Origin: a virus
Direction: 5' to 3' (one strand)
IMG/VR virus record: IMGVR_UViG_3300035698_024626
Span: 1-64,000 of that record
DNA length: 64,000 bases
Part shown: positions 1 through 64,000 of the stretch, piece after piece
Position numbering within the stretch: position 1 is the stretch's first letter
How the letters are laid out: each line of letters begins with the position of its first letter
Position numbers and translations under genes: made by a program
The notes under the pieces: model-generated
What the model saw: the letters and a program-made list of their open reading frames with translations, nothing else
The model's database searches: none
What the model was told of the DNA's origin: nothing

Positions 1-373
1 CTGTCAATCTACCTAAAACATCCGAAGTCATAAAATATCGCTGAAACTCCTCTTCACTATATCTAATTGCTGAAGCCACAGCGCGAGACCGCAAAGGGAA
101 GTTAATAGTATGAAGTCGTTTAACCACGGTAGACGCATGAACACCCAACATTCTCGCAATCTGGGAAGCCGAAAGCCCTAAATTGTAAAGTATTACAAAA
201 AAAGAATCTGGAAAAATCTGATTAGCTTCAGACCTTTTCCGCATTTCGATTCCCAAAGCCTTGAGTCTATGATACATCTTCGTGTCACTACATCCATCAA
301 TGTGGGCGATTTCGGCACAACTAAGCCGATCGCGTTTATACAACTCTCTCACTTTGGCGTCTGGCAGAGACAT
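1..373 (-). CDS. HTH-domain protein, partial (runs off left edge)
   Basis: Only the N-terminal 124 codons lie in the window. The protein opens MSLPDAKVRELYKRDRLSC and contains two helix-turn-helix-like units, one ending in a CSDTKMYHRLKALGI helix and one reading LGLSASQIARMLGVHASTVV. These resemble the HTH repeats at the start of the neighbouring 588-aa protein, so it may be another multi-HTH, possibly homing-type, phage protein. The ATG at 373 lies about 33 bp downstream of a minus-strand GTGTATAAT box. The C-terminal domain is unseen, so function is open. Confidence 0.65.
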   Translation of the reverse strand, partial: MSLPDAKVRELYKRDRLSCAEIAHIDGCSDTKMYHRLKALGIEMRKRSEANQIFPDSFFVILYNLGLSASQIARMLGVHASTVVKRLHTINFPLRSRAVASAIRYSEEEFQRYFMTSDVLGRLT

Positions 374-406
374 AAGAAACCCCCAGAGAAAAGACCTTTC
401 ACCAGA

Positions 407-412
407 ATTATA
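407..412 (-). promoter_or_regulatory. -10-like box GGTGTATAAT
   Basis: On the minus strand the sequence reads TTTGGTGTATAATTC about 35 bp upstream of the partial HTH gene start. The same (GTG/CG)TATAAT box recurs just upstream of many genes on both strands in this window. No clear -35 was recognised. Confidence 0.5.
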
Positions 413-493
413 CACCAAAAGAAAAGGATTGGAAACCATCAATCTGGCCCCAACCCTTAGAGAATTGCTAAGATGAAATTGCGAAAATTTGTG

Positions 494-2260
494 CTACAAA
501 GTTAAAGTGTATCTGTATTTATGGCTCAATGGGATACGAATCCATCCTCGTTCTTGAGCCAATTCCTTTTCGGTTTTATCTATTCCTTTAATTCTTCGAC
601 AAGACGCCTTGTGCTTCAAACTAAATGTTATTGGATCAAAATAGGCGTAGCTGGATTGTGTTGTTCCGGCTTTTCCCCAACCAGCCATTCTATAAACGCC
701 ACCATTATGTCCGACAGAAGAATCGGCAAACGCGATCAATCCCTTGATATGCGAATAATTATTTTTTATATACGCACAACACTCACTTAAAAATTCACAG
801 GCAAATGGCCGTATAACATAAAAGGGGATACATAAACGAGTTAATTCCCAAATATCTTGTTTAATATACTTATTGGTTCCGGTCCCAAATGTAGCAACTC
901 CAATAATAACTCCGCCCCTTTTGGCAACAAGGATCAATTTTGACCCCGGAATAGTCCCCAAATAATGTTCATATCGAATAATTGGCCGTATCTCTTTGGC
1001 CGTAGAGGTTTGTAGATTGTGGTTTATTGGTTGTATTTGACCCTGATTATTAAATAATTGAAAATCTTTTTCTGATAGGGAGCTACACTTAATGGCAAAA
1101 TCTGGATATGGTCGCCAAATTTTCCACCAGGGGTGGGCTTGTTCTAATCTACCTTCTTCGATTTTATTATGCTCTTCTTTTGAAACAACTAATCCATTGT
1201 TATCATCATAAAATCTTGTATCATGCATAATGGCCAAATCGCGATATTCATCAGGAAGCGGTTTATGTTTGGTAACCGATGCCTGTAAAATAATATAAAA
1301 TGGATAAATATGATGACAATTTAATTCTCTAATTTGTTGGTTGGAAATCTCACTTTTATGTTTACTTCGCACAAAAGCATCTGTTCGCCATTGACTAGAA
1401 GCTGCGCAACTTCTAATCGCATTGCGTGTGTCGGTTATTCCACCCTTCCATGATCCATTGCTTTTACCGATATTGCGTCGTCTAGCTTTACCAATAACCA
1501 TAAATCTATGTCTTGTAAATGGGGCACTTTTATTAAAATAAGCAGAAATTTTTTCACAAGACCAACCACATGAATCATATAAATGAATTAGTTGATCGTT
1601 GGGAATATCATCGCTTTTCCTCCATAACCTAGCACCCTCTGATACCGATCTCGTTCCTCTATTGGTTTTTTTTAGTCGTTGTTTAACAAAACCCGCGCTT
1701 CTTCCTAACTGCTTAGCTGTTTCTGCTATACTGAGTTCTTTATTCCAATACAAGTCTATAATTTGATCATTAGAAATATCTTTAATAATGGGCGTAGAAG
1801 ACCTAATCTCTATTTTGAGTTTTTTTAAGTGACGGCGAATAACAGATGCACTCACCCTAAAATATTCGGCACATGCCTTAATACTTAGTTCCCGTTCCAC
1901 ATATAAATCTAATAATTGAACTTCATTAATGGGTATCGCCCTAAAAGCCCCGCCAACCCGGATTAATTTAACTCCAATTCCCTTTAATTTTTTCTGAACT
2001 AAAGATTTGGAAATGTTATGTTTTTGGGCTATCGCGGTAGTAGACATTTTATTAATAACATAATCATATTCTATTATATGTGGATCAATTGTGCTAGGGG
2101 CTTGTCCTGGTGGTTTTAAAGGTATCCCAGCTTCTTTTAATCTACTGGTGACTGTCGCCGGATGAACGTTAAATATTTTTGCTATTTGCGATATAGATAA
2201 ACCATCTTTTTGATATAACAAAACAGCCCTGTCTAAATCAAACGGTTTTTTATGGGCCAT
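494..2260 (-). CDS. Multi-HTH / HNH / Mom-like acyltransferase protein (588 aa)
   Basis: Roughly residues 1-260 hold five HTH repeats of the form 'L-Y-x-x-x-x-S-I-x-x-x-A-x-x-x', for example LSISQIAKIFNVHPATV and LSIAETAKQLGRSAGFV. Residues about 265-365 look like an HNH homing-endonuclease region (GSWKGGITD, then LNCHHIYPF and NNGLVVSKEEHNKIE). The C-terminal ~180 residues (YEHYLGT... WELTRLCIP ... IAFADSSVGHNGGVYRMAGW) resemble the GNAT-fold Mom family of phage DNA-modification acyltransferases, which share an ELSRL-like segment and an 'AD..xGHxGxxYrAxxW' segment. The ATG follows AAGGAG. Mom-type enzymes modify adenine in phage DNA to block restriction; that role here is inference, and the DNA-targeting fusion is unusual. 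Confidence 0.6.
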   Translation of the reverse strand: MAHKKPFDLDRAVLLYQKDGLSISQIAKIFNVHPATVTSRLKEAGIPLKPPGQAPSTIDPHIIEYDYVINKMSTTAIAQKHNISKSLVQKKLKGIGVKLIRVGGAFRAIPINEVQLLDLYVERELSIKACAEYFRVSASVIRRHLKKLKIEIRSSTPIIKDISNDQIIDLYWNKELSIAETAKQLGRSAGFVKQRLKKTNRGTRSVSEGARLWRKSDDIPNDQLIHLYDSCGWSCEKISAYFNKSAPFTRHRFMVIGKARRRNIGKSNGSWKGGITDTRNAIRSCAASSQWRTDAFVRSKHKSEISNQQIRELNCHHIYPFYIILQASVTKHKPLPDEYRDLAIMHDTRFYDDNNGLVVSKEEHNKIEEGRLEQAHPWWKIWRPYPDFAIKCSSLSEKDFQLFNNQGQIQPINHNLQTSTAKEIRPIIRYEHYLGTIPGSKLILVAKRGGVIIGVATFGTGTNKYIKQDIWELTRLCIPFYVIRPFACEFLSECCAYIKNNYSHIKGLIAFADSSVGHNGGVYRMAGWGKAGTTQSSYAYFDPITFSLKHKASCRRIKGIDKTEKELAQERGWIRIPLSHKYRYTLTL

Positions 2261-2282
2261 TGTCTGCTCTCCTTCTTAGAGT

Positions 2283-2288
2283 ATTATA
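2283..2288 (-). promoter_or_regulatory. -10-like box ACGTATAAT
   Basis: The minus strand reads GGAACGTATAATACTC about 22 bp upstream of the 588-aa HTH/HNH/Mom-like gene, followed by its AAGGAG ribosome binding site. It belongs to the recurring box family of this genome. Confidence 0.5.
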
Positions 2289-2394
2289 CGTTCCAAACAA
2301 GCGTTTGTTTAGGATTTTATGGAAAATTTTGACAAAAAAAATGAATGGGCTGAAACTTGTTTCACCCACTCATAAAAGCTGATTTTGCTCACCC

Positions 2395-2426
2395 AATAAA
2401 AACGGGGCTAGTAAATCACTAGCCCC
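2395..2426 (-). terminator. Rho-independent terminator of the capsid operon
   Basis: On the minus strand a perfect 9-bp stem GGGGCTAGT / ACTAGCCCC (loop GATTT) is followed by GTTTTTATT. It sits about 25 bp after the stop of the major capsid gene and closes the leftward structural operon. Confidence 0.85.
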
Positions 2427-2449
2427 ATTTTAGAGTTAGAAACTACCCA

Positions 2450-3478
2450 CTACGCAGACGCTAAGAGAATTCGGCGCCCATCTAATGCCGCAAAACCGTG
2501 ATTTTGGAACCCGTAGAACCCTGCCTTTCTTCGGCGGTGTAGGTTGTCATCCTCGAAGATAGACAATTGTTCCTTCACTGGCATCACGAACGAATCTCCA
2601 TGAGACAGATCAAGGCCCACAACGATTTCCTCATCGTCCGTCCCCATATCAACGCCCAGAGTCGCAAAATACGTCTGGAATTCTTGACCAACACCAAGCT
2701 CATCCAGAGGATGCAGATTCACGCCGTAAATACGAGCCATCGGCCCGCCATCGTCACTAGCGGTAAAGATGTCCCGACGAGTTAGATCGTCAACTTCATC
2801 ATGATCCCACTCGCGAATATCTTCGAGAGCTTCTGGACTGATGTATAGATCAGTCAGACGACCCCGATTCGGTGTAGCGCTGTTTCCACCTGCAAGACGA
2901 GTCATAGTCGTCTTCATTAGAGAAACCAGACGCTTCGTAAATTGACCGGCTGTTGCAGCACTGTCATACACCAATGGAGCACCACCAGAGTAATCGGTAC
3001 GACCTGCACCAGCGGCGATGATAACGCGCCAGCCATCCGTGTTCATCTTCTTAACAAACCCGGCTTCCATAACCTCCATCGCACGAGCAACGATGTTCCA
3101 ACGTGCAGCACTCGAATACTTCAGAGGCCAATCAATTGCGTTGCCGACATCGTAGGTACTAATCGTCACAGCATCCCCACAAATGGTACGCTGTGGCAAT
3201 GCGCCTTCGCTTGGAATCTGATAGGCAACATAATCACTTTCTTGAGCAGTCTGATAAAAATCTAGTGGATACTCAGCAGTGGCGCTTGGATCGAGAACTT
3301 CAGGAGCGAAGATTCCACCCAGAATGTCACCATCGAGCAATGCTGAACGCAGTGGTACCTGAAGTGCCTGAGCCAGAGCGTGCATAGCCTCCAAAGCCTC
3401 AGCTTTATTAGACGAACCCGTCCGACGCAGCAATTCCACTTGTTCAGAAGTTGGTTTTGTAATCTTACTACGCTTCAT
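2450..3478 (-). CDS. Major capsid protein (342 aa)
   Basis: Likely HK97-fold major capsid protein. Supporting features are its place as last gene of the operon after the protease/scaffold and decoration genes, its length, and capsid-like segments: an N-terminal helical stretch (EQVELLRRTGSSNKAEAL), a middle region with DLYISPEALEDIREW, and a C-terminal QLSIFEDDNLHRRRKAGFYG close to the end. The start has an AAGGGGGTGA ribosome binding site, the same strong site used by the decoration gene upstream, as expected for abundant virion proteins. A terminator follows directly. Confidence 0.8.
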   Translation of the reverse strand: MKRSKITKPTSEQVELLRRTGSSNKAEALEAMHALAQALQVPLRSALLDGDILGGIFAPEVLDPSATAEYPLDFYQTAQESDYVAYQIPSEGALPQRTICGDAVTISTYDVGNAIDWPLKYSSAARWNIVARAMEVMEAGFVKKMNTDGWRVIIAAGAGRTDYSGGAPLVYDSAATAGQFTKRLVSLMKTTMTRLAGGNSATPNRGRLTDLYISPEALEDIREWDHDEVDDLTRRDIFTASDDGGPMARIYGVNLHPLDELGVGQEFQTYFATLGVDMGTDDEEIVVGLDLSHGDSFVMPVKEQLSIFEDDNLHRRRKAGFYGFQNHGFAALDGRRILLASA

Positions 3479-3492
3479 ATTTCTTCACCCCC

Positions 3493-3966
3493 TTATGTGA
3501 TATCAATCGAAATCCGCGCAAACCCAGCCGCGTCTTTCGCAGTTTCAAACCGACCAACTTGAGGCCCGGTAGTCGTACCCGACCCAATCAACCCACTCGC
3601 TGCCAGATAAGCAGCTTGACCAGCAGTGGGAGTATCTGTGGTTATGATCATATCAGTAACCACAAATCCCTTTTTCACTAGGGCACACTTAGTACCCGGA
3701 CGAATCTCACCATTCTCATAATTAATAAAGTCACGAGTTGTACTCATTGCTGCCGCTACTGTATTTAACAGAATGCCCTTTGCAATAGAAGCCGTAGATG
3801 GACTAGCGAGATACGCAACGGTAATGGACGTATCATCTATGCCAACACCTGTGCTGGAACCTGTTTGCGAAGCAACCCCACCCTTTTCTGCCGATGTCTG
3901 AGCGGCAACCCAAAAATTGGTAATATCGATAACTTCATTATACTCACGATCTGGTTTCAAAGCCAT
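3493..3966 (-). CDS. Capsid decoration / head-stabilising protein (157 aa)
   Basis: Small Gly/Ala/Thr-rich beta-type protein immediately upstream of the capsid gene with an identical AAGGGGGTGA ribosome binding site. The segments VAAQTSAEKGGVASQTGSS and IITTDTPTAGQAAYLA resemble DUF2190-type or lambda gpD-like decoration proteins, which bind the capsid outer surface after expansion. The assignment rests on position, size and composition rather than on a diagnostic motif. Confidence 0.6.
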   Translation of the reverse strand: MALKPDREYNEVIDITNFWVAAQTSAEKGGVASQTGSSTGVGIDDTSITVAYLASPSTASIAKGILLNTVAAAMSTTRDFINYENGEIRPGTKCALVKKGFVVTDMIITTDTPTAGQAAYLAASGLIGSGTTTGPQVGRFETAKDAAGFARISIDIT

Positions 3967-3980
3967 TCCTATTCACCCCC

Positions 3981-4601
3981 TTAGTCTTTCTCTACAGTTT
4001 CTTGGCCCAAAAGCTTGTGGGCCGTACTTAGCCACAGTTCCTTCTCCGATTCCACTACATTTTCATCCACAACGAAATCAGCGCCTTCTACTTCTTCCAC
4101 ATTATCTAGAGCCGCTTGTGCTTGTTCCGCCTCGGATTTCTCTTTTTCCCCATCACCTTCAGCAGCCTTGGTTTCACCGGCATACTTCAGAACCATCTCG
4201 AATGTTTCATCGGTCATGTCGTGAAACTCTGCCAACGTTGCCTTTTCGTCTTCAATCGTTTTGATCGCAGACAACTTCACCAAACGATCGCGGGCCATCT
4301 CATTCTTGCGGATTTCAGCCAAACCCGTCTCACTCTTAGTGGCACGCTCGGTAACTTCATCCAACGCTTTCTGAAGTTCTACCTTCTCGCCTTCAATTGC
4401 CTCTGTTTTTTCAGAAGCTTCCACCGCTTTAGCCGTCAATTGTTCAACACTGGTTGTTAACTCAGTAACCTGTGTCTCCAGATTTTTCCCCTGCAACTCC
4501 GCAAGAGTCTTATTAGCTTCAACGAGTTCCGCCTCTTTGCTCTTCAGGCTCGCGAGAGTCTCATCGAGCTTCTCCTGGAGTTCTTTCAGTTCTTTCTCCA
4601 T
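3981..4601 (-). CDS. Nested scaffold protein (206 aa, internal start)
   Basis: Inside the protease gene an in-frame ATG at 4601 is preceded by AAAGGAGGTGTAGAAGGT, one of the strongest ribosome binding sites in the window. It would yield only the coiled-coil part (MEKELKELQEKLDETLASL onward). This matches the lambda C/Nu3 arrangement, in which the scaffold is the C-terminal portion of the protease gene expressed separately. The site is seen directly; use as a start is inference. Confidence 0.75.
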   Translation of the reverse strand: MEKELKELQEKLDETLASLKSKEAELVEANKTLAELQGKNLETQVTELTTSVEQLTAKAVEASEKTEAIEGEKVELQKALDEVTERATKSETGLAEIRKNEMARDRLVKLSAIKTIEDEKATLAEFHDMTDETFEMVLKYAGETKAAEGDGEKEKSEAEQAQAALDNVEEVEGADFVVDENVVESEKELWLSTAHKLLGQETVEKD

Positions 4602-5435
4602 ACCTTCTACACCTCCTTTGGGTATCTCATTCAATCCAACACTTTCAAAAACACGAGAAGCAGCCATTTGACTAGCCGCTACCTTAATTACTGATTCGGG
4701 ATTGGCCGGAATCTCAGTAAATCCTTGTGCCCCAAATACCATATCTTTAAGCACTCGGCCAATTTTATATCCCTGATATTCACCACTACCCTTGTAGATT
4801 CGGAGGTGTTTGGTCAGAAAAGCAGTTTCTTCTGTCCTTTCAATCAACTTAGTTGATCCAGTGGCAGGATCAATAATGCCATAACCAAAGTCAGGAAACC
4901 ACACCTCTACTGAAACAAACATCTCACCAGCCTTAGCTTTGGCAATAATTGCTTCAATTCTATCAGTCAACTTAGGAAATGCTTTGTAGAGGACACCCGC
5001 GACTTCAACATCAAATTCTGTTGGAAGGACTTCTCCTTCGCCGAGTTCTATTTCATTCCCGAACTTATCGATTACACGACTTTTAACAATATGCCCAAGA
5101 ATCTTGGTTTCATCGTGTCCATCGTTCATGGGTTTATGCAATGGTGAGTTACGAGCCCGCCAAATTTCTTCAGGAGTGAAAATGTCATCATTTAGATTCC
5201 ATCCGGTACTAACCAGAATGGCCACAACTAGTGACAAATCAGGTTGATCTTCACCGAGCAATTGCTCGACTGTTTGGATCGTAGCCAATTGCTTCATAAG
5301 ATCAGCAACGGACATTTCACCAAAAATCTTAGTTCTTTCACCTGGTGATACCGAACAAACAATAGAGGCACGATTATGCAACCGCTGATCGGTTAAATCA
5401 ATCCCAGCATCCTTTTCAGCTTGATACGTGCGCAC
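3981..5435 (-). CDS. Prohead protease with C-terminal scaffold domain (484 aa)
   Basis: The N-terminal half (residues about 50-270) resembles phage prohead proteases: VAILVSTGWNLNDDIFTPEE, then HKPMNDGHDETKILGHIV with candidate catalytic His residues, then MFVSVEVWFPDFGYGI. Residues about 279-440 are a Glu/Lys-rich coiled coil typical of head scaffolds. The start is GTG at 5435 with an AGGGGG site. The protease cleaves scaffold and capsid precursors in the prohead. An internal start gives a separate scaffold product in the same frame. Confidence 0.75.
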   Translation of the reverse strand: MRTYQAEKDAGIDLTDQRLHNRASIVCSVSPGERTKIFGEMSVADLMKQLATIQTVEQLLGEDQPDLSLVVAILVSTGWNLNDDIFTPEEIWRARNSPLHKPMNDGHDETKILGHIVKSRVIDKFGNEIELGEGEVLPTEFDVEVAGVLYKAFPKLTDRIEAIIAKAKAGEMFVSVEVWFPDFGYGIIDPATGSTKLIERTEETAFLTKHLRIYKGSGEYQGYKIGRVLKDMVFGAQGFTEIPANPESVIKVAASQMAASRVFESVGLNEIPKGGVEGMEKELKELQEKLDETLASLKSKEAELVEANKTLAELQGKNLETQVTELTTSVEQLTAKAVEASEKTEAIEGEKVELQKALDEVTERATKSETGLAEIRKNEMARDRLVKLSAIKTIEDEKATLAEFHDMTDETFEMVLKYAGETKAAEGDGEKEKSEAEQAQAALDNVEEVEGADFVVDENVVESEKELWLSTAHKLLGQETVEKD

Positions 5436-5457
5436 TTAAAAACCCCCTGTCATTCAG

Positions 5458-5463
5458 ATTATA
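5458..5463 (-). promoter_or_regulatory. -10-like box TTGTGTATAAT
   Basis: The minus strand reads GATTGTGTATAATCTG about 22 bp upstream of the GTG start of the protease/scaffold gene, matching the GTGTATAAT family. It may give a secondary promoter within the structural operon. Confidence 0.45.
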
Positions 5464-5512
5464 CACAATCATTGATGGAAATTACACGAAAACGAACTCA
5501 AAAAATTACTTT

Positions 5513-5836
5513 TCATGTTCGCCGCTTATGCAAAAAATCAATCACATCAGCTTTAGCCTGCTCGTCATCGTGAAGAATCTTTGACGCGAATCCTTTGTCG
5601 TCAAGCTCGGCATGAGCGTCAACAGCCAATTCTTCAGGACTTGGAAGGTAAAATTGCCGCCTTTCCTTCATGCCATTACCATCGACATTTTCAAGCGTAT
5701 AGGAAAACGCCACTTCCTTTTTACCATCCCACACAGATTTTGAAATTGAACATTCGTGTGCTGGAACTAACACGCCGTTAACAGTGAGAACCACTTGCCG
5801 AGTCGCCGTATCCAAAGAAACTGTCGCAATTGCCAT
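5513..5836 (-). CDS. Hypothetical structural-operon protein (107 aa)
   Basis: Between portal and protease genes, with a GGGAGGTAAGTA site before the ATG. It begins with alternating beta-like residues (TVSLDTATRQVVLTVNGV) and ends with a charged helix containing DEQAKADVIDFLHKRR. Family not recognised; location suggests a minor virion or assembly protein. Confidence 0.65.
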   Translation of the reverse strand: MAIATVSLDTATRQVVLTVNGVLVPAHECSISKSVWDGKKEVAFSYTLENVDGNGMKERRQFYLPSPEELAVDAHAELDDKGFASKILHDDEQAKADVIDFLHKRRT

Positions 5837-5910
5837 TACTTACCTCCCAATTAATTCCAAACTTTTGTTCTACCACCCAGAAAAACTCTGACATCTTTTG
5901 TACCATATGC

Positions 5911-8037
5911 TTAGTAAACCATAGCAGCCCACGCCAGAACAGTCAACATTCGACGCTCTTTCGCAGTCGGCTCCTTTTGGACTGATGTGGTAAAACTAAC
6001 CACATAATCATTGTAGAAAATCTTCATACGAAGAGCATCCTTTTTTGCAGTGCCCAATTTTTTGGCCATAAATTCTTTCGTTACCGTATCTCCCGGACGC
6101 AAGACAGACAAGAGGCCGCGTTTGACCTCTTCCAATTCGGTTCGCTGAGCCTTGGTTAGAGATCGCATGTTTTTAGCTTGGCATTGTTTCAGATAGGGGG
6201 TGTCTATTAACCGATCAATTTGATCCATGAAGTTGTCGGCAATGACACTTATAACAGAAAGGGATTTAGGTGTGCGTTGATCTCTTGGCGCGGTATCTTT
6301 GGTGGATGGAGGTCTTCCCGTAGGATTGTCTCCATCATCCTTGGGTTGATCCCCTTTCGGATTATCTCCACCTCCATTATCATCCTTACCACCTTTATCA
6401 TTACCTTTGAGATCGCGCATTTGTTTAACTTTCACAAGTTCAATCGCAAGATCATTTTGTTTCTCCAGGACAGAGAATGGCCGATTATAAGGATTAGATT
6501 TCTCTAACACACCTGGACTTTCTTCTCTGATTTTTTGCTCAGACTTCATCCTCTCAAGTTCAATCATATAATTAACACCAAAAACTTCGGTGGCCTTTTC
6601 AGATGAAATAATACCACGATCAAGCAACTGAATCATCAATTGCTTTTCCGCCGCTTCATCTCTCAAGGACATATTGCCAAAATTAATCGCCGGAATCTTT
6701 TTGAACCCCATCGCGTCTGCGACCAATTGCAATTCAGTTTTCATCCATCGCACAGTGCGCTCTCGCACATATTCCAGTCGCTCTGCCAAAGTTTTTAACT
6801 GAACAAAAGCCGATTGAGCATTTCGTGTCCCCAAGTCTGCTCCACCAACGAGTGAATCTGGAATACCCAAACCTCGGACAATATCAGCGTTGACCCCTTG
6901 GTACTTTTCAACTCCTAGAATTTTGTCGGTAGGTGGATACTCGATTTGAAGATCGATCATATCGTCCCACACAAGGTCCATGACCCCTCCACCAACATTA
7001 TGCTGAAGAATACCAATAAGTTTATCTACCGCCGCAGCCGTTGGGAGAATTTGTTGATCAGATTTACCCAATTTCCAAAGACGCACGACATTGATAACGC
7101 CATCAAGAGCAGCCATGTCGGCCAATCTCATTTTCTCCTTAAACATGATATCCTCAAGGACACCATACAAAAATGGCGTGCCCCAATCTTCCCAATCATC
7201 TTTCTTGTAATAATCGACATAGATTTTATCCATGTCTAGTTCAACCAGAGCACTACTTTTTTTGGCTGCCGCGACTACTTCTGGAGGAAGCTTCGTTACA
7301 AAAGCCTTTTCGGCTCCGGTTTTTGGCCGCTTAATTGCATTGGCTAGTTTTTTTGGAATACGCATCCCTAATGCATCAGCCCCAAAGAATCGTCCAACCT
7401 CGCCACCAATCTTTTCAATAACGACAGGAGAGAGAAACGTATAACTCCAAGGAATTTCTCTCTTATTGGCCAGTTTCTTTATAGTTTTAATCTTTTCTGG
7501 TGGATCGGATACAGAAGGCTCAAAAATAGTATCTATAGCTGACACACCCCCCTTGGTCATTTCTCTAACGGCAGGCTTGGTGATAAATGCGTTTTTGCGA
7601 CGAACAATTACATTGGCATCTCGCATCAATAATTTCATAAAATCATGTGCGCGACCCGTCAGATTGACACGATTAGCCCACTCACGAAAGAATCTTTCTT
7701 GAGTTTTTGTTGGGTGCTGTAATTCCAACCCCTCTGCGGCAAAATCGGTCATCATATCAATAACATTGCGTACCATACCAACCTTACGATAAACAGCCTG
7801 ACAAGCAAGAATAATGTCTGCATGTTCAGAAGGGAGCTTATCATGCGGACGATCGGCGTAATAATCGTGGCGATTATGCCCAGTCCGCAAATTTACATCT
7901 GATGCTATGGCTCGATTTGCAATACCCTGTGACGTGTGGCATATTTCCGGCAAAATGTGTTCGGCAACACTTTCAGCCCCTTGGGTGTATAGCGCCTTTT
8001 CTTCTGGTTTGCCGTCGCTTGATTCTTTTTCTGCCAT
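5911..8037 (-). CDS. Portal protein (708 aa)
   Basis: Large protein between terminase and protease genes. Portal-like hallmarks are YRKVGMVRNVIDMMTDFAAEG near the N-terminus, a central WKLGKSDQQILPTAAAVDKL, then LGIPDSLVGGADLGTRNAQSA and a helical ERLEYVRERTVRWMKTELQ stem region. A low-complexity Asp/Gly/Lys linker (about residues 555-600) precedes a C-terminal tail. The portal forms the dodecameric DNA entry ring at one capsid vertex. The ATG at 8037 is preferred to 8076 because it follows TAGGAGATAAA and leaves room for the promoter-like box at 8088. Confidence 0.85.
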   Translation of the reverse strand: MAEKESSDGKPEEKALYTQGAESVAEHILPEICHTSQGIANRAIASDVNLRTGHNRHDYYADRPHDKLPSEHADIILACQAVYRKVGMVRNVIDMMTDFAAEGLELQHPTKTQERFFREWANRVNLTGRAHDFMKLLMRDANVIVRRKNAFITKPAVREMTKGGVSAIDTIFEPSVSDPPEKIKTIKKLANKREIPWSYTFLSPVVIEKIGGEVGRFFGADALGMRIPKKLANAIKRPKTGAEKAFVTKLPPEVVAAAKKSSALVELDMDKIYVDYYKKDDWEDWGTPFLYGVLEDIMFKEKMRLADMAALDGVINVVRLWKLGKSDQQILPTAAAVDKLIGILQHNVGGGVMDLVWDDMIDLQIEYPPTDKILGVEKYQGVNADIVRGLGIPDSLVGGADLGTRNAQSAFVQLKTLAERLEYVRERTVRWMKTELQLVADAMGFKKIPAINFGNMSLRDEAAEKQLMIQLLDRGIISSEKATEVFGVNYMIELERMKSEQKIREESPGVLEKSNPYNRPFSVLEKQNDLAIELVKVKQMRDLKGNDKGGKDDNGGGDNPKGDQPKDDGDNPTGRPPSTKDTAPRDQRTPKSLSVISVIADNFMDQIDRLIDTPYLKQCQAKNMRSLTKAQRTELEEVKRGLLSVLRPGDTVTKEFMAKKLGTAKKDALRMKIFYNDYVVSFTTSVQKEPTAKERRMLTVLAWAAMVY

Positions 8038-8087
8038 TTTATCTCCTATAGAATCAATGGTATTACAATGGAACAACAGTCATATTG

Positions 8088-8093
8088 ATTATA
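8088..8093 (-). promoter_or_regulatory. -10-like box GGTGTATAAT before portal
   Basis: The minus strand reads GATGGTGTATAATCAATATG, about 50 bp upstream of the chosen portal ATG, in the short gap after the HNH gene. It is a member of the recurring box family. Confidence 0.5.
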
Positions 8094-8104
8094 CACCATC
8101 AACT

Positions 8105-8902
8105 TTAAATTTGTTTACCTTTTCTTGAATTACATGGTCCACACAAAAGGGACAGATTTTTGAGAGCGAATAGGGCTAGTATTTCTTCAGTATGATTCGC
8201 AGAAGCTAATGGAATAATATGATCAATTTGAAATCCACTTTTATTATAGGAAACGCCACAAGATGGGCATTTATTTTGTTGTTCATTCCTAATATTCTCC
8301 AGGTAACTTTTTAGGTCGCACGACGTATATGGAAGTAATTTGAAACATCCAGCCCCCTTGCTTTTGAGGGCTAACCTAAGTTGCGTTCTTAATCGATGAA
8401 TGTAGGCCCACTTAGGCTGGGATAGGCGTCTCTTTTGCCACTCACTGTTCCTGCGCCGAACTCCGGGGTTTTCCGCATACACTTTCCTGCACAAACTACA
8501 TCTGGGGCCACGCCTCGGACGTAAACGATGCTCAACATTGCCATGAATAGGGCATACAGCTATTACTCTATTATCTCCCAAAAAAGAAACGATGCGATGT
8601 GAAGGAGATTTGCCATTTTTGCACTGAGTACTTATCCCTATGACAAAAGCCTTATCCCTAATCTGGCTTGATGACCGATTTATAAATTCGGAGCATTTTT
8701 TAGACCCACCAGTAGAATAATAACGCCGCAACAAATTGATTTCTTCATTAGTCCAATCACGGTATTTTATACCAAGATCATATGCTTTATGGGCAATCGC
8801 ATTTCTGGTTCGATCTGGCAACTTGTCATAACATCCGCCATTTTTATATGAATAATTAGTTTTGAGTATATCTAATTCCCTATCTGTCCATCTTGGAACC
8901 AT
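8105..8902 (-). CDS. HNH endonuclease with SANT/HTH-like N-terminus (265 aa)
   Basis: The C-terminus carries a classic HNH core: NKCPSCGVSYNKSGFQIDHI, later LKNLSLLCGPCNSRKGKQI, giving CxxC, the DH pair and CxxC. The N-terminal half has two 'W-T-(D/N)-E-E' SANT/Myb-like units (WTDRELDILKTNY and WTNEEINLLRRYY). Its ATG overlaps the terminase stop (TAATG). Free-standing HNH genes between terminase and portal are typical homing endonucleases that cut alleles lacking them. Confidence 0.85.
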   Translation of the reverse strand: MVPRWTDRELDILKTNYSYKNGGCYDKLPDRTRNAIAHKAYDLGIKYRDWTNEEINLLRRYYSTGGSKKCSEFINRSSSQIRDKAFVIGISTQCKNGKSPSHRIVSFLGDNRVIAVCPIHGNVEHRLRPRRGPRCSLCRKVYAENPGVRRRNSEWQKRRLSQPKWAYIHRLRTQLRLALKSKGAGCFKLLPYTSCDLKSYLENIRNEQQNKCPSCGVSYNKSGFQIDHIIPLASANHTEEILALFALKNLSLLCGPCNSRKGKQI

Positions 8903-11025
8903 TATTCTAATCTTCCACCCCTCTTAACTGCGCCATAAGAGTTGTTCCCATCCCTAGTCTGCTTACTATTACGCATCCGCCCCAGTCCGCTACCTCTGTA
9001 AAGCGGCTCGTCCTCGGGAGCTTTTAATCGCTTTTCAATGTTACCAGCCACATCCTCATAATCAATGTCGTCATCTGGAGCTGTCCCCGTATCATAAATA
9101 TACTTATGAGACAATAAAAGAGCCGTATAACGGTCCTTACGGAGCCTACCTTTGCGACCTCGACCCTCTACGGCACCCGGCTGAACTACTTGGGGAGTAT
9201 CGAATCTTTCCTTACCCGTTGCCGTTGCGCTCATTTGGATTGTACAGAGTTCGTTTTTTAGTTCTTCCAGATTAAACACATTCTCTTCAAAAGTGTCGAA
9301 AAGAATCCCCGCAGACTTCTCAACTTCCATTGCGGAATACATTTTCACGCTATCAAAAGCTGGGAACAACAAAGAACGAGTTTCTAGACTCTTATGAAGA
9401 ACAGAGTTTGCTTCCTGATTAAATTCAGAAGTCTGTTTGACAAGATGCAAAATGTGGCGTCCATCTGTTTCTCCATCGGTGGATTTCGGATCATCGAAAT
9501 CTATGACTTCATAAATTGGGAAATCACCCACGGTTATATCGAGCAACTTTTTATTACGCAACATCTCGGCTACGGCATAACCCCCGCCTTGACTATCCAT
9601 TTCAATCCGCACTGGATTGAATAACCGAGTAATCTCACGAATCCTAGAACAACAGTAGGCATAATAGTCATCGTCAGTAACCAGTCCACGCTTCTTCCTC
9701 TTAATAAACTCCTTTTTGTTTACTGCCCAACAGTAAACTGCACGATAATGATTGGCCCAGACTTCTGTCACCGTAATAGCCAAATTGTCTCTCTCGGAAG
9801 CGGGGTCGATACCCATCACATATTTGCGACCAGGATGACCTTTCATCAACGGGGTAAAAGTTACCACACCATCAGGCGTTTCTATGGGCTTATTCGGTCC
9901 AACGGTACATCCCTCAATCAAACTACGAGGATAAAATCCGTCAGAATCGCTAACAAAAATCGCCCCATATTCCATTAAATAGATATTACGAGGAAGGGTA
10001 GCCTTGGCGTGTGCCAACTGTCTTTGATCAAGAAGACCTGCTGGTAAATGGTTGTGCGGAATTCGCATAACAGCATAATCCCGATGGTTGAAACCATCTG
10101 GGATAAGATTATCACCTCCGAAAATCTTTGATACCTTTTCTAAATCACCTTTACTCCTAATAATATCTTGCCACATTTCATAGCGTTGCGCAAAATGGTT
10201 AAAACCATAATAGGCAGTACCAGAATAGACAATCTGGTTGCCATGCATTTTACCATCATCCTTAATAAGACTTCGGCTAATATCAATAGGGAGATTCAAT
10301 TTATCAAGGTCTTTCTTAAAAGCGCATTTCCTCGCTTCTTCTACAGGAGTCTTGGCAGTCGCCGCAAAACCACGAACCACCACATCAAACACATCTGCGG
10401 GGATTGAAGCAAATTCATCGGCGATTACCACGTTCGCCCTGAAGCCACGAATCTTCGTGCCGTCGCCCAAAGGCAGCGCGTAAATAATTGAATCTCCAAT
10501 ACGAAAATAACAGAGGTCCACATTCTGTCGTGGACCAGCCTTTTTTCCTCCACCAACAATATCCCTCAAAACAGGAGAATTACCCCACATAGTATCTATG
10601 TAATTAAAAACCAATCGAGCTTGTCTCAAGCCAGCACCAACGATAACTACTTTTGTTCCTGGATCAAGCAAAGCTCGCAAAACCGCATAGACAGCCAGCA
10701 TGAAAGATTTACTTCCACCTCTACATGCGATCAACATTGGGAACGGAGTGTCCCACAACATTTGCAATATAGCTATTTGTACGGGGAAAAGATCAATATT
10801 CAAAATGGCCTTGGCGGTCCAACCGATATTGTCGATATCAAGCATTCGTTGGATAACTGCGTGGTCTAGCGTTTGTTGTGATTTCTTAAGATCAGTGAAA
10901 ATATGACGCTTAACCGTGGGCACACGATCTCTGTAAGGAAATAAGTAGCCATAGCGGCCCTGTTCAGAATATAATAAGTCTTGAAGACTAAACGGTGGTT
11001 GAGATTTACTGACCATACACAACAT
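8902..11025 (-). CDS. terL: Terminase large subunit (707 aa)
   Basis: DNA-packaging motor. The ATPase domain has a Walker A variant ACRGGSKS (about residue 100) and Walker B VVIADEF. The C-terminal RNase H-like nuclease begins at VMGIDPASERDNLAI with its first catalytic Asp, followed by RIEMDSQGGGYAVAEML. A start four codons later (11016) has better spacing from the AGGAAG site. It acts with the small subunit and portal to pump and cut DNA. The next gene downstream is an HNH endonuclease. Confidence 0.92.
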   Translation of the reverse strand: MLCMVSKSQPPFSLQDLLYSEQGRYGYLFPYRDRVPTVKRHIFTDLKKSQQTLDHAVIQRMLDIDNIGWTAKAILNIDLFPVQIAILQMLWDTPFPMLIACRGGSKSFMLAVYAVLRALLDPGTKVVIVGAGLRQARLVFNYIDTMWGNSPVLRDIVGGGKKAGPRQNVDLCYFRIGDSIIYALPLGDGTKIRGFRANVVIADEFASIPADVFDVVVRGFAATAKTPVEEARKCAFKKDLDKLNLPIDISRSLIKDDGKMHGNQIVYSGTAYYGFNHFAQRYEMWQDIIRSKGDLEKVSKIFGGDNLIPDGFNHRDYAVMRIPHNHLPAGLLDQRQLAHAKATLPRNIYLMEYGAIFVSDSDGFYPRSLIEGCTVGPNKPIETPDGVVTFTPLMKGHPGRKYVMGIDPASERDNLAITVTEVWANHYRAVYCWAVNKKEFIKRKKRGLVTDDDYYAYCCSRIREITRLFNPVRIEMDSQGGGYAVAEMLRNKKLLDITVGDFPIYEVIDFDDPKSTDGETDGRHILHLVKQTSEFNQEANSVLHKSLETRSLLFPAFDSVKMYSAMEVEKSAGILFDTFEENVFNLEELKNELCTIQMSATATGKERFDTPQVVQPGAVEGRGRKGRLRKDRYTALLLSHKYIYDTGTAPDDDIDYEDVAGNIEKRLKAPEDEPLYRGSGLGRMRNSKQTRDGNNSYGAVKRGGRLE

Positions 11026-11075
11026 CTTCCTCTTTCGCCCAGTTTTTTCTCATTGTTTTCGGATATTCTGTTTGA

Positions 11076-11639
11076 TCAACGCCCAAAATAATCCCCCTTC
11101 GGTGGACCATCAGCAGATGGCGATTGGTTCTTCTTGGTATCCCGCGATACCCAGCGATCCTTCTCTACTCGAACAACTTCTTCAAAAATCAACTGAGCAA
11201 CCTTTCTACCACATTGTCCTGCAAAAAACACAGGAACGCCATGTTTAATCGATAAATTAAGTAACCATCTTATCAATGATTTTCCAGGTACCCCTTTAGA
11301 AAACTGAGGTGGTGACAACTCCAATATATCTGGAGTCATTGACGATTCGATAACAATGTAAGCGTATTTAATGCTAGACATGCGTTTCATTTCATCTTCA
11401 AACGCAGGTCGTCTTTTAGCAGCATAATTTCCCCATAGTTCAGAAAAATCAGCTTTTCGTTCAATTGTCAAAATATCTGTATAACCTACTAAACTGTAAT
11501 CGCCAGTCTGAAGAGTGTCAATAACCATACCCGCACATCGCGGAGAACGTCGCTCGGGATGATGAGCATCAAAGTCCCACCCCTTTTGCTCACGAGTATC
11601 TTTTGTCACTACATAACTAGGAAGAATTAGTCTAGACAT
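11076..11639 (-). CDS. ERCC4-type nuclease (187 aa)
   Basis: The sequence contains KDTREQKGWDF near the N-terminus, GDYSLVGY, then ILTIERKADFSELWG, matching the ERCC4/XPF nuclease core in which ERK is part of the active site. A phage role in recombination, resolution or DNA processing before packaging is plausible. The start follows AAGGTAATTAA. It lies in the packaging operon between gmd and terL. Confidence 0.75.
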   Translation of the reverse strand: MSRLILPSYVVTKDTREQKGWDFDAHHPERRSPRCAGMVIDTLQTGDYSLVGYTDILTIERKADFSELWGNYAAKRRPAFEDEMKRMSSIKYAYIVIESSMTPDILELSPPQFSKGVPGKSLIRWLLNLSIKHGVPVFFAGQCGRKVAQLIFEEVVRVEKDRWVSRDTKKNQSPSADGPPKGDYFGR

Positions 11640-11661
11640 TTAATTACCTTAAGCTTCAGTA

Positions 11662-12666
11662 TCAGCGCCACCACCCAAACCTATTACAATCAGCAGTCAC
11701 CATACGATAAATCAATTCATCAAAATCAATTTTGGGTCTCCATCCCAACTTCTGGCGGGCCTTTGTGGAATCAGCATGTAATAAGTTCACATCAACAGGC
11801 CGATAGAGTTTTGGATCAATTGTCACATAATCTCGATAATCCAAACCAATTATGCCAAAAGCAATTTTCAAAAAATCTCGGACTGTATGAGTTTTCCCCG
11901 ACCCTAAGACATAATCTCCTGGCGCATCTTGTTGCAACATCAGCCACATACCTAAAACCATATCTTTTGCATGCGACCAATCACGTTTGGCCTCTATGTT
12001 GCCGAGAGCCAATTTTGGCCAATCATCCGGAAGAATACCGCAATTGTTCTCTATGGCTACAGCAAGCTTAGCTACATACATAGTTATTTTGCGCGTAACA
12101 AACTCTTCTCCACGACGCTCACTCTCGTGATTAAACAAAATACCGCCACAAGCGAATATCTTATATGCCCGACGATAAAGGCCAACGTACATGTGGGCCG
12201 CTAACTTGGCGACAGCATATGGGGAATTAGGGTTAAAGGGAGTTTCTTCATTTTGGGGAGAAATATTTGTATCACCGAATAATTCTGAAGTACTTGCTTG
12301 ATAGAATTTGCTCTTAGGGGAGCATTGACGAATAGCCTCTAGAATATGCAGTGGCCCCATCGCATCGATACAACAAGTAGTTACAGGCTGATCAAAAGAA
12401 ACACCCACATGGCTCATCGCAGCAAGATTATAAATCTCATCTGGCATAGTCCCAGAAATCAATCGATGCATACAAGTTGCGTCAGTAACATCTCCTTCTA
12501 TAAGTTCAAATTGAGGATTATCCATCAGATGGGATATGCGCTCTGTGGTATTCACAGAAGACCGCCTAATCATTCCATAGACCTTATATTTTTTGTCAAG
12601 CAACAATTCACAAAGGTAGCTACCATCTTGACCGTTGCAGCCCGTCACCAAAGCAGACTTAATCAT
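11662..12666 (-). CDS. gmd: GDP-mannose 4,6-dehydratase (334 aa)
   Basis: Short-chain dehydrogenase of the GMD group. It has the N-terminal NADP-binding GCNGQDGSYLCELLL, then FYQASTSELFG, the catalytic YAVAK, and NHESERRGEEFVTRKI, a GMD signature. It converts GDP-mannose to GDP-4-keto-6-deoxymannose, the precursor of GDP-fucose and related sugars. Its placement in a structural operon next to a glycosyltransferase suggests sugar decoration of virion or DNA, or alteration of host surface sugars; this is inference. Confidence 0.92.
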   Translation of the reverse strand: MIKSALVTGCNGQDGSYLCELLLDKKYKVYGMIRRSSVNTTERISHLMDNPQFELIEGDVTDATCMHRLISGTMPDEIYNLAAMSHVGVSFDQPVTTCCIDAMGPLHILEAIRQCSPKSKFYQASTSELFGDTNISPQNEETPFNPNSPYAVAKLAAHMYVGLYRRAYKIFACGGILFNHESERRGEEFVTRKITMYVAKLAVAIENNCGILPDDWPKLALGNIEAKRDWSHAKDMVLGMWLMLQQDAPGDYVLGSGKTHTVRDFLKIAFGIIGLDYRDYVTIDPKLYRPVDVNLLHADSTKARQKLGWRPKIDFDELIYRMVTADCNRFGWWR

Positions 12667-12683
12667 TGTTCTTTCTCCTATTT

Positions 12684-12776
12684 CTACCCATCGAATTTTC
12701 CTGCCTCTTGTTCTTGTTTGAGCTTTTCTACAGTCGTCATTTTTTGCAACATCTCATCTTGTTGGTCTGCGTTCAT
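12684..12776 (-). CDS. Small hypothetical protein (30 aa)
   Basis: A 30-codon ORF (MNADQQDEMLQKMTTVEKLK onward) with GGAGAAATAAAAA before the ATG. Its first 14 codons and ribosome binding site closely match those of the 51-aa gene at 49304, so a segment was duplicated between distant parts of the genome. Function unknown. Confidence 0.55.
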   Translation of the reverse strand: MNADQQDEMLQKMTTVEKLKQEQEAGKFDG

Positions 12777-12810
12777 TTTTTATTTCTCCGTCGCCTTCCA
12801 TACTCCTATG

Positions 12811-13065
12811 TTACTTTTCTTCGACAGGTTCGTAGGTCGCCCGGAATATATCCGGTCTGCACGGGTAGTGCTCGCCCGCAATTCCTCGGATCACATAATC
12901 CCCATCACTCACTAGCATATTCCCCTCTAGGGTATTCACAAAAAACAGGTCCGCCGAATCGTAGCGTATTTGATACTCTTCGCACAGCGATCGATCATAC
13001 GTCCACAAGCCGGGCGTGAACACAATAGCCTCAATGACAATAGGTTTTTTCCGGTACTTACTCAT
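12811..13065 (-). CDS. Conserved phage small protein (84 aa)
   Basis: Contains the pattern NMLVSDGDYVIRGIAGEHYP followed by RPDIFRATYEPVEE, a small beta-rich protein type common in phages ('PGDyIi.g..GE.YP..p..F..tY'). No biochemical role is established. Its ATG overlaps the stop of the SEC-C gene and has GGAGGACGAGCAG upstream. Confidence 0.7.
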   Translation of the reverse strand: MSKYRKKPIVIEAIVFTPGLWTYDRSLCEEYQIRYDSADLFFVNTLEGNMLVSDGDYVIRGIAGEHYPCRPDIFRATYEPVEEK

Positions 13066-13324
13066 CTGCTCGTCCTCCTACCATAGCAACCATTTCCTGT
13101 GGAATAGGAGACACACGAGCGTTCTGATCTTCATTGTCCAAAGCCTCAATATCTTTCATGCAACAATTTTTATACTTTTTCTTACTACCACATAGACATA
13201 ACCAATTCCTACCCCATTTTGCTCGTTTACGAGTAATGGGCATAGTCACACCAGCAATACGTCTTTTCAAACTTCGTTGCTCACTGGGTCTATCAACATC
13301 TCTAGACAACGGCCTTTTCTCCAT
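13058..13324 (-). CDS. SEC-C motif zinc protein (88 aa)
   Basis: Residues about 40-55 read WLCLCGSKKKYKNCCMKD, the SEC-C zinc-binding motif (CxCxSxxxYxxCC) known from the C-terminus of SecA and from small stand-alone proteins. Partner and role in the phage are unknown. It overlaps the end of the glycosyltransferase gene; start chosen by GAGGAGTTCAGT. Confidence 0.75.
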   Translation of the reverse strand: MEKRPLSRDVDRPSEQRSLKRRIAGVTMPITRKRAKWGRNWLCLCGSKKKYKNCCMKDIEALDNEDQNARVSPIPQEMVAMVGGRADE

Positions 13325-14375
13325 ACTGAACTCCTCTCTCTACACAACTTAAACGAGTATTCATTTCCCAACAATGTTTAACAGCAATATCGCGCCCCAC
13401 TATTTCTGTCTTCTTACAACATTCGATCCATCCCAATGAATGAAAAATAGTAGTCAAACGATTAAAATAAGTGTGCGAGTTTGCCACACGCTCCATCGCA
13501 CCACGGATTTGTGCAAATCGAAATTCGGCATCATTAATGGCAGCCAAAGTACGATCAATAAAATTAACAGTCTTCGTCGCTACTGCCACATGTTCCCCAA
13601 GATATTCAGCGGCCAACGCATTATTGACAACTTGATATCCGCCACAAAGGGGTATGGTAAAAAGTCGTTCATTAACAGATGTCCCCATTTGCGATTGCGT
13701 TTGCGTATGCACATTGGGGCATACTTTGGCGGTCGCATAAACTTGAGCCAACTTATCTGAAGAAAGCGGGCCGCTGTAGCTCAATCCTGTTTGATTCCAC
13801 AACTCATTTCCAAAAATCTGATACGTGTGACCAAGACAATCAAGTTGCCGAAATAAAGGAATAAGCAACTTTCGAGTGACCACAGGACGATGATCAAGAT
13901 TAGCCACTATTGCCACATCTGTTAGTGGATTACAATTCATAGGCAAAGCCCTGACAATGTTCCCAGCCATGGGCAAATGAGTCAGAGGCAAAACCGCATC
14001 GACCCAATCGCCCAAATAGATAGACCATACGTCCGGTTGTAAGTGCGTATGCAATATCCCTAATCCAATACGATCCAAAACTGCAATTTCATCTGTATGA
14101 GCCCCTCCCTTCGCATCGAACGGCAAGACACTTACAATCACCGCAATTTTACGGTCGTTAATAACGTCAATCGGCAATTGACGAATACCATAGCGCGAAG
14201 AAGACATAATTAATTGGACATTATGTTTTTCGATCAATTCGCGGGTGCCCAATTTAGTCTTAGGATCACATACATAAACGATCCAACCCGTTGCTCGTAA
14301 AGCATCAACATAGCCCCTCTGAGACATTCCATAAGTGGCTCCCGGTCTTGGAATATATAGTGCAGTCTTGCTCAT
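13302..14375 (-). CDS. Glycosyltransferase-like protein (357 aa)
   Basis: Begins MSKTALYIPRPGATYGMSQRG, with a Rossmann-like N-terminal half and a C-terminal half with CPNVHTQTQSQMGTSVNERLF, GGYQVVNNALAAEYLGEHV and repeated helices, resembling CgeB/YkvP-type (GT-B) glycosyltransferases. The start at 14375 lies directly after the preceding stop with GGAGATGATTAAA; a longer in-frame version would overlap the upstream gene. With gmd two genes downstream it probably transfers a deoxyhexose; the acceptor is unknown. Confidence 0.65.
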   Translation of the reverse strand: MSKTALYIPRPGATYGMSQRGYVDALRATGWIVYVCDPKTKLGTRELIEKHNVQLIMSSSRYGIRQLPIDVINDRKIAVIVSVLPFDAKGGAHTDEIAVLDRIGLGILHTHLQPDVWSIYLGDWVDAVLPLTHLPMAGNIVRALPMNCNPLTDVAIVANLDHRPVVTRKLLIPLFRQLDCLGHTYQIFGNELWNQTGLSYSGPLSSDKLAQVYATAKVCPNVHTQTQSQMGTSVNERLFTIPLCGGYQVVNNALAAEYLGEHVAVATKTVNFIDRTLAAINDAEFRFAQIRGAMERVANSHTYFNRLTTIFHSLGWIECCKKTEIVGRDIAVKHCWEMNTRLSCVERGVQYGEKAVV

Positions 14376-14376
14376 T

Positions 14377-15273
14377 TTAATCATCTCCAAAATCGGTTTC
14401 TTCATCAACCAAAATCGGTTCAATGCTCCCGTTCGGAAATTCTTGCGGTTGACGGAAAACTTTCTTAACATCATTGGCGGCAAGTTTAGTTAGTTGAGCA
14501 TATTTCCCCTGACGGTCTCGCTCGTCCTGTGAATGTTGAAGAGTAGCCACAAGAGAAAAAAAAGTCTCTTTCCCACCCCTAAGTTCATCCAAACGATCCT
14601 TACGAGTGGCAGCTAAACTGCTGTAAATCTTTTGTCGTTCTTTTACTAGAGCATCATACCTATCATTAACACTCTTAAGATAGCGATATCTATCTTCTAA
14701 TTGCCGTTGTTGCATAATTCTAAATTTGACAACATCTTTATCTTCATCTGCTTGCTTAGGGTTTTGAACAAACCATTCCTGCAAATCTGCTATTTGTTGT
14801 TGTAATGATCGAACCAAAATGAGTTGCCTATCTACCAAAATACGATGCTTAAGGAAATCATCTATCTGAAAGAACTCACTCAGTACGATATCTTCAAATT
14901 GACAACACAGGTTACCATAATCCTCAATGTATACATCAACTTCATGCGATTCAAATTGTTTGCGAATAGTTTGATAAAGATGTGTCTTCTTGAATTGTCC
15001 CCTGAACCATTGAGCTTTATCGGATTCGTTTAACCCCGGCTGAGGGGTACACAACATGGGAGCATCAGAAATCCCTATCTCGGCTGGTTGACCCGATTTC
15101 TTGATAATCCCCAGACCTCTGCGTCGTTTGCTAATGGTATCGATGTTCCAACGATAATGACATTGATCCAATAGTACTTCCTGGATTCTTTTGTCAGTCC
15201 ATCCTTGCCGCAAACCATCTTCGAATATTTTGATAGCTTGAGGATCATTGGCCAAACGACGGAATTTAGCCAT
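14377..15273 (-). CDS. Putative terminase small subunit / DNA-binding protein (298 aa)
   Basis: The N-terminus (AIKIFEDGLRQGWTDKRIQE followed by a helix ending in SKRRRGLGI) looks like a helix-turn-helix DNA-binding domain. The middle is long and helical (RQLILVRSLQQQIADLQEWF), the C-terminus acidic (DEETDFGDD). Position early in the packaging operon is right for a terminase small subunit, but no family motif was recognised. It overlaps the sigma-like gene by eight bases. Confidence 0.5.
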   Translation of the reverse strand: MAKFRRLANDPQAIKIFEDGLRQGWTDKRIQEVLLDQCHYRWNIDTISKRRRGLGIIKKSGQPAEIGISDAPMLCTPQPGLNESDKAQWFRGQFKKTHLYQTIRKQFESHEVDVYIEDYGNLCCQFEDIVLSEFFQIDDFLKHRILVDRQLILVRSLQQQIADLQEWFVQNPKQADEDKDVVKFRIMQQRQLEDRYRYLKSVNDRYDALVKERQKIYSSLAATRKDRLDELRGGKETFFSLVATLQHSQDERDRQGKYAQLTKLAANDVKKVFRQPQEFPNGSIEPILVDEETDFGDD

Positions 15274-15808
15274 AACTATCCCTTTCTGTCAAAAGACGTG
15301 CAACTTCTGTACGGACACTATCTATTAAAGCCTTCCTAACTTTATTGCCACTTACTAAATTATCAAAAGCCACCAAGAGTTCACCCGAAAGATTGCTCCG
15401 TAAATATTCCAACGTTTCATTACAAATGGCGCGACCCAAAGGGTCAGCATCAATAGAACTAGACCCAAGAACAACACCCCCAGAATCAGCATTGCCACTA
15501 TCTAGAGGCAGAGCATTGATTAGATTAATGCGAACATGCGCATGGCCAGATGTCTCCACGTCTGATCCAGGACGAAAATACTTATCTCGTTTCAAGTTCT
15601 TGAGACGATTGGATACGTGACTCACCAAATAATTTTCAAGTGGACCTATGGATGGATCGTATCTCTCGACAGCATCGAGACACATCAACCAAACTTCTTG
15701 CGAAACGTCATCACCAGTGTAATACGCAAAAGCCCCATTTTTCCTTCGAATAGTGGCTATGCGTTGGATAATCGGATATGCTTCATCCAGCAGAGTTTGA
15801 CTCACCAT
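15266..15808 (-). CDS. RNA polymerase sigma factor-like protein (180 aa)
   Basis: Residues about 20-80 resemble sigma70 region 2: YYTGDDVSQEVWLMCLDAVE, then ERYDPSIGPLENYLVSHVSN and RLKNLKRDKYFRP. The C-terminal part has region-4-like helices (LEYLRSNLSGELLVAFDNL). Near the head of the late operon, it could be a phage late sigma directing RNA polymerase to the GTGTATAAT boxes found throughout; that link is inference. Start by GAGGACCAAAGCG. Confidence 0.65.
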   Translation of the reverse strand: MVSQTLLDEAYPIIQRIATIRRKNGAFAYYTGDDVSQEVWLMCLDAVERYDPSIGPLENYLVSHVSNRLKNLKRDKYFRPGSDVETSGHAHVRINLINALPLDSGNADSGGVVLGSSSIDADPLGRAICNETLEYLRSNLSGELLVAFDNLVSGNKVRKALIDSVRTEVARLLTERDSYG

Positions 15809-15962
15809 CGCTTTGGTCCTCTAACGCTCGCTTAACAATACCTTCTCCGACTACAGGATCGGGATCGTCCCTGTCAAGGTCATCATCTACCTGAGCCTCT
15901 ATCTTGTCAGTCCCCTTAGCCGTCAAATTCACCATTACTCGTGTTGCTTCTAATTCACTCAT
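15783..15962 (-). CDS. Small acidic hypothetical protein (59 aa)
   Basis: First gene of the leftward late operon. It is acidic with a DDDLDRDDPDPVV stretch. The ATG at 15962 is preferred to 15977 because GGGTGATGATAAA precedes it and the upstream ATG is nearly fused to a GTGTATAAA box. Overlaps the sigma-like gene. Function unknown. Confidence 0.55.
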   Translation of the reverse strand: MSELEATRVMVNLTAKGTDKIEAQVDDDLDRDDPDPVVGEGIVKRALEDQSDGESNSAG

Positions 15963-15979
15963 TTTATCATCACCCATTT

Positions 15980-16037
15980 TTTATACACCGTCCGATAAAA
16001 TCTCCCCCTATAGTACTATACAGAGCCTTTTGGTCAA
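15980..16037 (-). promoter_or_regulatory. Late-operon promoter region with one TTATCGGAC copy
   Basis: Minus strand: TTGACC (16037-16032), 16-bp spacer, TACTAT (16015-16010), then one TTATCGGAC (15998-15990) and a GTGTATAAA box at 15980-15985. It precedes the whole leftward structural operon. The 9-mer is the same sequence that is massively repeated at 33-36 kb. Confidence 0.55.
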
Positions 16038-16100
16038 AAGCGCTCCATCTTTTTATTTTTTCCAAACAAAAGTGGCTCCTATACGTATAACCCTTTGTGA

Positions 16101-16217
16101 TATCTAAGTTTATGGGGAAGTGGTCTTTTCAGCAGGGGATGTTACTATGGTAGTGCTGGAACTGTGAGTTCTGCTACTATCCAGAAATACATAGAAAACC
16201 AGAAACACAATGACTAA
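16101..16217 (+). pseudogene. 3' remnant of an IS605-family tnpA
   Basis: In the frame ending TAA at 16217 the sequence reads LWGSGLFSRGCYYGSAGTVS and then SATIQKYIENQKHND, the C-terminus of a Y1 HUH transposase TnpA (compare LWSRGYFV and the terminal KYIENQ of the family). An in-frame TGA lies at 16098 and no catalytic HUH or Tyr region remains. The stub overlaps the tnpB start by eight bases. Confidence 0.8.
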
Positions 16218-17388
16218 CACCAAAGCATTCAAATACAGATTGTATCCAACCAAGAAACAAGAACAAGGTCTACAACAGACTTTGACCACTTGTAGGTTCT
16301 TGTATAACAATGCTTTGGCTCAACGAATTGACACCTACAAAAATACTCAAGAATCAGTCACTTATTGTGACCAAGCAAATACACTTGTAAAACAAAAGAA
16401 CGACTACCAAAAACAAGTCCACTCACAAGTGCTACAAGAATCACTCAAACGTCTTGACACTTCCTTTGGGAACTTCTTTCGTAGAATCAAACAACAGAAG
16501 GCAGGAAAGAAAGTCAAAGCAGGTTTCCCACGTTTCAAGCCAGACCAGCGTTACAATTCGTTCTGTTACCCACAATCAGGTTTTAGATTAACCAACGATA
16601 GTAGGAGAATTACACTCAGTAAGATTGGTGATGTAAGACTCAAATATTCAAGACCAACAGAAGGTAAGATTAAAACTTGTAGAATTGTTCGTGATGTAGA
16701 CCAATGGTTTGTGGTTCTAACTTGTGAGCAAGAAGTTTCTGAGCCACTCAAATCTACTAATCCTACAGTCGGTGTTGATGTGGGTATTAAGACCTTTGCT
16801 TTTCTTTCAGATGGAACGCAGTTTGAGAACCCACGTCATACACGGAACTCAGAAGTTAAGTTAGCACAAACACAACGTAGATTGTCACAGAAAGTAAAAG
16901 GCAGTCAGAACAGAAACAAACAACGACTTGAAGTTGGGAAGGTACATCGTAAAACACGTAGACAACGTGAGGATTTCTTACATAAGTTAAGTAGGGAGTT
17001 AGTAGACAATTACGGTTGTCTTGTGTTTGAGCAGTTAAACATTAAAGGAATGGTTCGTAATCACAAGTTAGCTAAGCATATAAGTGATTGTGCTTGGAGA
17101 AAACTAATTGAGTATACTACATACAAAGCGGAGGAAGCTGGTGTGGAAGTTAGATTAGTTAATCCCAAGAATACAACTCAGATGTGTTCAAGTTGTGGTA
17201 AGATTGTTCCAAAGACTTTAGCAGACAGAACTCATGATTGTTCTCACTGTGGCTTAGTGATGGACAGGGATTTGAATGCTGCTAAGAATATATTAAGTAG
17301 GGTAGGGACTACCCAAAGTTACGCCTATGGAGATTTAACCGCTACTCAAGGACATTGTGTTCTTGAGCAAGTTGAGTCTGTGAAGTAG
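16210..17388 (+). CDS. tnpB: TnpB RNA-guided nuclease (392 aa)
   Basis: OrfB/TnpB, ancestor group of Cas12. N-terminal KAFKYRLYPTKKQEQGLQQT is the family start. RuvC-I is VGVDVGIKTFAFLSDG (Asp), RuvC-II LVFEQLNIKGM (Glu), a zinc finger with CSSCG and CSHCG, and RuvC-III MDRDLNAAKNI (Asp), all intact. It is near the usual length of about 400 aa, so it is probably active. It cuts DNA matching its right-end-derived guide next to a short target-adjacent motif, which favours retention of the element. Confidence 0.95.
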   Translation: MTNTKAFKYRLYPTKKQEQGLQQTLTTCRFLYNNALAQRIDTYKNTQESVTYCDQANTLVKQKNDYQKQVHSQVLQESLKRLDTSFGNFFRRIKQQKAGKKVKAGFPRFKPDQRYNSFCYPQSGFRLTNDSRRITLSKIGDVRLKYSRPTEGKIKTCRIVRDVDQWFVVLTCEQEVSEPLKSTNPTVGVDVGIKTFAFLSDGTQFENPRHTRNSEVKLAQTQRRLSQKVKGSQNRNKQRLEVGKVHRKTRRQREDFLHKLSRELVDNYGCLVFEQLNIKGMVRNHKLAKHISDCAWRKLIEYTTYKAEEAGVEVRLVNPKNTTQMCSSCGKIVPKTLADRTHDCSHCGLVMDRDLNAAKNILSRVGTTQSYAYGDLTATQGHCVLEQVESVK

Positions 17389-17421
17389 GAATCCCCTCCC
17401 CTTGTGGGAGGGGTAGTTCAA
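17389..17421 (+). ncRNA. Right end and predicted 3' part of the omega/reRNA
   Basis: Perfect 8-bp hairpin 17393-17413 and terminal TAGTTCAA. By family knowledge the guide RNA scaffold covers the end of tnpB plus this right end, and the guide begins at 17422. The RNA is inferred, not shown by sequence alone. Confidence 0.6.
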
Positions 17422-17477
17422 GATAAAAGATACCTTATTATTAAGAGACAAGACAAACCAACGGATGAGAGGCAAAT

Positions 17478-18182
17478 GTGATCAAGCTAATCCACAAAAA
17501 AATCGAAGATATTTATAAATCGGAAATTGGAGATGTCAATTTAATTATTGCAGATATCCCTGATTGTCTAAATCAAAAATATCCCGATTACATAGACAAA
17601 ATGACCCACGGAGAATATACACATAAATTGCATTGCTGGTTAAATAAGATGGTAACACTAACAGATGGTCCTATATTCCTTCTATTCAACGAACGCTGGA
17701 CAAAAGAGATTGAAGATGCTATTAGCAATACCAATATTCAACTAATCCAACGATTGTTATGGCAATACAATTTTGGAATGGATCAATCTCGTCATAATAG
17801 ATATAGTTTATGTTATAGACCAATATATTGGTTGAATAATCCCTATATGCAACCAGAAAATATTAAAATACCAAGTGATAGACAATTGAAATACGGCGAT
17901 TCAAGAGCGGCAATGAAAGGTAAAATCCCACAAAATGTTTGGAGTTTCCCTAGGATTTGCGGAACTTTCAAAGAACGCAAAAAATGGTTCCCAAACCAAA
18001 TTAATCAAAAAGTAATTGAACGTATTATTTCAGGACATTGCCCTGAGAACGGAACAATTTTAGACCCTTTTATTGGAAGTGGAACCTCAGTTTTTGCCGC
18101 AATTGCAACAAATAGAAACGCCATTGGCTCAGATATAAGCAAAACATGCATTGAAAAAATTAGAAAAAGTTTAAAGTTATGA
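17478..18182 (+). CDS. DNA methyltransferase with degenerate catalytic motif (234 aa)
   Basis: Motif I near the C-terminus, TILDPFIGSGTSVFAA, plus NVWSFPRICGTFKERKKWFP upstream place it with beta-class amino-methyltransferases. In such enzymes motif IV reads ADPPDN; here the N-terminus has IIADIPDCLNQKY (about residues 24-36), replacing the second motif residue and the Asn. It may therefore be altered in activity or substrate. Starts at GTG after GAGAGG; stop overlaps the next gene (ATGA). Confidence 0.7.
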   Translation: MIKLIHKKIEDIYKSEIGDVNLIIADIPDCLNQKYPDYIDKMTHGEYTHKLHCWLNKMVTLTDGPIFLLFNERWTKEIEDAISNTNIQLIQRLLWQYNFGMDQSRHNRYSLCYRPIYWLNNPYMQPENIKIPSDRQLKYGDSRAAMKGKIPQNVWSFPRICGTFKERKKWFPNQINQKVIERIISGHCPENGTILDPFIGSGTSVFAAIATNRNAIGSDISKTCIEKIRKSLKL

Positions 18183-18334
18183 CCAAACAATGTAAACAAT
18201 GCAACAACCCCTTCCAATACAGACGAAACCGAACTTTCTGTTCTCGCCAATGCTATATAAAATATCAAAATAAAATAAAGAAAATCCCGAACATTATATA
18301 TTTTGCTGGTACTACTCCAATACAAGGAAACTAA
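18179..18334 (+). CDS. Small zinc-finger protein (51 aa)
   Basis: MTKQCKQCNNPF then TFCSRQCYIKYQ give a CxxC...CxxxC zinc site of the 'CxxC-x(n)-FCSxxC' type. It overlaps the methyltransferase stop by ATGA, so it is translationally coupled. Role unknown. Confidence 0.65.
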   Translation: MTKQCKQCNNPFQYRRNRTFCSRQCYIKYQNKIKKIPNIIYFAGTTPIQGN

Positions 18335-18339
18335 CGGAA

Positions 18340-18684
18340 ATGAATAAAAATAAGGTGGAGACAATACTTAGTGACTGGATAATAGCCATAGAATCGGGAC
18401 GATCCGGGTCTTTACATAAAATAAAGAGGCTACCAGATGGTTCACATGGACGAATTAAACGAACAAGCGGCAATCCAATTGTTTTTGATGCCAAATATCA
18501 TAAAAACATGGGAATATTAAGGAGTCAGCTATGCGCAGAACTTCCCCATCTAGCTGATGTCATTCGCAGTGATCCTGATTTATTTAATGGTTTTGCTTGG
18601 ACAAGAGGTGATTACGTTGAACTGTATTTCTCACATTACGAAATGGTTATTGCCAAAATCCGACGCGCACTGCCTAGTACCTAA
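18340..18684 (+). CDS. Hypothetical protein (114 aa)
   Basis: Start has AAGGAAACTAACGGAA. Mixed alpha/beta protein (KNKVETILSDWIIAIESGRS) with no recognised family. Lies in an operon with the methyltransferase and zinc proteins. Confidence 0.6.
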   Translation: MNKNKVETILSDWIIAIESGRSGSLHKIKRLPDGSHGRIKRTSGNPIVFDAKYHKNMGILRSQLCAELPHLADVIRSDPDLFNGFAWTRGDYVELYFSHYEMVIAKIRRALPST

Positions 18685-18919
18685 TCGTATTGGCTGCGAC
18701 ATTTGTGGCAAATACCGAGAAAACGTTAAAATAATTCTGTCCGGTATCTGCATCTGCGATCAGTGTGTGGAAAAGATTCTCATATGGTATGTCTATACTT
18801 TTCCTATTAAATCCCTGTGTCCCCATTGCCTTAACAAAAAAAGCAATAAACAATGTAGATACTGCAATTTAAACCTACTTCTCGCGAATGCAATGAAAAC
18901 TATACCTAGCGATGATTGA
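18650..18919 (+). CDS. Zinc-binding protein, start uncertain (about 89 aa)
   Basis: Three CxxC pairs: CDICGKY, CICDQCVEKI and CPHCL...CRYCNL, resembling ClpX-type or ribbon zinc fingers. The reading frame is open further upstream but overlaps the previous gene; the TTG at 18650 is a guess. Stop overlaps a short relic ORF by ATGA. Confidence 0.5.
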   Translation: MPKSDAHCLVPNRIGCDICGKYRENVKIILSGICICDQCVEKILIWYVYTFPIKSLCPHCLNKKSNKQCRYCNLNLLLANAMKTIPSDD

Positions 18920-18965
18920 TTTGGTTGGACAACGATTTGGGCGACTTAACAAGGAGAAACAATGA
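18912..18965 (+). pseudogene. 12-codon relic of a GQ(R/K)FGRL-type endonuclease gene
   Basis: The ORF reads MIDLVGQRFGRL then NKEKQ-stop. The first 12 residues match the N-terminus of the split gene at 29274 (MIDLVGQKFGRL) and resemble the HNH protein at 61940 (YDQRFGKL). The relic runs straight into the AAGGAG site of clpP, as if an endonuclease gene had been removed, leaving its 5' end. Confidence 0.65.
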
Positions 18966-19681
18966 GCAATTATGCGAAAGATGATATCGACAGGTGGTTC
19001 GAGTTCAGCTACTTACCCTCTAAAAGAACAATCTACGTTGGCTCTCGGGATTCTGAAACACAAAGTGGAGAAGGTGAATCTGGAACTGACTGCAAAATGA
19101 GCGAATTTTTCCTTAAGGCAATGCTCCACCTTACCAATGTGTCGTCCAAGCCTATTTTTGTTCACATGAACAACATAGGTGGAGATTACCAGCACGGAAT
19201 GGCGATATACGATGCCATCAGATTATCCCCAGCACATGTTTATGGAATTGCCTGGAGTTACGCGACGAGCATGGGCTCCATTATCCTACAAGCTTTTGAT
19301 ACTAGAATAATTACACCAAATTGTATTTTCATGCTACACGATGGAACCGAAGAATTAAGCGGTACTTGCAAAACTGTCGAAGCGTGGGCTAAAAATACAA
19401 CAAAAACACGACAACTAATGTACAAAATTTATTACAGTAGAATGAAAGCGTCAAAGCCTCGCATTACAATAAAGAAAATTGAAGAATTATGTTCCCACGA
19501 TACAATTTTCAATGCCGAAGAGGCGGTAGCTAGTGGCCTTGCTGACTGGATCATGGAGGGGATAAATGATCAATATAGATTTTTCGCAACAGATACACAA
19601 GACGCCAAATGGACCTCTGGAATGACAAGCGATAAGCGTGAGATAGAAGGTGAGCACGAAGCAGAAGAAAATGGTGACTAA
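18962..19681 (+). CDS. clpP: ClpP-like serine protease (239 aa)
   Basis: ClpP/crotonase-fold peptidase: PIFVHMNNIGGDYQHGMAIY, the nucleophile Ser in SYATSMGSIIL, His in CIFMLHDGTEE, and a candidate Asp in the region of CSHDTIFNAEEAVASGLADWI. ClpP forms a barrel degrading proteins delivered by AAA+ partners. It lies outside the capsid block, so a role in host or phage protein turnover is likelier than prohead maturation. The C-terminus is a charged extension (about 20 residues). Confidence 0.85.
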   Translation: MSNYAKDDIDRWFEFSYLPSKRTIYVGSRDSETQSGEGESGTDCKMSEFFLKAMLHLTNVSSKPIFVHMNNIGGDYQHGMAIYDAIRLSPAHVYGIAWSYATSMGSIILQAFDTRIITPNCIFMLHDGTEELSGTCKTVEAWAKNTTKTRQLMYKIYYSRMKASKPRITIKKIEELCSHDTIFNAEEAVASGLADWIMEGINDQYRFFATDTQDAKWTSGMTSDKREIEGEHEAEENGD

Positions 19682-19683
19682 TA

Positions 19684-20256
19684 ATGAATCTGAATGTTTT
19701 CCAAAAACAAGCTAGAAGGACGGCAGTATACCCCAATGTCGGCAATAACATGTTGTACCCTGTTCTTGGATTACTGGGGGAATGTGGAGAAATATGCGAA
19801 AAAGTAAAAAAACTAGAACGCGACGACAATGGAATAATGACTGATCAACGTCGAGAAGCAATCGCAAAAGAGCTAGGTGATGCAATGTGGTATATTTCCA
19901 GCATTTGTTCGGAAATTGGCGCAGAATTGGATATGGTCTACGCAATGCGGGGTTTCAGGGCCGCCAATCATACCGGAGGTTTCGATCTATCAAGGGTCAC
20001 ACTCCACCTAATGTTTTGCGCAACAGAAGTGGCCAAAGCCATCGAATCGTGGTACTACCATCATAACAGTGCAATTCATCAGCACCCCTATTATATGGAC
20101 ACCACATCCCAAATGTCATATGTTATACATTGCATAACGGAAATCGCTCGTCAAGTTTGCAATATGTCTATTGAAGAAATATGTGCAGCTAATATGAAAA
20201 AGTTGTTAGATCGTAAAAGTCGCGGAACTCTATTAGGAGAAGGCGATAATCGCTAG
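19684..20256 (+). CDS. MazG-like nucleotide pyrophosphohydrolase (190 aa)
   Basis: LGLLGECGEICEKVKKLERD and later AIAKELGDAMWYISSICSEI give the EEx(n)ExxD-type MazG metal site (E-x-x-E ... E-x-x-D). It hydrolyses NTPs/dNTPs to monophosphates and in phages may lower ppGpp or non-canonical nucleotides. A second, more divergent half (LHLMFCATEVAKAIESWYY) looks like a degenerate repeat. Follows clpP by two bases. Confidence 0.85.
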   Translation: MNLNVFQKQARRTAVYPNVGNNMLYPVLGLLGECGEICEKVKKLERDDNGIMTDQRREAIAKELGDAMWYISSICSEIGAELDMVYAMRGFRAANHTGGFDLSRVTLHLMFCATEVAKAIESWYYHHNSAIHQHPYYMDTTSQMSYVIHCITEIARQVCNMSIEEICAANMKKLLDRKSRGTLLGEGDNR

Positions 20257-20267
20257 AGTAAATGGTG

Positions 20268-20273
20268 TATAAT
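20268..20273 (+). promoter_or_regulatory. -10-like box GGTGTATAAT before Nudix gene
   Basis: AAATGGTGTATAATAACTATG lies about 45 bp upstream of the Nudix ATG. It is a plus-strand member of the box family seen throughout the window. Confidence 0.5.
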
Positions 20274-20318
20274 AACTATGATAAAAGTCCTATTCTATAA
20301 AAAGAAGGGATACAATCA

Positions 20319-20741
20319 ATGATTGATGTTGCTTGGATAGTTATTCGAAAACAAAGCCGTTTCCTATTAGCACAACGCTCCCCTAACGACAAGGCGGGTG
20401 GAGCCTGGGTGTTCCCAGGTGGCAAAAAGGATTCAATAGATAATAATTTGATCCAAACTGCTCGCAGAGAACTATTAGAAGAAGTGGGGCTAAAAGGTAG
20501 TGACTTCCACCAATTGTTGCAAATATCCCAAAATAAGTATCGCATTTGGATTTTTGCGTGTCTCAAGTGGATCGGTCAACCACAACCTAATTGCAACGAT
20601 ATTGTCGGCATAGGATGGTTTACGTTACAAGAAATGTACGCAATGAAAGAGAACTTAGCTCCGTATGTCAATACCATGCTGCCTGAACTTGCATATTGCG
20701 CACAACACTACAAAGCCCATCCAGAAGAATGGAAGTGGTAG
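20319..20741 (+). CDS. Nudix hydrolase (140 aa)
   Basis: The Nudix box is GKKDSIDNNLIQTARRELLE followed by EVGL, matching Gx5Ex7REUxEExGU with Asp in place of the first Glu. The MutT-like N-terminus reads WIVIRKQSRFLLAQRSPNDK. It probably sanitises or degrades nucleoside diphosphate derivatives. Substrate not readable. Confidence 0.9.
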   Translation: MIDVAWIVIRKQSRFLLAQRSPNDKAGGAWVFPGGKKDSIDNNLIQTARRELLEEVGLKGSDFHQLLQISQNKYRIWIFACLKWIGQPQPNCNDIVGIGWFTLQEMYAMKENLAPYVNTMLPELAYCAQHYKAHPEEWKW

Positions 20742-20763
20742 CAAGAGAAAGCTGGTGGATTCT

Positions 20764-21024
20764 ATGGCAAAAATTATAAAACCGGTTTTAGCAGAAAAAT
20801 TTGAAAATCTATTGTGGGCGAACACCCCCGTCGATTGGATTGTTAAAGGACTTTTCATAAACGGCGCTCTTCATATCATAGTTATTCTCCCACAACACAA
20901 CTCTTATAGAATGCGAAGAAAATTCCCCATAGACGTACTCGAAGCAAGAAAAGACGATTTACAAGGGCTAGCTCAAGATTGCGTACATGAGATGCGATCT
21001 GAAACCGATAAAATTCCGCAATAA
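20764..21024 (+). CDS. Hypothetical protein (86 aa)
   Basis: Start at the ATG after GGTGGATTCT; a longer frame upstream overlaps the Nudix gene. No family recognised. Followed closely by the next gene. Confidence 0.55.
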   Translation: MAKIIKPVLAEKFENLLWANTPVDWIVKGLFINGALHIIVILPQHNSYRMRRKFPIDVLEARKDDLQGLAQDCVHEMRSETDKIPQ

Positions 21025-21034
21025 GGAAAATAAC

Positions 21035-21391
21035 GTGCATATTTCACAGAATAATCGCAAGCCCATATTGGAGTTCTTACTACATAGATGGCAACTCTTA
21101 ACATCACTTTCGGCAGCAGAAATAGTATGGTATGCAGAAAAAACTTGCGATCCAAAAGATGGTGACCTTATACAACTAATACCCATCGTCATTTCCGCCC
21201 AGCCTACAAAACAGATTATGATAATTAAACGACACATCATCTCCATATTGCCAGAAGCAAGGTTCATAGACTACAATTACGAGACTCCCTGCGAACTTAT
21301 TCCCAAAGATTTTATAGAACTTTATGCCAACGAACAAACACAGTGCATTAGCAAAGTACGGGAACTCATAAAGAAGCTCAAAGTTCAATGA
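21035..21391 (+). CDS. Hypothetical protein, GTG start (118 aa)
   Basis: GTG at 21035 with AAGGAAAATAAC upstream. Contains VWYAEKTCDPKDGDLIQLIP and a C-terminal helix with YANEQTQCISKVRELIKKLK. The stop overlaps the next start (ATGA). Function unknown. Confidence 0.55.
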   Translation: MHISQNNRKPILEFLLHRWQLLTSLSAAEIVWYAEKTCDPKDGDLIQLIPIVISAQPTKQIMIIKRHIISILPEARFIDYNYETPCELIPKDFIELYANEQTQCISKVRELIKKLKVQ

Positions 21392-22299
21392 AACAAGAAC
21401 GCGCCCTAGAACGTTGTTTACAGAACCCAGATTATCTCGTCGTCGCCGGGTCTAAGCTATATGGCACCGCCACTCCAAAAAGTGACCACGACCTTAGAGG
21501 ATTCGTGGTGCCCCCTTTCGAGTACACGACAGGTCTCAGTAGATTCGACCAACAAGTCATTCGAGAACCAGACACGGTAATCTATTCCATCAAACGAACA
21601 TTCGAATTGTTGATTAGGGGAGACCCACTCATCTATGAGATTCTGTGCGCACCAGAACCAAATATTATTGAACAGAGCGACATTGGTAGGGTTTTACGCC
21701 GAAATCGCGAACTGTTCGCTTGCAAAAAATTCGCTCGCCGTATCAGCGGATACGCTCAATCAGAATGGCGCAAAGTTACTGGCACCCAATTGGTCCCAAT
21801 CAAAAGAACACCAAACGAAGATGAAGTGATTGAAAATATCCGCCAAATATTCCGTCCACAGAAAGGAGAAATGGATGAAATTATTCGTCTTCTACTCTTA
21901 CGATACCCCAGAGAGACAAGACCTGCCCGACGCAAACTAGGGGCGAAAAGGAAACTCCAGATAGAGAGATATGGATATTGTACCTCCAGCGCATCACACA
22001 CTATTCGGCTTTTGGGCCAACTCAAAGAATTGATGGAGACTGGCAATCTTACTTTTCCTAGACCTGATGCCAAACTCCTGCTAGCAATCAAACAAGGAAC
22101 CGTGAAGCTCGCACAGGTAACGGAAATCTATAACGAATCACTACACGAAGCTAAACAAGCAGAAGGAAACTCCACGCTTCCTGGTCGTGCGCCAATCAAA
22201 AAGATAAGGGATATCTTCCACGAAATTATTGCAGCAGCATTGATCCAAGACAAACGGGCTACGACCTACGCCCAGGCTTATCGAAAGAAGTGGGAGTGA
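21388..22299 (+). CDS. RlaP-type nucleotidyltransferase (303 aa)
   Basis: Polymerase-beta superfamily protein: VVAGSKLYGTATPKSDHDLR is the G-S-x(n)-S-D-x-D-x-R nucleotidyltransferase core, followed by IYSIKRTFELLIRGDPLIYE as in the RlaP/COG3541 family linked to RNA repair. It would transfer a nucleotide to an unknown acceptor, possibly tRNA or RNA ends. Overlaps both neighbours. Confidence 0.75.
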   Translation: MKQERALERCLQNPDYLVVAGSKLYGTATPKSDHDLRGFVVPPFEYTTGLSRFDQQVIREPDTVIYSIKRTFELLIRGDPLIYEILCAPEPNIIEQSDIGRVLRRNRELFACKKFARRISGYAQSEWRKVTGTQLVPIKRTPNEDEVIENIRQIFRPQKGEMDEIIRLLLLRYPRETRPARRKLGAKRKLQIERYGYCTSSASHTIRLLGQLKELMETGNLTFPRPDAKLLLAIKQGTVKLAQVTEIYNESLHEAKQAEGNSTLPGRAPIKKIRDIFHEIIAAALIQDKRATTYAQAYRKKWE

Positions 22300-22739
22300 T
22301 GGGGAAAACTATACCTGTTGAATGTGCTGTTTGCGGCACAACTTTTGACAAGCCACTCAAACGATTCAATCAAACGATCAAGCTGGGTAAGCAACACACA
22401 TGCTCTCGCACGTGCGCCTCTAAACTCACAAATGAACAGCGTAGATGCGAACCAATTACTTCGAGTGCGAAGAACACCCGTAAGGACAAGGAGAAATATC
22501 CTGAGAAAAACAAGGCTCGCGAATTGGTGCGTCGAGCATTAAAAACTGGCAAGCTCATACCACCAGAAGAATGTGAGTATTGTTTCAGGGACGACAAATC
22601 GTTGGAGGCTCACCATCCAGATCATTTAAGACCATTTTTGATTTCGTTTTTTTGCAAAGAATGTCATGCGCTCGCAGACAGCGATTCGGATAAATGGGAA
22701 GATTTGGCAACCGATTACTCTAGCCAGATCAAATCATAA
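22299..22739 (+). CDS. HNH-like zinc protein (146 aa)
   Basis: N-terminal CAVCGTTFDKP with CSRTCAS zinc site, then ECEYCFRDDKSLEAHHPDHL and FFCKECHALAD, a compact HNH/zinc core with CxxC, HH-x-D and CxxC. Start at 22299 overlaps the previous stop (TGATG). It may be a small homing-type nuclease or a DNA-binding protein. Confidence 0.65.
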   Translation: MGKTIPVECAVCGTTFDKPLKRFNQTIKLGKQHTCSRTCASKLTNEQRRCEPITSSAKNTRKDKEKYPEKNKARELVRRALKTGKLIPPEECEYCFRDDKSLEAHHPDHLRPFLISFFCKECHALADSDSDKWEDLATDYSSQIKS

Positions 22740-23159
22740 CTCCTCATCGTGAGGATCGAACTGACACGCCTCCCCTTCGCCATATGGCAAACGATAATTG
22801 CTCAAATCGAATGGCAATAAATCAATATCTGTTTTGGTTTCATTTAATGTTACTTCCACAGCCTCCATCCCGCATACAAATGCCACAAACGCTTCCGTAT
22901 TTGCGCCAAGACTGTCTTTCCAACTAGGCAATAAGGCAATCTTATTGCATCTATTGACGATTGCGTTGATATCTGTTGTCATACAACTCGCAAATGAAGA
23001 TCGAAGGTAACTCCCATGTTCCGATGGATTAAAGACCGTAAATCCTTTATCTCTTAATAGACCGGCCACCAAAGTGAACATTTCTTTATTCAAATTGGGA
23101 ATACCCCGCATACATCCTGCGAGATAGAAATCGTACTTCTTCTTTTTTTTCCCAAACAC
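22734..23159 (-). CDS. DUF4406 / deoxyribosyltransferase-like protein (141 aa)
   Basis: YDFYLAGCMRGIPNLNKEMF, FTVFNPSEHG and a MTTDINAIVNRCNKIALLPS segment match the nucleoside 2-deoxyribosyltransferase-like fold (DUF4406). Start is GTG after AGGGGGTTAAT. Convergent with the upstream plus-strand block. Substrate unknown. Confidence 0.7.
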   Translation of the reverse strand: MFGKKKKKYDFYLAGCMRGIPNLNKEMFTLVAGLLRDKGFTVFNPSEHGSYLRSSFASCMTTDINAIVNRCNKIALLPSWKDSLGANTEAFVAFVCGMEAVEVTLNETKTDIDLLPFDLSNYRLPYGEGEACQFDPHDEEL

Positions 23160-23182
23160 ATTAACCCCCTAGTCAACACGAC

Positions 23183-23392
23183 TCATCCCATCATCTTCCC
23201 GCCTTCATTCCTCCTAATGTCTCTAGATAAACCAACGAATCCCTTTCTTAGACACAAGTCGGCACATCGTTGTCTGCACGCATCCCAAACGAAGCGGCAT
23301 TGATTCTTAATGAAAAGATAATCAAATGGGTCCATCCCGGCCATAAGGAGTTCATGGCACCACGCATCGAATTCTAAATCTAACGTTTCCAC
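23183..23392 (-). CDS. Hypothetical Cys-containing protein (69 aa)
   Basis: The GTG at 23392 overlaps the previous stop (TAGTG) and has AGGGAAG upstream. Contains LEFDAWCHELLMAGMDPFDY and CRQRCADLCLRKGFVGL. No family recognised. Confidence 0.5.
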   Translation of the reverse strand: METLDLEFDAWCHELLMAGMDPFDYLFIKNQCRFVWDACRQRCADLCLRKGFVGLSRDIRRNEGGKMMG

Positions 23393-23574
23393 TACTCTTC
23401 CCTGCGCTTCCAAATAGCATCTTGCTTGCGTTTGATCATTATATCGAATGTCTCGTTTGATAGAGGTTCATGTTCATCGGTGTCCGCATCAGCCTCATCG
23501 CTCGACGATATAATTGGCGCGTCTTCCTCTGACCCATCTTCAACAAAATCGAAGTGAAGTTGTTCGCCCTCCAT
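23392..23574 (-). CDS. Small acidic hypothetical protein (60 aa)
   Basis: Begins MEGEQLHFDFVEDGSEEDAP; strongly acidic, Ser/Asp-rich. Start with GGGAGG upstream. Function unknown; part of a leftward operon of small genes. Confidence 0.55.
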   Translation of the reverse strand: MEGEQLHFDFVEDGSEEDAPIISSSDEADADTDEHEPLSNETFDIMIKRKQDAIWKRREE

Positions 23575-23595
23575 TGTGTCGTAGCCTCCCTTAAA

Positions 23596-23781
23596 TCAAT
23601 CAATTTCGGCATTTTGTTCCGAGTCCTTTAGTATCAAAATCCCAACATCAGCTTGTTGCAATATATTTGCAATACGATATAAATTAACTGCAATGACAGT
23701 CATCGCCAAAGTCAATATAAACACCCTAATCCATTTACCCAAACTCGAAACACGAAAAACCTTAAACTGTGCTGGCTCCAT
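23596..23781 (-). CDS. Small single-pass membrane protein (61 aa)
   Basis: One hydrophobic helix, WIRVFILTLAMTVIAVNLY, after a basic N-terminus. ATG at 23781 has GGAGACGGAAG upstream and overlaps the end of the P-loop gene. Function unknown. Confidence 0.55.
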   Translation of the reverse strand: MEPAQFKVFRVSSLGKWIRVFILTLAMTVIAVNLYRIANILQQADVGILILKDSEQNAEID

Positions 23782-24817
23782 CTTCCGTCTCCGTAACGGT
23801 GTTAAAACAAAACAGTTGTTGCAACACATATTCCCAATCTTCGCAATGGGCTTCTACGTGAGGAACATTATGATTGCGCAAAAATATCTCGATCTGATTA
23901 TCAATCGAACGCGCTGTAGCCTCGTCATGGAAGCGTATACCGTTTTCTCGGTATTGCTGAAATCGTAGGAACACCATGTCGGTATAGTTATGAAGATCAA
24001 GCAACACCCATTTGTAAAGCTTGCTAAGTATCAAGCGGTTAACAGAGCTTCGGGTTTCTCCCCTATGTAAAGCTGCATAGATGTATGATAGGAATGTTGG
24101 ACAATCCGAAACAACAATGTCAGATCGTTTTGCTGCATCCAACTCCCTGGCTCGTTGTCCTGCGTAAATCAAAATCTGTTCAGTAAAACCTGGATTGCGA
24201 TCATACTTCTGAACAAAGGACGTAGCGTATTCTTGTACAGGAAAAGAGTTGCCGTCAAGCGTAGTGTTCAGTGCGGTGGTGAACAATCGAGACACTTCGG
24301 ACTTTCCAGAGCTTGGTGCACCACAAATACCAATCCGACGAACAAAATAGTCCCAGGCAGAGAACGGACATGTAGTGAAGGCGTGTGGATACCCTAAAAT
24401 CTGATGTAGAGGCGGGATATCCCGCTCACCACACACCTCACATTCTACGACAGCGACTTTGAGAGGAAGCTCCACGAAATCTACGGTCACAGCAATCCAC
24501 AGATAACTAGGGAGTAGCAATTTATATCGTTGCTTTTTGACAACCAGTTCGGCTTGCGGAATCAACAAACGAGCAGCCTCGACAGAAAGCCCTACAGACT
24601 CTTCAACACGAACACCAGACAACTTCTTTCCGACTTTGTTTTGAAGAAAATGCCTGATTTGTCCACCTGTTGTCTCCACACGAATACGAGTATCTTTCGA
24701 GAGATAGTGGTCAACAACATCTATAGGGTCGGCTAACTTATGACCACCTTGATCGAGCAACCGTTTAATAGATGCGTAATCGAAAATATATGAGTCTTCC
24801 TTTTCATTATTGACCAT
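23762..24817 (-). CDS. NadR-like P-loop kinase/ATPase with N-terminal extension (351 aa)
   Basis: The C-terminal half holds a Walker A GICGAPSSGKSEVSR and IVVSDCPTFLSYIYA, with VFLRFQQYRENGIRFHDEAT as in NadR-type AAA_28 kinases. The N-terminal ~165 residues are separate, include a CEVC cysteine pair, and were not recognised. NadR kinases phosphorylate nicotinamide riboside, so a role in phage NAD metabolism is possible. Confidence 0.7.
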   Translation of the reverse strand: MVNNEKEDSYIFDYASIKRLLDQGGHKLADPIDVVDHYLSKDTRIRVETTGGQIRHFLQNKVGKKLSGVRVEESVGLSVEAARLLIPQAELVVKKQRYKLLLPSYLWIAVTVDFVELPLKVAVVECEVCGERDIPPLHQILGYPHAFTTCPFSAWDYFVRRIGICGAPSSGKSEVSRLFTTALNTTLDGNSFPVQEYATSFVQKYDRNPGFTEQILIYAGQRARELDAAKRSDIVVSDCPTFLSYIYAALHRGETRSSVNRLILSKLYKWVLLDLHNYTDMVFLRFQQYRENGIRFHDEATARSIDNQIEIFLRNHNVPHVEAHCEDWEYVLQQLFCFNTVTETEDGASTV

Positions 24818-25130
24818 CTAATTCTCCTACGTTGTTCGTCTTACAGCCGGACACATTAGGGTCAAGAATTGCAAAATCATTCAAACATTTCTCCAACTCT
24901 TCTGGACCCATCCTGATAGTGAAAAAATGGCCATTAGTTTTAGGATTGTAATCTTCTGCCATAATGCCAAATACAGTTATGTCCCCAACTTCATACTTGT
25001 ATAATGCGGCAGTAACTCGATAGTTTTTAATGGGCAAACATTTATAGTGTAACCCCTTGGGACGAACTATCTGATTATGCCATTTCTCCTCAAAAGCGAC
25101 ACTCTCTTCTTTATCTACACTATTTATCAA
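24807..25130 (-). CDS. Hypothetical protein, TTG start (107 aa)
   Basis: TTG at 25130 overlaps the preceding stop (TTGA) and follows GAGGAGAGCAA, so a non-ATG start is likely. Contains KCLPIKNYRVTAALYKYEVG and TNGHFFTIRMGPEELEKCLN. Function unknown. Confidence 0.55.
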   Translation of the reverse strand: MINSVDKEESVAFEEKWHNQIVRPKGLHYKCLPIKNYRVTAALYKYEVGDITVFGIMAEDYNPKTNGHFFTIRMGPEELEKCLNDFAILDPNVSGCKTNNVGELDGQ

Positions 25131-25429
25131 TTGCTCTCCTCTGTATCGTCCCAGGTGAGAACTAAAGCTTTCGTCTTAACTAAATCCGCCTGAAGTGATT
25201 CAATTCTTGCAGCCCGCATTTCTTCAGCACGCACAATAGCGCAAAGAGGGGTGATATGCCAATCTGATTTACCATACCAACGACCTTCTTTTTTATTTTT
25301 TCCAATGATAAAGAGAAAACTACCAAACTGCCAAATATCGTTTTTTTGGATACTTACAACCTGGACCCCTTCTTCCAGAGCATGTTTCGTAAGATAGATC
25401 GGTGTTTTTATATTCCAATTGACCGACAT
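25127..25429 (-). CDS. Hypothetical protein (100 aa)
   Basis: Start with GGGAGAACGTGT. Contains LFIIGKNKKEGRWYGKSDWH and a C-terminal helix. No family recognised. Confidence 0.55.
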   Translation of the reverse strand: MSVNWNIKTPIYLTKHALEEGVQVVSIQKNDIWQFGSFLFIIGKNKKEGRWYGKSDWHITPLCAIVRAEEMRAARIESLQADLVKTKALVLTWDDTEESN

Positions 25430-25444
25430 ACACGTTCTCCCTAC

Positions 25445-25741
25445 CTAATCACCACATTCTGGACTTATTGGCAATAATTCCAACAAAGATTGAGGAACAA
25501 ATGATCCCTCCCAGGCACCCGCTTGTTCCCGTGCCATTTCGGGGGATAGGTCACTATTCATCCGATGATGTTCGCAAGCCATTGCGGCGAGTAATGTACC
25601 CTCATCTACAAGACAGGTATCCCAAACCATGACTCCACCACCAACTTCGTCACTAAAATATGTAAAGCCACCTACACAGTTAGGCTTCCTATACAATCGC
25701 GCTCCGTTGGCAAGACATCCCAAATCTTCGGTCTTATCCAT
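25445..25741 (-). CDS. Hypothetical protein (98 aa)
   Basis: Start with GAGGAGGTAGGAAA. Contains GGFTYFSDEVGGGVMVWDTC and LLAAMACEHHRMNSD. Function unknown. Confidence 0.55.
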   Translation of the reverse strand: MDKTEDLGCLANGARLYRKPNCVGGFTYFSDEVGGGVMVWDTCLVDEGTLLAAMACEHHRMNSDLSPEMAREQAGAWEGSFVPQSLLELLPISPECGD

Positions 25742-25761
25742 TTTCCTACCTCCTCAATTCC

Positions 25762-25796
25762 AACAAAAAAGGGGGGATGGCCATCCTGGACCACCC
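25762..25796 (-). terminator. Rho-independent terminator
   Basis: On the minus strand GGGGGTGG ... CCATCCCCCC is followed by TTTTTT, just after the stop of the 59-aa gene at 25810. One bulged base in the stem. Confidence 0.75.
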
Positions 25797-25809
25797 CCGC
25801 CCTGGTTTA

Positions 25810-25989
25810 CTAGTGAACCAACTTCACGTCGCTCTTACGGTACGTCTCAGGACGATCCGTAGTTGGACGCCCGCGCCCAAAATTAAGATCGACAAAACAG
25901 TCCGTTACCGCCTTGATCGTTCCAGTCTTTCCAATTATCTTCGGGCACTTATTACACTGAACCACCTCTACAACATCACCAATCTCCAT
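25810..25989 (-). CDS. Small KOW/SH3-like protein (59 aa)
   Basis: MEIGDVVEVVQCNKC, then IIGKTGTIKAVTDCFVDLNF and a C-terminal YRKSDVKLVH; the 'GD.V.V......G..G.I..' pattern suggests a small SH3-like barrel. ATG preceded by AGGAGAAGAAA. Ends at a terminator. Confidence 0.6.
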   Translation of the reverse strand: MEIGDVVEVVQCNKCPKIIGKTGTIKAVTDCFVDLNFGRGRPTTDRPETYRKSDVKLVH

Positions 25990-26060
25990 TTTCTTCTCCT
26001 TTACACCTTAAAACCCTGAACACGAAAACACAAAAACACAAAAACACCAACCGAATATCA

Positions 26061-26582
26061 TTAGGCTATATGTCTCCACCACTTGCCACGAGCTATATCC
26101 CCAATAGTGGTGTGACTCACATCAAATAATCCGGCAATACAACGATGCGTAAAACCATCAGCCAGTAATCGTTTAATATTACGGACCTGAGCCTCGAACA
26201 AAATAGAAGTTCCAATTTTAGAACCATAAGCTTTTGTCCCATGATCAATCTTATCTTTTTCATTTTCAACATAAGAGCCCCATCTTAAATTACTAAGATA
26301 ATTATTTGATCTATTACCGTCTAAATGGCGAGTAATTTGACCGGATGGACACAACCCGACAAATGATTCAAGGACCAATCTATGGATTAACTTAGTAGAT
26401 ACAAAACTATTCCTACCATTTCTTAAACCAACTCGCAAATATCCGTCTCGATCAACAGAAGGCTTTAAGATTCTACCAACCCGAGCCCCATGCCCACGAG
26501 CTATCCTCTTAACTCGACCATAATCAGATACTTGATAAATGCCTGGATGACTTACGATATCTTTCCAAGTTTCATCGGTCAT
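26061..26582 (-). CDS. NUMOD4/HNH homing endonuclease (173 aa)
   Basis: NUMOD4 start WKDIVSHPGIYQVSDYGRVK, then LIHRLVLESFVG and RHLDGNRSNNYLSNLRWG, the HNH_3 core. A C-terminal HTH (LADGFTHRCIAGLFDVSHTT) gives DNA specificity. Typical group-I-type or free-standing phage homing endonuclease. Confidence 0.9.
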   Translation of the reverse strand: MTDETWKDIVSHPGIYQVSDYGRVKRIARGHGARVGRILKPSVDRDGYLRVGLRNGRNSFVSTKLIHRLVLESFVGLCPSGQITRHLDGNRSNNYLSNLRWGSYVENEKDKIDHGTKAYGSKIGTSILFEAQVRNIKRLLADGFTHRCIAGLFDVSHTTIGDIARGKWWRHIA

Positions 26583-26585
26583 TAT

Positions 26586-26822
26586 TCACCAGCCCTTAAG
26601 TGATTTAATAGCCCTAGCTATTGAAATAATCTGATCAGCCGCTATTCCTCGTTGAGCCTTACACACACCATAGCCAACTCTGTGTCCACCCCTCTTTATC
26701 GGTATGGAGGCTCTCATCTTGGCCTTCAATACTGCTACAGCATCATCGAGTTGGACCAACAATGCAGTATCGACATTAGCAAGATAATCCTCTTCAACAT
26801 AAATGTTGGCTTTCTGTGCCAT
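26586..26822 (-). CDS. Hypothetical protein (78 aa)
   Basis: Start GAGGTAGAATA overlapping the upstream stop. Helical N-terminus (YLANVDTALLVQLDDAVAVL). Function unknown. Confidence 0.55.
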   Translation of the reverse strand: MAQKANIYVEEDYLANVDTALLVQLDDAVAVLKAKMRASIPIKRGGHRVGYGVCKAQRGIAADQIISIARAIKSLKGW

Positions 26823-27076
26823 TATTCTACCTCAACATTGCCATATCTCTTCTCCCTTCGCTGCCGAGCTAGACACAATAGGGATTCAGCCTGCCATACA
26901 GAGAATTCACGGTTACAGGTATCGCATTGCATCATCCGATCGTCTCCCGATAAAATCATGGGCTTTAGCTGATCAATATCGTGATCACGATTCTTGCAAA
27001 TCGGACATAGTTCGAAAGCTAACATCACAGGATTATACGTCTGGGGAGAGTATTTGTTTAATCTTTTTTCTGACAT
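26822..27076 (-). CDS. Zinc-ribbon protein (84 aa)
   Basis: CPICKNRDHD and CDTCNREFSVW form a CxxC...CxxC ribbon with a C-terminal Arg-rich helix. Likely nucleic-acid or protein binding; role unknown. Confidence 0.6.
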   Translation of the reverse strand: MSEKRLNKYSPQTYNPVMLAFELCPICKNRDHDIDQLKPMILSGDDRMMQCDTCNREFSVWQAESLLCLARQRREKRYGNVEVE

Positions 27077-27091
27077 GCAAAAAGCTTCTCT

Positions 27092-27364
27092 TTATCGGTC
27101 TAAAATGGACCATAGACTTTCGGCGACCTCAGCCAATCTTTCTCTGCTGGGAAATGATACTGAAGTTCCGCTTATACCGATGAGGGGGCAAGAACCAGCC
27201 AATTCCATAGACGATGAATCGCGATTGGAAATTTCAACCACCGCCATAGCCACCAAAGGATCGAGATAGATTTCAACAATCCATCCACAACGAGGACACG
27301 CATTCGTCTCTGCCTGACTAAGCTCCCATTCCTCACTACAATGAAAACACTTGACTTTGATCAT
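27092..27364 (-). CDS. Zinc-binding protein (90 aa)
   Basis: N-terminal KCFHCSEEW with CPRCGW, a rubredoxin-like CxxC...CxxC pair. ATG overlaps the preceding stop (ATGA). Function unknown. Confidence 0.55.
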   Translation of the reverse strand: MIKVKCFHCSEEWELSQAETNACPRCGWIVEIYLDPLVAMAVVEISNRDSSSMELAGSCPLIGISGTSVSFPSRERLAEVAESLWSILDR

Positions 27365-27567
27365 ATCGATTCCTTCAAAGCTTTTTCTAGTTGCGACTGC
27401 AAAATACGGGCCAACCTATTATCCAATATAATGGTATTAGTCTGTGTAAAAGTTGATTCATCAAGCTCAATACTCTCGGTAAAAATCAACCGAACACCCA
27501 TAGAACATCCCACCAGTGGTTTTATCTTTTCAACTTCTGTAACTTCTGCTTGGAAAACAACATTCAT
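27361..27567 (-). CDS. Hypothetical protein (68 aa)
   Basis: Start with AGAGGGATGATATA. Beta-rich first half then a basic C-terminal helix. No family recognised. Confidence 0.5.
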   Translation of the reverse strand: MNVVFQAEVTEVEKIKPLVGCSMGVRLIFTESIELDESTFTQTNTIILDNRLARILQSQLEKALKESI

Positions 27568-27583
27568 TATATCATCCCTCTAA

Positions 27584-27781
27584 CTAAATTGAGCCCCACG
27601 CTAGCATTTCTTCTCCTTGAGGTATGGGATCGAAAATCTTAGACCCATAATTTCCCGTAGATCGAAAGATTAACCCGCCATAAACCGGCGAGATAGACAG
27701 TGGATTATTTTCTGATATGTCCACATCTCCCTCAACTCGCTTACCACAACAAATACAACTTCTTCTATCGTACTCACTCAT
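27584..27781 (-). CDS. Zinc-binding hypothetical protein (65 aa)
   Basis: Begins MSEYDRRSCICCGKRVEGDV with a CxCC cysteine cluster. Its ATG overlaps the stop of the 3' fragment of the split gene (AGTAATGAGTGAG), which supports that fragment being a former coding end. Confidence 0.5.
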   Translation of the reverse strand: MSEYDRRSCICCGKRVEGDVDISENNPLSISPVYGGLIFRSTGNYGSKIFDPIPQGEEMLAWGSI

Positions 27782-27885
27782 TACTCACTTCCTTCTGTAA
27801 GTTGTGAATTCCTTTTACAATTTCGCCACTGCAATTACAACGCCCAGAGAGTGACTTTCGGCAGGGCGAGCCCTGCCGCTTCATA

Positions 27886-29115
27886 TTAGTTCAAACTACA
27901 CGGATGTAATTCAAGACCTAATACTTCTTTTTCCTGCTTCTTAGACTGGCACTGAACCGAAGTTCTGCAACCTCCAATCTCCACAGGCGTTTTGCAAAGC
28001 AAACGAGCTTCGCTAAATTTCTGAGTGTCCCTCAGTATTTTTGTTCCTACATTTCTTATATTTACAGCAGCGTTCAAATCTCTATCCATCACTTCACCAC
28101 AATCCAAGCACTTGAACTCTCTATCTTTCAGTGTTAAGTTTTTGTTAATCCATCCACAACCACTACAAGTCTTAGATGATGGTTCAAATCTATCAATCTC
28201 AACAAGTGGTTTACCACTCCATTCTGACTTGTATCGTAGTTGTCTCTTGAACTCAAACCAACCACAATCTGAAACTGCCTTTGATAGACAATGGTTAGAC
28301 ATAATGCCCTTAATGTTCAAATCTTCCATAGCAAATCCTTCATACTTGGCTATTATATGAGCAGTTGCTTTGTGTTGAAAATCTCGTCTGACATTTCTAA
28401 CCTTTCGATGTAGTCTCTGAACTTTGTTACGCTGTTTACTTCTATTGTTACTCTCTTTCTGCTTTCTTGATAATCTTCTCTGTGCTTTCGAGAGTTGTTG
28501 TCCATACTTATTGAGTGTTTTAGGATTTTCTATGACACTCCCATCGCTCATAGTGGCATATGTCTTAATCCCTACATCAATGCCAACCAGTAAGTCTTGC
28601 TTACAAATTGGTTCTTTGACTTTGAGTTCCACATTTACGGCACAATGCCATTGCTCACCATCTTGAGAAATAGTAAGATGTTTTACTTTTCCTTTGATTG
28701 GTCTGTGCTTAACCCACTGAATTTCTCCAATCTTAGGAATGAAAACAAAATGCTTTCCTATTCTAAACTTCTGAGGCACAGCGAAACTGTCGTTTTGCTT
28801 GCCTTTCTTCTTAAACACAGGAAACCGCTTGGTCTTACTGAAACAGTCTTTGAGTGCTCTATCTAATTGACGGGCTACCTGCTGAAGTGATTGACTAAAA
28901 CTCAGTTGAAGAAAATCGTGTTCCTTCTTGAATTGTGGAAGTGAAGTAACCATATCGTGAACAAATACGAACTTCTTTTCGTTTTCGTATTTGTCTTGAT
29001 TTTGTTTAAGAAGAGCATTCCACAAGAAACGAGTATTACCACCGTGCTGTCGTAAGGCAGCAGATTGTTCCTTAGTGGGATAAAGTCTAAACTTGTATGC
29101 TCTTCTAATCTTCAC
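27886..29115 (-). CDS. tnpB: TnpB RNA-guided nuclease (409 aa)
   Basis: Starts with GTG (RRAYKFRLYPTKEQSAALRQ). RuvC-I LVGIDVGIKTYATMSDG, RuvC-II FAMEDLNIKGI, zinc finger CSGCG / CLDCG and RuvC-III VMDRDLNAAVNI are all present, so it looks intact. It differs clearly from the TnpB at 16210, so the two elements arrived separately. The guide is expected to be copied from the flank left of the 27859-27878 hairpin. Confidence 0.95.
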   Translation of the reverse strand: MKIRRAYKFRLYPTKEQSAALRQHGGNTRFLWNALLKQNQDKYENEKKFVFVHDMVTSLPQFKKEHDFLQLSFSQSLQQVARQLDRALKDCFSKTKRFPVFKKKGKQNDSFAVPQKFRIGKHFVFIPKIGEIQWVKHRPIKGKVKHLTISQDGEQWHCAVNVELKVKEPICKQDLLVGIDVGIKTYATMSDGSVIENPKTLNKYGQQLSKAQRRLSRKQKESNNRSKQRNKVQRLHRKVRNVRRDFQHKATAHIIAKYEGFAMEDLNIKGIMSNHCLSKAVSDCGWFEFKRQLRYKSEWSGKPLVEIDRFEPSSKTCSGCGWINKNLTLKDREFKCLDCGEVMDRDLNAAVNIRNVGTKILRDTQKFSEARLLCKTPVEIGGCRTSVQCQSKKQEKEVLGLELHPCSLN

Positions 29116-29187
29116 TACCGTCTTTCTCTTTTTGGTCTGCTATGTATTTCTTTACTGTTTCAGCACTGACCACTCCAATAGTAGAGA
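29105..29187 (-). pseudogene. 3' remnant of tnpA
   Basis: Minus frame ending TAG at 29105: VISTIGVVSAETVKKYIADQ then KEKDGSED. This is the TnpA C-terminus (compare SATIQKYIENQ in the first element). It is joined directly to the host gene fragment at 29188 and overlaps the tnpB start. The catalytic part and left end are gone. Confidence 0.75.
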
Positions 29188-29298
29188 TAACCATTTATAA
29201 TTACGAGATTTGTTCTTCCCATTCTGGTTTACAACAGTAAGTCTACCGAATTTTTGCCCTACTAGGTCGATCATTAAATCATCGCCACAGTAATATTA

Positions 29299-29742
29299 TT
29301 ATTGTTTTTCTCTTTTGTTTTCATTAATCATCTTCTTTCTCGCCTCCAAGGACAATCGTTTCAAATTTAACCACGAACGATCACTACTACCACTCCCCCA
29401 ACAACCATCACAGACATCGTTAGTGATCATTTGCCCACCAAAACCGCCACGCCAACCCGACGTACTGCCATAAGCCCGTACACCAGCACCACCACATTTT
29501 TTACAAGGATTCTCTATCCCTCGCCAATCAAGACAATATTGATTTACTCTTTGTTGAAATTCTCCTAATTGACAAAGCGAGTATTGATCTCGAAGAGATT
29601 GTGCCTGTTCGTCATGCCAGTCGGCGGCTGCTTTGCAAGCACGTTGCACCATAGCCCGCTGCTCTTTGGTTGGAACAGTTTCTATCCCGTGTAGGAGTTG
29701 CGCGAGCAACTCTTGTAATGGATGATGTGATTTGACGTTCAC
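29299..29742 (-). CDS. Zinc-binding hypothetical protein (147 aa)
   Basis: GTG start overlapping the upstream stop. Helical N-terminal half; then CKKCGGAGVRAYG and CDGCWGSGSS, DnaJ-like CxxCxGxG units. Function unknown. Confidence 0.6.
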   Translation of the reverse strand: MNVKSHHPLQELLAQLLHGIETVPTKEQRAMVQRACKAAADWHDEQAQSLRDQYSLCQLGEFQQRVNQYCLDWRGIENPCKKCGGAGVRAYGSTSGWRGGFGGQMITNDVCDGCWGSGSSDRSWLNLKRLSLEARKKMINENKREKQ

Positions 29743-29963
29743 TTTTTAATCCTTTCCAAAAGACGATTCCACCAATACATACACTTAGCCATCAAACAAT
29801 AATATCGCCGTATACACCAAACTCCATCACGATAAAATAAACAATCGGGACTATTTTCAATCCCAGACAAACAGTTGCGGTCTTTACCCCGGTATACTGC
29901 TACACACCCGATTCGTTCGTCATAATGAATAACCTTTACTATTTCTTTTGGAGTCTTATTCAT
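29739..29963 (-). CDS. Hypothetical protein (74 aa)
   Basis: Start with GGGAGAAAGAAA, overlapping the stop of the 56-aa gene. Contains YDERIGCVAVYRGKDRNCLS and a basic C-terminus. Function unknown. Confidence 0.5.
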   Translation of the reverse strand: MNKTPKEIVKVIHYDERIGCVAVYRGKDRNCLSGIENSPDCLFYRDGVWCIRRYYCLMAKCMYWWNRLLERIKK

Positions 29964-30126
29964 TTTCTTTCTCCCAGAACAACTCTTCCATCACCTGCTG
30001 AATAACCATCAATTTCCATTCCAGAGATAGGCCCGACAACAAAGTGAGTACCTCATCGCATTTTCCGTCTTGCCAATTAATCTGATTATACGAATTCTGA
30101 TACGTCACTTCTGGTACCCTTTCCAT
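29956..30126 (-). CDS. Small hypothetical protein (56 aa)
   Basis: MERVPEVTYQNSYNQINWQD then a helical, acidic C-terminus (MVIQQVMEELFWEKENE). Overlaps genes on both sides, as expected for a coupled operon. Confidence 0.55.
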   Translation of the reverse strand: MERVPEVTYQNSYNQINWQDGKCDEVLTLLSGLSLEWKLMVIQQVMEELFWEKENE

Positions 30127-30347
30127 TCGTCAATCAATTTTATAATTTTACTCATGACGCATCGTGAATTATCAGCATCCCCAGCCATAAAACTCAATTC
30201 ATTGGAACAACGATCGCATAGATGGAAATTTATACCAAATTCAACAGGGCCGATGCGGTATTCCCATGTTGCGTCTTTGGTACAACATGATTTGCACATA
30301 GGTACGGGTGTGGTTTTATCTATGATATTTATTCTAATGTTATCCAT
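30105..30347 (-). CDS. Zinc-binding hypothetical protein (80 aa)
   Basis: MCKSCCTKDATWEYRIG and FHLCDRCSNELSFM form a CxxC...CxxC site. ATG overlaps the end of the glycoside-hydrolase-like gene. Function unknown. Confidence 0.55.
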   Translation of the reverse strand: MDNIRINIIDKTTPVPMCKSCCTKDATWEYRIGPVEFGINFHLCDRCSNELSFMAGDADNSRCVMSKIIKLIDEWKGYQK

Positions 30348-31278
30348 TGGCCTTCATCCTTTTAACTGCTATTTTAAGGGTCGGTATGTTCCGTGGCGTT
30401 ATATCGTGTGGGTAAATCTCGATGAATGACGCCTCGGCAACCAGACCCTTTTGCAAACCTTCGCGTAACGAACCCCCAAAGCGGTGCGATTTCGCACCGC
30501 AAAGCATCTGAAACCCAACCGGATGTGGATATTGCTCGATTACCCTATACGGTACGAAAGTATCTAAGGGAATCTTAGCAGATAGCCAGTTCCCTTGAAT
30601 CCCCACTTTGTGTGTCTTGCAATATTTTACCACGTTGTAAATTACTTGTTCGGGAGTCCCAAAATTAACCGGCCTTGAAATTGCAACAGAAAGATGCTGT
30701 CTGGGAAATGCCTCGCGGAATATATCGATACATTGTTTCCATGCCCGAATTAGTGCAGTTTCGGTATAACTTCCCGAACAATACCAAGCAAATGAGTCTT
30801 TCTTCCCAGGTAAATGCATTTCGCCACCGGCCCCCGCCCCGGTAATCGCAACAATCCGCAGACATTTGTGACCTGCGTATCTTTTCCCTAATGCTCGAAC
30901 AAAACGACCCCACTCTGCAAGATATCCGGAATCCCAAGGAATTGGAATATGAACGCGATCATCACCAACTTCGATATTGTTGGCGAGAGCATATATCCAA
31001 TCAGGCGAATAAACCCCAGCCAATACCCGAAGCATAACTTTCCCGTCAGCCGCCGCCATTAGATCGTCAAGTTTTTCCCAACGAAAATCCCCACGATATG
31101 GCTCAAGGTCCGACCATCGAAGCCTTATGCTCAACCCATCGACACCGTTGTTTCCGTAGAGAATCTTCCTACTCCACGCAGCAGAGTGTCTTTCTGCGCC
31201 GAGAGAATAAATTCCGGCAAAACTCTCTAAACTTTCCAAGCCCATTAACCGTTGCCAAAATTTCGCCCACCATGTCAT
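30340..31278 (-). CDS. Glycoside hydrolase-like TIM-barrel protein (312 aa)
   Basis: GVDGLSIRLRWSDLEPYRGD then FRWEKLDDLMAAADGKVMLR matches the beta-strand/helix pattern of GH-A clan enzymes (GH42/GH5-like); a candidate acid is in ITGAGAGGEMHLP and a second Glu near the C-terminal EASFIEIYPHD. It may digest capsule or host polysaccharide, but no signal peptide or tail domain is visible. ATG at 31278 has GGAG. Confidence 0.55.
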   Translation of the reverse strand: MTWWAKFWQRLMGLESLESFAGIYSLGAERHSAAWSRKILYGNNGVDGLSIRLRWSDLEPYRGDFRWEKLDDLMAAADGKVMLRVLAGVYSPDWIYALANNIEVGDDRVHIPIPWDSGYLAEWGRFVRALGKRYAGHKCLRIVAITGAGAGGEMHLPGKKDSFAWYCSGSYTETALIRAWKQCIDIFREAFPRQHLSVAISRPVNFGTPEQVIYNVVKYCKTHKVGIQGNWLSAKIPLDTFVPYRVIEQYPHPVGFQMLCGAKSHRFGGSLREGLQKGLVAEASFIEIYPHDITPRNIPTLKIAVKRMKANG

Positions 31279-31361
31279 CACACATCTCCATCTTCATTTG
31301 GAACTATCCATGAAAAAATTGCAATTACTACACAAATTATCACTAAATCTGTCAATATCAT
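31278..31361 (-). CDS. Tiny membrane peptide (27 aa)
   Basis: MILTDLVIICVVIAIFSWIV and an acidic tail: a single hydrophobic helix, overlapping the next start. Could be a small membrane effector; also could be non-coding. Confidence 0.4.
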   Translation of the reverse strand: MILTDLVIICVVIAIFSWIVPNEDGDV

Positions 31362-31367
31362 CGTATA

Positions 31368-31787
31368 CTAACTACCACCTTCTATCATCTCTTTATGTTT
31401 TGAACACCCTGGCCAATGATAACTCAATTTAGCTTCTGCCATATCCGTTAAAAACCATTGGCTCTTTTGTTCTGACCACAGCCAATCAATTGACCATGCC
31501 CCAGGAATCTCGGCACCTACTTTACTGCTAAGCTGAGATAGCAAACCAATTTCATCTTTATCCTCTATATTCATCGCGTCAAGACGTTTTCTCCAACCTC
31601 CAATCGAGACTCTTGCATCGTCGAATACACTTGGAGGCCAATATGGATGATGGCATACCACTTTGGCGTCTTGCACAAAATATCGACGTTCCTTCACGAT
31701 AGGCATATTGCCACGAAATGCTGTGAAAGCAGCTATGGTCGGTATCATTGCTCTAGCTATCCAACAATCAGTCGGAAAACCCAGCAT
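31368..31787 (-). CDS. C-terminal half of an ATP-grasp-like protein (139 aa)
   Basis: DCWIARAMIPTIAAFTAFRG then NMPIVKERRYFVQDAKVVCH and SIDWLWSEQKSQWFLTDMAE resemble the C-terminal half of phage ATP-grasp proteins, ending in a W-H-W-P-x-C-like motif. The nucleotide-binding N-terminal half is missing: an in-frame stop lies just upstream of the ATG and the next 135 bp lack coding signal. It is probably a truncated gene. Confidence 0.5.
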   Translation of the reverse strand: MLGFPTDCWIARAMIPTIAAFTAFRGNMPIVKERRYFVQDAKVVCHHPYWPPSVFDDARVSIGGWRKRLDAMNIEDKDEIGLLSQLSSKVGAEIPGAWSIDWLWSEQKSQWFLTDMAEAKLSYHWPGCSKHKEMIEGGS

Positions 31788-31922
31788 GTCAGCTCCGGTC
31801 TAGCAGTTTTTTTGTAAGGTCATATTTGTATCACTCACTTCTTCTTCCTCTCTTTAATAGGGCTAGGCCGTGCTCTTGGTTTTCTTCACTTTCCAATTCA
31901 TTTCATTTTCTCTTTTTGTAAA

Positions 31923-32162
31923 TTAGGGTAAATTACGACGGAAAATTTTCTGAAAAGCATCGCCGAGTCGTTGTTCTATTGCGTTCATCACATCACTAGC
32001 AACCTCGCCTTGTTTCTCAAACAACAGCGTTCCATCTAAAGTCCTAACATCTCCATTCCATTTATACGTACAAGTGGAGCGATGACACACACATGCCGTA
32101 ACTAATCCAAAATCCGCAACGTACATGCCTTCTTCTTCGTAAACCCATTTTCCTTTAGTCAT
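31923..32162 (-). CDS. Hypothetical protein (79 aa)
   Basis: Start AAAGGAACAAGCAAT; a -10-like box at 32198-32203 lies about 40 bp upstream, so it is the first gene of the leftward group that follows. Contains CVCHRSTCTYKWNGDVRTLD. Function unknown. Confidence 0.6.
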   Translation of the reverse strand: MTKGKWVYEEEGMYVADFGLVTACVCHRSTCTYKWNGDVRTLDGTLLFEKQGEVASDVMNAIEQRLGDAFQKIFRRNLP

Positions 32163-32197
32163 ATTGCTTGTTCCTTTTCTGCGGCTTCGATCACCTT

Positions 32198-32203
32198 ATT
32201 ATA
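32198..32203 (-). promoter_or_regulatory. -10-like box ACGTATAAT
   Basis: Minus strand TTTATACGTATAATAAGGTG, about 36 bp upstream of the ATG at 32162. Confidence 0.5.
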
Positions 32204-32291
32204 CGTATAAATCGGCCATTTGTTTTGTGGCCCTCCGATTTTTTTTGGGGGTGATAAAGTGGGTTCCACCTAAAGGTTATGGGACGTGTTT

Positions 32292-32918
32292 CTAATTTTC
32301 ATGGTTCAAGATTTTTTGTATGGTCGATCGACAAACACCATAATTGTGAGCCAATTCCCTTTGACTCAATTTTGAAGCTTTAATTGCGAGGATTTGATCT
32401 GATGTAAATTTTCGACTATATGCAGGTATTTTTTTTTCACATGGATTGGGCACATGACCCCACACTGTTTTACCTCGTAGCGCCAAAGAAATGTTCGGTT
32501 GCGATACACCGTATTTCTTTGCTAACTGAGCCTGATTCATCTGCCCAGTACGATATAATTCACGCATTTCAACTACGTAAACCTCAGTCAATTTGCTTCT
32601 GGGGTGTTTTGAGCCGCGTATACTGCCAAGCCTGATCGTATCATCAGCATTCTCTCTGGATGTACCATATCTTAAATTCTCTGGGCGCGCATTGTTTTTG
32701 TCACCATCAAGATGCCGGCATTGTAAGCCCTTGGGCCTGGGTCCATAGAATGCTAAACAGACGAGCTTATGAACATAATGTTTACTATTCTGACGAACCG
32801 ATACTCTGGGGTAACCTTCTTTATTGTAGTTCCATTTCAAGATATAGCCCCTTAGACCCCAAATGTTCCCATCGGAGTCTGCAAAATAGCCAGGATACTC
32901 AGGAATCGCTTTCTTCAT
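32292..32918 (-). CDS. NUMOD4/HNH homing endonuclease with two HTH units (208 aa)
   Basis: IPEYPGYFADSDGNIWGLRG is a NUMOD4-like start; HKLVCLAFYGPRPKGLQCRH then LDGDKNNARPENLRYGT is the HNH core. Two HTH units follow (MNQAQLAKKYGVSQPNISLA and LSQRELAHNYGVCRSTIQKI). The ATG lies only five bases from a CGTATAAT box and has no ribosome binding site, so it is probably a leaderless transcript. Confidence 0.88.
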   Translation of the reverse strand: MKKAIPEYPGYFADSDGNIWGLRGYILKWNYNKEGYPRVSVRQNSKHYVHKLVCLAFYGPRPKGLQCRHLDGDKNNARPENLRYGTSRENADDTIRLGSIRGSKHPRSKLTEVYVVEMRELYRTGQMNQAQLAKKYGVSQPNISLALRGKTVWGHVPNPCEKKIPAYSRKFTSDQILAIKASKLSQRELAHNYGVCRSTIQKILNHEN

Positions 32919-32923
32919 ATATA

Positions 32924-32929
32924 ATTATA
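32924..32929 (-). promoter_or_regulatory. -10-like box of leaderless HNH gene
   Basis: Minus strand GAACGTATAATTATATATG, the ATG being the HNH start. At normal -10 to start-site spacing, transcription begins at or next to the ATG. Confidence 0.55.
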
Positions 32930-33330
32930 CGTTCAAGTCGATCGTTTGTTTTGATTTTTTTTGGTCAGTTGTTGAAAACTACAAGGCGATTGATATGGTG
33001 GTCGGGAAAGTGTCACCCCCCTTTTTTTCTTCCTCCTTAGTCGGCGAAGTGCGAGAAAGAGTGTAAACGAAAAGTTGTAGGTCGTTTGAAAATGGAGCCT
33101 ACTATGTTTCGCACCCCTTACGTTATAGGACCATGTAATGTTATCGGAATCTATTTGTATTATACGCCGCCCCCTCCCACATCCAGGTTATCGGACTACC
33201 ATCCACCAAACCTACTTATAGGACTATCTTGCACAAGGTGAGTTATAGGACCATCGAGCATCCTGAGTTATCGGACTGTATCCTACCTTGCTGGACATTA
33301 TCGGACGAAAAATAAATCTTGGGATTCACC

Positions 33331-33359
33331 TTGACAATCGGCAACAGGGATCATATAAT
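33331..33359 (+). promoter_or_regulatory. Consensus sigma70 promoter P1
   Basis: TTGACA, exactly 17 bp, TATAAT: a perfect consensus. It follows the first tract of 9-mers (33123-33306) and drives the small genes starting at 33401. Confidence 0.85.
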
Positions 33360-33400
33360 ACATTGTAGAAACGAGGCTTTTATTATCGGAGGATAGAAAA

Positions 33401-33478
33401 ATGACTATGATACTGGGAAGCGCTGTTATGGTTGTTATCGGGGTTGTTTGGTTTAGGCACATAGCCAAAGACTTATAG
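33401..33478 (+). CDS. Tiny membrane protein (25 aa)
   Basis: MTMILGSAVMVVIGVVWFRH plus five residues, a single hydrophobic helix. The ATG has GGAGGATAGAAAA upstream and lies about 35 bp after P1. Its stop sits inside a TTATAGGAC copy. Perhaps an early host-takeover membrane peptide. Confidence 0.6.
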   Translation: MTMILGSAVMVVIGVVWFRHIAKDL

Positions 33479-33485
33479 GACGACA

Positions 33486-33596
33486 ATGATGAAGACTTTA
33501 TTCGGACTAACAGGAATGGGGTTGGTTATCGGAACCTTGACCGCGATGGGGTTATCAGACCTGTTCGGACGTATGTTATCGGCGATGAGCATCTAG
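33486..33596 (+). CDS. Tiny hydrophobic protein (36 aa)
   Basis: MMKTLFGLTGMGLVIGTLTA then MGLSDLFGRMLSAMSI. Variants of the repeat are used as codons (TTA TCA GAC, GTT ATC GGA). No strong ribosome binding site; possibly coupled to the preceding gene. Confidence 0.45.
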   Translation: MMKTLFGLTGMGLVIGTLTAMGLSDLFGRMLSAMSI

Positions 33597-33627
33597 AACC
33601 GAATAACAAAGAGAAAGGTAGGTTATT

Positions 33628-33753
33628 ATGAGACGCTTGCTATTGTTGGTATGCTTGGCTATAGGACCATGCTCTGTATGGGCCGATAACGAGGGAGTAG
33701 GGTTTATAAGCCCGATAGGAGGATATTATCAGGCGTGGAGAAGCAATGGGTAA
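33628..33753 (+). CDS. Small secreted protein (41 aa)
   Basis: MRRLLLLVCLAIGPCSVWAD is a signal peptide with an A-D-type cleavage site; the mature part is about 21 residues ending GGYYQAWRSNG. Start with AAAGGTAGGTTATT. The stop overlaps the next start. Confidence 0.6.
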   Translation: MRRLLLLVCLAIGPCSVWADNEGVGFISPIGGYYQAWRSNG

Positions 33754-33958
33754 AGCACGACTTGAAATTCCTAATTATGGGACGGCAACTGGATTCTCGG
33801 ACGTACTAGCTATGGGTTATGGGAGGTTACTTGCACTGACGTTATCGGACAATGAGGGATTCGTGGTTGTTACGTTATCGGACAGAAGCGAGAGAGTTAT
33901 CGGACGTGACGCTCTGACCGGCGAAATTACTATAGGACTTTTAATTAAGGAGCGATAA
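33746..33958 (+). CDS. Small protein with embedded repeats (70 aa)
   Basis: ATGGGTAA overlap with the previous gene. Four 9-mer copies fall inside the gene in different frames, giving TLSDNEGF, TLSDRSE, RVIGRD and TIGLL. Beta-rich; reminiscent of a small SH3-like protein. Function unknown. Confidence 0.6.
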   Translation: MGKARLEIPNYGTATGFSDVLAMGYGRLLALTLSDNEGFVVVTLSDRSERVIGRDALTGEITIGLLIKER

Positions 33959-33959
33959 T

Positions 33960-34016
33960 ATGGGATCAATATCGGACATTGAAGCTAGACTGGAAAATTG
34001 GAAGATGCGATCATAA
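33960..34016 (+). CDS. Micro-ORF (18 aa)
   Basis: MGSISDIEARLENWKMRS, preceded by AAGGAGCGATAAT, overlapping the next ATG (TAATG). Contains ATATCGGAC. Coding status uncertain. Confidence 0.35.
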   Translation: MGSISDIEARLENWKMRS

Positions 34017-34114
34017 TGTTATCGGACGGAGTTGAAACACTGGATTCTCGAACCTCGTCCGATAGCGACAAAGAATGTGGACATTATATTCGGACGCCTA
34101 ATATCGACGACTAG
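34016..34114 (+). CDS. Micro-ORF (32 aa)
   Basis: MLSDGVETLDSRTSSDSDKE onward, starting with the repeat itself (ATG TTA TCG GAC). Overlaps the preceding stop. Acidic; no family. A terminator-like hairpin follows. Confidence 0.4.
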   Translation: MLSDGVETLDSRTSSDSDKECGHYIRTPNIDD

Positions 34115-34134
34115 CCCGATAACCAAAAGGAAGT

Positions 34135-34162
34135 AGGTTCGATTTTATCGGACCTTTTCCTT
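34135..34162 (+). terminator. Terminator-like hairpin containing the 9-mer (copy A)
   Basis: AGGTTCGAT / ATCGGACCT (9 bp with one T-G pair, loop TTT) followed by TTTCCTTT. The 3' arm is a repeat copy. The same hairpin recurs at 34903 after the next gene. Confidence 0.6.
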
Positions 34163-34311
34163 TGCCCCGGCGAAACATTATAGGACGTTCGGCGATTCGG
34201 GATGTTATCGGACCCTTCTCGGTCGGGCATTATCGGACTTGAAACCGTAAGGTTATAGGACTATGCTGGGGGAAAAATTATCGGACGAGGCTGCGTTTAT
34301 CGGACCTGACG

Positions 34312-34317
34312 TATAAT
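34312..34317 (+). promoter_or_regulatory. -10-like box at end of array tract (TGACGTATAAT)
   Basis: The 9-mer tract 34145-34305 ends in GGACCTGACGTATAATAGC, with TGTGTG about 18 bp later. A parallel copy is at 35037. Fits the GTATAAT box family. Confidence 0.45.
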
Positions 34318-34460
34318 AGCTTACCCTGTGTGTTGTAGGGCATGTTCTGATAATATCGCAACAGGTCCGTTTTACTTAATTATGCGGACCAGGACGTTAC
34401 TTGCCGATAATAGCCGCGATTCTAGTCTAAAAACGCGGAAACTTTTTTCTCACATTTCAC

Positions 34461-34489
34461 TTGACGTTATACGATAACAAAGCTATAAT
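34461..34489 (+). promoter_or_regulatory. Sigma70 promoter P2
   Basis: TTGACG, 17 bp, TATAAT, about 47 bp before the ATG at 34536. Upstream (34387-34450) is an element GGACCAGGACGT...TTGCCGATAATA that is repeated before P3. Confidence 0.8.
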
Positions 34490-34535
34490 AGAGTATAGAA
34501 TCGAACGATGGATTATCAGACCTAGGAGAAACGCG

Positions 34536-34886
34536 ATGGGTAGGATTATGGGACGAACGGGAAGTCAAGTCTTATCGGACAGCGCCGCTCGTTATCGGCT
34601 GGCGCGTAGTCGGACGGTAAAATGCCAACATTATCGGCACGGTCCGAAAAACTGGGATTGTTGGGTAGTTGGGCCATTTCATAGTCGATATTATGGGACT
34701 ACTGGTTTTGGGACCACCCGAAGTAAGGCTAAAGTGGCACTTGAATACTTACTAGCCACAGAGTTCGGTTTTATCGGGCGACTAATGTTATCGGCAATCG
34801 ATTCCGCCGATAACGTAGGAATCCGTTATGGGGCGTTAGATACTCCGATAACGATACAAGATTTATTGGGACGTGCCGGCGCGTAA
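34536..34886 (+). CDS. Hypothetical protein within the array (116 aa)
   Basis: The ATG at 34536 follows TAGGAGAAACGCG; the frame is open upstream only into the promoter. Contains RSRTVKCQHYRHGPKNWDCW then VVGPFHSRYYGTTGFGTTRS, and a C-terminal helix. Several repeat variants are used as codons (LSD, IMG, IG). The 'YG.TGFGtTRskAkvaL' segment resembles small phage proteins of unknown role. Confidence 0.65.
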   Translation: MGRIMGRTGSQVLSDSAARYRLARSRTVKCQHYRHGPKNWDCWVVGPFHSRYYGTTGFGTTRSKAKVALEYLLATEFGFIGRLMLSAIDSADNVGIRYGALDTPITIQDLLGRAGA

Positions 34887-34902
34887 TATAGGACTAAGAA
34901 CC

Positions 34903-34930
34903 GGGTTCGATTTATCGGACCCTTTTCTTC
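34903..34930 (+). terminator. Terminator-like hairpin containing the 9-mer (copy B)
   Basis: GGGTTCGAT / ATCGGACCC (9 bp with a T-G pair, loop TT) followed by TTTTCTT, 16 bp after the 116-aa gene. Parallel of the hairpin at 34135. Confidence 0.65.
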
Positions 34931-35036
34931 GCGCCCATGACGATATTATCGGACCTGTGGGACGGCTGCATTATCGGACCTAAACCAGAGTAGATTTATC
35001 GGGCCTTTGAGCGGCAAGTTTTTATAGGACGTGACG

Positions 35037-35042
35037 TATAAT
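35037..35042 (+). promoter_or_regulatory. -10-like box at end of array tract (TGACGTATAAT)
   Basis: TTATAGGACGTGACGTATAATC ends the tract 34912-35030, again followed by TGTGTG. No gene begins directly after it; it may drive an untranslated RNA or the gene at 35825. Confidence 0.4.
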
Positions 35043-35576
35043 CATTTGGCCTGTGTGCTCGTATCCACGTTTTTATAAGCCACGACCGAGAAAATCGATC
35101 ACCCTCACAGCCTTGAATCGGAACTATTATAGGACCGGCGGAGAAATATTATCGGACTACAGCCAGTTTTAGTTATCGGACGGAGCTGCCATTATCGGAC
35201 GTGGCTAAGAATCGTTTACTTCGTGTGATAATAACCCTCCATTTGACCAATTAAACGCCTCTTTTGTGTTATAGGGCGCATTTCTTATAGGATGTGGCCA
35301 ATAAAATCGATTTTTTGCCGGTTATAGGACCAAAACGGGCGATATAGGACTAGCATAACCAGTCTTATCGGTCGGTCCGGATAAAGGGTCCGAGAAAATA
35401 GCCCATTCTAGCCTAAAAAACGTGTATAGTTATGGGAATACGCGATTGTGGCGCGTGAACAGCGTTATTATAGGAGCCTAAAAAGGGACGTGTTTCCTAT
35501 AGGACCAGGACGTAGTTTGCCGATAATATCCCGCCTGGCGCTGTCAAAAACGGCGATTTTTCTTTTGTATAACAAT

Positions 35577-35605
35577 TTGACCCTCCCGTATAACTATGGT
35601 ATGAT
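35577..35605 (+). promoter_or_regulatory. Sigma70 promoter P3
   Basis: TTGACC, 17 bp, TATGAT, preceded (35505-35565) by a second copy of the GGACCAGGACGT...TTGCCGATAATA element. The leader to the ATG at 35825 is about 210 bases and carries more 9-mer copies. Confidence 0.7.
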
Positions 35606-35824
35606 CTTATGATAAGAGAAACTGAGGTTCGATAATAAAAGGCGTTTTCGCGCCCGATTTATCGGACACCCGCCCCACGGGTGTTATGGGACGCAACCGT
35701 TCTGGTTATCGGTCCCACCTTAGTCCGAAAAAAAACTTAGTCTGATAACGCGATCTACTCGTCCTATAATCTGGGGCGGCGTAGTCACGGGTTATAGGAC
35801 GGGGTTCAGTTATGGGAGTCTACC

Positions 35825-36148
35825 ATGAGTGAAACCGATACCATGACCAGTCAGGCAACCGTTGTAGAGTTTGGTGCTGACGATCTGATTCGAGTCGCTA
35901 AGGCTTACGCTGAAGCCAAGCGTATTGTCGATGCCAGTAGTCGGTACGACAATCTCGAAGATGCTGTCGCTGCGCTTACCGAAGCGTGGGAACAGTTGGA
36001 GAGTCAGGCCAATAACGGCGGAAGGTACACTCCGGCTAAGGAGTTGGGGTTTGGGTCTGATAACGCGGCGACCATCGCTGATGCGTTATTGGGACGTAAG
36101 CCGACCGTCGGCGCTACTCGCAAGGCGTTTGCCGCATTGGGCAAGTAG
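35825..36148 (+). CDS. Hypothetical alpha-helical protein (107 aa)
   Basis: MSETDTMTSQATVVEFGADD, then helices with AEAKRIVDASSRYDNLEDAV and AALTEAWEQLESQANNGG. GGGAG before the ATG. Its codon use is GC-richer and it contains only one repeat-like site (TTATTGGGAC). No family recognised. Confidence 0.65.
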   Translation: MSETDTMTSQATVVEFGADDLIRVAKAYAEAKRIVDASSRYDNLEDAVAALTEAWEQLESQANNGGRYTPAKELGFGSDNAATIADALLGRKPTVGATRKAFAALGK

Positions 36149-37942
36149 TCCGCGTGTCTCTCGTACCGCGCTTTGGGTATAGTCACCGCTCCGAGCGCGG
36201 ACCGACAGACATGTTATAGGACCGTCCGGTAACGACGGACGTTATATGGCGCGCTAGACCGATAAGTCGCGCTGGTTCGATCTGTCAGTCGGGCACGAAG
36301 TCCGATAAGTGCGGGGGGGCGATTCGTTATCGCTAGAACCGTCAGTCGCGCAAAGCGTGCGGATTTAGTCAACGGATTATCGGTCTTAGGGTCTATAGTC
36401 TGTATCCGTCCGTGAGCACGTCTAAGCCGCTCATTCCGGGAGGTCGATATAGGCAGAGAGTCCGCGCCTAAGTCGGTGGAAACCGTCTTCGCGAATCATC
36501 TGGGGTAGCGCCTAGTGTGACGGATGTTAGTAGCGTAGTCCGAGCAAGTAACCGATGGTAAAGCGTGCTTTTTTTGACTCCGAAAATCGTCTAAGTAGGC
36601 TATTGGTCTGCCCTTCGCGGGTGGGGGTCGTAGTCAACATTCGTTTTTCCCTATATCGCAAATCGCCGTAGGGATAGGTCGTCAGGCGCGCCGCACGTCA
36701 ATTTCGTCACAACGATTTCACTGAACAATCTACAATCGCTCGACGCCAAATAGCTATGCGGCAAGGGCCGTTGGTTTAGTGGATAGTGTCGGAACTTCTG
36801 TTGTTCGTCTGATGCGACTGGTGTTTACCTGTAGCAAGGTACGTTCTGGTCGGGACGCTGAACGACTACGGCGCAACGGCGAGCGTAAAATCAGGTCAAA
36901 AACCGACTGTCCGGTCTGGTGGCACGCTCCGAAACACTCCGTTGTAAATCAAGACTTCATAGAAACCATCCACGGCGTGCGACTGGCAGTATCAGTCAGG
37001 CTGTGGGTGTAAGTCATATAAACTGTGTGCGCACCGAAAGGTGTGGGAGCAATTGGGTGGCCCGGCTAATAACTGGGGCGCTCAGTTGTCGATTAGGATC
37101 GGTGGGGATTCTAGTCAACTTTTCTGTAGGATGTACGACGATGAAAGCGGTCATACGGCCGCGAATAATCCCGCATCCGAAAGCTATGTTGTCGATACTG
37201 GTGAGACGGGTAGCCCCGCCGTAGCGCCGGGTTCAAGTCCCGGAAAGTCCAAGCCAGTTGCCAAGTATGGGGAAGTTCCCCAAGCGTTATCGACAGCATA
37301 GCCAGGCGCGCCTAGTGCTGATAAAGTCACAAAATTGGGTTTGGCCGACTGGGGAGTCGCAGACCTCTTAGGATGTGCTGGGCGCGTTTGGGTATGCTGT
37401 TAAGTATTAGGAGTGGTACCGAAGTTTCCCTAGTTTTTGAACGTAAGTTCATAATCGAGCGCGGGGTTAGCGTCACAATTATCCTTCATATCTGTAGTTA
37501 CAAACTTTAGTTTTCACTCTTTCTTGTACCCCCTAGTTATCACACTACAAAAACTACACCCCTACAAAAACACACTTTAGGGGGTCACCAGAACACTTTC
37601 GGGGCGTTTTAATTAGTCTAGTCTTAGCGTGCATCTGTCCCAGGCGCGCCAAGAGAGAACTGTTCTGTAGCCTTTTTGGTGGTTGGTGCTCTTTTGCTTG
37701 TAGGTGGGGTATGGGGTAGATTGGATAAAGGGGGTTTACAGAGTCGTGAGAGCGGCTTCTGGCACTGCAAACAGACAATCGTCACCAAGTCCGTTTACCC
37801 CGTATATGTGGGATCGTCAACCACTCCGTGGGAATCTAAACCACTTTGTGGGAGTGAAGTACGATAGGGAAAAACACATAGTATCGTCGGATTCCGGTAG
37901 TATTATCTGTCGGGCAACAATACGTATTTCAGGGTACAAAAA
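36149..37942 (+). other. Gene-free tract, 1.8 kb
   Basis: No ORF with a convincing start and ribosome binding site. The first 500 bp are rich in AGTC/CGTC motifs with a hairpin GTCCG/CGGAC near 36223-36239. The 10-mer CAGGCGCGCC, containing the palindrome GGCGCGCC, occurs three times (36683, 37303, 37641). tRNA-like fragments are present: a D-arm-like stretch at 36765-36810 and a T-arm-like GGTTCAAGTCC hairpin at 37227-37243, but no complete tRNA could be folded. It may be a replication, packaging or RNA locus. Confidence 0.5.
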
Positions 37943-38134
37943 ATGCGACAAGAAGAGTACGAATATCACCTTGCTCTAAGATGGCACCAACTCAAATGGG
38001 CGGGTTGGGATATAGCCAAGTGGATTAGAGCGGGATGGTGTCCTCAACACGGAATAAGGTTTTCTCGCAAATGTCCCGTTTGCACAGAAATGAAAGACCG
38101 AACGGAAACCGAACAAAGGATGAATGTAAAATGA
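37943..38134 (+). CDS. Small zinc-binding protein (63 aa)
   Basis: RWHQLKWAGWDIAKWIRAGW then CPQHGIRFSRKCPVC, a C..H...CxxC site. The ATG lies at the end of a 20-bp repeat (ACGTATTTCAGGGTACAAAA) shared with 40268. Stop overlaps the next ATG. Function unknown. Confidence 0.55.
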   Translation: MRQEEYEYHLALRWHQLKWAGWDIAKWIRAGWCPQHGIRFSRKCPVCTEMKDRTETEQRMNVK

Positions 38135-38379
38135 AACTTCGTAACATCTCTTTCTATAAGAATCCCCTCGATCTTGATATCCGACCGCACTTACCGGCAA
38201 CCAGTCCAATCCTCTATTACATTATTAATAGGAACATTATAGTAGGACATTTTCACAAAAAACACAAAAAACACGAATGGTATCTCTCGCTAGAACCCAA
38301 TGTAAGTATCTCCCCCAGTCTCGTAGTTAGCCTTTACGAACGACTCATATCTTCCTTGTCTTGCTATAAGTTACCATAA
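38131..38379 (+). CDS. Hypothetical protein (82 aa)
   Basis: ATGA overlap with the preceding gene and AAAGGATGAATGTAAA upstream. Contains YYIINRNIIVGHFHKKHKKH. No family recognised. Confidence 0.5.
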   Translation: MKLRNISFYKNPLDLDIRPHLPATSPILYYIINRNIIVGHFHKKHKKHEWYLSLEPNVSISPSLVVSLYERLISSLSCYKLP

Positions 38380-38399
38380 TCCCGCCTGACAGCGTGGCA

Positions 38400-38476
38400 A
38401 AATGCCCCTGGCGCACAATTGCCCAAGACCGAAATGGTCAAGGCTTGTGTTGATCCGGGGGTGTCTTGTTGCGCTG
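38400..38476 (+). ncRNA. Structured RNA element, copy 1
   Basis: A 10-bp stem ATGCCCCTGG (38402-38411) / CCGGGGGTGT (38455-38464) with wobble pairs encloses a hairpin GACC-GAAAT-GGTC (38427-38439) flanked by CCCAA and CAAGG. It is followed by CTTGTTGCGCTGT and then a TATAAT box. A second copy lies at 38648. Function unknown; could be a small RNA or a control element for the lipoprotein gene. Confidence 0.6.
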
Positions 38477-38481
38477 TTGTG

Positions 38482-38487
38482 TATAAT
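38482..38487 (+). promoter_or_regulatory. -10-like box TTGTGTATAAT before lipoprotein gene
   Basis: GCTGTTGTGTATAATCCAC lies 21 bp upstream of the ATG at 38509, directly after RNA element copy 1. Confidence 0.5.
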
Positions 38488-38508
38488 CCACAGAAGGAGG
38501 TGAAAACA

Positions 38509-38637
38509 ATGGGAAAGAAACTATGGTTGTGTGCGTGTATACTAGCGCTGGCATCCTGCGGTTGTGTAGAGAAAAACGATTCGTGCCCCTACACAGAATT
38601 CTTTAGTAATCTACCCGGTTTAATTATCAGTGATTAA
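38509..38637 (+). CDS. Small lipoprotein (42 aa)
   Basis: MGKKLWLCACILALASCGCV is a lipoprotein signal peptide with a lipobox (ALASC). Mature part about 25 residues. Strong AGGAGGTGAAAACA site. Possible phage lysis (o-spanin-like) or superinfection-exclusion lipoprotein; not distinguishable here. Confidence 0.65.
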   Translation: MGKKLWLCACILALASCGCVEKNDSCPYTEFFSNLPGLIISD

Positions 38638-38647
38638 CAGCATGATA

Positions 38648-38723
38648 AAATACCCCTGACTCGTAGTTACCCAAGACCGAAACGGTCAAGGCGACGGTAG
38701 TCGGGGGTATCTTGTTGCGCTGT
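38648..38723 (+). ncRNA. Structured RNA element, copy 2
   Basis: A 12-bp stem ATACCCCTGACT (38650-38661) / AGTCGGGGGTAT (38699-38710) encloses GACC-GAAAC-GGTC (38675-38687), and CTTGTTGCGCTGT follows, as in copy 1. Stem bases differ from copy 1 but pairing is kept (G-C to A-T, G-T to A-T). It precedes the ORF at 38739. Confidence 0.65.
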
Positions 38724-38738
38724 CTAGGGAGAAAACTG

Positions 38739-38822
38739 ATGATCGAAGCTGTAAAAATATTGCGAGCCCTCATCGCTGAATCGCCGAAGAAAGAGATAGG
38801 CTCCCCCCCCTTGGTGCATTGA
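38739..38822 (+). CDS. Micro-ORF (27 aa), possibly frameshifted into next
   Basis: MIEAVKILRALIAESPKKEI then GSPPLVH, with AGGGAGAAAACTG before the ATG. It contains a run of eight C; one extra C would join it in frame to the 37-aa ORF at 38831. Confidence 0.4.
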   Translation: MIEAVKILRALIAESPKKEIGSPPLVH

Positions 38823-38830
38823 GGCGAAGC

Positions 38831-38944
38831 ATGGGTAATAATTACCTGATTAATTGTATAGGGTTAATCATCAAGGATTGCGTTAAAAAGTGGCCCGATA
38901 CAGCTGAGTTTCTGGAAGAGATAATACGTCAAGCGAAAAAGTAG
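38831..38944 (+). CDS. Small hypothetical protein (37 aa)
   Basis: MGNNYLINCIGLIIKDCVKK then WPDTAEFLEEIIRQAKK. No good ribosome binding site, which fits it being the second half of a frameshifted or slipping gene. Confidence 0.4.
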   Translation: MGNNYLINCIGLIIKDCVKKWPDTAEFLEEIIRQAKK

Positions 38945-39023
38945 GAGATTTCGTCCCGAAGGCTGCAATCTAGTCCACGCATCCTAGCCAGTTTGACGTA
39001 TGTCAAATCAAAAGGAAGTCAAA

Positions 39024-39224
39024 ATGAAAATCAACAACATAGGGACAGTCTCTACAGATAGTAACCCCGGCGTCGAAACACGGTTCCCTGTCGGAACAAG
39101 AGTGATAGTGCCAAATTGGCCAACAGGCGGAAAAGTAATGGGGCATCACGAAGGTTCTGTGATAGTAGAAGTGTTGCCGATATCATACTGTCCATCACAA
39201 CTCCAACTCGATTATGGACAGTAG
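39024..39224 (+). CDS. Small SH3-like hypothetical protein (66 aa)
   Basis: ATG at 39024 after AAAAGGAAGTCAAA. FPVGTRVIVPNWPTGGKVMG resembles small phage beta-barrel proteins. Function unknown. Confidence 0.55.
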   Translation: MKINNIGTVSTDSNPGVETRFPVGTRVIVPNWPTGGKVMGHHEGSVIVEVLPISYCPSQLQLDYGQ

Positions 39225-39256
39225 TCTACACTCTTTTTTGTAGGGAACGAATTCCA

Positions 39257-39484
39257 ATGATTGATAGATAAAAAATCGTAGTTTTGTGGGATTGGTGGGG
39301 ACAGAAATTTGATGGGTCCACCGGAGATGCAAAATCAGCACGGAAGAAAGTCGGCAGCATGAGCGAAGCTTACGATTTAGTGCACAAAATAAAACTCCGC
39401 TATGCAGACCGGCCCACTTTGGCGTCGGGCAATCTTCTGGCCGTGAAGATAGTGGTCACTCATATCATGTACCCCGCCGAGTAA
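39257..39484 (+). pseudogene. ORF with early in-frame stop (about 70 aa)
   Basis: After the repeated CTCTTTTTTGTAGGG leader an ATG at 39257 reads MIDR then TAA, and the same frame continues KIVVLWDWWGQKFDGSTGDA to 39484. Either codon 5 is a nonsense mutation or translation restarts at TTG 39284. The body (SARKKVGSMSEAYDLVHKIK) looks coding. Confidence 0.45.
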
Positions 39485-39516
39485 ACTTGTACTCTAAAAG
39501 AAGTAAGCCATCGTTT

Positions 39517-39546
39517 TAGTCTTTACTCTTTCTTGTAGGGAAAACC
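39517..39546 (+). promoter_or_regulatory. Repeated gene leader CTCTTTCTTGTAGGG
   Basis: TTTACTCTTTCTTGTAGGGA and AAACC lead into the ATG at 39547. Near-identical leaders occur at about 42870 (before 42896), 39227 (before 39257) and 37515 (no gene). It includes the ribosome binding site, so it may be a shared translational or RNA-stability signal. Confidence 0.5.
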
Positions 39547-39801
39547 ATGGAAATCAAATGTACCAACAGCGAACTGGCCACAAAACGTTTTGACGAACTA
39601 TTAATCGGCGATGCATTTCGGTTGCCGTTCGGACACAATCCTATGATTAAAACCGAAAAATGCCAACAAGTTGTCCCAGATGGCGCACCCATATTAAGGA
39701 ATGTCTTCAACCTCGGAAACGGCGGATTTACACGGCTTAGTGACTTGGAACGTAAGTTCATAAAGGAGGACCAACGTGCATTATTGTCAAGTGTGTACTG
39801 A
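39547..39801 (+). CDS. Hypothetical protein, paralogue of 42896 (84 aa)
   Basis: FDELLIGDAFRLPFGHNPMI then KTEKCQQVVPDG closely resembles FDELSISAAFRLLYGDVPMI in the gene at 42896, and both have the CTCTTTCTTGTAGGG leader. Conserved phage small protein of unknown function. Confidence 0.6.
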   Translation: MEIKCTNSELATKRFDELLIGDAFRLPFGHNPMIKTEKCQQVVPDGAPILRNVFNLGNGGFTRLSDLERKFIKEDQRALLSSVY

Positions 39802-39825
39802 TAAATCGTTTGCACGACAAGGAAG

Positions 39826-40143
39826 GTGGGGATAAACATAAAAGAAATCCAGCTACCGTGCTATGGAATCTGTGTGACCATCGTTGATGGGAGTGGGAAT
39901 ATCACCCATAGCGGACTAGAAGAAACATGTCCATATTGCGAAGATACGGATTGCTGTTACAGTTGTGACCTATCGGAGGCAGTATGGGATTGGGACGTTC
40001 CCGATCGCCTAAAGTTCAACGGAGCAATTACTGGCATCATGTCTATGATCCTTGCCCACGCCTGTGCTGGAGTGGATATTGAATCACCGGAATACATTGA
40101 AGGTATCGAAACCGCCATCCAGACTAGCAACGACAATCTCTAA
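39826..40143 (+). CDS. Hypothetical zinc-binding protein (105 aa)
   Basis: GTG start assumed; no ATG fits. IKEIQLPCYGICVTIVDGSG then ETCPYCEDTDCCYSCDLSEA gives clustered cysteines, and a helical C-terminus follows. Preceded by ACAAGGAAGGTGGGG, similar to leaders at 40161 and 44149. Confidence 0.55.
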   Translation: MGINIKEIQLPCYGICVTIVDGSGNITHSGLEETCPYCEDTDCCYSCDLSEAVWDWDVPDRLKFNGAITGIMSMILAHACAGVDIESPEYIEGIETAIQTSNDNL

Positions 40144-40191
40144 CAGGTTCATTAGAAGTCGTCTAGACAAGGAAAGTGGGAGTAAAAACAT

Positions 40192-40257
40192 ATGGGACAG
40201 GCTGTGGTTGACGGTAAATTAGAGCCTGGAACATATTACATCCGAATTATTTGGTAA
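40192..40257 (+). CDS. Micro-ORF (21 aa)
   Basis: MGQAVVDGKLEPGTYYIRII plus W, with GTGGGAGTAAAAACAT upstream. It ends just before the repeated 20-mer at 40268. Could be the 5' part of a broken gene. Confidence 0.35.
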   Translation: MGQAVVDGKLEPGTYYIRIIW

Positions 40258-40319
40258 TCGACGGAACACGTATTTCAGGGTACAAAAATCGCCTGCAACA
40301 ACAAGTGGAGGTAAGGACG

Positions 40320-40694
40320 ATGACCGCTGAAGACTTGGGCACAGCCACTAGGCGACGGGCTATTCTGGATTTGCTGTGGAACTCTCTATCAGCCGACCCA
40401 GAGAACAAAGACCGCGTGCGTACCGGATGGGGCACCAAAAGACAAGAGGGACTCGTGGCGTGCATCGAAAACATCATGGGTGACAAATTTGTTTTCGTGC
40501 TCGAAGATACCATGTTCATTTTTGTCAGCATCCACCACACCCTAGCAGGAGCAATCGCTGCTTTTATCAGACACAATCGTGTAAAAGATGAGCACAATAT
40601 TATTGTGGACAAAGTGGATGATGGTTGGTTCATATATTCACGCAAAGAGCCTGGAATCAAGTGGTCAATATATAAAGAAGAGATACAAGAATGA
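40320..40694 (+). CDS. Conserved phage hypothetical protein (124 aa)
   Basis: ATG at 40320 after GGAGGTAAGGACG. LGTATRRRAILDLLWNSLSA then VRTGWGTKRQEGLVACIENI is a helical N-terminus typical of a small phage protein of unknown function; C-terminal half is beta-rich. Confidence 0.6.
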   Translation: MTAEDLGTATRRRAILDLLWNSLSADPENKDRVRTGWGTKRQEGLVACIENIMGDKFVFVLEDTMFIFVSIHHTLAGAIAAFIRHNRVKDEHNIIVDKVDDGWFIYSRKEPGIKWSIYKEEIQE

Positions 40695-40747
40695 AATTTG
40701 AAGTTTCAGATATTTTTGCTTAACAAACTAACAGAAAGGACAGAAAC

Positions 40748-40933
40748 ATGACTCTTGCTCAAGTTTTCATTATCGGAATGGGTGCTGGTGGACTTTTCAT
40801 CCTAGTCCGCGACATATCGCTTTGCCTAAGTACTAACGCGAAAGGGCAAGTTTTTGGGATTGCGAGGTATATATCCGGGGCTGTAATAGGAGGAATAACG
40901 GGCGTAGCCGTTAACCTTCTTTGGCATCTATAG
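40748..40933 (+). CDS. Small membrane protein, two TM helices (61 aa)
   Basis: Helix 1 AQVFIIGMGAGGLFILV and helix 2 YISGAVIGGITGVAVNLLW. AAAGGACAGAAAC upstream. Could be holin-like in size, but nothing proves it. Confidence 0.55.
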   Translation: MTLAQVFIIGMGAGGLFILVRDISLCLSTNAKGQVFGIARYISGAVIGGITGVAVNLLWHL

Positions 40934-40978
40934 TCTTAGCAATGAGAATTGACGCTCGATTCAAATAGGAGACTGCCC

Positions 40979-41128
40979 ATGATTGACGACGGAGGACCGG
41001 CGTTTCCGGTGACAGGAACTTGTGGTTACGATCCAGAATATGAACGTAAAATGTCGAGCCGAGCAAAAGAATTGCCTGAACTAACAGGCTTGGAACGGTT
41101 AGGGCTCTTAGGGGTTGTCCACGGGTAA
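40979..41128 (+). CDS. Small hypothetical protein (49 aa)
   Basis: MIDDGGPAFPVTGTCGYDPE then a Leu-rich C-terminus. ATAGGAGACTGCCC upstream. The 'DGGPAFP' start is common to a widespread small phage protein family of unknown role. Its end overlaps a hairpin ACGGGT/ACCCGT. Confidence 0.6.
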   Translation: MIDDGGPAFPVTGTCGYDPEYERKMSSRAKELPELTGLERLGLLGVVHG

Positions 41129-41146
41129 GTACCCGTAGAAACGGCG

Positions 41147-41251
41147 ATGGCCAATCTCCGGTGCTCTCGGCAGGATGTAGAGGCGTATGTTTGGCGCGAG
41201 AAACTACGTGCAGCGGCAGACCGAGAGAGTTATGGCGGGATCACGGCATGA
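41147..41251 (+). CDS. Small hypothetical protein (34 aa)
   Basis: MANLRCSRQDVEAYVWREKL onward, helical. Stop overlaps the next ATG (ATGA). Function unknown. Confidence 0.4.
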   Translation: MANLRCSRQDVEAYVWREKLRAAADRESYGGITA

Positions 41252-41397
41252 TCCTCTGCGCCATGGCCATCGTCATCGAACTGGTTGAATATCGGTACGC
41301 ACAACGCGGTATCCCCGCAGCGCTTGTACGATACCCAACTTGGCGAGATGCCCTCGCCGAATGGGAGCGGTTGACGGAGAAAAGCGATGGAAATTGA
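41248..41397 (+). CDS. Small hypothetical protein (49 aa)
   Basis: MILCAMAIVIELVEYRYAQR ... ALAEWERLTEKSDGN. The DNA for AEWERLTE recurs at 41578 and 42142. Coupled to neighbours by overlaps. Confidence 0.45.
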   Translation: MILCAMAIVIELVEYRYAQRGIPAALVRYPTWRDALAEWERLTEKSDGN

Positions 41398-41587
41398 CGG
41401 GCAAACGATCACGCAGATACGTGATGAACTGCGTAAAGTAAGGCGCGAACGCGACACGCTGGCGGGCCAGCTAGAAGCAGTAGAAGCGGAACGTGACGCT
41501 TTAGGGTTGGACCTGGAAAGGGCGGAAACTGAACTCAAAGGTGTCCAGGCAGATGCCACAGCTCGGCGAAGGTCCCTTGCCGAATGA
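41387..41587 (+). CDS. Coiled-coil protein (66 aa)
   Basis: ITQIRDELRKVRRERDTLAG then heptad-like QLEAVEAERDALGLDLERAE. Ends at LAE-stop where the sister sequence has LAEW: a TGG to TGA change within the repeated segment. ATG preceded by ACGGAGAAAAGCG. Confidence 0.55.
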   Translation: MEIDGQTITQIRDELRKVRRERDTLAGQLEAVEAERDALGLDLERAETELKGVQADATARRRSLAE

Positions 41588-41610
41588 GAGCGACTGACGG
41601 AGCAAAAGTA

Positions 41611-41832
41611 ATGAGCGCTAAACTTATTGCCACGTTTAAGCACATGAGCATTACACGGTATGGTCGAATCGGCGTAGAGGAAAGCTATACGATCCGTTCG
41701 CAGATTCTCCTCGGCCATATACGGTTTTACAGCCCGTGGGGACAATGGTGTTTCTTTCCCTTTGCAGATACGGTCTGGAGCGAGGACTGTCTTGCGGACG
41801 TGCGGAAGTTCATGTTGGGATTGAAAACATGA
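41611..41832 (+). CDS. Hypothetical protein (73 aa)
   Basis: ATG at 41611 after GGAGCAAAAGTA; an alternative ATG at 41584 overlaps the previous stop. Aromatic-rich middle (IRFYSPWGQWCFFPFADTVW). No family. Confidence 0.5.
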   Translation: MSAKLIATFKHMSITRYGRIGVEESYTIRSQILLGHIRFYSPWGQWCFFPFADTVWSEDCLADVRKFMLGLKT

Positions 41833-42191
41833 TGGGAGCGAAAAAACCTAAGAGCGTAGCCGCTCTGCTGGACAACTTGAAGGCGGAGTATGCGGTCGTC
41901 GAACGGGGTTGGAAGACGCGGGTGGCGCTGGTCACAGTGGAGAACCAATGGCGACAGTTAGAGATGGAGTGCTTCGAGGCCAGAATACGCTGCGAAACAG
42001 CGGAGCGCGAATATGAGAAAGCCAAAGTCGCTGTCGTGGGTGCGCGGGGCCGTCTGCGCAAACAGACTGCAAGGGTCGCGAAAGCTGGGAGGGCGGTTAC
42101 TGATCTTCCCGCTCCCGAAACCGAAGCGATTGCCACCCAGATCGCCGAATGGGAGCGGTTGATGAATACAGTGGAGAACGGGACTGGTTAA
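41829..42191 (+). CDS. Coiled-coil hypothetical protein (120 aa)
   Basis: ATGA overlap with the preceding gene. Long helices (LDNLKAEYAVVERGWKTRVA and CETAEREYEKAKVAVVGARG). C-terminus IAEWERLMNTV is the third copy of the repeated AEWERL segment. Confidence 0.5.
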   Translation: MMGAKKPKSVAALLDNLKAEYAVVERGWKTRVALVTVENQWRQLEMECFEARIRCETAEREYEKAKVAVVGARGRLRKQTARVAKAGRAVTDLPAPETEAIATQIAEWERLMNTVENGTG

Positions 42192-42204
42192 AACAGGAGA
42201 CAGA

Positions 42205-42360
42205 ATGATGACAGTAAAAGAATGCATGATCAGATATTCCGCAGGCGCGCGATTGGTATTAGAAGCGGCCATACGGAAAGTTGCCCTCAAATGGATCAAT
42301 GCGAACTGTCCGGATGCTTGGTTCCGGGCAGCGTTCGCGAGGGAGACCCCCGATGCCTAA
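42205..42360 (+). CDS. Small hypothetical protein (51 aa)
   Basis: MMTVKECMIRYSAGARLVLE onward; AGGAGACAGA upstream. End overlaps the next ATG (ATGCCTAA). Confidence 0.45.
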   Translation: MMTVKECMIRYSAGARLVLEAAIRKVALKWINANCPDAWFRAAFARETPDA

Positions 42361-42583
42361 GCAGACGGCGGAGAACGTGGTAAAGGCTCTAGAGGCGGCC
42401 TTTGGTTGGTTGCTTCCTTCGCTAACCTGGAACGACCAAGGCCGAACGGCCGGGAACGTTCTATGGACGAAGATAGGCAACGTCAAGTCTGTAACAATTT
42501 TGAGATCAACGCCAACGGTGGCGGGCTTACGGATAAAGTTGTCCGACGACTCCGAATTCGTGATCACCATTGCCAAGGGATAA
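42353..42583 (+). CDS. Hypothetical protein (76 aa)
   Basis: MPKQTAENVVKALEAAFGWL then beta-rich SVTILRSTPTVAGLRIKLSD. GGGAGACCCCCG upstream. No family recognised. Confidence 0.5.
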   Translation: MPKQTAENVVKALEAAFGWLLPSLTWNDQGRTAGNVLWTKIGNVKSVTILRSTPTVAGLRIKLSDDSEFVITIAKG

Positions 42584-42587
42584 CACT

Positions 42588-42845
42588 ATGTCAAATGTAT
42601 TTAAGGTAAAGTTTGAATCAGCTTTCCCGGCCACCGGCAGATTGCAAACAGAAATAATCGCATGGCTAAGCGACAGTATGGTGGTGAAAGTTGATGGCGA
42701 AGATTCACAAGTAGCCGTCGATATGGTGCGGGCTTATGTTTTGTCCAAGGTAAATAAAGCATGTTCCGCTGATGCTCCGATAAATACAGTCAAAGGGTTT
42801 CATCTCAGAGGTGTGGAGTTTATAACTCAGATAGACTTAGAGTAA
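42588..42845 (+). CDS. Hypothetical protein (85 aa)
   Basis: ATG at 42588 after AAGGGATAACACT. Alternating beta and helix segments (FKVKFESAFPATGRLQTEII). Function unknown. Confidence 0.5.
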   Translation: MSNVFKVKFESAFPATGRLQTEIIAWLSDSMVVKVDGEDSQVAVDMVRAYVLSKVNKACSADAPINTVKGFHLRGVEFITQIDLE

Positions 42846-42895
42846 TAAGAGTTCTTGTGCTAAAATCGTTCACACTCTTTCTTGTAGGGGAAAAC

Positions 42896-43153
42896 ATGAA
42901 AACTAACAAGGTGAATAAGAAACTTGATGTAACTTTTGACGAACTATCGATCTCGGCAGCATTTCGGTTACTGTATGGGGATGTCCCCATGATCAAAACC
43001 AAAGAACTACAAATGTTAGTCCCCGATTCGAACTGTATAAAGGAGCAGGATCACTGCACCAAAAATGCCTTCAACCCCGAAACCGGTGAACACGCTTGGA
43101 TTTTAGGAGCCCAGTTGGTGGTCCCCCTTCCAAATGCAGAATTCCGGTATTGA
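42896..43153 (+). CDS. Hypothetical protein, paralogue of 39547 (85 aa)
   Basis: FDELSISAAFRLLYGDVPMI then KTKELQMLVPDS matches the gene at 39547, including the CTCTTTCTTGTAGGGG leader. Tandem dispersal of a small phage gene with its leader. Confidence 0.6.
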   Translation: MKTNKVNKKLDVTFDELSISAAFRLLYGDVPMIKTKELQMLVPDSNCIKEQDHCTKNAFNPETGEHAWILGAQLVVPLPNAEFRY

Positions 43154-43181
43154 AATCTTGTATCCCCACAAGGAGACTGAT

Positions 43182-43730
43182 GTGTGTAATTTCGCTTCTA
43201 TGATTGTCATGAAAAATGAAACTGTTCATTGTTTTCCAGGAATTGATGCGCATCACGAGATACTCGAATTGGCGGGTATCAGTGATATTAGGAGTGCTTA
43301 TCTAACACCTAATTTTGCTAAAATAGAGATTATCCCAGTAAAAGGGAAAGAGCCTAACGATTGGAGGTTAATAGTAGACGAGTGCACGGACCCTAGCTGG
43401 TTCACGGCTTCTCATAAAAGGGCGTGTTTCGCTGCTCTTCATGGTTTATTGAAAAAAGAAGCAAAGGGTTGCGAAATAGTTTTCCCCGATGGCAGTTGGC
43501 GAAAGATTTTTAGAATTAATGGAGTTTTACATCGGAAAGGGGGTCCAGCTTCTACCACAGTAGAAAAGGATGGTAGCTGGACAGAAGAATACTACTGTAA
43601 CGGAAAATTCCATAGAATCAATGGGCCTGCTCTCATAGAGGTAGGTACCGATGGTGACTGGTTCGAAGATTACTATGTTAAAGGCAAACTCATTCGTTCA
43701 ATCAGTGGATGTGCGCCACCAAATAACTAG
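43182..43730 (+). CDS. Protein with MORN-like W-x-x-N-G repeats (182 aa)
   Basis: GTG at 43182 after AAGGAGACTGAT is preferred over an ATG overlapping the previous gene. The C-terminal half has repeats SWRKIFRINGVLHRKGGPAS and WTEEYYCNGKFHRINGPALI then WFEDYYVKGKLIR, like the 'G..HR..GPA' repeats of MORN-like phage and toxin-linked proteins. Function unknown. Confidence 0.6.
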   Translation: MCNFASMIVMKNETVHCFPGIDAHHEILELAGISDIRSAYLTPNFAKIEIIPVKGKEPNDWRLIVDECTDPSWFTASHKRACFAALHGLLKKEAKGCEIVFPDGSWRKIFRINGVLHRKGGPASTTVEKDGSWTEEYYCNGKFHRINGPALIEVGTDGDWFEDYYVKGKLIRSISGCAPPNN

Positions 43731-43758
43731 AAAGCAACAAAGTCCGGAGAATTGATCG

Positions 43759-44115
43759 ATGTCAAAAAAGAAGAAATCGGGAGAAGAAACACTGCTGAGG
43801 TGGCGGTGCGAAAAGTGCGGCGCAATAAGTAAATCAACCAGCGATCCCATTGAATTAGCGCAAATCAACATTCCTGTTTGCTACAATCACGGTGGGGGTT
43901 GCTATCCTGCAATGAGTCTCTGCGAAACTGACCTCCAGCCGATACTTAAAACTCTGCGTCTCTCTACATTTATCCTGTCTAGGATCATCGCGGGAAACGC
44001 CGAGGAAGTCAAAAAAGCGATGATCGGGGCTGCAAAGGTCGTGCCGAATAACATCAAAATGCTGGTGGACTACGGCGAGTACGACCAATGGATGGAGGAA
44101 TTTTCCCGTGAGTGA
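43759..44115 (+). CDS. Zinc-binding hypothetical protein (118 aa)
   Basis: RWRCEKCGAISKSTSD and later CYNHGGGCYPAMSLCETDL suggest a zinc site; then a helical domain. Start after CCGGAGAATTGATCG. Confidence 0.55.
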   Translation: MSKKKKSGEETLLRWRCEKCGAISKSTSDPIELAQINIPVCYNHGGGCYPAMSLCETDLQPILKTLRLSTFILSRIIAGNAEEVKKAMIGAAKVVPNNIKMLVDYGEYDQWMEEFSRE

Positions 44116-44168
44116 AAACCCACGATGGATCGGTAGACAATTCTGCAAGACAGAGAAAGTGGGGTAAA

Positions 44169-44384
44169 ATGGCACGGATCAGCGAAATCATCTTAGGTCT
44201 TGAGATTCTTGCACAGTATTGCCCAGAAGGGGAATCGACTCACTTGGGTAGTGCTGAACAAGATGTCCTCTACCTCTACGGTCCAAAGATAGATGGAAAT
44301 GTCAGTCCCGACGACGCCCAAGCATTGGTGGGTCTCGGTTGGTACTTCGACGAGAAAAATCCCTTGTGGGCGTGTTTCGTATAG
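44169..44384 (+). CDS. Hypothetical protein (71 aa)
   Basis: MARISEIILGLEILAQYCPE then LYGPKIDGNVSPDDAQALVG and LGWYFDE; resembles a small conserved phage protein. ATG after AAGTGGGGTAAA. Confidence 0.55.
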   Translation: MARISEIILGLEILAQYCPEGESTHLGSAEQDVLYLYGPKIDGNVSPDDAQALVGLGWYFDEKNPLWACFV

Positions 44385-44398
44385 GGAGCAATCGGACT

Positions 44399-44620
44399 AT
44401 GGCGACTAAAATGAAGTTGGAACTAACCCCCGATATGAGCGACGAAGAAATCAAGGAAGTCGCCGAAAGAGACATTGGGGTGGAGTACGTCTCAGAAATT
44501 TGCCGGCGCTGCGGGTCTTTTTGGGTCGATGGTGACGCTCATACAGACAAGGCAACTATCCTTTCTGTTTGTCACTGTTGTTCTAGACCTGGAAGAAACA
44601 ATCGTCGATGGCATTGTTAG
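44399..44620 (+). CDS. Zinc-binding hypothetical protein (73 aa)
   Basis: ELTPDMSDEEIKEVAERDIG then CRRCGSFWV and CHCCSRPGR. GGGAG upstream. Function unknown. Confidence 0.5.
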   Translation: MATKMKLELTPDMSDEEIKEVAERDIGVEYVSEICRRCGSFWVDGDAHTDKATILSVCHCCSRPGRNNRRWHC

Positions 44621-44646
44621 AACAATCATTTTTAGGAGAACAAATC

Positions 44647-44904
44647 GTGGGTAATAATGGAAGATCATCGAGTGACACCTCAAGCAGTAGCATCGGATTC
44701 GTTGGTTTACTAACCCTCCTCTTCATTATCCTCAAACTAAACCCTGGTAGCCATTTAACCACGCCAATTGCAGAATGGCCTTGGTTTGAGTGGTGGGGAG
44801 TGTGTGTTATCTGCCCCTTTCTTTGGTCTGTGTATCTGATCATTGCTATCGTTGTAGCGGCTGGTTGCATCGCCGCAACTCTCTTCGCAATCAAACGCTC
44901 ATAA
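44647..44904 (+). CDS. Membrane protein, GTG start (85 aa)
   Basis: Ser-rich N-terminus then helix 1 IGFVGLLTLLFIILKL and helix 2 VYLIIAIVVAAGCIAATLF. AGGAGAACAAATC precedes the GTG. Function unknown. Confidence 0.55.
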   Translation: MGNNGRSSSDTSSSSIGFVGLLTLLFIILKLNPGSHLTTPIAEWPWFEWWGVCVICPFLWSVYLIIAIVVAAGCIAATLFAIKRS

Positions 44905-44954
44905 CCGAAAAAATCCTTGAAGATAGCTGAGACACATACGATAGGAGAGAACCC

Positions 44955-45347
44955 GTGGATCAAAAGACAAAAGATTGGGCGGAAAGTCGTGGGTTCTCTT
45001 TGCGGGAGCCTACTCGAAAAATTGAGGGTCAAAAAGGCTTTGGGTATCCCGCCCACCCGTATCGAAGCCACAAGGTCGTCAAACTCACGAGAGGGCTCGA
45101 CCAACAATGGAAGCGAAACAGCAAAACCACCGTCCGCGTCAAGAGTAGCCGGGCAACAGCCAGTCGCAGGGCTCGTCGGATTGACGGGTCTGTCCACTAT
45201 TTGGTTTCTAGTTCCGAACTGGTGGGGATTGCGAGAGACCCAGCAGCGGTTGCCGATCAAGAAAGAGCGTACAAGAAACTCAAGCGTCGGCGTAACAGAA
45301 ATAATAGGGCGAGGAGGGGTCATAAACGGTCAAACAATCCTTCCTAA
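44955..45347 (+). CDS. Very basic hypothetical protein, GTG start (130 aa)
   Basis: AGGAGAGAACCC precedes the GTG. Lys/Arg-rich, ending KKLKRRRNRNNRARRGHKRS. An overlapping frame (44917-45354) is also open and has a hydrophobic stretch, so which frame is coding is not certain. Confidence 0.4.
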   Translation: MDQKTKDWAESRGFSLREPTRKIEGQKGFGYPAHPYRSHKVVKLTRGLDQQWKRNSKTTVRVKSSRATASRRARRIDGSVHYLVSSSELVGIARDPAAVADQERAYKKLKRRRNRNNRARRGHKRSNNPS

Positions 45348-45363
45348 AATGTAGAGGCCAGCC

Positions 45364-45651
45364 ATGAAATGCGAAGTAACAGAATGTGGGTACACCCCAA
45401 ACGGCTTACGAGTACAAGCCATAACAGATGCTATGGGGGCGCAAGTGGTTGTTGGAAGAGACCCAACATCTAGCGATGAAAACCTACTAAGCGAACCTCT
45501 CGCCGACCATCAGGCAGCGGTTTCTCTGGGTAAAGATGTTGTAAAACACGGTATTGACGTTTATCATGAATGGCGAGGTCCAATTAATTCGTTAATTGCA
45601 TTCGCAGAAGCCATGTTCTATGCAATGGTGATGGACCTGAGCGGGAACTAG
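45364..45651 (+). CDS. Hypothetical protein (95 aa)
   Basis: MKCEVTECGYTPNGLRVQAI then a helical C-terminus (INSLIAFAEAMFYAMVMDLS). No family recognised. Confidence 0.5.
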   Translation: MKCEVTECGYTPNGLRVQAITDAMGAQVVVGRDPTSSDENLLSEPLADHQAAVSLGKDVVKHGIDVYHEWRGPINSLIAFAEAMFYAMVMDLSGN

Positions 45652-45657
45652 TGGATT

Positions 45658-45777
45658 ATGCGACACGATAACGTAACCGATCCAATTTGCGCAGAGAACT
45701 GCCTAGACGTATGTGTTGACTACAACAGCGTGGCCAACAAACATGTCTTGTCTATTTTAATGGAAGAAAACCAGTAA
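45658..45777 (+). CDS. Small hypothetical protein (39 aa)
   Basis: MRHDNVTDPICAENCLDVCV with a cysteine cluster. Weak ribosome binding site. Coding status moderate. Confidence 0.35.
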   Translation: MRHDNVTDPICAENCLDVCVDYNSVANKHVLSILMEENQ

Positions 45778-45807
45778 TTACTCATACCTCGTAAAAGGAG
45801 ATCAATC

Positions 45808-46050
45808 ATGAGTTACGATTCAAAGTCGAAAAAGAAGCAGGAAACTCCAGTCTGGACTACGGAGAGAGGACTAGCTTTGTTGGATTCTCATAACAACCAA
45901 CAAAACAACAACCCATTCTTCAAGAGAGAGGTAGTGATAAAAGTTGATGGCGAAGATAAAAAATTCACCATCGGCCAAAAGTGTCCAGTCTGCAAACACC
46001 GCATTCGCGGCGTAAACCATTGCGAAGGCGATCATCATAAAAAACGTTAG
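45808..46050 (+). CDS. Zinc-binding hypothetical protein (80 aa)
   Basis: Basic N-terminus, Asn/Gln-rich middle, then KCPVCKHRIRGVNHCEGDHH at the C-terminus, a CxxC...H...C site. AAAGGAGATCAATC upstream. Confidence 0.55.
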   Translation: MSYDSKSKKKQETPVWTTERGLALLDSHNNQQNNNPFFKREVVIKVDGEDKKFTIGQKCPVCKHRIRGVNHCEGDHHKKR

Positions 46051-46096
46051 AGGTATTCTCTTTTACGCTTAACCACAATTTTCAGGAGATTTTTTA

Positions 46097-46267
46097 GTGA
46101 ATGTAGAACCAGTCAATAGGGAAATCCGGTCGCCTGTGAAGATTGTTCCTTGTACATGCGTTCATCTATTCCAGGACATGACGTATGGGAGAGGAAATCG
46201 AGTGGCCAACAAATGCAAGGCTGGGGAGGGGTATCGGTGTACCGTGTGCGGCGCAAAGCATCGGTAG
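46097..46267 (+). CDS. Small zinc-binding protein, GTG start (56 aa)
   Basis: IVPCTCVHLFQDMTYGRGNR then KCKAGEGYRCTVCGAKHR, a small ribbon. AGGAGATTTTTTA precedes the GTG. Family with 'CxCxHxxQD..YG...R..N' is frequent in phages. Confidence 0.6.
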   Translation: MNVEPVNREIRSPVKIVPCTCVHLFQDMTYGRGNRVANKCKAGEGYRCTVCGAKHR

Positions 46268-46312
46268 GACTGCAAAAAGGGTTCGATGGCGGAACCAGTT
46301 TGGAGTGTTTCA

Positions 46313-46459
46313 ATGAAACGACTACGGAGGTGGTGGCTATACCAAGATAAGTTGTTCTTTATAATCGTAGCAATATGCATCATACATGTGTGTTTTACGT
46401 GGTGTTGGGCAATAACACTTATTATCGAAACACTGGAGGAATGCAAATGCGGCAGTTGA
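46313..46459 (+). CDS. Small membrane protein (48 aa)
   Basis: MKRLRRWWLYQDK followed by LFFIIVAICIIHVCFTWCWA and a second short hydrophobic part. Single membrane anchor with basic N-terminus. Overlaps the next gene. Confidence 0.45.
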   Translation: MKRLRRWWLYQDKLFFIIVAICIIHVCFTWCWAITLIIETLEECKCGS

Positions 46460-46551
46460 TGAAACGACCACTGATTGACATCGAAACCAAACTGAGGCGA
46501 CGTAGCCCGCTTGCTCCGCTCATTAGATTTGAAGTGGACGCGAGGAAGTAA
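46447..46551 (+). CDS. Small basic protein (34 aa)
   Basis: MRQLMKRPLIDIETKLRRRS onward. GGAGGAATGCAA upstream. Function unknown. Confidence 0.45.
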   Translation: MRQLMKRPLIDIETKLRRRSPLAPLIRFEVDARK

Positions 46552-46570
46552 CGGAGACAGGAGAAACAAA

Positions 46571-46759
46571 GTGAAAGCGATAAAATTCGAGGTGTCCGAA
46601 AAAGAATTAGCGTTCCTTCCAGCAATGTCTATTGACCCCGAACTCTATAGTGTCGTCCACGTCCCCGAAACAGGTAACTACATGGTTCACGTCACGTCCA
46701 ATTTTGGAGTTGAGTGGTTGATTAGATGGTTCATTGGTAGAGAGAGACAAAGAAAATAA
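46571..46759 (+). CDS. Hypothetical protein, GTG start (62 aa)
   Basis: KAIKFEVSEKELAFLPAMSI then HVPETGNYMVHVTSNFGVEW. AGGAGAAACAAA precedes the GTG. Function unknown. Confidence 0.5.
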   Translation: MKAIKFEVSEKELAFLPAMSIDPELYSVVHVPETGNYMVHVTSNFGVEWLIRWFIGRERQRK

Positions 46760-46784
46760 GGAATGTCTCCTCCCCCAGAGGCCG

Positions 46785-46835
46785 GTAGTCCAATTGGTGG
46801 AACAGCGGTTTTGATCTCTTCGCTCCCATTTTATT
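46785..46835 (+). other. tRNA 5'-half-like fragment
   Basis: GGCCGGTAGTCCAATTGGTG and GAACAGCGGTTTTGATCTC resemble an acceptor/D-arm followed by an anticodon loop TTTTGAT (would be UUG, Gln). Stem pairs are incomplete and no T-arm follows, since the next gene's ribosome binding site begins. Probably a tRNA fragment or coincidence. Confidence 0.25.
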
Positions 46836-46847
46836 TGGAGAACAGTA

Positions 46848-47072
46848 ATGAGTGTCCCTATTGATGTTAAAAAAATTACTAACGATTACTATAAATGGTG
46901 TGAAGAAGCCGGGGTTGACAGAATCGAAGAACCATCTTTCCACTATGATTCAATCCCACCCGACAACTTAGGCATTACTTCCCCAGTCGATGGAATGAAA
47001 CTGACTCCAGAAGAAGCAGAACGCCACATGAAAGAGAAACGAGATCGAGCTTGGCGAAAAAAGTTTGGATAA
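46848..47072 (+). CDS. Hypothetical protein (74 aa)
   Basis: Start after TTGGAGAACAGTA. Contains YYKWCEEAGVDRIEEPSFHY and a charged C-terminal helix. Function unknown. Confidence 0.55.
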   Translation: MSVPIDVKKITNDYYKWCEEAGVDRIEEPSFHYDSIPPDNLGITSPVDGMKLTPEEAERHMKEKRDRAWRKKFG

Positions 47073-47094
47073 ACATCGTAAAGGAGAAATAATT

Positions 47095-47571
47095 ATGACT
47101 CAGTGTTCTGAATGTGGAAGCGGGGCAGATTACAGCGCAATCGTGGCGATTGGTGTAAAAATTCCATCAAAGGATTTCTACAGAGAAACCGACACCAAAC
47201 ACCGTGGTTGTTATCATCGTGCACAAAATACACACCATTGCCCACAATGTGGGTCAGTAATGTGGATTCCTGACCGACCAACTTGCGTACTACCTTGTTC
47301 TAAACACGCAGATCATCACAGACCAAATGAAGTAGAGGACGCAACAGGCCACAAGTATCCTGTAATCTACAGTGGTGCGTATAAACCTGATTTTGCTATC
47401 GTAGCCACCCATTTTATCAAATGCACTGATTCCGGCTGGGAGGACGATTACGGCCTACTTCCTCCAGCTTCGCCAGAAAGAAACGCTTCTCTGAAAGGTT
47501 TTTTAGAAGCTTACGATCTTTGGAACGAAGATAAGTTTGGTACTTGGTGCGTATTGTTCTGGCATGACTGA
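47095..47571 (+). CDS. Zinc-ribbon protein (158 aa)
   Basis: MTQCSECGSGADYSAIVAIG, then HHCPQCGSVMWIPDRPTCVL. ATG at 47095 after GGAGAAATAATT. No family recognised. Confidence 0.55.
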   Translation: MTQCSECGSGADYSAIVAIGVKIPSKDFYRETDTKHRGCYHRAQNTHHCPQCGSVMWIPDRPTCVLPCSKHADHHRPNEVEDATGHKYPVIYSGAYKPDFAIVATHFIKCTDSGWEDDYGLLPPASPERNASLKGFLEAYDLWNEDKFGTWCVLFWHD

Positions 47572-47619
47572 GAGTAGAATGGCACACTGCATGAAATAGA
47601 AACAAAATCGGAGAAAACA

Positions 47620-47778
47620 ATGTCATCGATAGCATTCATAATTGATTATCACAGGGGTATCCACCAGTGGACAGATAAGCAACTCATTACCATACTTCTG
47701 GTCATGCTCAATCACTTCGAGGGTGATTTGATAGACGATGTGGACGTGGAGTGTTATTTCCACGAGGAAAACTTATGA
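47620..47778 (+). CDS. Small hypothetical protein (52 aa)
   Basis: MSSIAFIIDYHRGIHQWTDK then LITILLVMLNHFEGDLIDDV. TCGGAGAAAACA upstream; ATGA overlap with the next gene. Confidence 0.5.
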   Translation: MSSIAFIIDYHRGIHQWTDKQLITILLVMLNHFEGDLIDDVDVECYFHEENL

Positions 47779-48149
47779 CACATTTCGTAGAAATCACACA
47801 AATCACCAAACAGGGCAGACAAAGCCCATATGGACAACAATGGTCGGCGTCCATGGGAGATGACCACAGGGGACATTACGAAACAAAGAACGGTCAAAGG
47901 TCTCCAGAAGCAGCGCTTCGGAATCTGGCAGAAATGGTTCGGGGAGAAAGCATCTGGGGAACTTTTGTCTCAAACGAGTGTGAATCGTACACAACAGAAC
48001 CTCGAACCGGAGTTGAGTCACATCTCTACGAAATTCAAAGGGAAAGCCTCGCGGTGGCTGCACGTCACCAGCAGCAAGAAGAACGATTGACTGTTATCAT
48101 ATTTGAGGCAATAGCAATAATAACGGCTATTTGTGCGTTAGTCCTTTGA
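47775..48149 (+). CDS. Tail-anchored membrane protein (124 aa)
   Basis: MTHFVEITQITKQGRQSPYG ... LTVIIFEAIAIITAICALVL: a soluble domain with a C-terminal hydrophobic helix. Coupled to the preceding gene. Function unknown. Confidence 0.5.
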   Translation: MTHFVEITQITKQGRQSPYGQQWSASMGDDHRGHYETKNGQRSPEAALRNLAEMVRGESIWGTFVSNECESYTTEPRTGVESHLYEIQRESLAVAARHQQQEERLTVIIFEAIAIITAICALVL

Positions 48150-48161
48150 AGGAGAAGACAA

Positions 48162-48437
48162 ATGCTGTCAATCACAATACACGACGCTTTAGTTAAACTT
48201 CAACAGATGAAAGCGGAAAGTACTCTTGGAGACGAAACGGTACTCGTTCTGTCCCTAACCGGGTCGGAAATTTCCAACGTTCCAATCGACGATTTGGTAC
48301 TCGTATCCGATAACGACGGAGCGGTAGTGGAAGTAAGGGCTAGGCCAAGTCCGGGTCTTGGCGACTTGGGGTGCGTGGACGGTTGTTCAGGATGTGGTTA
48401 CGGTAATGGATGTTTCCCTAACTATTTTGGGACATAA
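48162..48437 (+). CDS. Hypothetical Gly/Cys-rich-tailed protein (91 aa)
   Basis: ITIHDALVKLQQMKAESTLG then a C-terminus CVDGCSGCGYGNGC. The 'D.VL..S..D' beta region resembles small conserved phage proteins. GAAGGAGAAGACAA upstream. Confidence 0.5.
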   Translation: MLSITIHDALVKLQQMKAESTLGDETVLVLSLTGSEISNVPIDDLVLVSDNDGAVVEVRARPSPGLGDLGCVDGCSGCGYGNGCFPNYFGT

Positions 48438-48482
48438 CGATCCAGAAGTCCAAGATGATAAGTCTACGTAGAGGCTGGGGCA

Positions 48483-48728
48483 TTGTGTGCGAAATGGTGG
48501 AAAGAGTTGAAGTATGAAAATTGCACTAATCATATCACAATACAGCGCGATTTCAGAGCTATTTATGAATGTGAACATTGCGGTCACAGACATGAAGCAT
48601 CCGGCTATGACGACTCGCACTTTCACCAAACTGTCATTCCTGATATGAAATGTCCACAATGCGACCAAACAGCGAGTGCCGATTACCGTCCACTTGCACC
48701 AAAGTATTCTGACGATACAACCGTATAA
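48483..48728 (+). CDS. Conserved phage zinc protein, TTG start (81 aa)
   Basis: AIYECEHCGHRHEASGYDDS then MKCPQCDQTASADYRPLAPK is a widespread phage zinc-ribbon pattern. TTG start after GAGGCTGGGGCA. Confidence 0.6.
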   Translation: MCAKWWKELKYENCTNHITIQRDFRAIYECEHCGHRHEASGYDDSHFHQTVIPDMKCPQCDQTASADYRPLAPKYSDDTTV

Positions 48729-48779
48729 ATAAGTATTGACGGTGTTGCCACGAGCATAAAAGTGAGAGGGAAACTAACA

Positions 48780-49037
48780 ATGAGAATGCCAGTTACATAC
48801 GAACTACGCTATGGGCAACACAATATAGGAAATGATACCTATGTCTTCGGATGGACTTGGGCTCTCTATCAAAATAATATAGAAATAGTCCAATCCAACT
48901 TTCATACAACCTGTCAAGAAGCCCTCAACGAACTAACAGAACTCCTAGAATCACTTGGTGCGTCAATATCCACAATGACTGAGCGCTACCCAGACTTGCG
49001 GCGGCGGCTTACAAGAGAATACGATCAATGCGACTAA
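48780..49037 (+). CDS. Hypothetical protein (85 aa)
   Basis: MPVTYELRYGQHNIGNDTYV then a long helix ending RRRLTREYDQCD. GAGGGAAACTAACA upstream. Function unknown. Confidence 0.5.
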   Translation: MRMPVTYELRYGQHNIGNDTYVFGWTWALYQNNIEIVQSNFHTTCQEALNELTELLESLGASISTMTERYPDLRRRLTREYDQCD

Positions 49038-49071
49038 TACCCACGATGGCTAAGTCTAGTTTATAGTAAGT

Positions 49072-49183
49072 GTTTCTACGAGTCTGGCATTCCTCGATGT
49101 CGGATTCCGGAGGCGAAGCTTCGGAGGTTAGAGGTAAACCAGCCGTACCCGCCTCGCCGTAGATGGGATCGGCTCGTAGAAGC
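49072..49183 (+). ncRNA. Candidate structured RNA closed by a 13-bp stem
   Basis: GTTTCTACGAGTC (49072-49084) pairs along its full length with GGCTCGTAGAAGC (49171-49183), with two T-G pairs. Inside are smaller palindromes (CGGATTCCG, CGAAGCTTCG). It occupies the gap between genes ending at 49037 and starting at 49304. Unknown class; could be a regulatory RNA. Confidence 0.45.
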
Positions 49184-49303
49184 ATATTGTAGTTGTGTTG
49201 TTTGGAGGTTTGTGGCTAATACGCTACAGTAATAGGTTGGTGTTGTACCCACCTTCCCTCCAATCAACGCGACGAGAAGTCTCTAAGAACGGAGAAATAA
49301 AAA

Positions 49304-49459
49304 ATGACCGCAGACCAACACGACGAGATGCTGCAAAACATGACGTTGGATGTACGAGAGCAATACGAGGAAGCAAGCGGCAAGGTGCTGGGTGTATTTG
49401 AAACTCAAGCTCTGAACGATATGTTGGACAACTTCTTCTGCGAGGAATTGGCGAAATAA
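49304..49459 (+). CDS. Small hypothetical protein (51 aa)
   Basis: MTADQHDEMLQNMTLDVREQ onward, with GGAGAAATAAAAA upstream. Its start and ribosome binding site duplicate those of the gene at 12776 on the other strand. Helical, acidic; unknown role. Confidence 0.6.
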   Translation: MTADQHDEMLQNMTLDVREQYEEASGKVLGVFETQALNDMLDNFFCEELAK

Positions 49460-49608
49460 GCAAGATTGCAAAATAAAACGGCGTAGGCGGTCAGTAGCTC
49501 TCCTAGTCGTCCCGTTTGGGAGTCGGAGATGAAGTGCCAAAGTGGATGCGCGCTACGGAGGCAGACGCCTATGTCGTTACAAACTTTTTACCATTTCAAA
49601 TCTTGTTC

Positions 49609-49637
49609 TTGGCAAAACTGGCATAAAAAGATAAGAT
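49609..49637 (+). promoter_or_regulatory. Possible sigma70 promoter
   Basis: TTGGCA, 17 bp, TAAGAT, about 48 bp before the phosphoribosyltransferase ATG. The preceding 150 bp hold no gene. Confidence 0.5.
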
Positions 49638-49685
49638 ATGCTGAAAGAATGGTAGCTATAACCATTGTCATCTGGGAGTAACTAT

Positions 49686-50204
49686 ATGTCTTCCTACCTC
49701 AACGGATTTTTCAAATCGCCACAACAAATCGTGGATACGATTGTTCACGAATTGTTTAACCCACTCTTGGGTCAAGTTGACGCAATCGTTGGTAGGGGCG
49801 TTAGTGGAATTCTACCACTAATGTCCGTATCAATAAGAACTGGCATACCCGCATACGTAGTGCGAAAACCAGGAAATGGTGCTCATTCCACGAGGAGAGT
49901 CGAAGGGAGCGGATATCTCGCAGGACGATATGTCATTATCGACGATCAAATCGACAGTGGTACCACCGTAAGAACAATCCTCAACACGTTGAAAGACCGA
50001 GAATGCGCCGGTATTATTCTCTACAATGGTTTTGCCGACAACAAGTACAATGAATTCAGTGAGTATGATGGATTAGGGAGGTTTCCCTTTGAAAGCACCG
50101 GTTGGGAATCCACTCCAATGAATAATTCTAACGGAATCCCAGTTATCAACGTCAGAAAAGATATAGATCAACTCATCTCGATTCATAGACTGTCGAAACC
50201 TTGA
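49686..50204 (+). CDS. Phosphoribosyltransferase-like protein (172 aa)
   Basis: The PRPP loop is GRYVIIDDQIDSGTTVRTIL; the N-terminal VDAIVGRGVSGILPLMSVSI is the pyrophosphate loop region. It transfers a phosphoribosyl group from PRPP, probably to a base. ATG at 49686 is preferred, after GGGAGTAACTAT. First of a run of enzyme genes. Confidence 0.85.
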   Translation: MSSYLNGFFKSPQQIVDTIVHELFNPLLGQVDAIVGRGVSGILPLMSVSIRTGIPAYVVRKPGNGAHSTRRVEGSGYLAGRYVIIDDQIDSGTTVRTILNTLKDRECAGIILYNGFADNKYNEFSEYDGLGRFPFESTGWESTPMNNSNGIPVINVRKDIDQLISIHRLSKP

Positions 50205-50229
50205 CAATCGCGTGGCGGAGGCATTAATC

Positions 50230-50841
50230 ATGGGTATGTTAATAGATGTCGATCTAGATTGGTTAAACGACAAAAGAAATCCTGTACGATCGCTAAAGAG
50301 TATATTGCAACACCTACCCCCGGATACCCCCGCCGTACTCACAATCGAACATCATCACATACTCAAACATATACGGCAATGGATTCAATCGGGAATCATA
50401 ATGCCACCGTTCGACATCATCCATATCGATCAACATCACGACTTTTATTTCAACAACCCCCCACATCACCCAGAAGGTCGAGGAATCAATTGTGGCAACT
50501 GGGGATTCAGAATACCTCTATGGTGGTATAATTCGTTTACGTGGATTCCAAACAGAAACCCTGACACAACAAATTGGGAAGACGCAATGGGGTGGCTCAC
50601 CAGCCATAAAAAACGAATCTCATTCAGGGAAAAATTGCGAGGATCAAGCTGGAAACCCATTGTTGCTACCTTTTGTGTCTCACCTGACTACTCAGACAAA
50701 AACGTAATGTCGTACATGGACCAATTGATTGACGTTATTGTCCAATATTTTGGACTGCAACGTGCCCCCCGGCCACGCCCCGACTATAAGGGCTTCACAG
50801 AAGAAGTCGAGGCTTGGCAAAGAGTTGCGTGCCATGTTTAA
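50230..50841 (+). CDS. UPF0489 / arginase-fold protein (203 aa)
   Basis: MGMLIDVDLDWLNDKRNPVR, then LTIEHHHILKHIRQW and DIIHIDQHHDFYF, the His/Asp metal cluster of the arginase/deacetylase-like UPF0489 family. Role unknown. ATG after GGCGGAGGCATTAATC. Confidence 0.7.
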   Translation: MGMLIDVDLDWLNDKRNPVRSLKSILQHLPPDTPAVLTIEHHHILKHIRQWIQSGIIMPPFDIIHIDQHHDFYFNNPPHHPEGRGINCGNWGFRIPLWWYNSFTWIPNRNPDTTNWEDAMGWLTSHKKRISFREKLRGSSWKPIVATFCVSPDYSDKNVMSYMDQLIDVIVQYFGLQRAPRPRPDYKGFTEEVEAWQRVACHV

Positions 50842-50852
50842 GGAGATTGACC

Positions 50853-51389
50853 GTGAACATCGACAGGACGCTAGTTATCATAGACATGCAGGATAGCTTT
50901 ATTTGTTGTGGGGACGAAGAGGAGTTGATCCCCGCCATATGTAAACTGTGTCATCACGCCAAGCAAAACAAGTGGCCGATCATTCTAGTTGAGTTTAATG
51001 CAAGTGGACGTACCACGAGCGCAATTCTTGAAGCTGTAGAAAATTACCCCTTTACAGAAACGGTGACTAAAGAAACGGGCAGCGGTGGGAAAGAAGTAAT
51101 GGCATGTCTCCTCCACCATCCAGAGTGGCCGCTGAATCTTCTCGTCTGTGGCATCTATGGACCAGAATGTGTTGCCGAAACTGTTGCTGGATTACTTGAC
51201 AATAGCGATCTGGTAGAAGTCGATGTCATTATAGACGCCATATATCCACCATATTGCTCATTAGCCGAACTAGACGAACATGGTCAACAACGAGAAGGTG
51301 AATTCTTTGTGAGTGAAATCGTAGACCCAGAATATTTGGCGCAGTACGAAACTGTGAACAGTCTCCCGAAGAAGATTGTTTTATCGTAA
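50853..51389 (+). CDS. Isochorismatase-like cysteine hydrolase (178 aa)
   Basis: LVIIDMQDSFICCGDEEEL (catalytic Asp), ETVTKETGSGGKEVM (Lys), LLVCGIYGPECVAETVAGLL (nucleophile Cys) form the family's D-K-C triad. Nicotinamidases belong here, which with the NadR-like protein could point to NAD metabolism; substrate not proven. GTG start after AAGGAGATTGACC. Confidence 0.8.
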   Translation: MNIDRTLVIIDMQDSFICCGDEEELIPAICKLCHHAKQNKWPIILVEFNASGRTTSAILEAVENYPFTETVTKETGSGGKEVMACLLHHPEWPLNLLVCGIYGPECVAETVAGLLDNSDLVEVDVIIDAIYPPYCSLAELDEHGQQREGEFFVSEIVDPEYLAQYETVNSLPKKIVLS

Positions 51390-51667
51390 TGTACCAAGAG
51401 AGATTAAAGGAGATATCGTATGCCTATTGGACAGAATCGTGGGGGAGAGTGGATCGGACCCCAGTAAATCCTGCACCTATTCCCAAAAAACACAAAGAAA
51501 CGGATTGGAAACAGATCAAGCAACGGGTACAAATGAGAGAACTGCCCAAGGAACAAGTCCCTAGATTACTTTTCGAAGCCATACAGGAAATTGGGAGACT
51601 TCAAGAACAACTCCGATCTTTGAGAGAACAAATACAAAAGCTTTACGACCACAGTAAATCAGATTAA
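51389..51667 (+). CDS. Coiled-coil hypothetical protein (92 aa)
   Basis: C-terminal coiled coil (LFEAIQEIGRLQEQLRSLRE). Start overlaps the previous stop (TAATG). Function unknown. Confidence 0.55.
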   Translation: MYQERLKEISYAYWTESWGRVDRTPVNPAPIPKKHKETDWKQIKQRVQMRELPKEQVPRLLFEAIQEIGRLQEQLRSLREQIQKLYDHSKSD

Positions 51668-51734
51668 CCCCCAAAAGGGACTGCAATGTAATCGTATCGT
51701 CCAGACCAGTTTGACCTGTATATGGAGAAATGCA

Positions 51735-52256
51735 ATGAGATTTGCTGACATCCCACAAATGACTCAGGCAAACTATAGTTGCCATCATCCCCTCCATATG
51801 CTCCCTTGGGCTATCGATAACTACCAAAACAAAAAACTTGCTCCCCTTAATATGAACCCCGATTTCCAACGGGCACATGTCTGGACACAAGAACAAAAAA
51901 CTCGCTATATGGAATTCATCCTACGAGGGGGAAATTCTTCTAAGGACTTCTATTTCAATTGCCCTGGATGGATGGATAACTGGGAAGGGCCATTTGAACT
52001 TGTGGATGGAAAACAACGACTTGAGGCATGTATGGGTTTTATGTCTGGCAAAGTGCCTATTTTTGGTGGACTCCGCGTCCAAGACTTCTATAACGAACCT
52101 TTTAACATTCACCTTTGTTTCCACATCAACAATCTAAAAACACGGATAGAAGTTCTCCAATGGTACTTGGACATAAACTCTGGTGGAGTTGTCCACACCA
52201 CCGACGAACTTGAAAAGGTCAAAAAGCTTCTAAGACAAGAAGAGGAAAGATTATGA
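51735..52256 (+). CDS. DUF262 (ParB/GmrSD-like) protein (173 aa)
   Basis: APLNMNPDFQRAHVWTQEQK then FELVDGKQRLEACMGFMSGK gives the 'NPdfQR..vW...q' and 'lvDGkQRL' motifs of DUF262, the nucleotide-binding half of GmrSD-type systems. No DUF1524 nuclease is attached. ATG at 51735 after GGAGAAATGCA. Confidence 0.8.
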   Translation: MRFADIPQMTQANYSCHHPLHMLPWAIDNYQNKKLAPLNMNPDFQRAHVWTQEQKTRYMEFILRGGNSSKDFYFNCPGWMDNWEGPFELVDGKQRLEACMGFMSGKVPIFGGLRVQDFYNEPFNIHLCFHINNLKTRIEVLQWYLDINSGGVVHTTDELEKVKKLLRQEEERL

Positions 52257-52468
52257 TCCTAAAACAAACCGATGATTATATCTTCATTCACGGACATGCA
52301 GGCAGAGTTCTCCTAAAAAATAACATCACAAAGCAACATGAAGTCTGGGTAAGGGCGGAGCCAGGAGCGTTAGCAAGTATTATCTGGTGCTTTTACAACC
52401 ATTCATTTTGGTTGACTTTCGATCACGTAGCTACCGAAGCCGATATTAGCGAAGCACATGAATTGTAG
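52253..52468 (+). CDS. Hypothetical protein (71 aa)
   Basis: ATGA overlap with DUF262 gene. ILKQTDDYIFIHGHAGRVLL then LASIIWCFYNHSFWLTFDHV. No family recognised. Confidence 0.5.
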   Translation: MILKQTDDYIFIHGHAGRVLLKNNITKQHEVWVRAEPGALASIIWCFYNHSFWLTFDHVATEADISEAHEL

Positions 52469-52481
52469 AAAGGAGTGAACT

Positions 52482-52760
52482 ATGTGTAATTATTCATTTA
52501 TCTGTCCAGCGTGCGGGAAAAAGGCTGGTGTCGAAGAAATCACCCTCTGTGAAGGCGTGATATCCGAAGTAACTGGCTTTCACAAAGACAAAAATGGCAA
52601 CTTTTGTGGATGTGAATGCAAAGATGGTCATGGTTACGGCGAGATTGTTAACGTAATCTATCAATGCACTGCTTGCGGAGCAGAACTTAACTTTGTTTAC
52701 GATAATAATGATGATTGCGAAATTCCGGACTGTATAACTTTAAAAAAGGAGAAACCATAA
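52482..52760 (+). CDS. Zinc-ribbon protein (92 aa)
   Basis: YSFICPACGKKAGVEEITLC, later YQCTACGAELNFV; two CxxC pairs. GAAAGGAGTGAACT upstream. Confidence 0.55.
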   Translation: MCNYSFICPACGKKAGVEEITLCEGVISEVTGFHKDKNGNFCGCECKDGHGYGEIVNVIYQCTACGAELNFVYDNNDDCEIPDCITLKKEKP

Positions 52761-53092
52761 TGAGCCGTTGTTACGAAATAACCATCTCGGTAATGAAGCA
52801 CAACACTGGTCGTGTCGAGGAAATAGTTGATGCGTTATTGAGTCTCGGCTACGAAGCCTACTGCGACACTTTTGGGGATGTGATCCAGTTCTACTCCGAG
52901 ACCATCAACATCACCGCCGGGCACAATGATGAATCGGTAGCCCGTGAAATCGTGGAGACTATCTGGGAGGCGAACGGCGCATTCTGCAAAGTCGATGTTG
53001 AAATGCTTGACTTGGATGCTGACTATCCGTCATATTCGTGGGATGAAGCGTCTTTTGACGAATGGCACAAGGCAAGTAAAAATGAAAAGTGA
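52760..53092 (+). CDS. Hypothetical protein (110 aa)
   Basis: YEITISVMKHNTGRVEEIVD, a ferredoxin-like alternation of beta and helix. GGAGAAACCATA before the ATG. The family looks phage-conserved but unnamed. Confidence 0.55.
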   Translation: MSRCYEITISVMKHNTGRVEEIVDALLSLGYEAYCDTFGDVIQFYSETINITAGHNDESVAREIVETIWEANGAFCKVDVEMLDLDADYPSYSWDEASFDEWHKASKNEK

Positions 53093-53370
53093 ATTCGAAA
53101 CAACAATGGAAAAGTTGAAGCAAAAGGAGTACAAAGATTATGGCAATTCCCTAAAGTGATTACATCGAAGAGGCGTGGGGTACGTGCGTAACAATAGAAA
53201 TGATTCGATCGCACCATACCGAGACCGAAATTGAACATTTTTGCGCATGGTATTTTGGTCAGACTGGACCAGTCTTGTCAAATGGCACCCTCGGCATCTA
53301 CTCTTGGGATTACGAAAGGTGGTGTAGAGAAGGGAATTTGGATCATCAATTACCAGCAACATGGGATTGA
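53082..53370 (+). pseudogene. Gene broken by a frameshift
   Basis: The first frame gives MKSEFETTMEKLKQKEYKDY then GNSLK-stop at 53159. The +1 frame continues from 53158 as DYIEEAWGTCVTIEMIRSHH to AWYFGQTGPVLSNGTLGIYS, ending at 53370, and lacks its own start before 53200. A one-base shift near 53155 would make a single gene of about 95 codons. Confidence 0.5.
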
Positions 53371-53456
53371 ATGTAAGTAATGCAAGGATGGATGTTCCAT
53401 CCTTTGGTCCGTTGTCTTGGTGGCGCATAGTCACCGATTACACATGGGAGAATGTG

Positions 53457-53696
53457 ATGATTAATGTAACTTTAATTACGAACAATGGTGCGGGCGTACC
53501 CGCGAGGATTCCTGTGGTCGAAGGTACGACCCTGGAAAAGTTCTTGGAAGTTTCGTTTGAAGGCGACCCGGATGAGTTCACTATTCGGGTTCGCGCCAAC
53601 GGGGAGACTGTTGAAGTCGAGCAGGATTATGTTCTCCAGGATGGGGATCGCATTTCAATGGCACCTACTAAAATTGATGGTGCAGTAGTACTGTAA
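53457..53696 (+). CDS. Ubiquitin-like (ThiS/MoaD-fold) protein (79 aa)
   Basis: MINVTLITNNGAGVPARIPV then EGTTLEKFLEVSFEG and RVRANGETVEVEQDYVLQDG, DRISMAPTKIDGAVVL: a beta-grasp domain with the ThiS/MoaD 'N-G-x(n)-D-x-x-L-x-x-G-D' pattern. The C-terminus has a single Gly and lacks Gly-Gly. With the E2-, JAB- and E1-like genes downstream it is the likely conjugated modifier. ATG at 53457 after GGGAGAATGTG. Confidence 0.75.
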   Translation: MINVTLITNNGAGVPARIPVVEGTTLEKFLEVSFEGDPDEFTIRVRANGETVEVEQDYVLQDGDRISMAPTKIDGAVVL

Positions 53697-53781
53697 TTTA
53701 TCAAGCTATACTGTAGGTTGATTTAGCCGATGGTATAACTTCGATTAACGAGTTTTAGGGAACCAACAAAAGGAGAAGAAC

Positions 53782-54021
53782 ATGAAGGGTCCAGGAACAA
53801 AAAGTCAGCAAATCCAATCGTTGAGGGACAAGGTTGGCGCTGCCGGTGTGAAAAACGTTGACACTATCGTCAAAGATTATTCGCCAAGCGAAATTGCGTT
53901 GGCGTATAGGCTCTCTCGCAGAAGCACCGCACTTCCCAAGTCAGTTACCAATCTGTTAGGCAACCTTCCTGAAGGTGAAGCCAAGGCAATTCGCGACAAG
54001 CTTTTGGCAGCCAAGGGCTAA
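53782..54021 (+). CDS. Hypothetical protein in Ub-like cassette (79 aa)
   Basis: MKGPGTKSQQIQSLRDKVGA, then TIVKDYSPSEIALAYRLSRR; helical and basic. Strong AAAAGGAGAAGAAC site. A terminator follows. It may belong to the cassette or be unrelated; a substrate or regulator is possible. Confidence 0.5.
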   Translation: MKGPGTKSQQIQSLRDKVGAAGVKNVDTIVKDYSPSEIALAYRLSRRSTALPKSVTNLLGNLPEGEAKAIRDKLLAAKG

Positions 54022-54045
54022 CGGCTACAACAAGTCAAATTCCCA

Positions 54046-54079
54046 GAGGGGGTGGGGGGAGTATTCCCCCGCCCCTTTC
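54046..54079 (+). terminator. Rho-independent terminator inside the Ub-like cassette
   Basis: GGGGGTGGGGGG, a short loop, then CCCCCGCCCC and TTTCTTT. It would reduce read-through from the Ub-like gene into the E2-like gene, keeping modifier in excess over enzymes. Confidence 0.75.
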
Positions 54080-54132
54080 TTTATGGTGCTAAAGCGGGAA
54101 GAAAACCAGAACCTATCCTCAAGGATTTTCAA

Positions 54133-54417
54133 ATGAATCAAATTACTTTGCAACCAACGATTTTCATCAACTATCCGCAGAAAAGCCTGAGAAGAATTGA
54201 GACCTACGGTTATCGTATGTACGACGACGAAGGTCAAACTTATTTCAGTAGGTGGAAGTCTATCCCCGATAATAGCCTGGAGGTTCTGAGACAAGCTCTC
54301 GAAGATGCAGATGAGGTCGCTGGAGACATGTTCAGCTACGTACTAGAACACCAATGCGGAATGAACATAGGCGACGAGTGGTATGATTGGGACGAAATTA
54401 GCCATCTGTTTGAATAG
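54133..54417 (+). CDS. Hypothetical protein in Ub-like cassette (94 aa)
   Basis: MNQITLQPTIFINYPQKSLR, then YDDEGQTYFSRWKSIPDNSL and a helical, acidic C-terminus. AAGGATTTTCAA upstream. Similar proteins next to E2-like genes would support a cassette role; not recognised here. Confidence 0.5.
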   Translation: MNQITLQPTIFINYPQKSLRRIETYGYRMYDDEGQTYFSRWKSIPDNSLEVLRQALEDADEVAGDMFSYVLEHQCGMNIGDEWYDWDEISHLFE

Positions 54418-54430
54418 GCAGAAATTCGTT

Positions 54431-55621
54431 ATGAACGAAAAACTAATACAACGTGCTGCGATTAAATACCAGCAGTGGATGGTTGCCGAATCGCATCGCC
54501 CATGCTGTATTTCCAAAAACACAATCGACAACCATCTCGCAACGGTCTCACTCCAAGTGAGCCAAATGCAAACATGGAGCGAACGGTTTTTTCGCGGTCA
54601 ATACCCCCGTGTCACTCACGGTCTCCTCGGCCCAGAAGTATACAAAAACATTGCCACGAATATGATCCCCGCTTTGGGGATCGATGCGGTAAATGGCATC
54701 AACCTCGCAATTAAAACCCTCAAGAAAATAATAAAAAACACAATCTCACCCATCACACTAAGAGGAGCAATCGAGGAAATCACGATCGTCACCAAAGCAT
54801 GGCAAAGGGTTAAATTCAAAGACAACACGCTGGCAGTTCTCATTTCCGATGTCACCTTGTCTGACGAAAACCAAGAGGTAAACTTAGGAAGCTTTTGGAT
54901 ACATTTGAACCTTACTAATCCCAACGAAGAGTTAAGAACCTACTCGGTCGATGAGGTTATGTCGGAAGATGGCAACTACTGCCACCCTCATATAACAAAC
55001 GGTGAACTCTGCGAAGGTGATGGCAAGTATCTGATGCAAGAAGCTCTTAGTCAAGGCCGGTTGGAAGATTACTTTAGAATTGTCGAAGCTATCCTTAGAA
55101 CGTACAACTATAAATCCCCCTACGCAAAACTCGAAGAATGGTATAATCCTTCACATGAAAGCGAATTCTACTGCGAACAATGCGACGAGTGGCGACTTGA
55201 AGAGGATGGGTGTTGGTGCGAAGGGTGTCAAACACAACACTGTGAGTCCTGCGCTGCCGGTGGTTGCTGTATCGACTGTGGCGAATGGAACTGCGACGAG
55301 TGTGGTAAGTATTGTAGCGACTGTGGAGAAAGAGTGTGTCATGATTGTGTAAGTGATTGCGAGGATTGTGGCAATCACCTTTGTTCATCATGTCTGGTTG
55401 GGTGCTCAAACTGTGCAAATTATTACTGTAAACATTGTATAGTGTCCTGTGATGATTGCGGTGACAACATATGCAAAGAATGTCGAATAGAATGCGACGA
55501 GTGTAGGAAAACTCTGTGCCCTGAGTGTGTACAAAAGTGTTGTGATGAATGTGGTCGAGAATTGTGCGATAATTGTATTAAGCAGGATTGTGGCTGTTTA
55601 CTAACAAAAATGGACAAATAA
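54431..55621 (+). CDS. E2-like conjugating enzyme fused to a cysteine-rich array (396 aa)
   Basis: Residues about 115-237 look like a bacterial E2 (UBC) fold: a core strand region (FWIHLNLTNPNEELRTYSVD), then YCHPHITNGELCEGDGKYLM with the E2-like H-P-H-x-x-x-G-x-x-C and candidate catalytic Cys194, then EDYFRIVEAILRTYNYKSPY and LEEW. Residues 248-388 form about eight CxxC-type units spaced about 20 residues apart (CEQCDEW, CEGCQTQHCESC, CDECGKYCSDCG and so on), RING/treble-clef-like, possibly an E3-like or target-binding part. Residues 1-110 are unrecognised. Confidence 0.7.
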   Translation: MNEKLIQRAAIKYQQWMVAESHRPCCISKNTIDNHLATVSLQVSQMQTWSERFFRGQYPRVTHGLLGPEVYKNIATNMIPALGIDAVNGINLAIKTLKKIIKNTISPITLRGAIEEITIVTKAWQRVKFKDNTLAVLISDVTLSDENQEVNLGSFWIHLNLTNPNEELRTYSVDEVMSEDGNYCHPHITNGELCEGDGKYLMQEALSQGRLEDYFRIVEAILRTYNYKSPYAKLEEWYNPSHESEFYCEQCDEWRLEEDGCWCEGCQTQHCESCAAGGCCIDCGEWNCDECGKYCSDCGERVCHDCVSDCEDCGNHLCSSCLVGCSNCANYYCKHCIVSCDDCGDNICKECRIECDECRKTLCPECVQKCCDECGRELCDNCIKQDCGCLLTKMDK

Positions 55622-55626
55622 AATCA

Positions 55627-56379
55627 TCATAAGCGATAATCATGAATTTTTTGGACGAGAGCAAGAAATTCGTCGGGCGTTTGATCAGCCTTCATTTTAT
55701 TCACATCCCTCGTTACCCATTCTAGATTGGTTATATTTGAGGCTAGATCAGGGAACTTAGCTCGTGGAAATTTATGATCTAATGAATCGTTCAACCCCAA
55801 TATGAGATGCTCACCGGTATATGGACATTTCCAATCTTGTGATTCCAACAAGGCCAGTAATGTTTGCCAATAGCCAACCGTTTTCAAATGATAACGAGAC
55901 TTATTCTTGATGTAACAGACCTGGCATAAAACAGCATAATGCATCCTGTAATTTTTCCCACAATAATGGCATAAACCGGCATCTGTCAATGATGCCCTAC
56001 GTTGCTTTTCCCAATTCCTTATTCTCATCAAACAGGATTCACATGATTTTTTACCAGAAGTTTTTCCGCCACATTGACCACACAATCCTTGTCTAATCCA
56101 AGTATCTCGTCGTTGTTTACAATAAGCATTTTTCTGCTCTAAACAACTAGAACAGCGAGTACGCCCGTGCTCAACCTTCTGATTACATTGCACACACTGC
56201 CCTTGGATTTTCCTTTTTTCTATTGCAATAAGTAATTGATGACATCTTTTGTTAGCGCACTTGTCACAATACGCCCCGCCATCTGTTTTAACTCCACATG
56301 AGAGACACAAGTGCTTCTTACGTCTTGCCTGAGAGTATTCTTTTGAGTATTCACGAAATTTCTCTTTAGTCCACGCCAT
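55627..56379 (-). CDS. HNH endonuclease with zinc-ribbon repeats (250 aa)
   Basis: Antisense to its neighbours. Four or more CxxC zinc ribbons (LCLSCGVKTDGGAYCDKCAN, QCVQCNQKVEHGRTRCSSCL) precede an HNH-type core WKCPYTGEHLILGLNDSLDH then NITNLEWVTRDVNKMK. The ATG at 56379 is seven bases from a GGTGTATAAT box with no ribosome binding site, so it is likely leaderless. A free-standing mobile gene inserted between the E2- and JAB-like genes. Confidence 0.85.
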   Translation of the reverse strand: MAWTKEKFREYSKEYSQARRKKHLCLSCGVKTDGGAYCDKCANKRCHQLLIAIEKRKIQGQCVQCNQKVEHGRTRCSSCLEQKNAYCKQRRDTWIRQGLCGQCGGKTSGKKSCESCLMRIRNWEKQRRASLTDAGLCHYCGKNYRMHYAVLCQVCYIKNKSRYHLKTVGYWQTLLALLESQDWKCPYTGEHLILGLNDSLDHKFPRAKFPDLASNITNLEWVTRDVNKMKADQTPDEFLALVQKIHDYRL

Positions 56380-56386
56380 CGCAAAT

Positions 56387-56392
56387 ATTATA
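56387..56392 (-). promoter_or_regulatory. -10-like box GGTGTATAAT of leaderless HNH gene
   Basis: Minus strand TTTGGTGTATAATATTTGCG then ATG. The start of transcription should fall at or beside the ATG. Confidence 0.55.
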
Positions 56393-56423
56393 CACCAACT
56401 CAAACCCTTTTAAGGAGAAAAAG

Positions 56424-57350
56424 ATGGATATGACAAAAAAAACTTTAAAAATCACAAAGCCCAAAACATCTTATGCCGACACGCTAAGAATTTCACCATT
56501 CGCTTTTGCAAAGATACGGTATTGGAGAGACTATGGGGACGTAGAGGTGGCGGCATATGCCACAACTGGAACAGATAATCCTCTGCTCATTACTGACTTT
56601 CGACTAATTAAGCAACAATCCTCAATAGGAGACTTTGATCTCGATCCTAATGATTTAGCCAAAGATGTCGAACGCACACTAGATGATGGGCTATGCCCAT
56701 GGCAGACCCACAACATCTTGGTGCACAGTCACCCAGGCAATTGCCCAAACCCATCTGGCACTGACGAACATAACTTTCAGAAAGCATTTTCCCATCCTGA
56801 TTGGGCAATCATGTTGATTATAGCCCAAGATGATTCTATGTATTGTCGTCTAAAACTCAACACCGGCCCAGGCGCAGAAAAACTACTGAAAGTCCAAATT
56901 GATTTTAGTCAAGAATTCCAAGCCTCCGACCATACGGCGTGGAAAACAGAGTACGAAAAGAAGGTTACAAAACAGCAATTCTTTATGATTGATGAAGAAG
57001 GCTTCTCAGCACAAGCACGAATACCAACAAACAAGATACAAACCGCCTGGGAAAAATACCTTGAAGGGTCTAATGACAACCAAGACATGGAACTTGACTG
57101 CGACTGGGATGAAGACGGAGCCGTTTCCTGTTTCAACGATGAAGACGGTACGTGGTATGTGTATGATCCTGTTACTCGACAGTGGTATGTAGAAGACCTT
57201 TTCGGTAATGATGAACACGTATCAGAAATCCAAGCTCCAAATGGACCATGGACAGCAAAAATCCTAGCGTGGGCAGAAAAACACGCTGATGAACGCAAAT
57301 TGGCAATGGAACGAAAGGACGATTATAATCGCAGTGGTTGCAGACCATAG
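56424..57350 (+). CDS. JAMM/JAB-domain peptidase (308 aa)
   Basis: The N-terminal half is a JAB/MPN domain: candidate Glu41 in DVEVAAYATTG, and the canonical JAMM motif H101-x-H103-x7-S111-x2-D114 in LVHSHPGNCPNPSGTD. Such zinc peptidases cut after Ub-like tails, either maturing the modifier or removing it from targets. The C-terminal ~170 residues hold an acidic part and repeats like GTWYVYDPVTRQWYVEDLF. AAGGAGAAAAAG before the ATG. Confidence 0.9.
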   Translation: MDMTKKTLKITKPKTSYADTLRISPFAFAKIRYWRDYGDVEVAAYATTGTDNPLLITDFRLIKQQSSIGDFDLDPNDLAKDVERTLDDGLCPWQTHNILVHSHPGNCPNPSGTDEHNFQKAFSHPDWAIMLIIAQDDSMYCRLKLNTGPGAEKLLKVQIDFSQEFQASDHTAWKTEYEKKVTKQQFFMIDEEGFSAQARIPTNKIQTAWEKYLEGSNDNQDMELDCDWDEDGAVSCFNDEDGTWYVYDPVTRQWYVEDLFGNDEHVSEIQAPNGPWTAKILAWAEKHADERKLAMERKDDYNRSGCRP

Positions 57351-57369
57351 GACAATCAAGGATTAACCC

Positions 57370-57645
57370 ATGAACAAATCACAACGTTATGTTGGACTGA
57401 CTTACCCTCGTCTTTTAGAGTGGAAAGTAATCCATAGTCTGTGGAAGAAATTCTTGTGTCCCAAACATATCCATCTGTTCGACGAAACCTTATCCTCTGA
57501 ACACACCTTAAACTGTAGTGCTTGTGGATTAGTGGTCCACATTGCCCTTATTGAAACTGAAGAAGAAGCTTGTGCCAGAGCGAAGAAGGGATTATATATA
57601 GCAACTTGGGCAATAAAACAAAGGGTAAGCCTGATGCTACGATAG
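57370..57645 (+). CDS. Zinc-binding hypothetical protein in Ub-like cassette (91 aa)
   Basis: LLEWKVIHSLWKKFLCPKHI then LNCSACGLVVHIALIETEEE. Lies between the JAB- and E1-like genes; AAGGATTAACCC upstream. Role unknown. Confidence 0.5.
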   Translation: MNKSQRYVGLTYPRLLEWKVIHSLWKKFLCPKHIHLFDETLSSEHTLNCSACGLVVHIALIETEEEACARAKKGLYIATWAIKQRVSLMLR

Positions 57646-57701
57646 AAGTAGATATGTCTAGATTTATTTGACCTGACTAGGGAACGGTTAAGGAGAAAAA
57701 A

Positions 57702-58358
57702 ATGACCATAATCGCAGACAGAAATATCCGCCAACGCGAACTTATCCCTCCAGACAAACTAGCACAAACAAGAATCACATTAATAGGTGTGGGCGCAATA
57801 GGCCGTCAAGCTGCGTTACAATTAAGTGCTATCGGCGTGCCCAAACTTCAATTGATAGACTTTGATTTTGTTGCGCCTGAAAATCTCGCTGCTCAAGGCT
57901 TTTATGAGCAAGACCTAAACTCGCCAAAAGTCGAAGCCGTAGCTAATGTTTGCAGAGCAATCAACTCAGAAATCGAAGTAACCACTGCAAATAAACGATT
58001 CACGGGGTTGCAATTTACTGGAGGTGTGATTTTTTGCTGTGTCGATAAAATCGAAACTCGCAGATCAATCTTCAATTCTGTAAAAAATCGTGCCAACTTG
58101 TGGATTGACTCCAGAATGTCTGCTGAGTACCTGCGGATACTAACAATCTATGATAATCCCTCCCAGGAATACTATTTGACAACTCTATTCCCTGCCGCAG
58201 AAGCATACCAAGGAAGTTGCACAAACAAAAGTATCATTTATTGTGCCAATATCGCCGCAGGAATGATGGTAGCACAGTTCGCCAAATGGCTTCGTGGATG
58301 CGACCTCAACATGGACATTGATCTTAATCTTCTCACCAATGAAATGGGAGTAAAATAA
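57702..58358 (+). CDS. ThiF/E1-like activating enzyme (218 aa)
   Basis: Adenylation fold: GVGAIGRQAALQLSAIGVPK (GxGxxG, residues 29-34), LIDFDFVAPENLAAQGFYEQ (Asp and Asn of the ATP site), FCCVDKIETRRSIF (Asp115), and a C-terminal GSCTNKSIIYCANIAAGMMV with Cys173 as candidate thiol. It would adenylate the C-terminus of the Ub-like protein and pass it to the E2. AAGGAGAAAAAA before the ATG. Confidence 0.9.
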   Translation: MTIIADRNIRQRELIPPDKLAQTRITLIGVGAIGRQAALQLSAIGVPKLQLIDFDFVAPENLAAQGFYEQDLNSPKVEAVANVCRAINSEIEVTTANKRFTGLQFTGGVIFCCVDKIETRRSIFNSVKNRANLWIDSRMSAEYLRILTIYDNPSQEYYLTTLFPAAEAYQGSCTNKSIIYCANIAAGMMVAQFAKWLRGCDLNMDIDLNLLTNEMGVK

Positions 58359-58796
58359 ATGCTTACCTGTCCACTGTGCAACGGAGATGCAGAAGAATCT
58401 GGTACGCCAGATAAAATAACGTGCCTTTTCTGTGGTTATGAAGGCCTAGATGGGGGTAAAATATTCAAGACGGTTCGCATCTTAATGAAATCACGAGGAA
58501 AAGCAATCAATATCAACGTAATAGCATTAACCTTCGAAGAAGCATTTGGTTTCGTAGAAAAACACAATCTACGGGTAGACCCACTAATTGTGAAATGCGA
58601 CGACCCCCCAGGATACCGAAAAAAACACTGGCATGTGGGACAAACCGTACTCTCAAGCAACGGGTGGACTAATATTTCCAATTGGCTTGTCAAAGGGAAA
58701 ACAGCACTAGAAGCCATCTCTATCACAAAATCATTCATAGAAACAGGGGAAAACCATAAACTATACAACGAAGGTGTTCTCAACAAATCGGAGTGA
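58359..58796 (+). CDS. Zinc-ribbon hypothetical protein (145 aa)
   Basis: MLTCPLCNGDAEESGTPDKI then CLFCGYEG; the rest is alpha/beta with WHVGQTVLSSNGWTNISNWL. Starts one base after the E1-like stop, so it is co-transcribed. Function unknown. Confidence 0.6.
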   Translation: MLTCPLCNGDAEESGTPDKITCLFCGYEGLDGGKIFKTVRILMKSRGKAININVIALTFEEAFGFVEKHNLRVDPLIVKCDDPPGYRKKHWHVGQTVLSSNGWTNISNWLVKGKTALEAISITKSFIETGENHKLYNEGVLNKSE

Positions 58797-59659
58797 AAGA
58801 TGTAGCAGTCTTGTGCCAGACATTAAACGAGGTTAATATTACGATGCGAAGCATGTCAGGACAGGAAACGCTAGGAATTGATGATTGGTATAATGTATGG
58901 AACGACACCAATGATTATAACGATTCGTGCGTTATTCGAGTAACAAATAAATGTAACGAGCAATGTCAACATTGCTGCTTTAGGTCAGGCCCCCTATGGA
59001 AAAAATATATATCAACTGAAAAAGCCATTAAGATAAATCAATGGTTGCCTAAAAAAATCACAATGTATATTATGGGGGGCGAATTTACCGTCTTAAAAAA
59101 TTATCCCGAAATTATATTAGCTTTAACGAAAAATAGAAAAAAAGTTCGTCTAGCTACTAACGGCCAATGGGCAACAACAAAAAAGAAATTACAAAAATTT
59201 GTCACAACTGTCAAACAAATCAAGAAGAATTGTAATGACTTAGATATATCCATTTCCGATGATCAATGGCATATCTCAAAAGGGGCAGTTAGTAAATATA
59301 AATTTATCAAATATAACACTGGCATCCCCGTTGCATTAAATCAAAACTGTAATCCAGCACCCATAGGAAGAGCGTGGGATAACAAATTAGTGTGTTTCCC
59401 AGAAATGTATGCATTATGTAAAACAAAAAAGTATTTAATTATAACAGAAGATAGTATGATCCATAGATGCTCATCCGGGTATTTCCCTTGGAAATCTTTC
59501 GAAGAAACCACTTGGGATGATGCCAGAGATTATATCTGGAGATGGAGATCAGAAAAACTTTCAGAAGGCATGAATTGCCATATTTGCATGGAAATAGTAG
59601 CAGCAGCTCGACATAGAATCGTTGGAAGTGAAGCACCACCAAACACAAAAGAGGAATAA
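58793..59659 (+). CDS. Radical SAM enzyme (288 aa)
   Basis: IRVTNKCNEQCQHCCFRSGP carries the CxxxCxxC cluster, followed by MYIMGGEFTVLKNYPEIILA and VRLATNGQWATTKKK typical of the radical SAM barrel. Extra C-terminal cysteines (HRCSSGYF, MNCHICMEI) hint at an auxiliary site. GTG start overlaps the previous stop; ATG 58844 after GAGG is an alternative. Substrate unknown; it may modify a small phage peptide. Confidence 0.85.
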   Translation: MKDVAVLCQTLNEVNITMRSMSGQETLGIDDWYNVWNDTNDYNDSCVIRVTNKCNEQCQHCCFRSGPLWKKYISTEKAIKINQWLPKKITMYIMGGEFTVLKNYPEIILALTKNRKKVRLATNGQWATTKKKLQKFVTTVKQIKKNCNDLDISISDDQWHISKGAVSKYKFIKYNTGIPVALNQNCNPAPIGRAWDNKLVCFPEMYALCKTKKYLIITEDSMIHRCSSGYFPWKSFEETTWDDARDYIWRWRSEKLSEGMNCHICMEIVAAARHRIVGSEAPPNTKEE

Positions 59660-60244
59660 ATGCCTAAAAAAATCCACAGAATTGTAGTCATCGATCTAGA
59701 ATGTACATGCTGGGACGATCCAGGAGATCAGAAACCAGAAATTATAGAAATAGGCGCATGCCTGTACAACAATCGAACGAGGGAAATTACTAACTCAATC
59801 AACCTAGTGGTCCGTCCCCATCACTTGGATATCAGCGACTATTGCACAAACCTTACGGGCCTGACAGAAAAAGCGGTGATACAGGGCATATGGCTCCACG
59901 AAGCTCTAGGGACACTAAAGAAAGACCTGCCTTTGCGGTCCTGCGCTTGGGCTAGTTGGGGAGATTTTGATCGTGTTCATTTAGCGAAAGAGTGTGCGGG
60001 AAAATCCATTGAATATCCCTTTAGTCAGACGCATATCAATATCAAATCCCTCTTCGGCCTGATGATGCACGATAAGGTCGGGGTAGGCTTAGGCAAGGCA
60101 ATAGATCGTTTAGGGATGACTTTTGAAGGTAAACCCCACCGAGCAGTAGATGATGCTTACAATGCAGCTAAAGTTTTGCAGAAACTTTCAGAGTTTGAGT
60201 TACCAACGGGTATTGTTGATTGTATTTTGGAGCCAACACCATGA
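59660..60244 (+). CDS. DEDDh 3'-5' exonuclease (194 aa)
   Basis: RIVVIDLECTCWDDPGDQKP (Asp-x-Glu), EIIEIGACL, a WASWGDFDRVHLAKE Asp, and HRAVDDAYNAAKVLQKL (H-x4-D) give the DnaQ/ERI1-like core. It degrades DNA or RNA from the 3' end; the 'E-C-T-C-W' form is typical of ERI1/KapD types. Confidence 0.9.
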   Translation: MPKKIHRIVVIDLECTCWDDPGDQKPEIIEIGACLYNNRTREITNSINLVVRPHHLDISDYCTNLTGLTEKAVIQGIWLHEALGTLKKDLPLRSCAWASWGDFDRVHLAKECAGKSIEYPFSQTHINIKSLFGLMMHDKVGVGLGKAIDRLGMTFEGKPHRAVDDAYNAAKVLQKLSEFELPTGIVDCILEPTP

Positions 60245-60283
60245 CGAGTCAAGACAAACTACTATGTTATGAGGTGTAAAACA

Positions 60284-60481
60284 ATGACATGGAATGAATT
60301 AAAACCCTTGATAGAACGCATGTCTCCTGAGCAACAACAAACAGATGTGACAATATATGTGTCTGCCATAGACGAAACATATGTGGCAACAACTCTAGCA
60401 GAAGTGCCTTATGGGCCTATTAAAAATAGTCTGTGTGGCGGCGTACTTGATGATGGCCACCCATTTCTTGTCACAGTTTAG
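60284..60481 (+). CDS. Small conserved phage protein (65 aa)
   Basis: MTWNELKPLIERMSPEQQQT then DVTIYVSAIDETYVATTLAE, a small family often seen in phages. GAGGTGTAAAACA upstream. Function unknown. Confidence 0.6.
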   Translation: MTWNELKPLIERMSPEQQQTDVTIYVSAIDETYVATTLAEVPYGPIKNSLCGGVLDDGHPFLVTV

Positions 60482-60492
60482 GAGTAATAACA

Positions 60493-60699
60493 ATGTCCAA
60501 AGGAAAACCTGACCCTCAATGCCAGGACTGTAAAGGGACAGGGCAAATCACGCTCTTTACCTCAATAAGCATATGTGATTGCGTTAATCGTAAGTCGGTA
60601 ATCACAGATTTGAAGGAAGACTATCCCCACCCCTCAAAATACATCAAGAGCGAAGATTTCAAAATTAAGACGATTTACCCGTCGGACATTCCCTTTTAA
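60493..60699 (+). CDS. Zinc-binding small protein (68 aa)
   Basis: PDPQCQDCKGTGQITLFTSI then CDC; a DnaJ-like CxxCxGxG start. GGAGTAATAACA upstream. Confidence 0.55.
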   Translation: MSKGKPDPQCQDCKGTGQITLFTSISICDCVNRKSVITDLKEDYPHPSKYIKSEDFKIKTIYPSDIPF

Positions 60700-60711
60700 A
60701 AAGAGAAAATA

Positions 60712-60960
60712 ATGAACAACGAAACGGAAAAGAATCGCACTTACGATCATCTCACCACTGAGCAGCTTATCATACTCGATGAACTATTGTTCGAGGTCAT
60801 GTTTGAAGATATGCAGAGAGACCCGTACTATCTGGAGGACTGTTTACTTGATTACATTGAGAGGATGGACGTTGCAACTAAGCTTGCTGCACTATCTAGT
60901 GATGAAGAATCTCGCCGGGAGTTGTTGGGATTTGATCCAGAGGACTGCAACAACGATTAG
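60712..60960 (+). CDS. Acidic helical protein (82 aa)
   Basis: LTTEQLIILDELLFEVMFED then CLLDYIERMDVATKLAALSS. Acidic; could be an anti-host or DNA-mimic-like protein, unproven. Confidence 0.5.
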   Translation: MNNETEKNRTYDHLTTEQLIILDELLFEVMFEDMQRDPYYLEDCLLDYIERMDVATKLAALSSDEESRRELLGFDPEDCNND

Positions 60961-61006
60961 TATCTTAGACTAGTTTAGTGTGTAAGATTTTAGGAGTGAT
61001 AAACCA

Positions 61007-61273
61007 ATGAAGTGGATAAATGTAAACGACAGAATCCCGCCCATATTCGACAAATTTCTTGGAGACAGCGAAAAAGTGCTATGTCAAGATAGCAAAGGAC
61101 AGACCTTTATAGGTTATGTTAGACACGAAACAGACGTGGCATTCGACCGCCTTCCCAGTTGGATTCAAGACGGAGGAGATATGTATGATCTACAGGACAT
61201 CATTAGATGGATTCCTCTGAAGTATGTGGTTGAATCAATCTCACCAAATCAACAGGAGCTTATCGATGAATGA
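61007..61273 (+). CDS. DUF551-like hypothetical protein (88 aa)
   Basis: MKWINVNDRIPPIFDKFLGD ... IIRWIPLKYV: the 'W..v.drlP' start and 'thW.pl' end resemble the small DUF551 family of phages. AGGAGTGATAAACCA upstream. Confidence 0.6.
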   Translation: MKWINVNDRIPPIFDKFLGDSEKVLCQDSKGQTFIGYVRHETDVAFDRLPSWIQDGGDMYDLQDIIRWIPLKYVVESISPNQQELIDE

Positions 61274-61517
61274 CGAAACAAGTAAACGAAACGTTAAGGC
61301 GCTGGTTAGTGAATATCATCAGTTAAGTGGGGCCTGTAGCAGAGCGCAAGCTAAAATTATTCAAGTTACCAACCGTCGCGAACGAATTTTGGAGGAAATT
61401 GCCAAGAAAATCACTACGCCATCGCCCGTTGTTATCCGTATCGGCAGTCAATCATTCGTGGTAGAATCTGGCACGGGGAAAATAGCGGCCATTCGTCTCG
61501 CAGTAACAATTACTTGA
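61266..61517 (+). CDS. Hypothetical protein (83 aa)
   Basis: MNDETSKRNVKALVSEYHQL, basic helices, then a beta C-terminus. AGGAGCTTATCG upstream; overlaps the previous gene. Confidence 0.5.
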   Translation: MNDETSKRNVKALVSEYHQLSGACSRAQAKIIQVTNRRERILEEIAKKITTPSPVVIRIGSQSFVVESGTGKIAAIRLAVTIT

Positions 61518-61654
61518 CACGAATTCCAATTAGAAAATAGGTTTGTGAAAACAAATTCCCAAGTTCAACGTATAACCTCTATGTCTTAAGTTAATTGAAG
61601 CTGGTTCGTTGTTGAATCAGTATGAATTGTAATCGCTACCGAAAGGAATAAACC

Positions 61655-61930
61655 ATGTCCGATGAAGCACCAACAGTCCAAAAGGATTCGGCATTCGAAA
61701 TTATTGAACTAAACACCAAAACCGGAGAAACCATTGTCATTATTCAAAAGGGCATTATAGGTGCTTTGGCGAATCAGTTGAAAAACACTAGTGACAAGCG
61801 CAAGGCCAGTTCAATTTTAAGAAAACTTGGATATACCCTTAGCGATTGTGGAGACATACATTATGAGACCAAGCAAGTAAGCGATACTGATATCAACCCA
61901 AGTATTGTAACAGACCGAATGGAGGAGTGA
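61655..61930 (+). CDS. Hypothetical protein (91 aa)
   Basis: FEIIELNTKTGETIVIIQKG then a basic helix NTSDKRKASSILRKLGYTLS. GAAAGGAATAAACC upstream. A CGTATAA box lies near 61570. Confidence 0.5.
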   Translation: MSDEAPTVQKDSAFEIIELNTKTGETIVIIQKGIIGALANQLKNTSDKRKASSILRKLGYTLSDCGDIHYETKQVSDTDINPSIVTDRMEE

Positions 61931-61939
61931 TAAGTTAGG

Positions 61940-62860
61940 ATGCTATCCCTGTACGACCAACGATTTGGGAAACTAGTAGCCATAGAACCACGTGGAAGCA
62001 ATAAAAATAAACAAATTCTATGGCTATGTTTGTGCGATTGTGGGAATGAAGTAATTGTAGAAGGTAGAGCCCTTAAAGCCGGGCAAACAAAGAGTTGCGG
62101 ATGTTTAGCCCTAGAACAAGCAAAAAAGATGGGACTCAACAATAAAACCCACGGCCATAGTAAAAATGGAAAAAAGTCTAAAGTTTATATGGCGTGGGAA
62201 GCAATGATTCAAAGATGCACCAACCATAAACACAAATATTATAATATCTACGGAGGTCGTGGAATCACTGTTTGCGATCGTTGGTTGAAATTTGAAAACT
62301 TTCTTGAAGATATGGGAGAGTGTCCACCGGGTCTTACATTAGAACGTAGGAATAATAATAAAGGATACTCTCCCTCGAATTGTTATTGGGCAACATGGAA
62401 ACAACAACAAAGAAACAGACGAAACAATAGACCAATAACACACAATGGGAAAACACAACTCTTGATAGAATGGGCAGAAGAAACAGGTATCGATAGAAAG
62501 ACTATTACTGCGAGACTTAAGAGGGGTTGGTCAACAGAAAGAGCCCTTAAAACTCCGGTCAGAAAATGTAAAAGGAGAAATCAGATGGATGAGCTAGCAA
62601 TGAAAACAATTGCGACGAATGTCGCCGAAGTATTCGAATCCCTGACTGACGTAAACGCAGAGGACTTCAAAGAGGTAAAACGATTATCGCAAAAAACCGT
62701 TGGTTTGCGCGAAACTGGAGCATTTAATGTTGGCGTAAGAATGCTGCGACGGAAGGACATCCGTGAACAACATGCCAAGCTGATGGCCGCGATCGCTGCG
62801 GAAAAGTGGGGCGAGGGGTTCCTGATGGCGCTGCAACTCATGGCAGCTTTTGGAGTGTAG
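61940..62860 (+). CDS. HNH/AP2-like homing endonuclease fused in frame to the next gene (306 aa)
   Basis: Residues 1-215 are a homing-type protein: YDQRFGKLVAIEPRG, WLCLCDCGNEVIVEGRALKA, KSCGC, then YMAWEAMIQRCTNHKHKYYN, GGRGITVCDRWLKFENFLED and LERRNNNKGYSPSNCYWATW (HNH core), ending in a HTH and RALKTPVRK. No stop follows; the frame runs into a complete downstream gene starting at 62585 with its own ribosome binding site. The endonuclease therefore either makes a fusion or has lost its stop. Confidence 0.8.
   Translation: MLSLYDQRFGKLVAIEPRGSNKNKQILWLCLCDCGNEVIVEGRALKAGQTKSCGCLALEQAKKMGLNNKTHGHSKNGKKSKVYMAWEAMIQRCTNHKHKYYNIYGGRGITVCDRWLKFENFLEDMGECPPGLTLERRNNNKGYSPSNCYWATWKQQQRNRRNNRPITHNGKTQLLIEWAEETGIDRKTITARLKRGWSTERALKTPVRKCKRRNQMDELAMKTIATNVAEVFESLTDVNAEDFKEVKRLSQKTVGLRETGAFNVGVRMLRRKDIREQHAKLMAAIAAEKWGEGFLMALQLMAAFGV
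62585..62860 (+). CDS. Hypothetical protein with own start inside the fusion (91 aa)
   Basis: AAAAGGAGAAATCAG precedes this ATG, so the 91-aa product (MDELAMKTIATNVAEVFESL onward, helical) is probably also made alone. This was likely the original gene before the HNH gene arrived upstream. Confidence 0.6.
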   Translation: MDELAMKTIATNVAEVFESLTDVNAEDFKEVKRLSQKTVGLRETGAFNVGVRMLRRKDIREQHAKLMAAIAAEKWGEGFLMALQLMAAFGV

Positions 62861-62870
62861 AGGTGAAAAA

Positions 62871-63407
62871 ATGTTGAAGAAAACTGTTCCGATAACGATG
62901 GTCTGTGTATTATTGCTGAGTGGTTGTACCTCTATGCGGCTGGCTCAAGAATCTCTGGCGATTGGTCAAGACTCAAACTTAGAAATTCGCAATGCCTTTT
63001 TGGCTAAATCGTGGGGACTCAACAGGGCCTTGGTTACCGAATCGCGACGGGGATATGTGGCCGAAGCAAAGCTAGTCCTCCTGTCTATTGGTTCTAATGG
63101 GACAGTAGATATTCAAACGGCAATGCAAAGCCTAGACAATCTCGCCAATGAACTCGCTACAGATGAAATTACTACTTCGGAAAATTTCGCATATTTGGCC
63201 CTCCTTAGCATCATGGGTGAACGGGCCGATTCGTATCTCGATCAGACATACGGATTCATTGAAGCTCAAAAACCAATCTGGATGAGAAGTGCTTTACTAC
63301 GATCAGCGATTATGGAAACAACTACAGAAATCGAAATGTGGACGATGCTGCTGGGCGACGTACTGCCCAAGTTCAAAGGTCTTATCGACAAAATACCGAC
63401 AAGATAA
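62871..63407 (+). CDS. Lipoprotein (178 aa)
   Basis: MLKKTVPITMVCVLLLSGCT has a basic start, hydrophobic core and lipobox (LLSGC). The mature part is helical (LAIGQDSNLEIRNAFLAKSW). ATG at 62871 after GAGGTGAAAAA. May be an outer-membrane-directed phage lipoprotein, which would imply a Gram-negative host. Confidence 0.7.
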   Translation: MLKKTVPITMVCVLLLSGCTSMRLAQESLAIGQDSNLEIRNAFLAKSWGLNRALVTESRRGYVAEAKLVLLSIGSNGTVDIQTAMQSLDNLANELATDEITTSENFAYLALLSIMGERADSYLDQTYGFIEAQKPIWMRSALLRSAIMETTTEIEMWTMLLGDVLPKFKGLIDKIPTR

Positions 63408-63437
63408 AAATACCAACAACAAAAAAGGAGACTTAGT

Positions 63438-63692
63438 ATGGGCGTTGATCCACCTCAATATCCAACATCTCCCAAACCTGAACCTTATCCATTATTGGAC
63501 ACCAAGAAAAAACGACCTACCGCAACAGTCACAATCTTCGGAGCCGCTCACGTTCCGGCATTTCACTGGGAGGCGTTAGTATTTGGCATAAGATGTATCA
63601 ATGATACCACATATACGACTGTCAGGTCTGCTAAAAGAGCAGCAAAACAATGGTGTAATCGCGTCGGTCTATCTATTATATTGCCATACTGA
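63438..63692 (+). CDS. Hypothetical protein (84 aa)
   Basis: Pro-rich N-terminus then TIFGAAHVPAFHWEALVFGI and a basic helix. AAAAAGGAGACTTAGT upstream. Function unknown. Confidence 0.55.
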   Translation: MGVDPPQYPTSPKPEPYPLLDTKKKRPTATVTIFGAAHVPAFHWEALVFGIRCINDTTYTTVRSAKRAAKQWCNRVGLSIILPY

Positions 63693-63704
63693 ACAGGAGA
63701 AGCC

Positions 63705-64000
63705 ATGATAACACACACAGAAGCATCGGCTAAATTCAAGAGATGCCGAAATGAAAAGCGGGGCTACAAACTAGCAAACAATACCTATCTTAAAAAACGT
63801 GGAAATGCTTTCGCTGTTCTACTCTACGAGACAAATATTGTAACGATTCGTCCCAACGGGACATACCGGCTAGATACAGATGGACATCGCACAGTCACAA
63901 CCCAAAAACGAATGAACATGATACTACCCTGTACTGTTTCACAAACGAAAGGCATTTGGCACATCGGAGACAATCTCTACACAGATAATATGCTTATTAA
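63705..64000 (+). CDS. Conserved phage protein, partial (cut by right edge)
   Basis: ASAKFKRCRNEKRGYKLANN then a beta-rich part with ETNIVTIRPNGTYRLDTDGH, matching a widespread phage protein type ('KF.rcR...kgykianNTyl..r.....v.lh.T.vv...pdG...l..gGw.T.tT..R'). AGGAGAAGCC upstream. Function unknown; 3' end not in the window. Confidence 0.7.
   Translation, partial: MITHTEASAKFKRCRNEKRGYKLANNTYLKKRGNAFAVLLYETNIVTIRPNGTYRLDTDGHRTVTTQKRMNMILPCTVSQTKGIWHIGDNLYTDNMLI

Follow-up and report, generated by a model that had tools for sequence, protein, structure and literature searches.

We describe a dense, one-strand array of the 9-mer TTATVGGAC, which we consider to be probably a distributed polar operator region for one putative sequence-specific transcription regulator. 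The window, i.e., the whole stretch of DNA that was analysed, comprises the first 64 kb of a 76.8-kb virus fragment. The array is located at ~33 kb, where both gene direction and GC skew switch:

33123..36223, plus strand: array of 35 TTATVGGAC copies, along with weaker ones, spanning the rightward control region and the cassette of small genes

The window holds 39 exact copies of TTATVGGAC, against a mean of 1.5 and a maximum of 7 in 100 dinucleotide shuffles, which bears out the claim of the initial annotation that the motif is far more frequent than expected by chance. Between 33123 and 36223, 35 copies are found on the plus strand and one on the minus strand (at 35761), and a second reversed copy is located just beyond the array at 36300; the earlier estimate of ~34 plus-strand and about two reversed copies agrees with this count. 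Start-to-start spacing has its main peak at 22–27 bp, in keeping with the ~25 bp first noted between genes, and lesser peaks at 18–19 bp and 33–35 bp. Outside the array, the window contains copies at 15990 (minus strand) and 32277 (plus strand), and the rest of the record adds two more at 64533 (plus strand) and 75936 (minus strand). Counted over the whole record, motif density elsewhere does not equal that of the array and amounts to scattered copies, which, with the exception of that at 15990, are at chance level. While the array stands as first described, that description understated the one-mismatch copies, which are numerous (TTATNAGAC, TTATCGGGC, ATATCGGAC), and the enrichment on the opposite strand of the core TTATCGG without its terminal AC (six in the 3.1-kb array vs. 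11 in the other 73.7 kb).

A base profile was built from 360 motif contexts in 17 array regions, in which information is limited to the 9-mer and a purine preference directly before it, the spacers being random. Position weights were derived from one-mismatch counts across 33.7 kb of arrays. T2 and G7 are nearly strict, position 5 follows the preference C>A=G>T, and changes are tolerated at A3 (to C or T), T4 (to C), G6 (to A), A8 (to G or T), and C9 (to A or T). Full sites in these 33.7 kb number 254 in the forward and 19 in the reverse orientation. Enrichment of the core TTATCGG extends to both strands (315 vs. 99), but just one of them retains the terminal AC. Because base tolerance is graded and the spacers are random, the array unit appears to be a site of the protein-binding type. 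Natural variation of the site amounts to ~250 versions, from which its grammar can be read directly and with which its binder could be found by pull-down.

A terminase search of IMG/VR returned 32 loci, with relatives that are 63–81% identical and contigs of up to 181 kb. Each of the larger relatives with mapped arrays carries a single block of 13–55 copies spanning 2.4–4.4 kb, mostly on one strand. In full-length relatives, the block is located where the two transcription arms diverge, as the initial annotation had claimed for the window. In these relatives, the array is conserved along with its small genes (families 21, 59, 3, 101, and 106); the number of copies is maintained among them, individual positions are not. 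The array region gave no close DNA match, and terminase matches among the listed phage records did not exceed ~32% identity. The phages of this group are large and uncultured, with no close cultured relative found among the matches listed, and the array marks their likely master control region.

Inside the array, sites are arranged in runs and tandem pairs:

33123..33149, plus strand: first tandem pair, 18 bp apart (TTATAGGAC and TTATCGGAA), followed by a −10-like/C-rich block
33188..33306, plus strand: run A, sites upstream of promoter P1
33331..33359, plus strand: predicted promoter P1, sigma-70 consensus (TTGACA-17-TATAAT)
34145..34317, plus strand: run B, seven sites, the last ending 15 bp before TATAAT
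34461..34489, plus strand: predicted promoter P2, sigma-70 consensus (TTGACG-17-TATAAT)
34912..35042, plus strand: run C, laid out as run B, its sites ending 15 bp short of TATAAT
35127..35212, plus strand: run D, four sites, the last pair 19 bp apart, followed by the same block (GTTTAC..GTGTG)
35577..35605, plus strand: predicted promoter P3, sigma-70-like (TTGACC-17-TATGAT)

Strong predicted sigma-70 promoters of the form TTGAC-17-TATAAT sit between runs of sites within arrays, and consensus sigma-70 promoters are mostly free of overlapping sites. Tandem pairs 18–19 bp apart recur in arrays, and the first of them is kept in relatives as GTTATCGGAC-N9-GTTATCGGAC-N5-TATATTACC. A −10-like hexamer beginning 13–16 bp past a site was observed 14 times, compared to 5.8 times in shuffles (maximum of 13 in 200).

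The array also runs through the small genes of the cassette:

33401..33478, plus strand: ORF of a 25-aa membrane-like peptide, its stop codon inside a site (TTA TAG GAC at 33473, read directly from the sequence)
33746..33958, plus strand: 70-aa cassette protein (family 21) with sites inside, present in seven of the eight compared genomes of the phage family
34536..34886, plus strand: 116-aa cassette protein (family 3) with sites inside, present in all eight compared genomes
35825..36148, plus strand: 107-aa conserved protein (family 106) at the end of the array

The predicted structure of family 3 is of low confidence (alpha-beta-beta-beta-alpha), with dsRBDs among its best structure matches (E 0.1–0.3), and family 21 gave a good model with no significant structure match. 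About half of 191 array copies lie within ORFs of at least 60 aa, and since they occupy all three phases (32/39/25), selection acts at the level of the nucleic acid. Recurring peptides that result from such copies include LSD, xIG, and YRT. LSD tripeptides are encoded as TTATCGGAC in 29 of 46 cases in array ORFs vs. five of 121 elsewhere, a contrast that is partly by construction, as arrays were defined by the motif, although LSD has 72 possible codings.

Beyond the array, solitary copies are associated with two other transcription units:

15990..15998, minus strand: late-promoter copy TTATCGGAC, pointing with late transcription and kept in 10 genomes
15266..15808, minus strand: late-operon gene with sigma-70 region 2 (Pfam PF04542, E = 2.6e-6)
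32924..32929, minus strand: predicted −10 (TATAAT) of the leftward promoter P_L

The initial annotation had taken the copy at 15990 as a hint of a transcription-linked regulator, and its retention lends weight to that suggestion: it is present in all 10 genomes in which the late promoter was read. It is found at a near-fixed distance, 10–13 bp past the TATA-rich palindrome TATATATA, while its distance to the −10 varies between 13 and 32 bp, and the sigma-region-2-like gene starts ~180 bp downstream. In the most distant relative examined (G011), the 5 kb that were checked contain no late copy. At the leftward promoter, seven relatives carry an upstream copy on the strand opposite to the array, with 64–65 bp from motif start to TATAAT and an A-tract between; in the window's own phage this site is degenerate or lost. 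Site orientation therefore follows transcription in three units (the rightward array, the leftward promoter, and the late promoter), on both strands.

We infer that a protein binds these sites and that the same protein regulates transcription. One putative DNA-binding transcription regulator, possibly host-encoded, would recognise the asymmetric site (R)TTATCGGAC and, on dozens of close-set sites, would control the rightward small-gene (probably early) region. Through one site each, the divergent leftward promoter and the late promoter would come under the same regulator. In the presence of the regulator, a stoperator-like roadblock or silencing coat would keep the array region off. The sign of regulation is the least certain part of the operator-array reading, within which stoperator-like blocking is favoured over other signs because many correctly oriented sites are found inside transcribed genes. 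At the leftward promoter, the fixed −72 geometry, with its near-constant distance to TATAAT, could equally mean activation. Several observations weigh against the operator-array reading: no regulator came out of the protein scans or the cross-family search, the distance between site and −10 varies at the late promoter, sites mostly do not overlap the consensus sigma-70 promoters, the window is without the leftward-promoter site, G011 shows no late copy in the stretch examined, and unrelated phages have the word in both orientations.

The stoperators of cluster A mycobacteriophages are 13-bp sites, of which ~20–30 are distributed genome-wide in short intergenic gaps (L5 gp71, TipsytheTRex repressor; PMC9283540). 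Like the array, they consist of many copies of an asymmetric site for one protein, located at promoters and downstream of promoters, with an orientation that correlates with transcription (PMC9283540), as it does here in the rightward array and at the leftward and late promoters. Unlike stoperators, the array has sites of 9–10 bp, of which 13–55 are concentrated in one block of 2.4–4.4 kb and also occur inside ORFs; genome-wide dispersal in intergenic gaps is not observed, copies elsewhere being at about chance level bar the two promoter copies. No cognate monomeric repressor with an HTH and a stoperator domain was recognised in Pfam/PHROGs scans of conserved proteins or in the cross-family search. 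Another repeated element in a large phage genome is SPBRE of Bacillus phage SPbeta, a 15-bp intergenic motif derived from nine ChAP peaks and bound by the master repressor MrpR (PMC10516654). A degenerate integrase of the MrpR kind was considered as a candidate and rejected, since the conserved tyrosine-recombinase-like protein found here retains all catalytic residues (R, K, HxxR, H, and Y), unlike MrpR. A polar array inside genes offers a way to test if RNA polymerase can be halted or steered by nothing more than asymmetric binding, which is an open question for stoperators.

The strongest of the competing explanations, which we nevertheless regard as unlikely, is a replication origin with iterons, at which a phage initiator would bind the direct repeats, melt the DNA near a T-rich tract, and start replication at the divergence point. 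The iterons of lambda O, P1 RepA, and P4 alpha are direct repeats ~20–25 bp apart, present in 4–20 copies, and may lie in coding DNA, as those of lambda O do. The array shares with them direct repeats at a similar spacing (22–27 bp), here near a T-rich tract, and its extension into coding DNA, and it is located at the GC-skew minimum in full relatives. However, GC skew tracks gene strand and not arm. In the left arm of G003, the skew is +0.11 in plus-strand genes and −0.20 in minus-strand genes, and because it follows gene strand within an arm, the skew switch gives no separate support for an origin. An iteron origin also does not account for site density that continues through 3 kb of genes, nor for the single kept copies, of which one lies many kb off at the late promoter and another at the leftward promoter, on the opposite strand; the iterons named above are not known to have such kept solitary late-promoter copies. 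No initiator gene was recognised beside the array, whose genes are small ORFs of unknown function. The array unit resembles the DnaA box (TTATNCACA) as a 9-mer that starts with TTAT and a free base, but its second half is GGAC and not CACA. DnaA domain IV (PF08299) was detected in none of 13 records, with control genomes scoring positive, a result that leaves room for host DnaA. The primase or replication-protein sites proposed in the initial annotation thus lose favour on the combined grounds of strand-following skew, the lack of a DnaA-type domain in these records, and solitary copies at promoters.

Somewhat less probable again are sites for a host protein, in which the array would either titrate a host regulator as a decoy or recruit a host factor needed at phage promoters. 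Two phage groups with almost no genes in common carry the same 9-mer, and a phage-encoded binder was not found in the protein scans or the cross-family search. The second group, comprising G014 (98 kb) and G019 (64 kb), both with end repeats, shares hardly any proteins with this family; its 49 and 31 copies, respectively, are of mixed orientation and concentrated in intergenic regions. In a third phage, G016, tandem pairs 17–19 bp apart precede a −10-like sequence. The occurrence of the same word in unrelated phages suggests that a common, possibly host-encoded reader is plausible. Pure titration, however, requires neither a single orientation, nor promoter-linked positions, nor kept solitary copies. 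No DNA-binding family common to all carriers emerged from the cross-family protein search, and candidates for a binder shared between phage groups offered weak links (AAA ATPase, a ~60-aa conserved protein, kinase-like, and HNH), none of them convincing; a zinc-ribbon FmdB-like protein shared with G016 is generic. Where genome contigs matched three spaced copies, the matches mainly fell in short tandem repeats (Prevotella and others) and not in regulatory arrays, and nothing relevant to the 9-mer appeared among the literature matches listed or in further literature searching.

More tentatively than the operator-array reading itself, it could be proposed that a short asymmetric word of one polarity, in 13–55 copies running through promoters and all three reading frames of a small-gene cassette, is read by a putative protein (possibly of the host) that several unrelated phages exploit; such a protein would silence or license the control region as a unit and, with one site at each, gate the leftward and the late promoter, forming a regulatory nucleoprotein system not yet described.

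An RNA-level signal is improbable. Under this explanation, UUAUCGGAC repeats in the early transcript would serve as targets of an RNA-binding protein or take part in antitermination, with which the strand bias agrees, and the model of cassette protein family 3 bears a weak resemblance to a dsRBD. Nine relatives also have a covarying CTTGCNNGACNNGCAAG hairpin, one per array, with a 7-bp stem, a GAC loop, and two pairs with compensatory changes (covariation score of 0.30; 0 of 500 shuffles). With nine related sequences, this RNA-like element is suggestive only, and it is degenerate in the window. Kept copies precede the transcription starts of the leftward and late units, and so cannot be RNA signals of those transcripts; unrelated phages carry both orientations in intergenic DNA. 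Fold analysis gave no consensus RNA structure for a repeated ~110-nt element, and folding z-scores were barely under those of controls (−0.5 vs. −0.1; −0.8 vs. −0.1). Rfam returned no family at the gathering threshold and one chance sR19 match. The RNA-level signal raised in the initial annotation therefore finds little support, as kept copies precede transcription starts and the transcript lacks a conserved fold.

A partition or tethering centromere of a plasmid-like prophage, also raised there, is very improbable: direct-repeat arrays beside promoters do resemble plasmid centromeres such as parC or stbS, but the search at the array locus found no ParA, ParM, or TubZ-type gene beside the array, and solitary copies sit at promoters, that at the late promoter being left unexplained.

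The sites of the proposed operator array can also be compared with the MotA box of T4, a 9-bp site that occurs once per promoter, at ~−30, shortly ahead of a −10 where a good −35 is missing. Both are 9-bp sites ahead of a −10. Unlike MotA boxes, the array sites occur in tandem arrays and are centred at ~−23 at array −10s and at −72 at the leftward promoter.

The gene content of the relatives points to a bacterial host for the phage family, since they carry peptide deformylase and sigma-70 promoters. Besides the deformylase, relatives (loci L313 and L314; genome G003) encode ThyX, dCMP deaminase, a BrxL-like ATPase/protease, a tyrosine recombinase whose catalytic residues are all present, and a sigma-like protein. 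A relative with the array, the cassette of small genes and the terminase (~70% identical) lies within CP070695.1 (L200), a 4.9-Mb MAG titled Candidatus Heimdallarchaeota bin6 chromosome. This relative immediately adjoins a run of Ns and a short tandem repeat, with a CTP synthase gene next. The assembled chromosome looks like a scaffolding chimera and gives no evidence of an Asgard host.

TTATRGGAC also occurs as 9-bp-period tandem repeats in Prevotella and other MAGs (genome contig loci L124-L194), which are unrelated to the phage array. Two IMG/VR records, G013 and G015, are probably the same virus, because they contain the same array with identical spacings in opposite orientation; they were entered as one in counts where possible.

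A covarying hairpin, CTTGCNNGACNNGCAAG, is found once per array in nine relatives. It matches window position 33216-33240, where the copy is degenerate. A conserved protein of ~60 aa is present in all eight compared family genomes (G000 and seven relatives), and has a homologue in the unrelated phage G014 (E 1e-9). It had no Pfam match and, by eye only, looks histone-like.

G000 75583-75774: conserved ~60-aa protein, RVSKEALDKLEADLR..RHPSIGKTF

The window holds two TnpB/OrfB-type genes:

16210-17388: TnpB/OrfB-type gene, Cas12f1-like TNB domain
27886-29115: TnpB/OrfB-type gene, Cas12f1-like TNB domain

Several further window genes resemble HNH homing endonucleases and carry HTH repeats, one of them at 32292-32918. 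Window 36150-37500 is G+C-rich and devoid of conserved ORFs. D-arm-like and T-arm-like pieces ~450 bp apart were spotted by eye in this stretch. ARAGORN called no tRNA genes in the window; tRNA genes (Gly, Asp, Met) are found in the fetched array regions of three relatives.

Follow-up and report, generated by a model that had tools for sequence, protein, structure and literature searches.

A phage gene cassette with a predicted E2-like enzyme fused to a long C-terminal CxxC array

Bacterial operons that combine a ubiquitin-like modifier (Ubl) with E1, E2 and JAB proteins are established and fall into types 6a-6e (Iyer, Burroughs and Aravind 2006, PMC1779556). Like the phage locus described here, these operons carry a Ubl with a C-terminal Gly, an E1-like protein, an E2-like protein and a JAB, and all four are found in type 6d. 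In the operon section and table passages of that paper, however, no type includes a fusion of an E2 to a Cys array, a treble-clef-like protein appears only as a separate gene in type 6e, and the type 6d E2 is without the active-site His that is present in the phage E2 (PMC1779556). The bacterial ubiquitination-like immune systems Bil and Bub (PMC13373217) likewise have their own Ubl, E1 and E2, together with a JAB-type peptidase. Unlike Bil and Bub, the phage E2 and Ubl match no PADLOC model, and the cassette occurs in phages and bacteria alike; in PADLOC the phage E1 matches BilD at 2.1e-6, weaker than the CBASS E1-E2 models at 1e-13, and with no match to BilA or BilB this weak likeness to BilD is the only one to Bil. 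In the archaeon Caldiarchaeum, an E1/E2/small-RING ubiquitylation cascade has been reconstituted, so that E1, E2 and a small zinc E3 are likewise found jointly in a prokaryote; its RING is reportedly a separate protein, whereas the predicted zinc repeats of the phage proteins are fused to the E2 and comprise 17-21 CxxC motifs (PMC5654768). Our search of the non-subscription literature turned up neither an E2 joined to a long CxxC array nor a phage cassette of this kind. Prokaryotic RING fingers that accompany E1, E2, JAB and Ubl were reportedly described by Burroughs, Iyer and Aravind in 2011, mainly as separate or single RING domains; those systems likewise pair predicted bacterial E2s with binuclear treble-clef partners. 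In eukaryotes, the E2-E3 hybrids BIRC6 and UBE2O hold E2 and ligase functions in a single chain; they differ from the phage E2 in being much larger, in working with eukaryotic ubiquitin and in having no zinc-repeat array.

The stretch of DNA analysed here (the window, 64,000 nt) is part of a 76.8-kb virus record, and we take it to be a phage contig because it encodes packaging proteins, a terminase large subunit (phrog_2, 1.9e-25) and a portal (8e-12). The cassette runs in the order Ubl, small helical protein, E2-array, JAB peptidase and E1, with the Ubl, the 79-aa helical protein, the JAB and the E1 all on the strand of the E2-array gene:

53457-53696, plus strand: Ubl, ubiquitin-like beta-grasp modifier, 79 aa, ending in TKIDG followed by AVVL
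53782-54021, plus strand: 'GPGT', small helical accessory protein, 79 aa
54431-55621, plus strand: E2-like enzyme with C-terminal CxxC array, 396 aa
54437-54739, plus strand: its N-terminal helical hairpin, residues 3-103 (AlphaFold2: helices 3-56 and 68-103)
54758-55141, plus strand: its predicted E2-fold domain, residues 110-237: helix, four strands, active-site loop, helices (AlphaFold2, hhalign)
54983-55012, plus strand: its HPHITNGELC active-site motif, HPH at 185-187, predicted catalytic Cys194
55172-55576, plus strand: its 17 CxxC motifs, residues 248-382, predicted zinc-binding treble-clef-like repeats
55589-55597, plus strand: its terminal CxC (387/389), HxC in most phage relatives (alignment)
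55627-56403, minus strand: HNH endonuclease, between E2 and JAB (phrog_10378 HNH, 2e-5)
56424-57350, plus strand: JAB/JAMM peptidase (Pfam Prok-JAB PF14464, 3e-5, just under the cut-off)
57702-58358, plus strand: E1-like adenylating enzyme, ThiF family (Pfam ThiF PF00899, 3.5e-27)

The reading frame given by the first-pass annotation, 54431-55621 on the plus strand, and its HPHITNGELC site were both confirmed: the start at 54431 (MNEKL...) agrees with the relatives, the longest ORF opening at 54383. H185, P186, H187 and C194 are invariant in an alignment of 18 sequences, and the HPHxxxxLCxG site is kept across 47 relatives (each motif listed), with HPH in place of the HPN of canonical E2s, which exchanges the oxyanion Asn for His. 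The same annotation had called the domain around this site E2-like, and several lines of evidence agree. An AlphaFold2 model built with 18 homologues and without metal has a mean pLDDT of 86.8 (a model from seven sequences averaged 61, yet its array reached 75-88 over most of its length). E2 enzymes are ordered as a helix, four strands, an active-site loop and helices (alpha-beta4-alpha), and the modelled region matches this topology, with a helix at 110-123, strands at 127-130, 133-144, 149-160 and 168-172, and helices at 198-207 and 211-223. When a 40-sequence profile was compared by hhalign with a canonical planctomycete UBC profile (itself made of UQ_con matches), they aligned with a probability of 66.6 and P 5.4e-5, HPH lying over HPN, Cys over Cys and a downstream N-x-x-S-P motif also in line; two control comparisons gave P 0.44 and 0.21, and a distant planctomycete relative aligned over 112 columns at P 8.6e-10. 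The domain has no match among Pfam, NCBIfam, PADLOC or PDB profiles, searches of its own contig with PF14461 and PF00179 gave none either, and a fold search of the whole model against PDB listed no E2 structure, its matches being dominated by the helical hairpin and the array. Altogether, the motif, the predicted topology, one profile comparison and the Ubl/JAB/E1 gene context support an E2-like enzyme.

C-terminal to this domain, the CxxC motifs start at successive distances of 15, 8, 9, 8, 7, 8, 7, 8, 7, 8, 7, 8, 7, 8, 8 and 8 residues. The array therefore repeats as CxxC-x4-CxxC-x3 with a period of 15 residues (7+8): it is as regular as first described, the spacing then given as about 20 residues needs correcting, and the count of about eight units stands if a unit is taken as two CxxC. 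The regularity is not due to chance, because 14/16 spacings are 7 or 8 whereas 20,000 shuffles of the array tail itself averaged 0.58 such spacings and never had more than 6. Hydrophobic residues recur at positions 8 and 13 of the repeat; apart from these two positions and the Cys, the repeats diverge freely, and the Cys positions are retained across 18-47 homologues. In the 18-homologue model the array has a pLDDT mostly of 78-92, with short strands around the CxxC turns, so that the disordered tail named earlier as an outcome that would count against a scaffold is not what this metal-free model predicts. Recent tandem duplication of the units was considered and rejected: two units taken from the same protein resemble each other no more closely than two from different proteins (0.106 vs 0.108), so that the expansion of the array is old.

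The array opens as C-x2-C-x11-C-x2-C-x4-C-x2-C, its CxxC pairs having cross-brace spacing. A profile of the first 62 residues (40 sequences) compared with PDB matched the B-box of Midline-1 best (1.4e-4), then the FYVE domain of RUFY1 (2.6e-4), with RING and PHD fingers weaker; Pfam B-box models match 18-19/40 array members (best 3.9e-6), and by Foldseek the model partly matched a FYVE-type domain (prob 0.96, E 1.2). When all letters other than Cys were shuffled, one of ten such sequences still matched B-box, at 1.4e-3; the Cys pattern is thus part of the signal and not all of it, since 1/10 shuffles match as against 18-19/40 members, and Cys spacing largely drives the B-box/FYVE similarity. 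Pfam RING matches weakly in a few array members and in the window copy has no match. The earlier proposal of a tandem RING/B-box-like or treble-clef scaffold thus holds for the fold class, through B-box, FYVE, RING and PHD matches. Sequence profiles and the model support binuclear treble clefs of the B-box/FYVE/RING kind, an assignment at the level of fold class that does not imply E3 activity.

The flanking genes would supply the other parts of a conjugation system. Pfam ThiS matches 15/15 Ubl members (best 1.3e-4), the window copy falling below the cut-off, and in all 15 listed Ubls a variable tail of additional residues comes after a conserved K[IV][ED]G. Judged from these sequences, the short tail after the conserved Gly would need removal, and such extensions would fit maturation by the JAB after the Gly. 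The JAB has a complete JAMM motif, E...HxH-x7-S-x2-D (E41, H101, H103, S111, D114), invariant in three phages, and the E1 has GxGxxG at 29-34 and a candidate catalytic C173, which is among the residues invariant in an alignment of 8 sequences. Homologues of 'GPGT' were found by tblastn at the equivalent place in L002, L033 and L034. In L034 (4870-5346) the Ubl reading frame continues into an 80-aa 'GPGT' domain, which the window, L002 and L033 encode as a gene of its own, and this fusion is a candidate natural JAB substrate. No separate RING or E3 gene was recognised in the cassette operon. An ORF in the gap between Ubl and E2 (54052-54417) was rejected as a cassette gene, having no family match and not being seen in relatives. 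The HNH gene is probably a mobile insertion outside the cassette, because minus-strand CxxC-rich HNH-like genes lie near the equivalent place in L002, L015 and L036 and none is listed between E2 and JAB in L003, L008, L010 and L034.

Searches of phage and viral collections with the single protein found no relatives; these were recovered via the E1, followed by small alignments, including of the E2 domain without the array. The search proposed earlier, for E2s with the same C-terminal array, thereby succeeded: with the window's own there are twelve distinct phage E2s, all carrying the array (17-21 CxxC), and an E1-based genome scan found the cassette also in Planctomycetota MAGs. Surveyed with the E2-domain profile and no CxxC filter, 15 of the 392 sampled Planctomycetota genomes match, one with six copies; among the 27 strong matches examined, 26 have 8-10 CxxC and one (L056) ends early after four. 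The list of 47 motifs was preselected for at least 6 CxxC, so the constancy of the array was judged on this unfiltered survey instead, and every intact member has the E2 fused to the array. The Ubl-E2array-JAB-E1 cassette is itself conserved in phage contigs and Planctomycetota. The protein is thus unlike the usual compact bacterial E2, as first noted, without being unique, for it belongs to a family common to phages and Planctomycetota. In a tree of the E2 domain with the array left out (47 rows), a single branch with support 99/98 separates phage (12) from bacterial (35) sequences, and array length tracks this split, the phage arrays (17-21 CxxC) being about twice as long as the bacterial ones (8-10). 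Two departures from the common form were seen. In L031 and L032 (5368-6739) two overlapping frames share the array, one with 6 and the other with 13 CxxC; a frameshift mutation, programmed frameshifting or an assembly error could account for this. Three weak matches from one Planctomycetota genome (L062, L069, L073) represent another E2-like protein (HPHPHVAH...CLG), whose Cys-rich tail is of a different type and whose gene has a JAB gene downstream of it.

We consider it rather probable that the phage carries a complete Ubl conjugation cassette whose E2 has a built-in zinc arm, E3-like or substrate-binding. In this scheme the Ubl would be cut by the JAB behind its conserved Gly, adenylated by the E1, handed on to Cys194 of the E2 and from there attached to target proteins, from which the JAB may also remove it. 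The fused zinc array would position targets or the charged E2, replacing a separate E3; E2 and E3 functions in one chain are plausible because the operon showed no stand-alone RING gene. The phage arm would have been lengthened from ~5 zinc sites in bacteria to ~9-11, and may reach more or different targets during infection. We infer zinc binding, conjugation, the E3-like role and the role in infection. A further proposal, which we hold tentatively, is that phages took a planctomycete E2-E3 cassette and lengthened its zinc arm, so that the enzyme would act processively or on several targets and tag proteins of the host or the phage in the course of infection. If true, this would be a self-contained ubiquitin-like ligase that evolved in viruses and whose substrate arm is built of repeats. 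A family with short bacterial and long phage arrays is tractable for studying whether E3 function can arise when an E2 gains an arm of zinc repeats, since nature already provides the difference in repeat number as a ready-made experiment; it bears on the origins of E3 ligases and on the use of ubiquitin-like tagging by phages.

It is somewhat unlikely, in our judgement, that the Ubl is conjugated while the array is not E3-like and serves instead in oligomerisation or as a scaffold on which E1, JAB, nucleic acid or a phage structure docks. Treble clefs do serve many non-ligase roles, E2-binding residues cannot be assigned in repeats that diverge except at the Cys and two hydrophobic positions, and the N-terminal helical hairpin of the model could equally bind targets; against this, the array adjoins the E2 in every intact member and no further E3 candidate was recognised in the operon. 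A metallothionein-like metal sponge, or a flexible tail of no defined fold, is improbable. The array is 24-26% Cys, acidic and low in hydrophobicity, one of its viral-structure matches is annotated as a prokaryotic metallothionein, and the AlphaFold2 model was built without metal; yet the strict CxxC-x4-CxxC-x3 register with its hydrophobic positions 8 and 13, the Cys kept in 18-47 homologues, the constant fusion to the E2 and the confident, regular strands of the model all argue against such a tail, and a fixed register with an ordered model does not place the protein among the metallothioneins. Sulfur transfer of the ThiS/MoaD/ThiF kind, rather than protein conjugation, is very improbable: the nearest Pfam family of the Ubl is ThiS and the nearest E1 models are ThiF/MoeB, but the cassette genes include no recognised sulfurtransferase, rhodanese or cofactor gene, an E2-like protein and a JAB accompany the cassette in phages and bacteria, and the listed Ubls bear a tail needing cleavage that mature ThiS and MoaD are without.

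Homologues suggest that the host of the phage is probably a member of the Planctomycetota. In the phage collection the relatives of the window's terminase are all distant, the best at 27% identity. Just 3' of the E1, a radical SAM protein (58793-59659) has prokaryotic viperin as its best PADLOC match (1.4e-8); such a gene beside the E1 was not recognised in the ORF lists of L002 and L003. Two TnpB-like transposon proteins of the IS200/IS605 OrfB type (by eye) lie at 16210-17388 (plus strand) and 27886-29115 (minus strand).

Other phages also carry related gene sets. The Xanthomonas phage PhiXhv-15 (L005, 2748-6627) encodes a Ubl ending in GG, a large HPH...LC E2-like protein with a Cys-rich tail, and an E1, no JAB being recognised in this locus; the hhalign comparison with its E2-like protein is weak (P 0.035), and we read it as a second phage lineage with a cysteine-ended E2. 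Candidate Ubl-like, E2-like, JAB and E1 proteins also occur together in the crAss-like phage cr85_1 (L004, 2999-6714) and in a further phage locus, L038 (4623-8630), where they are annotated as thiamine biosynthesis or hypothetical proteins and have no Cys array.
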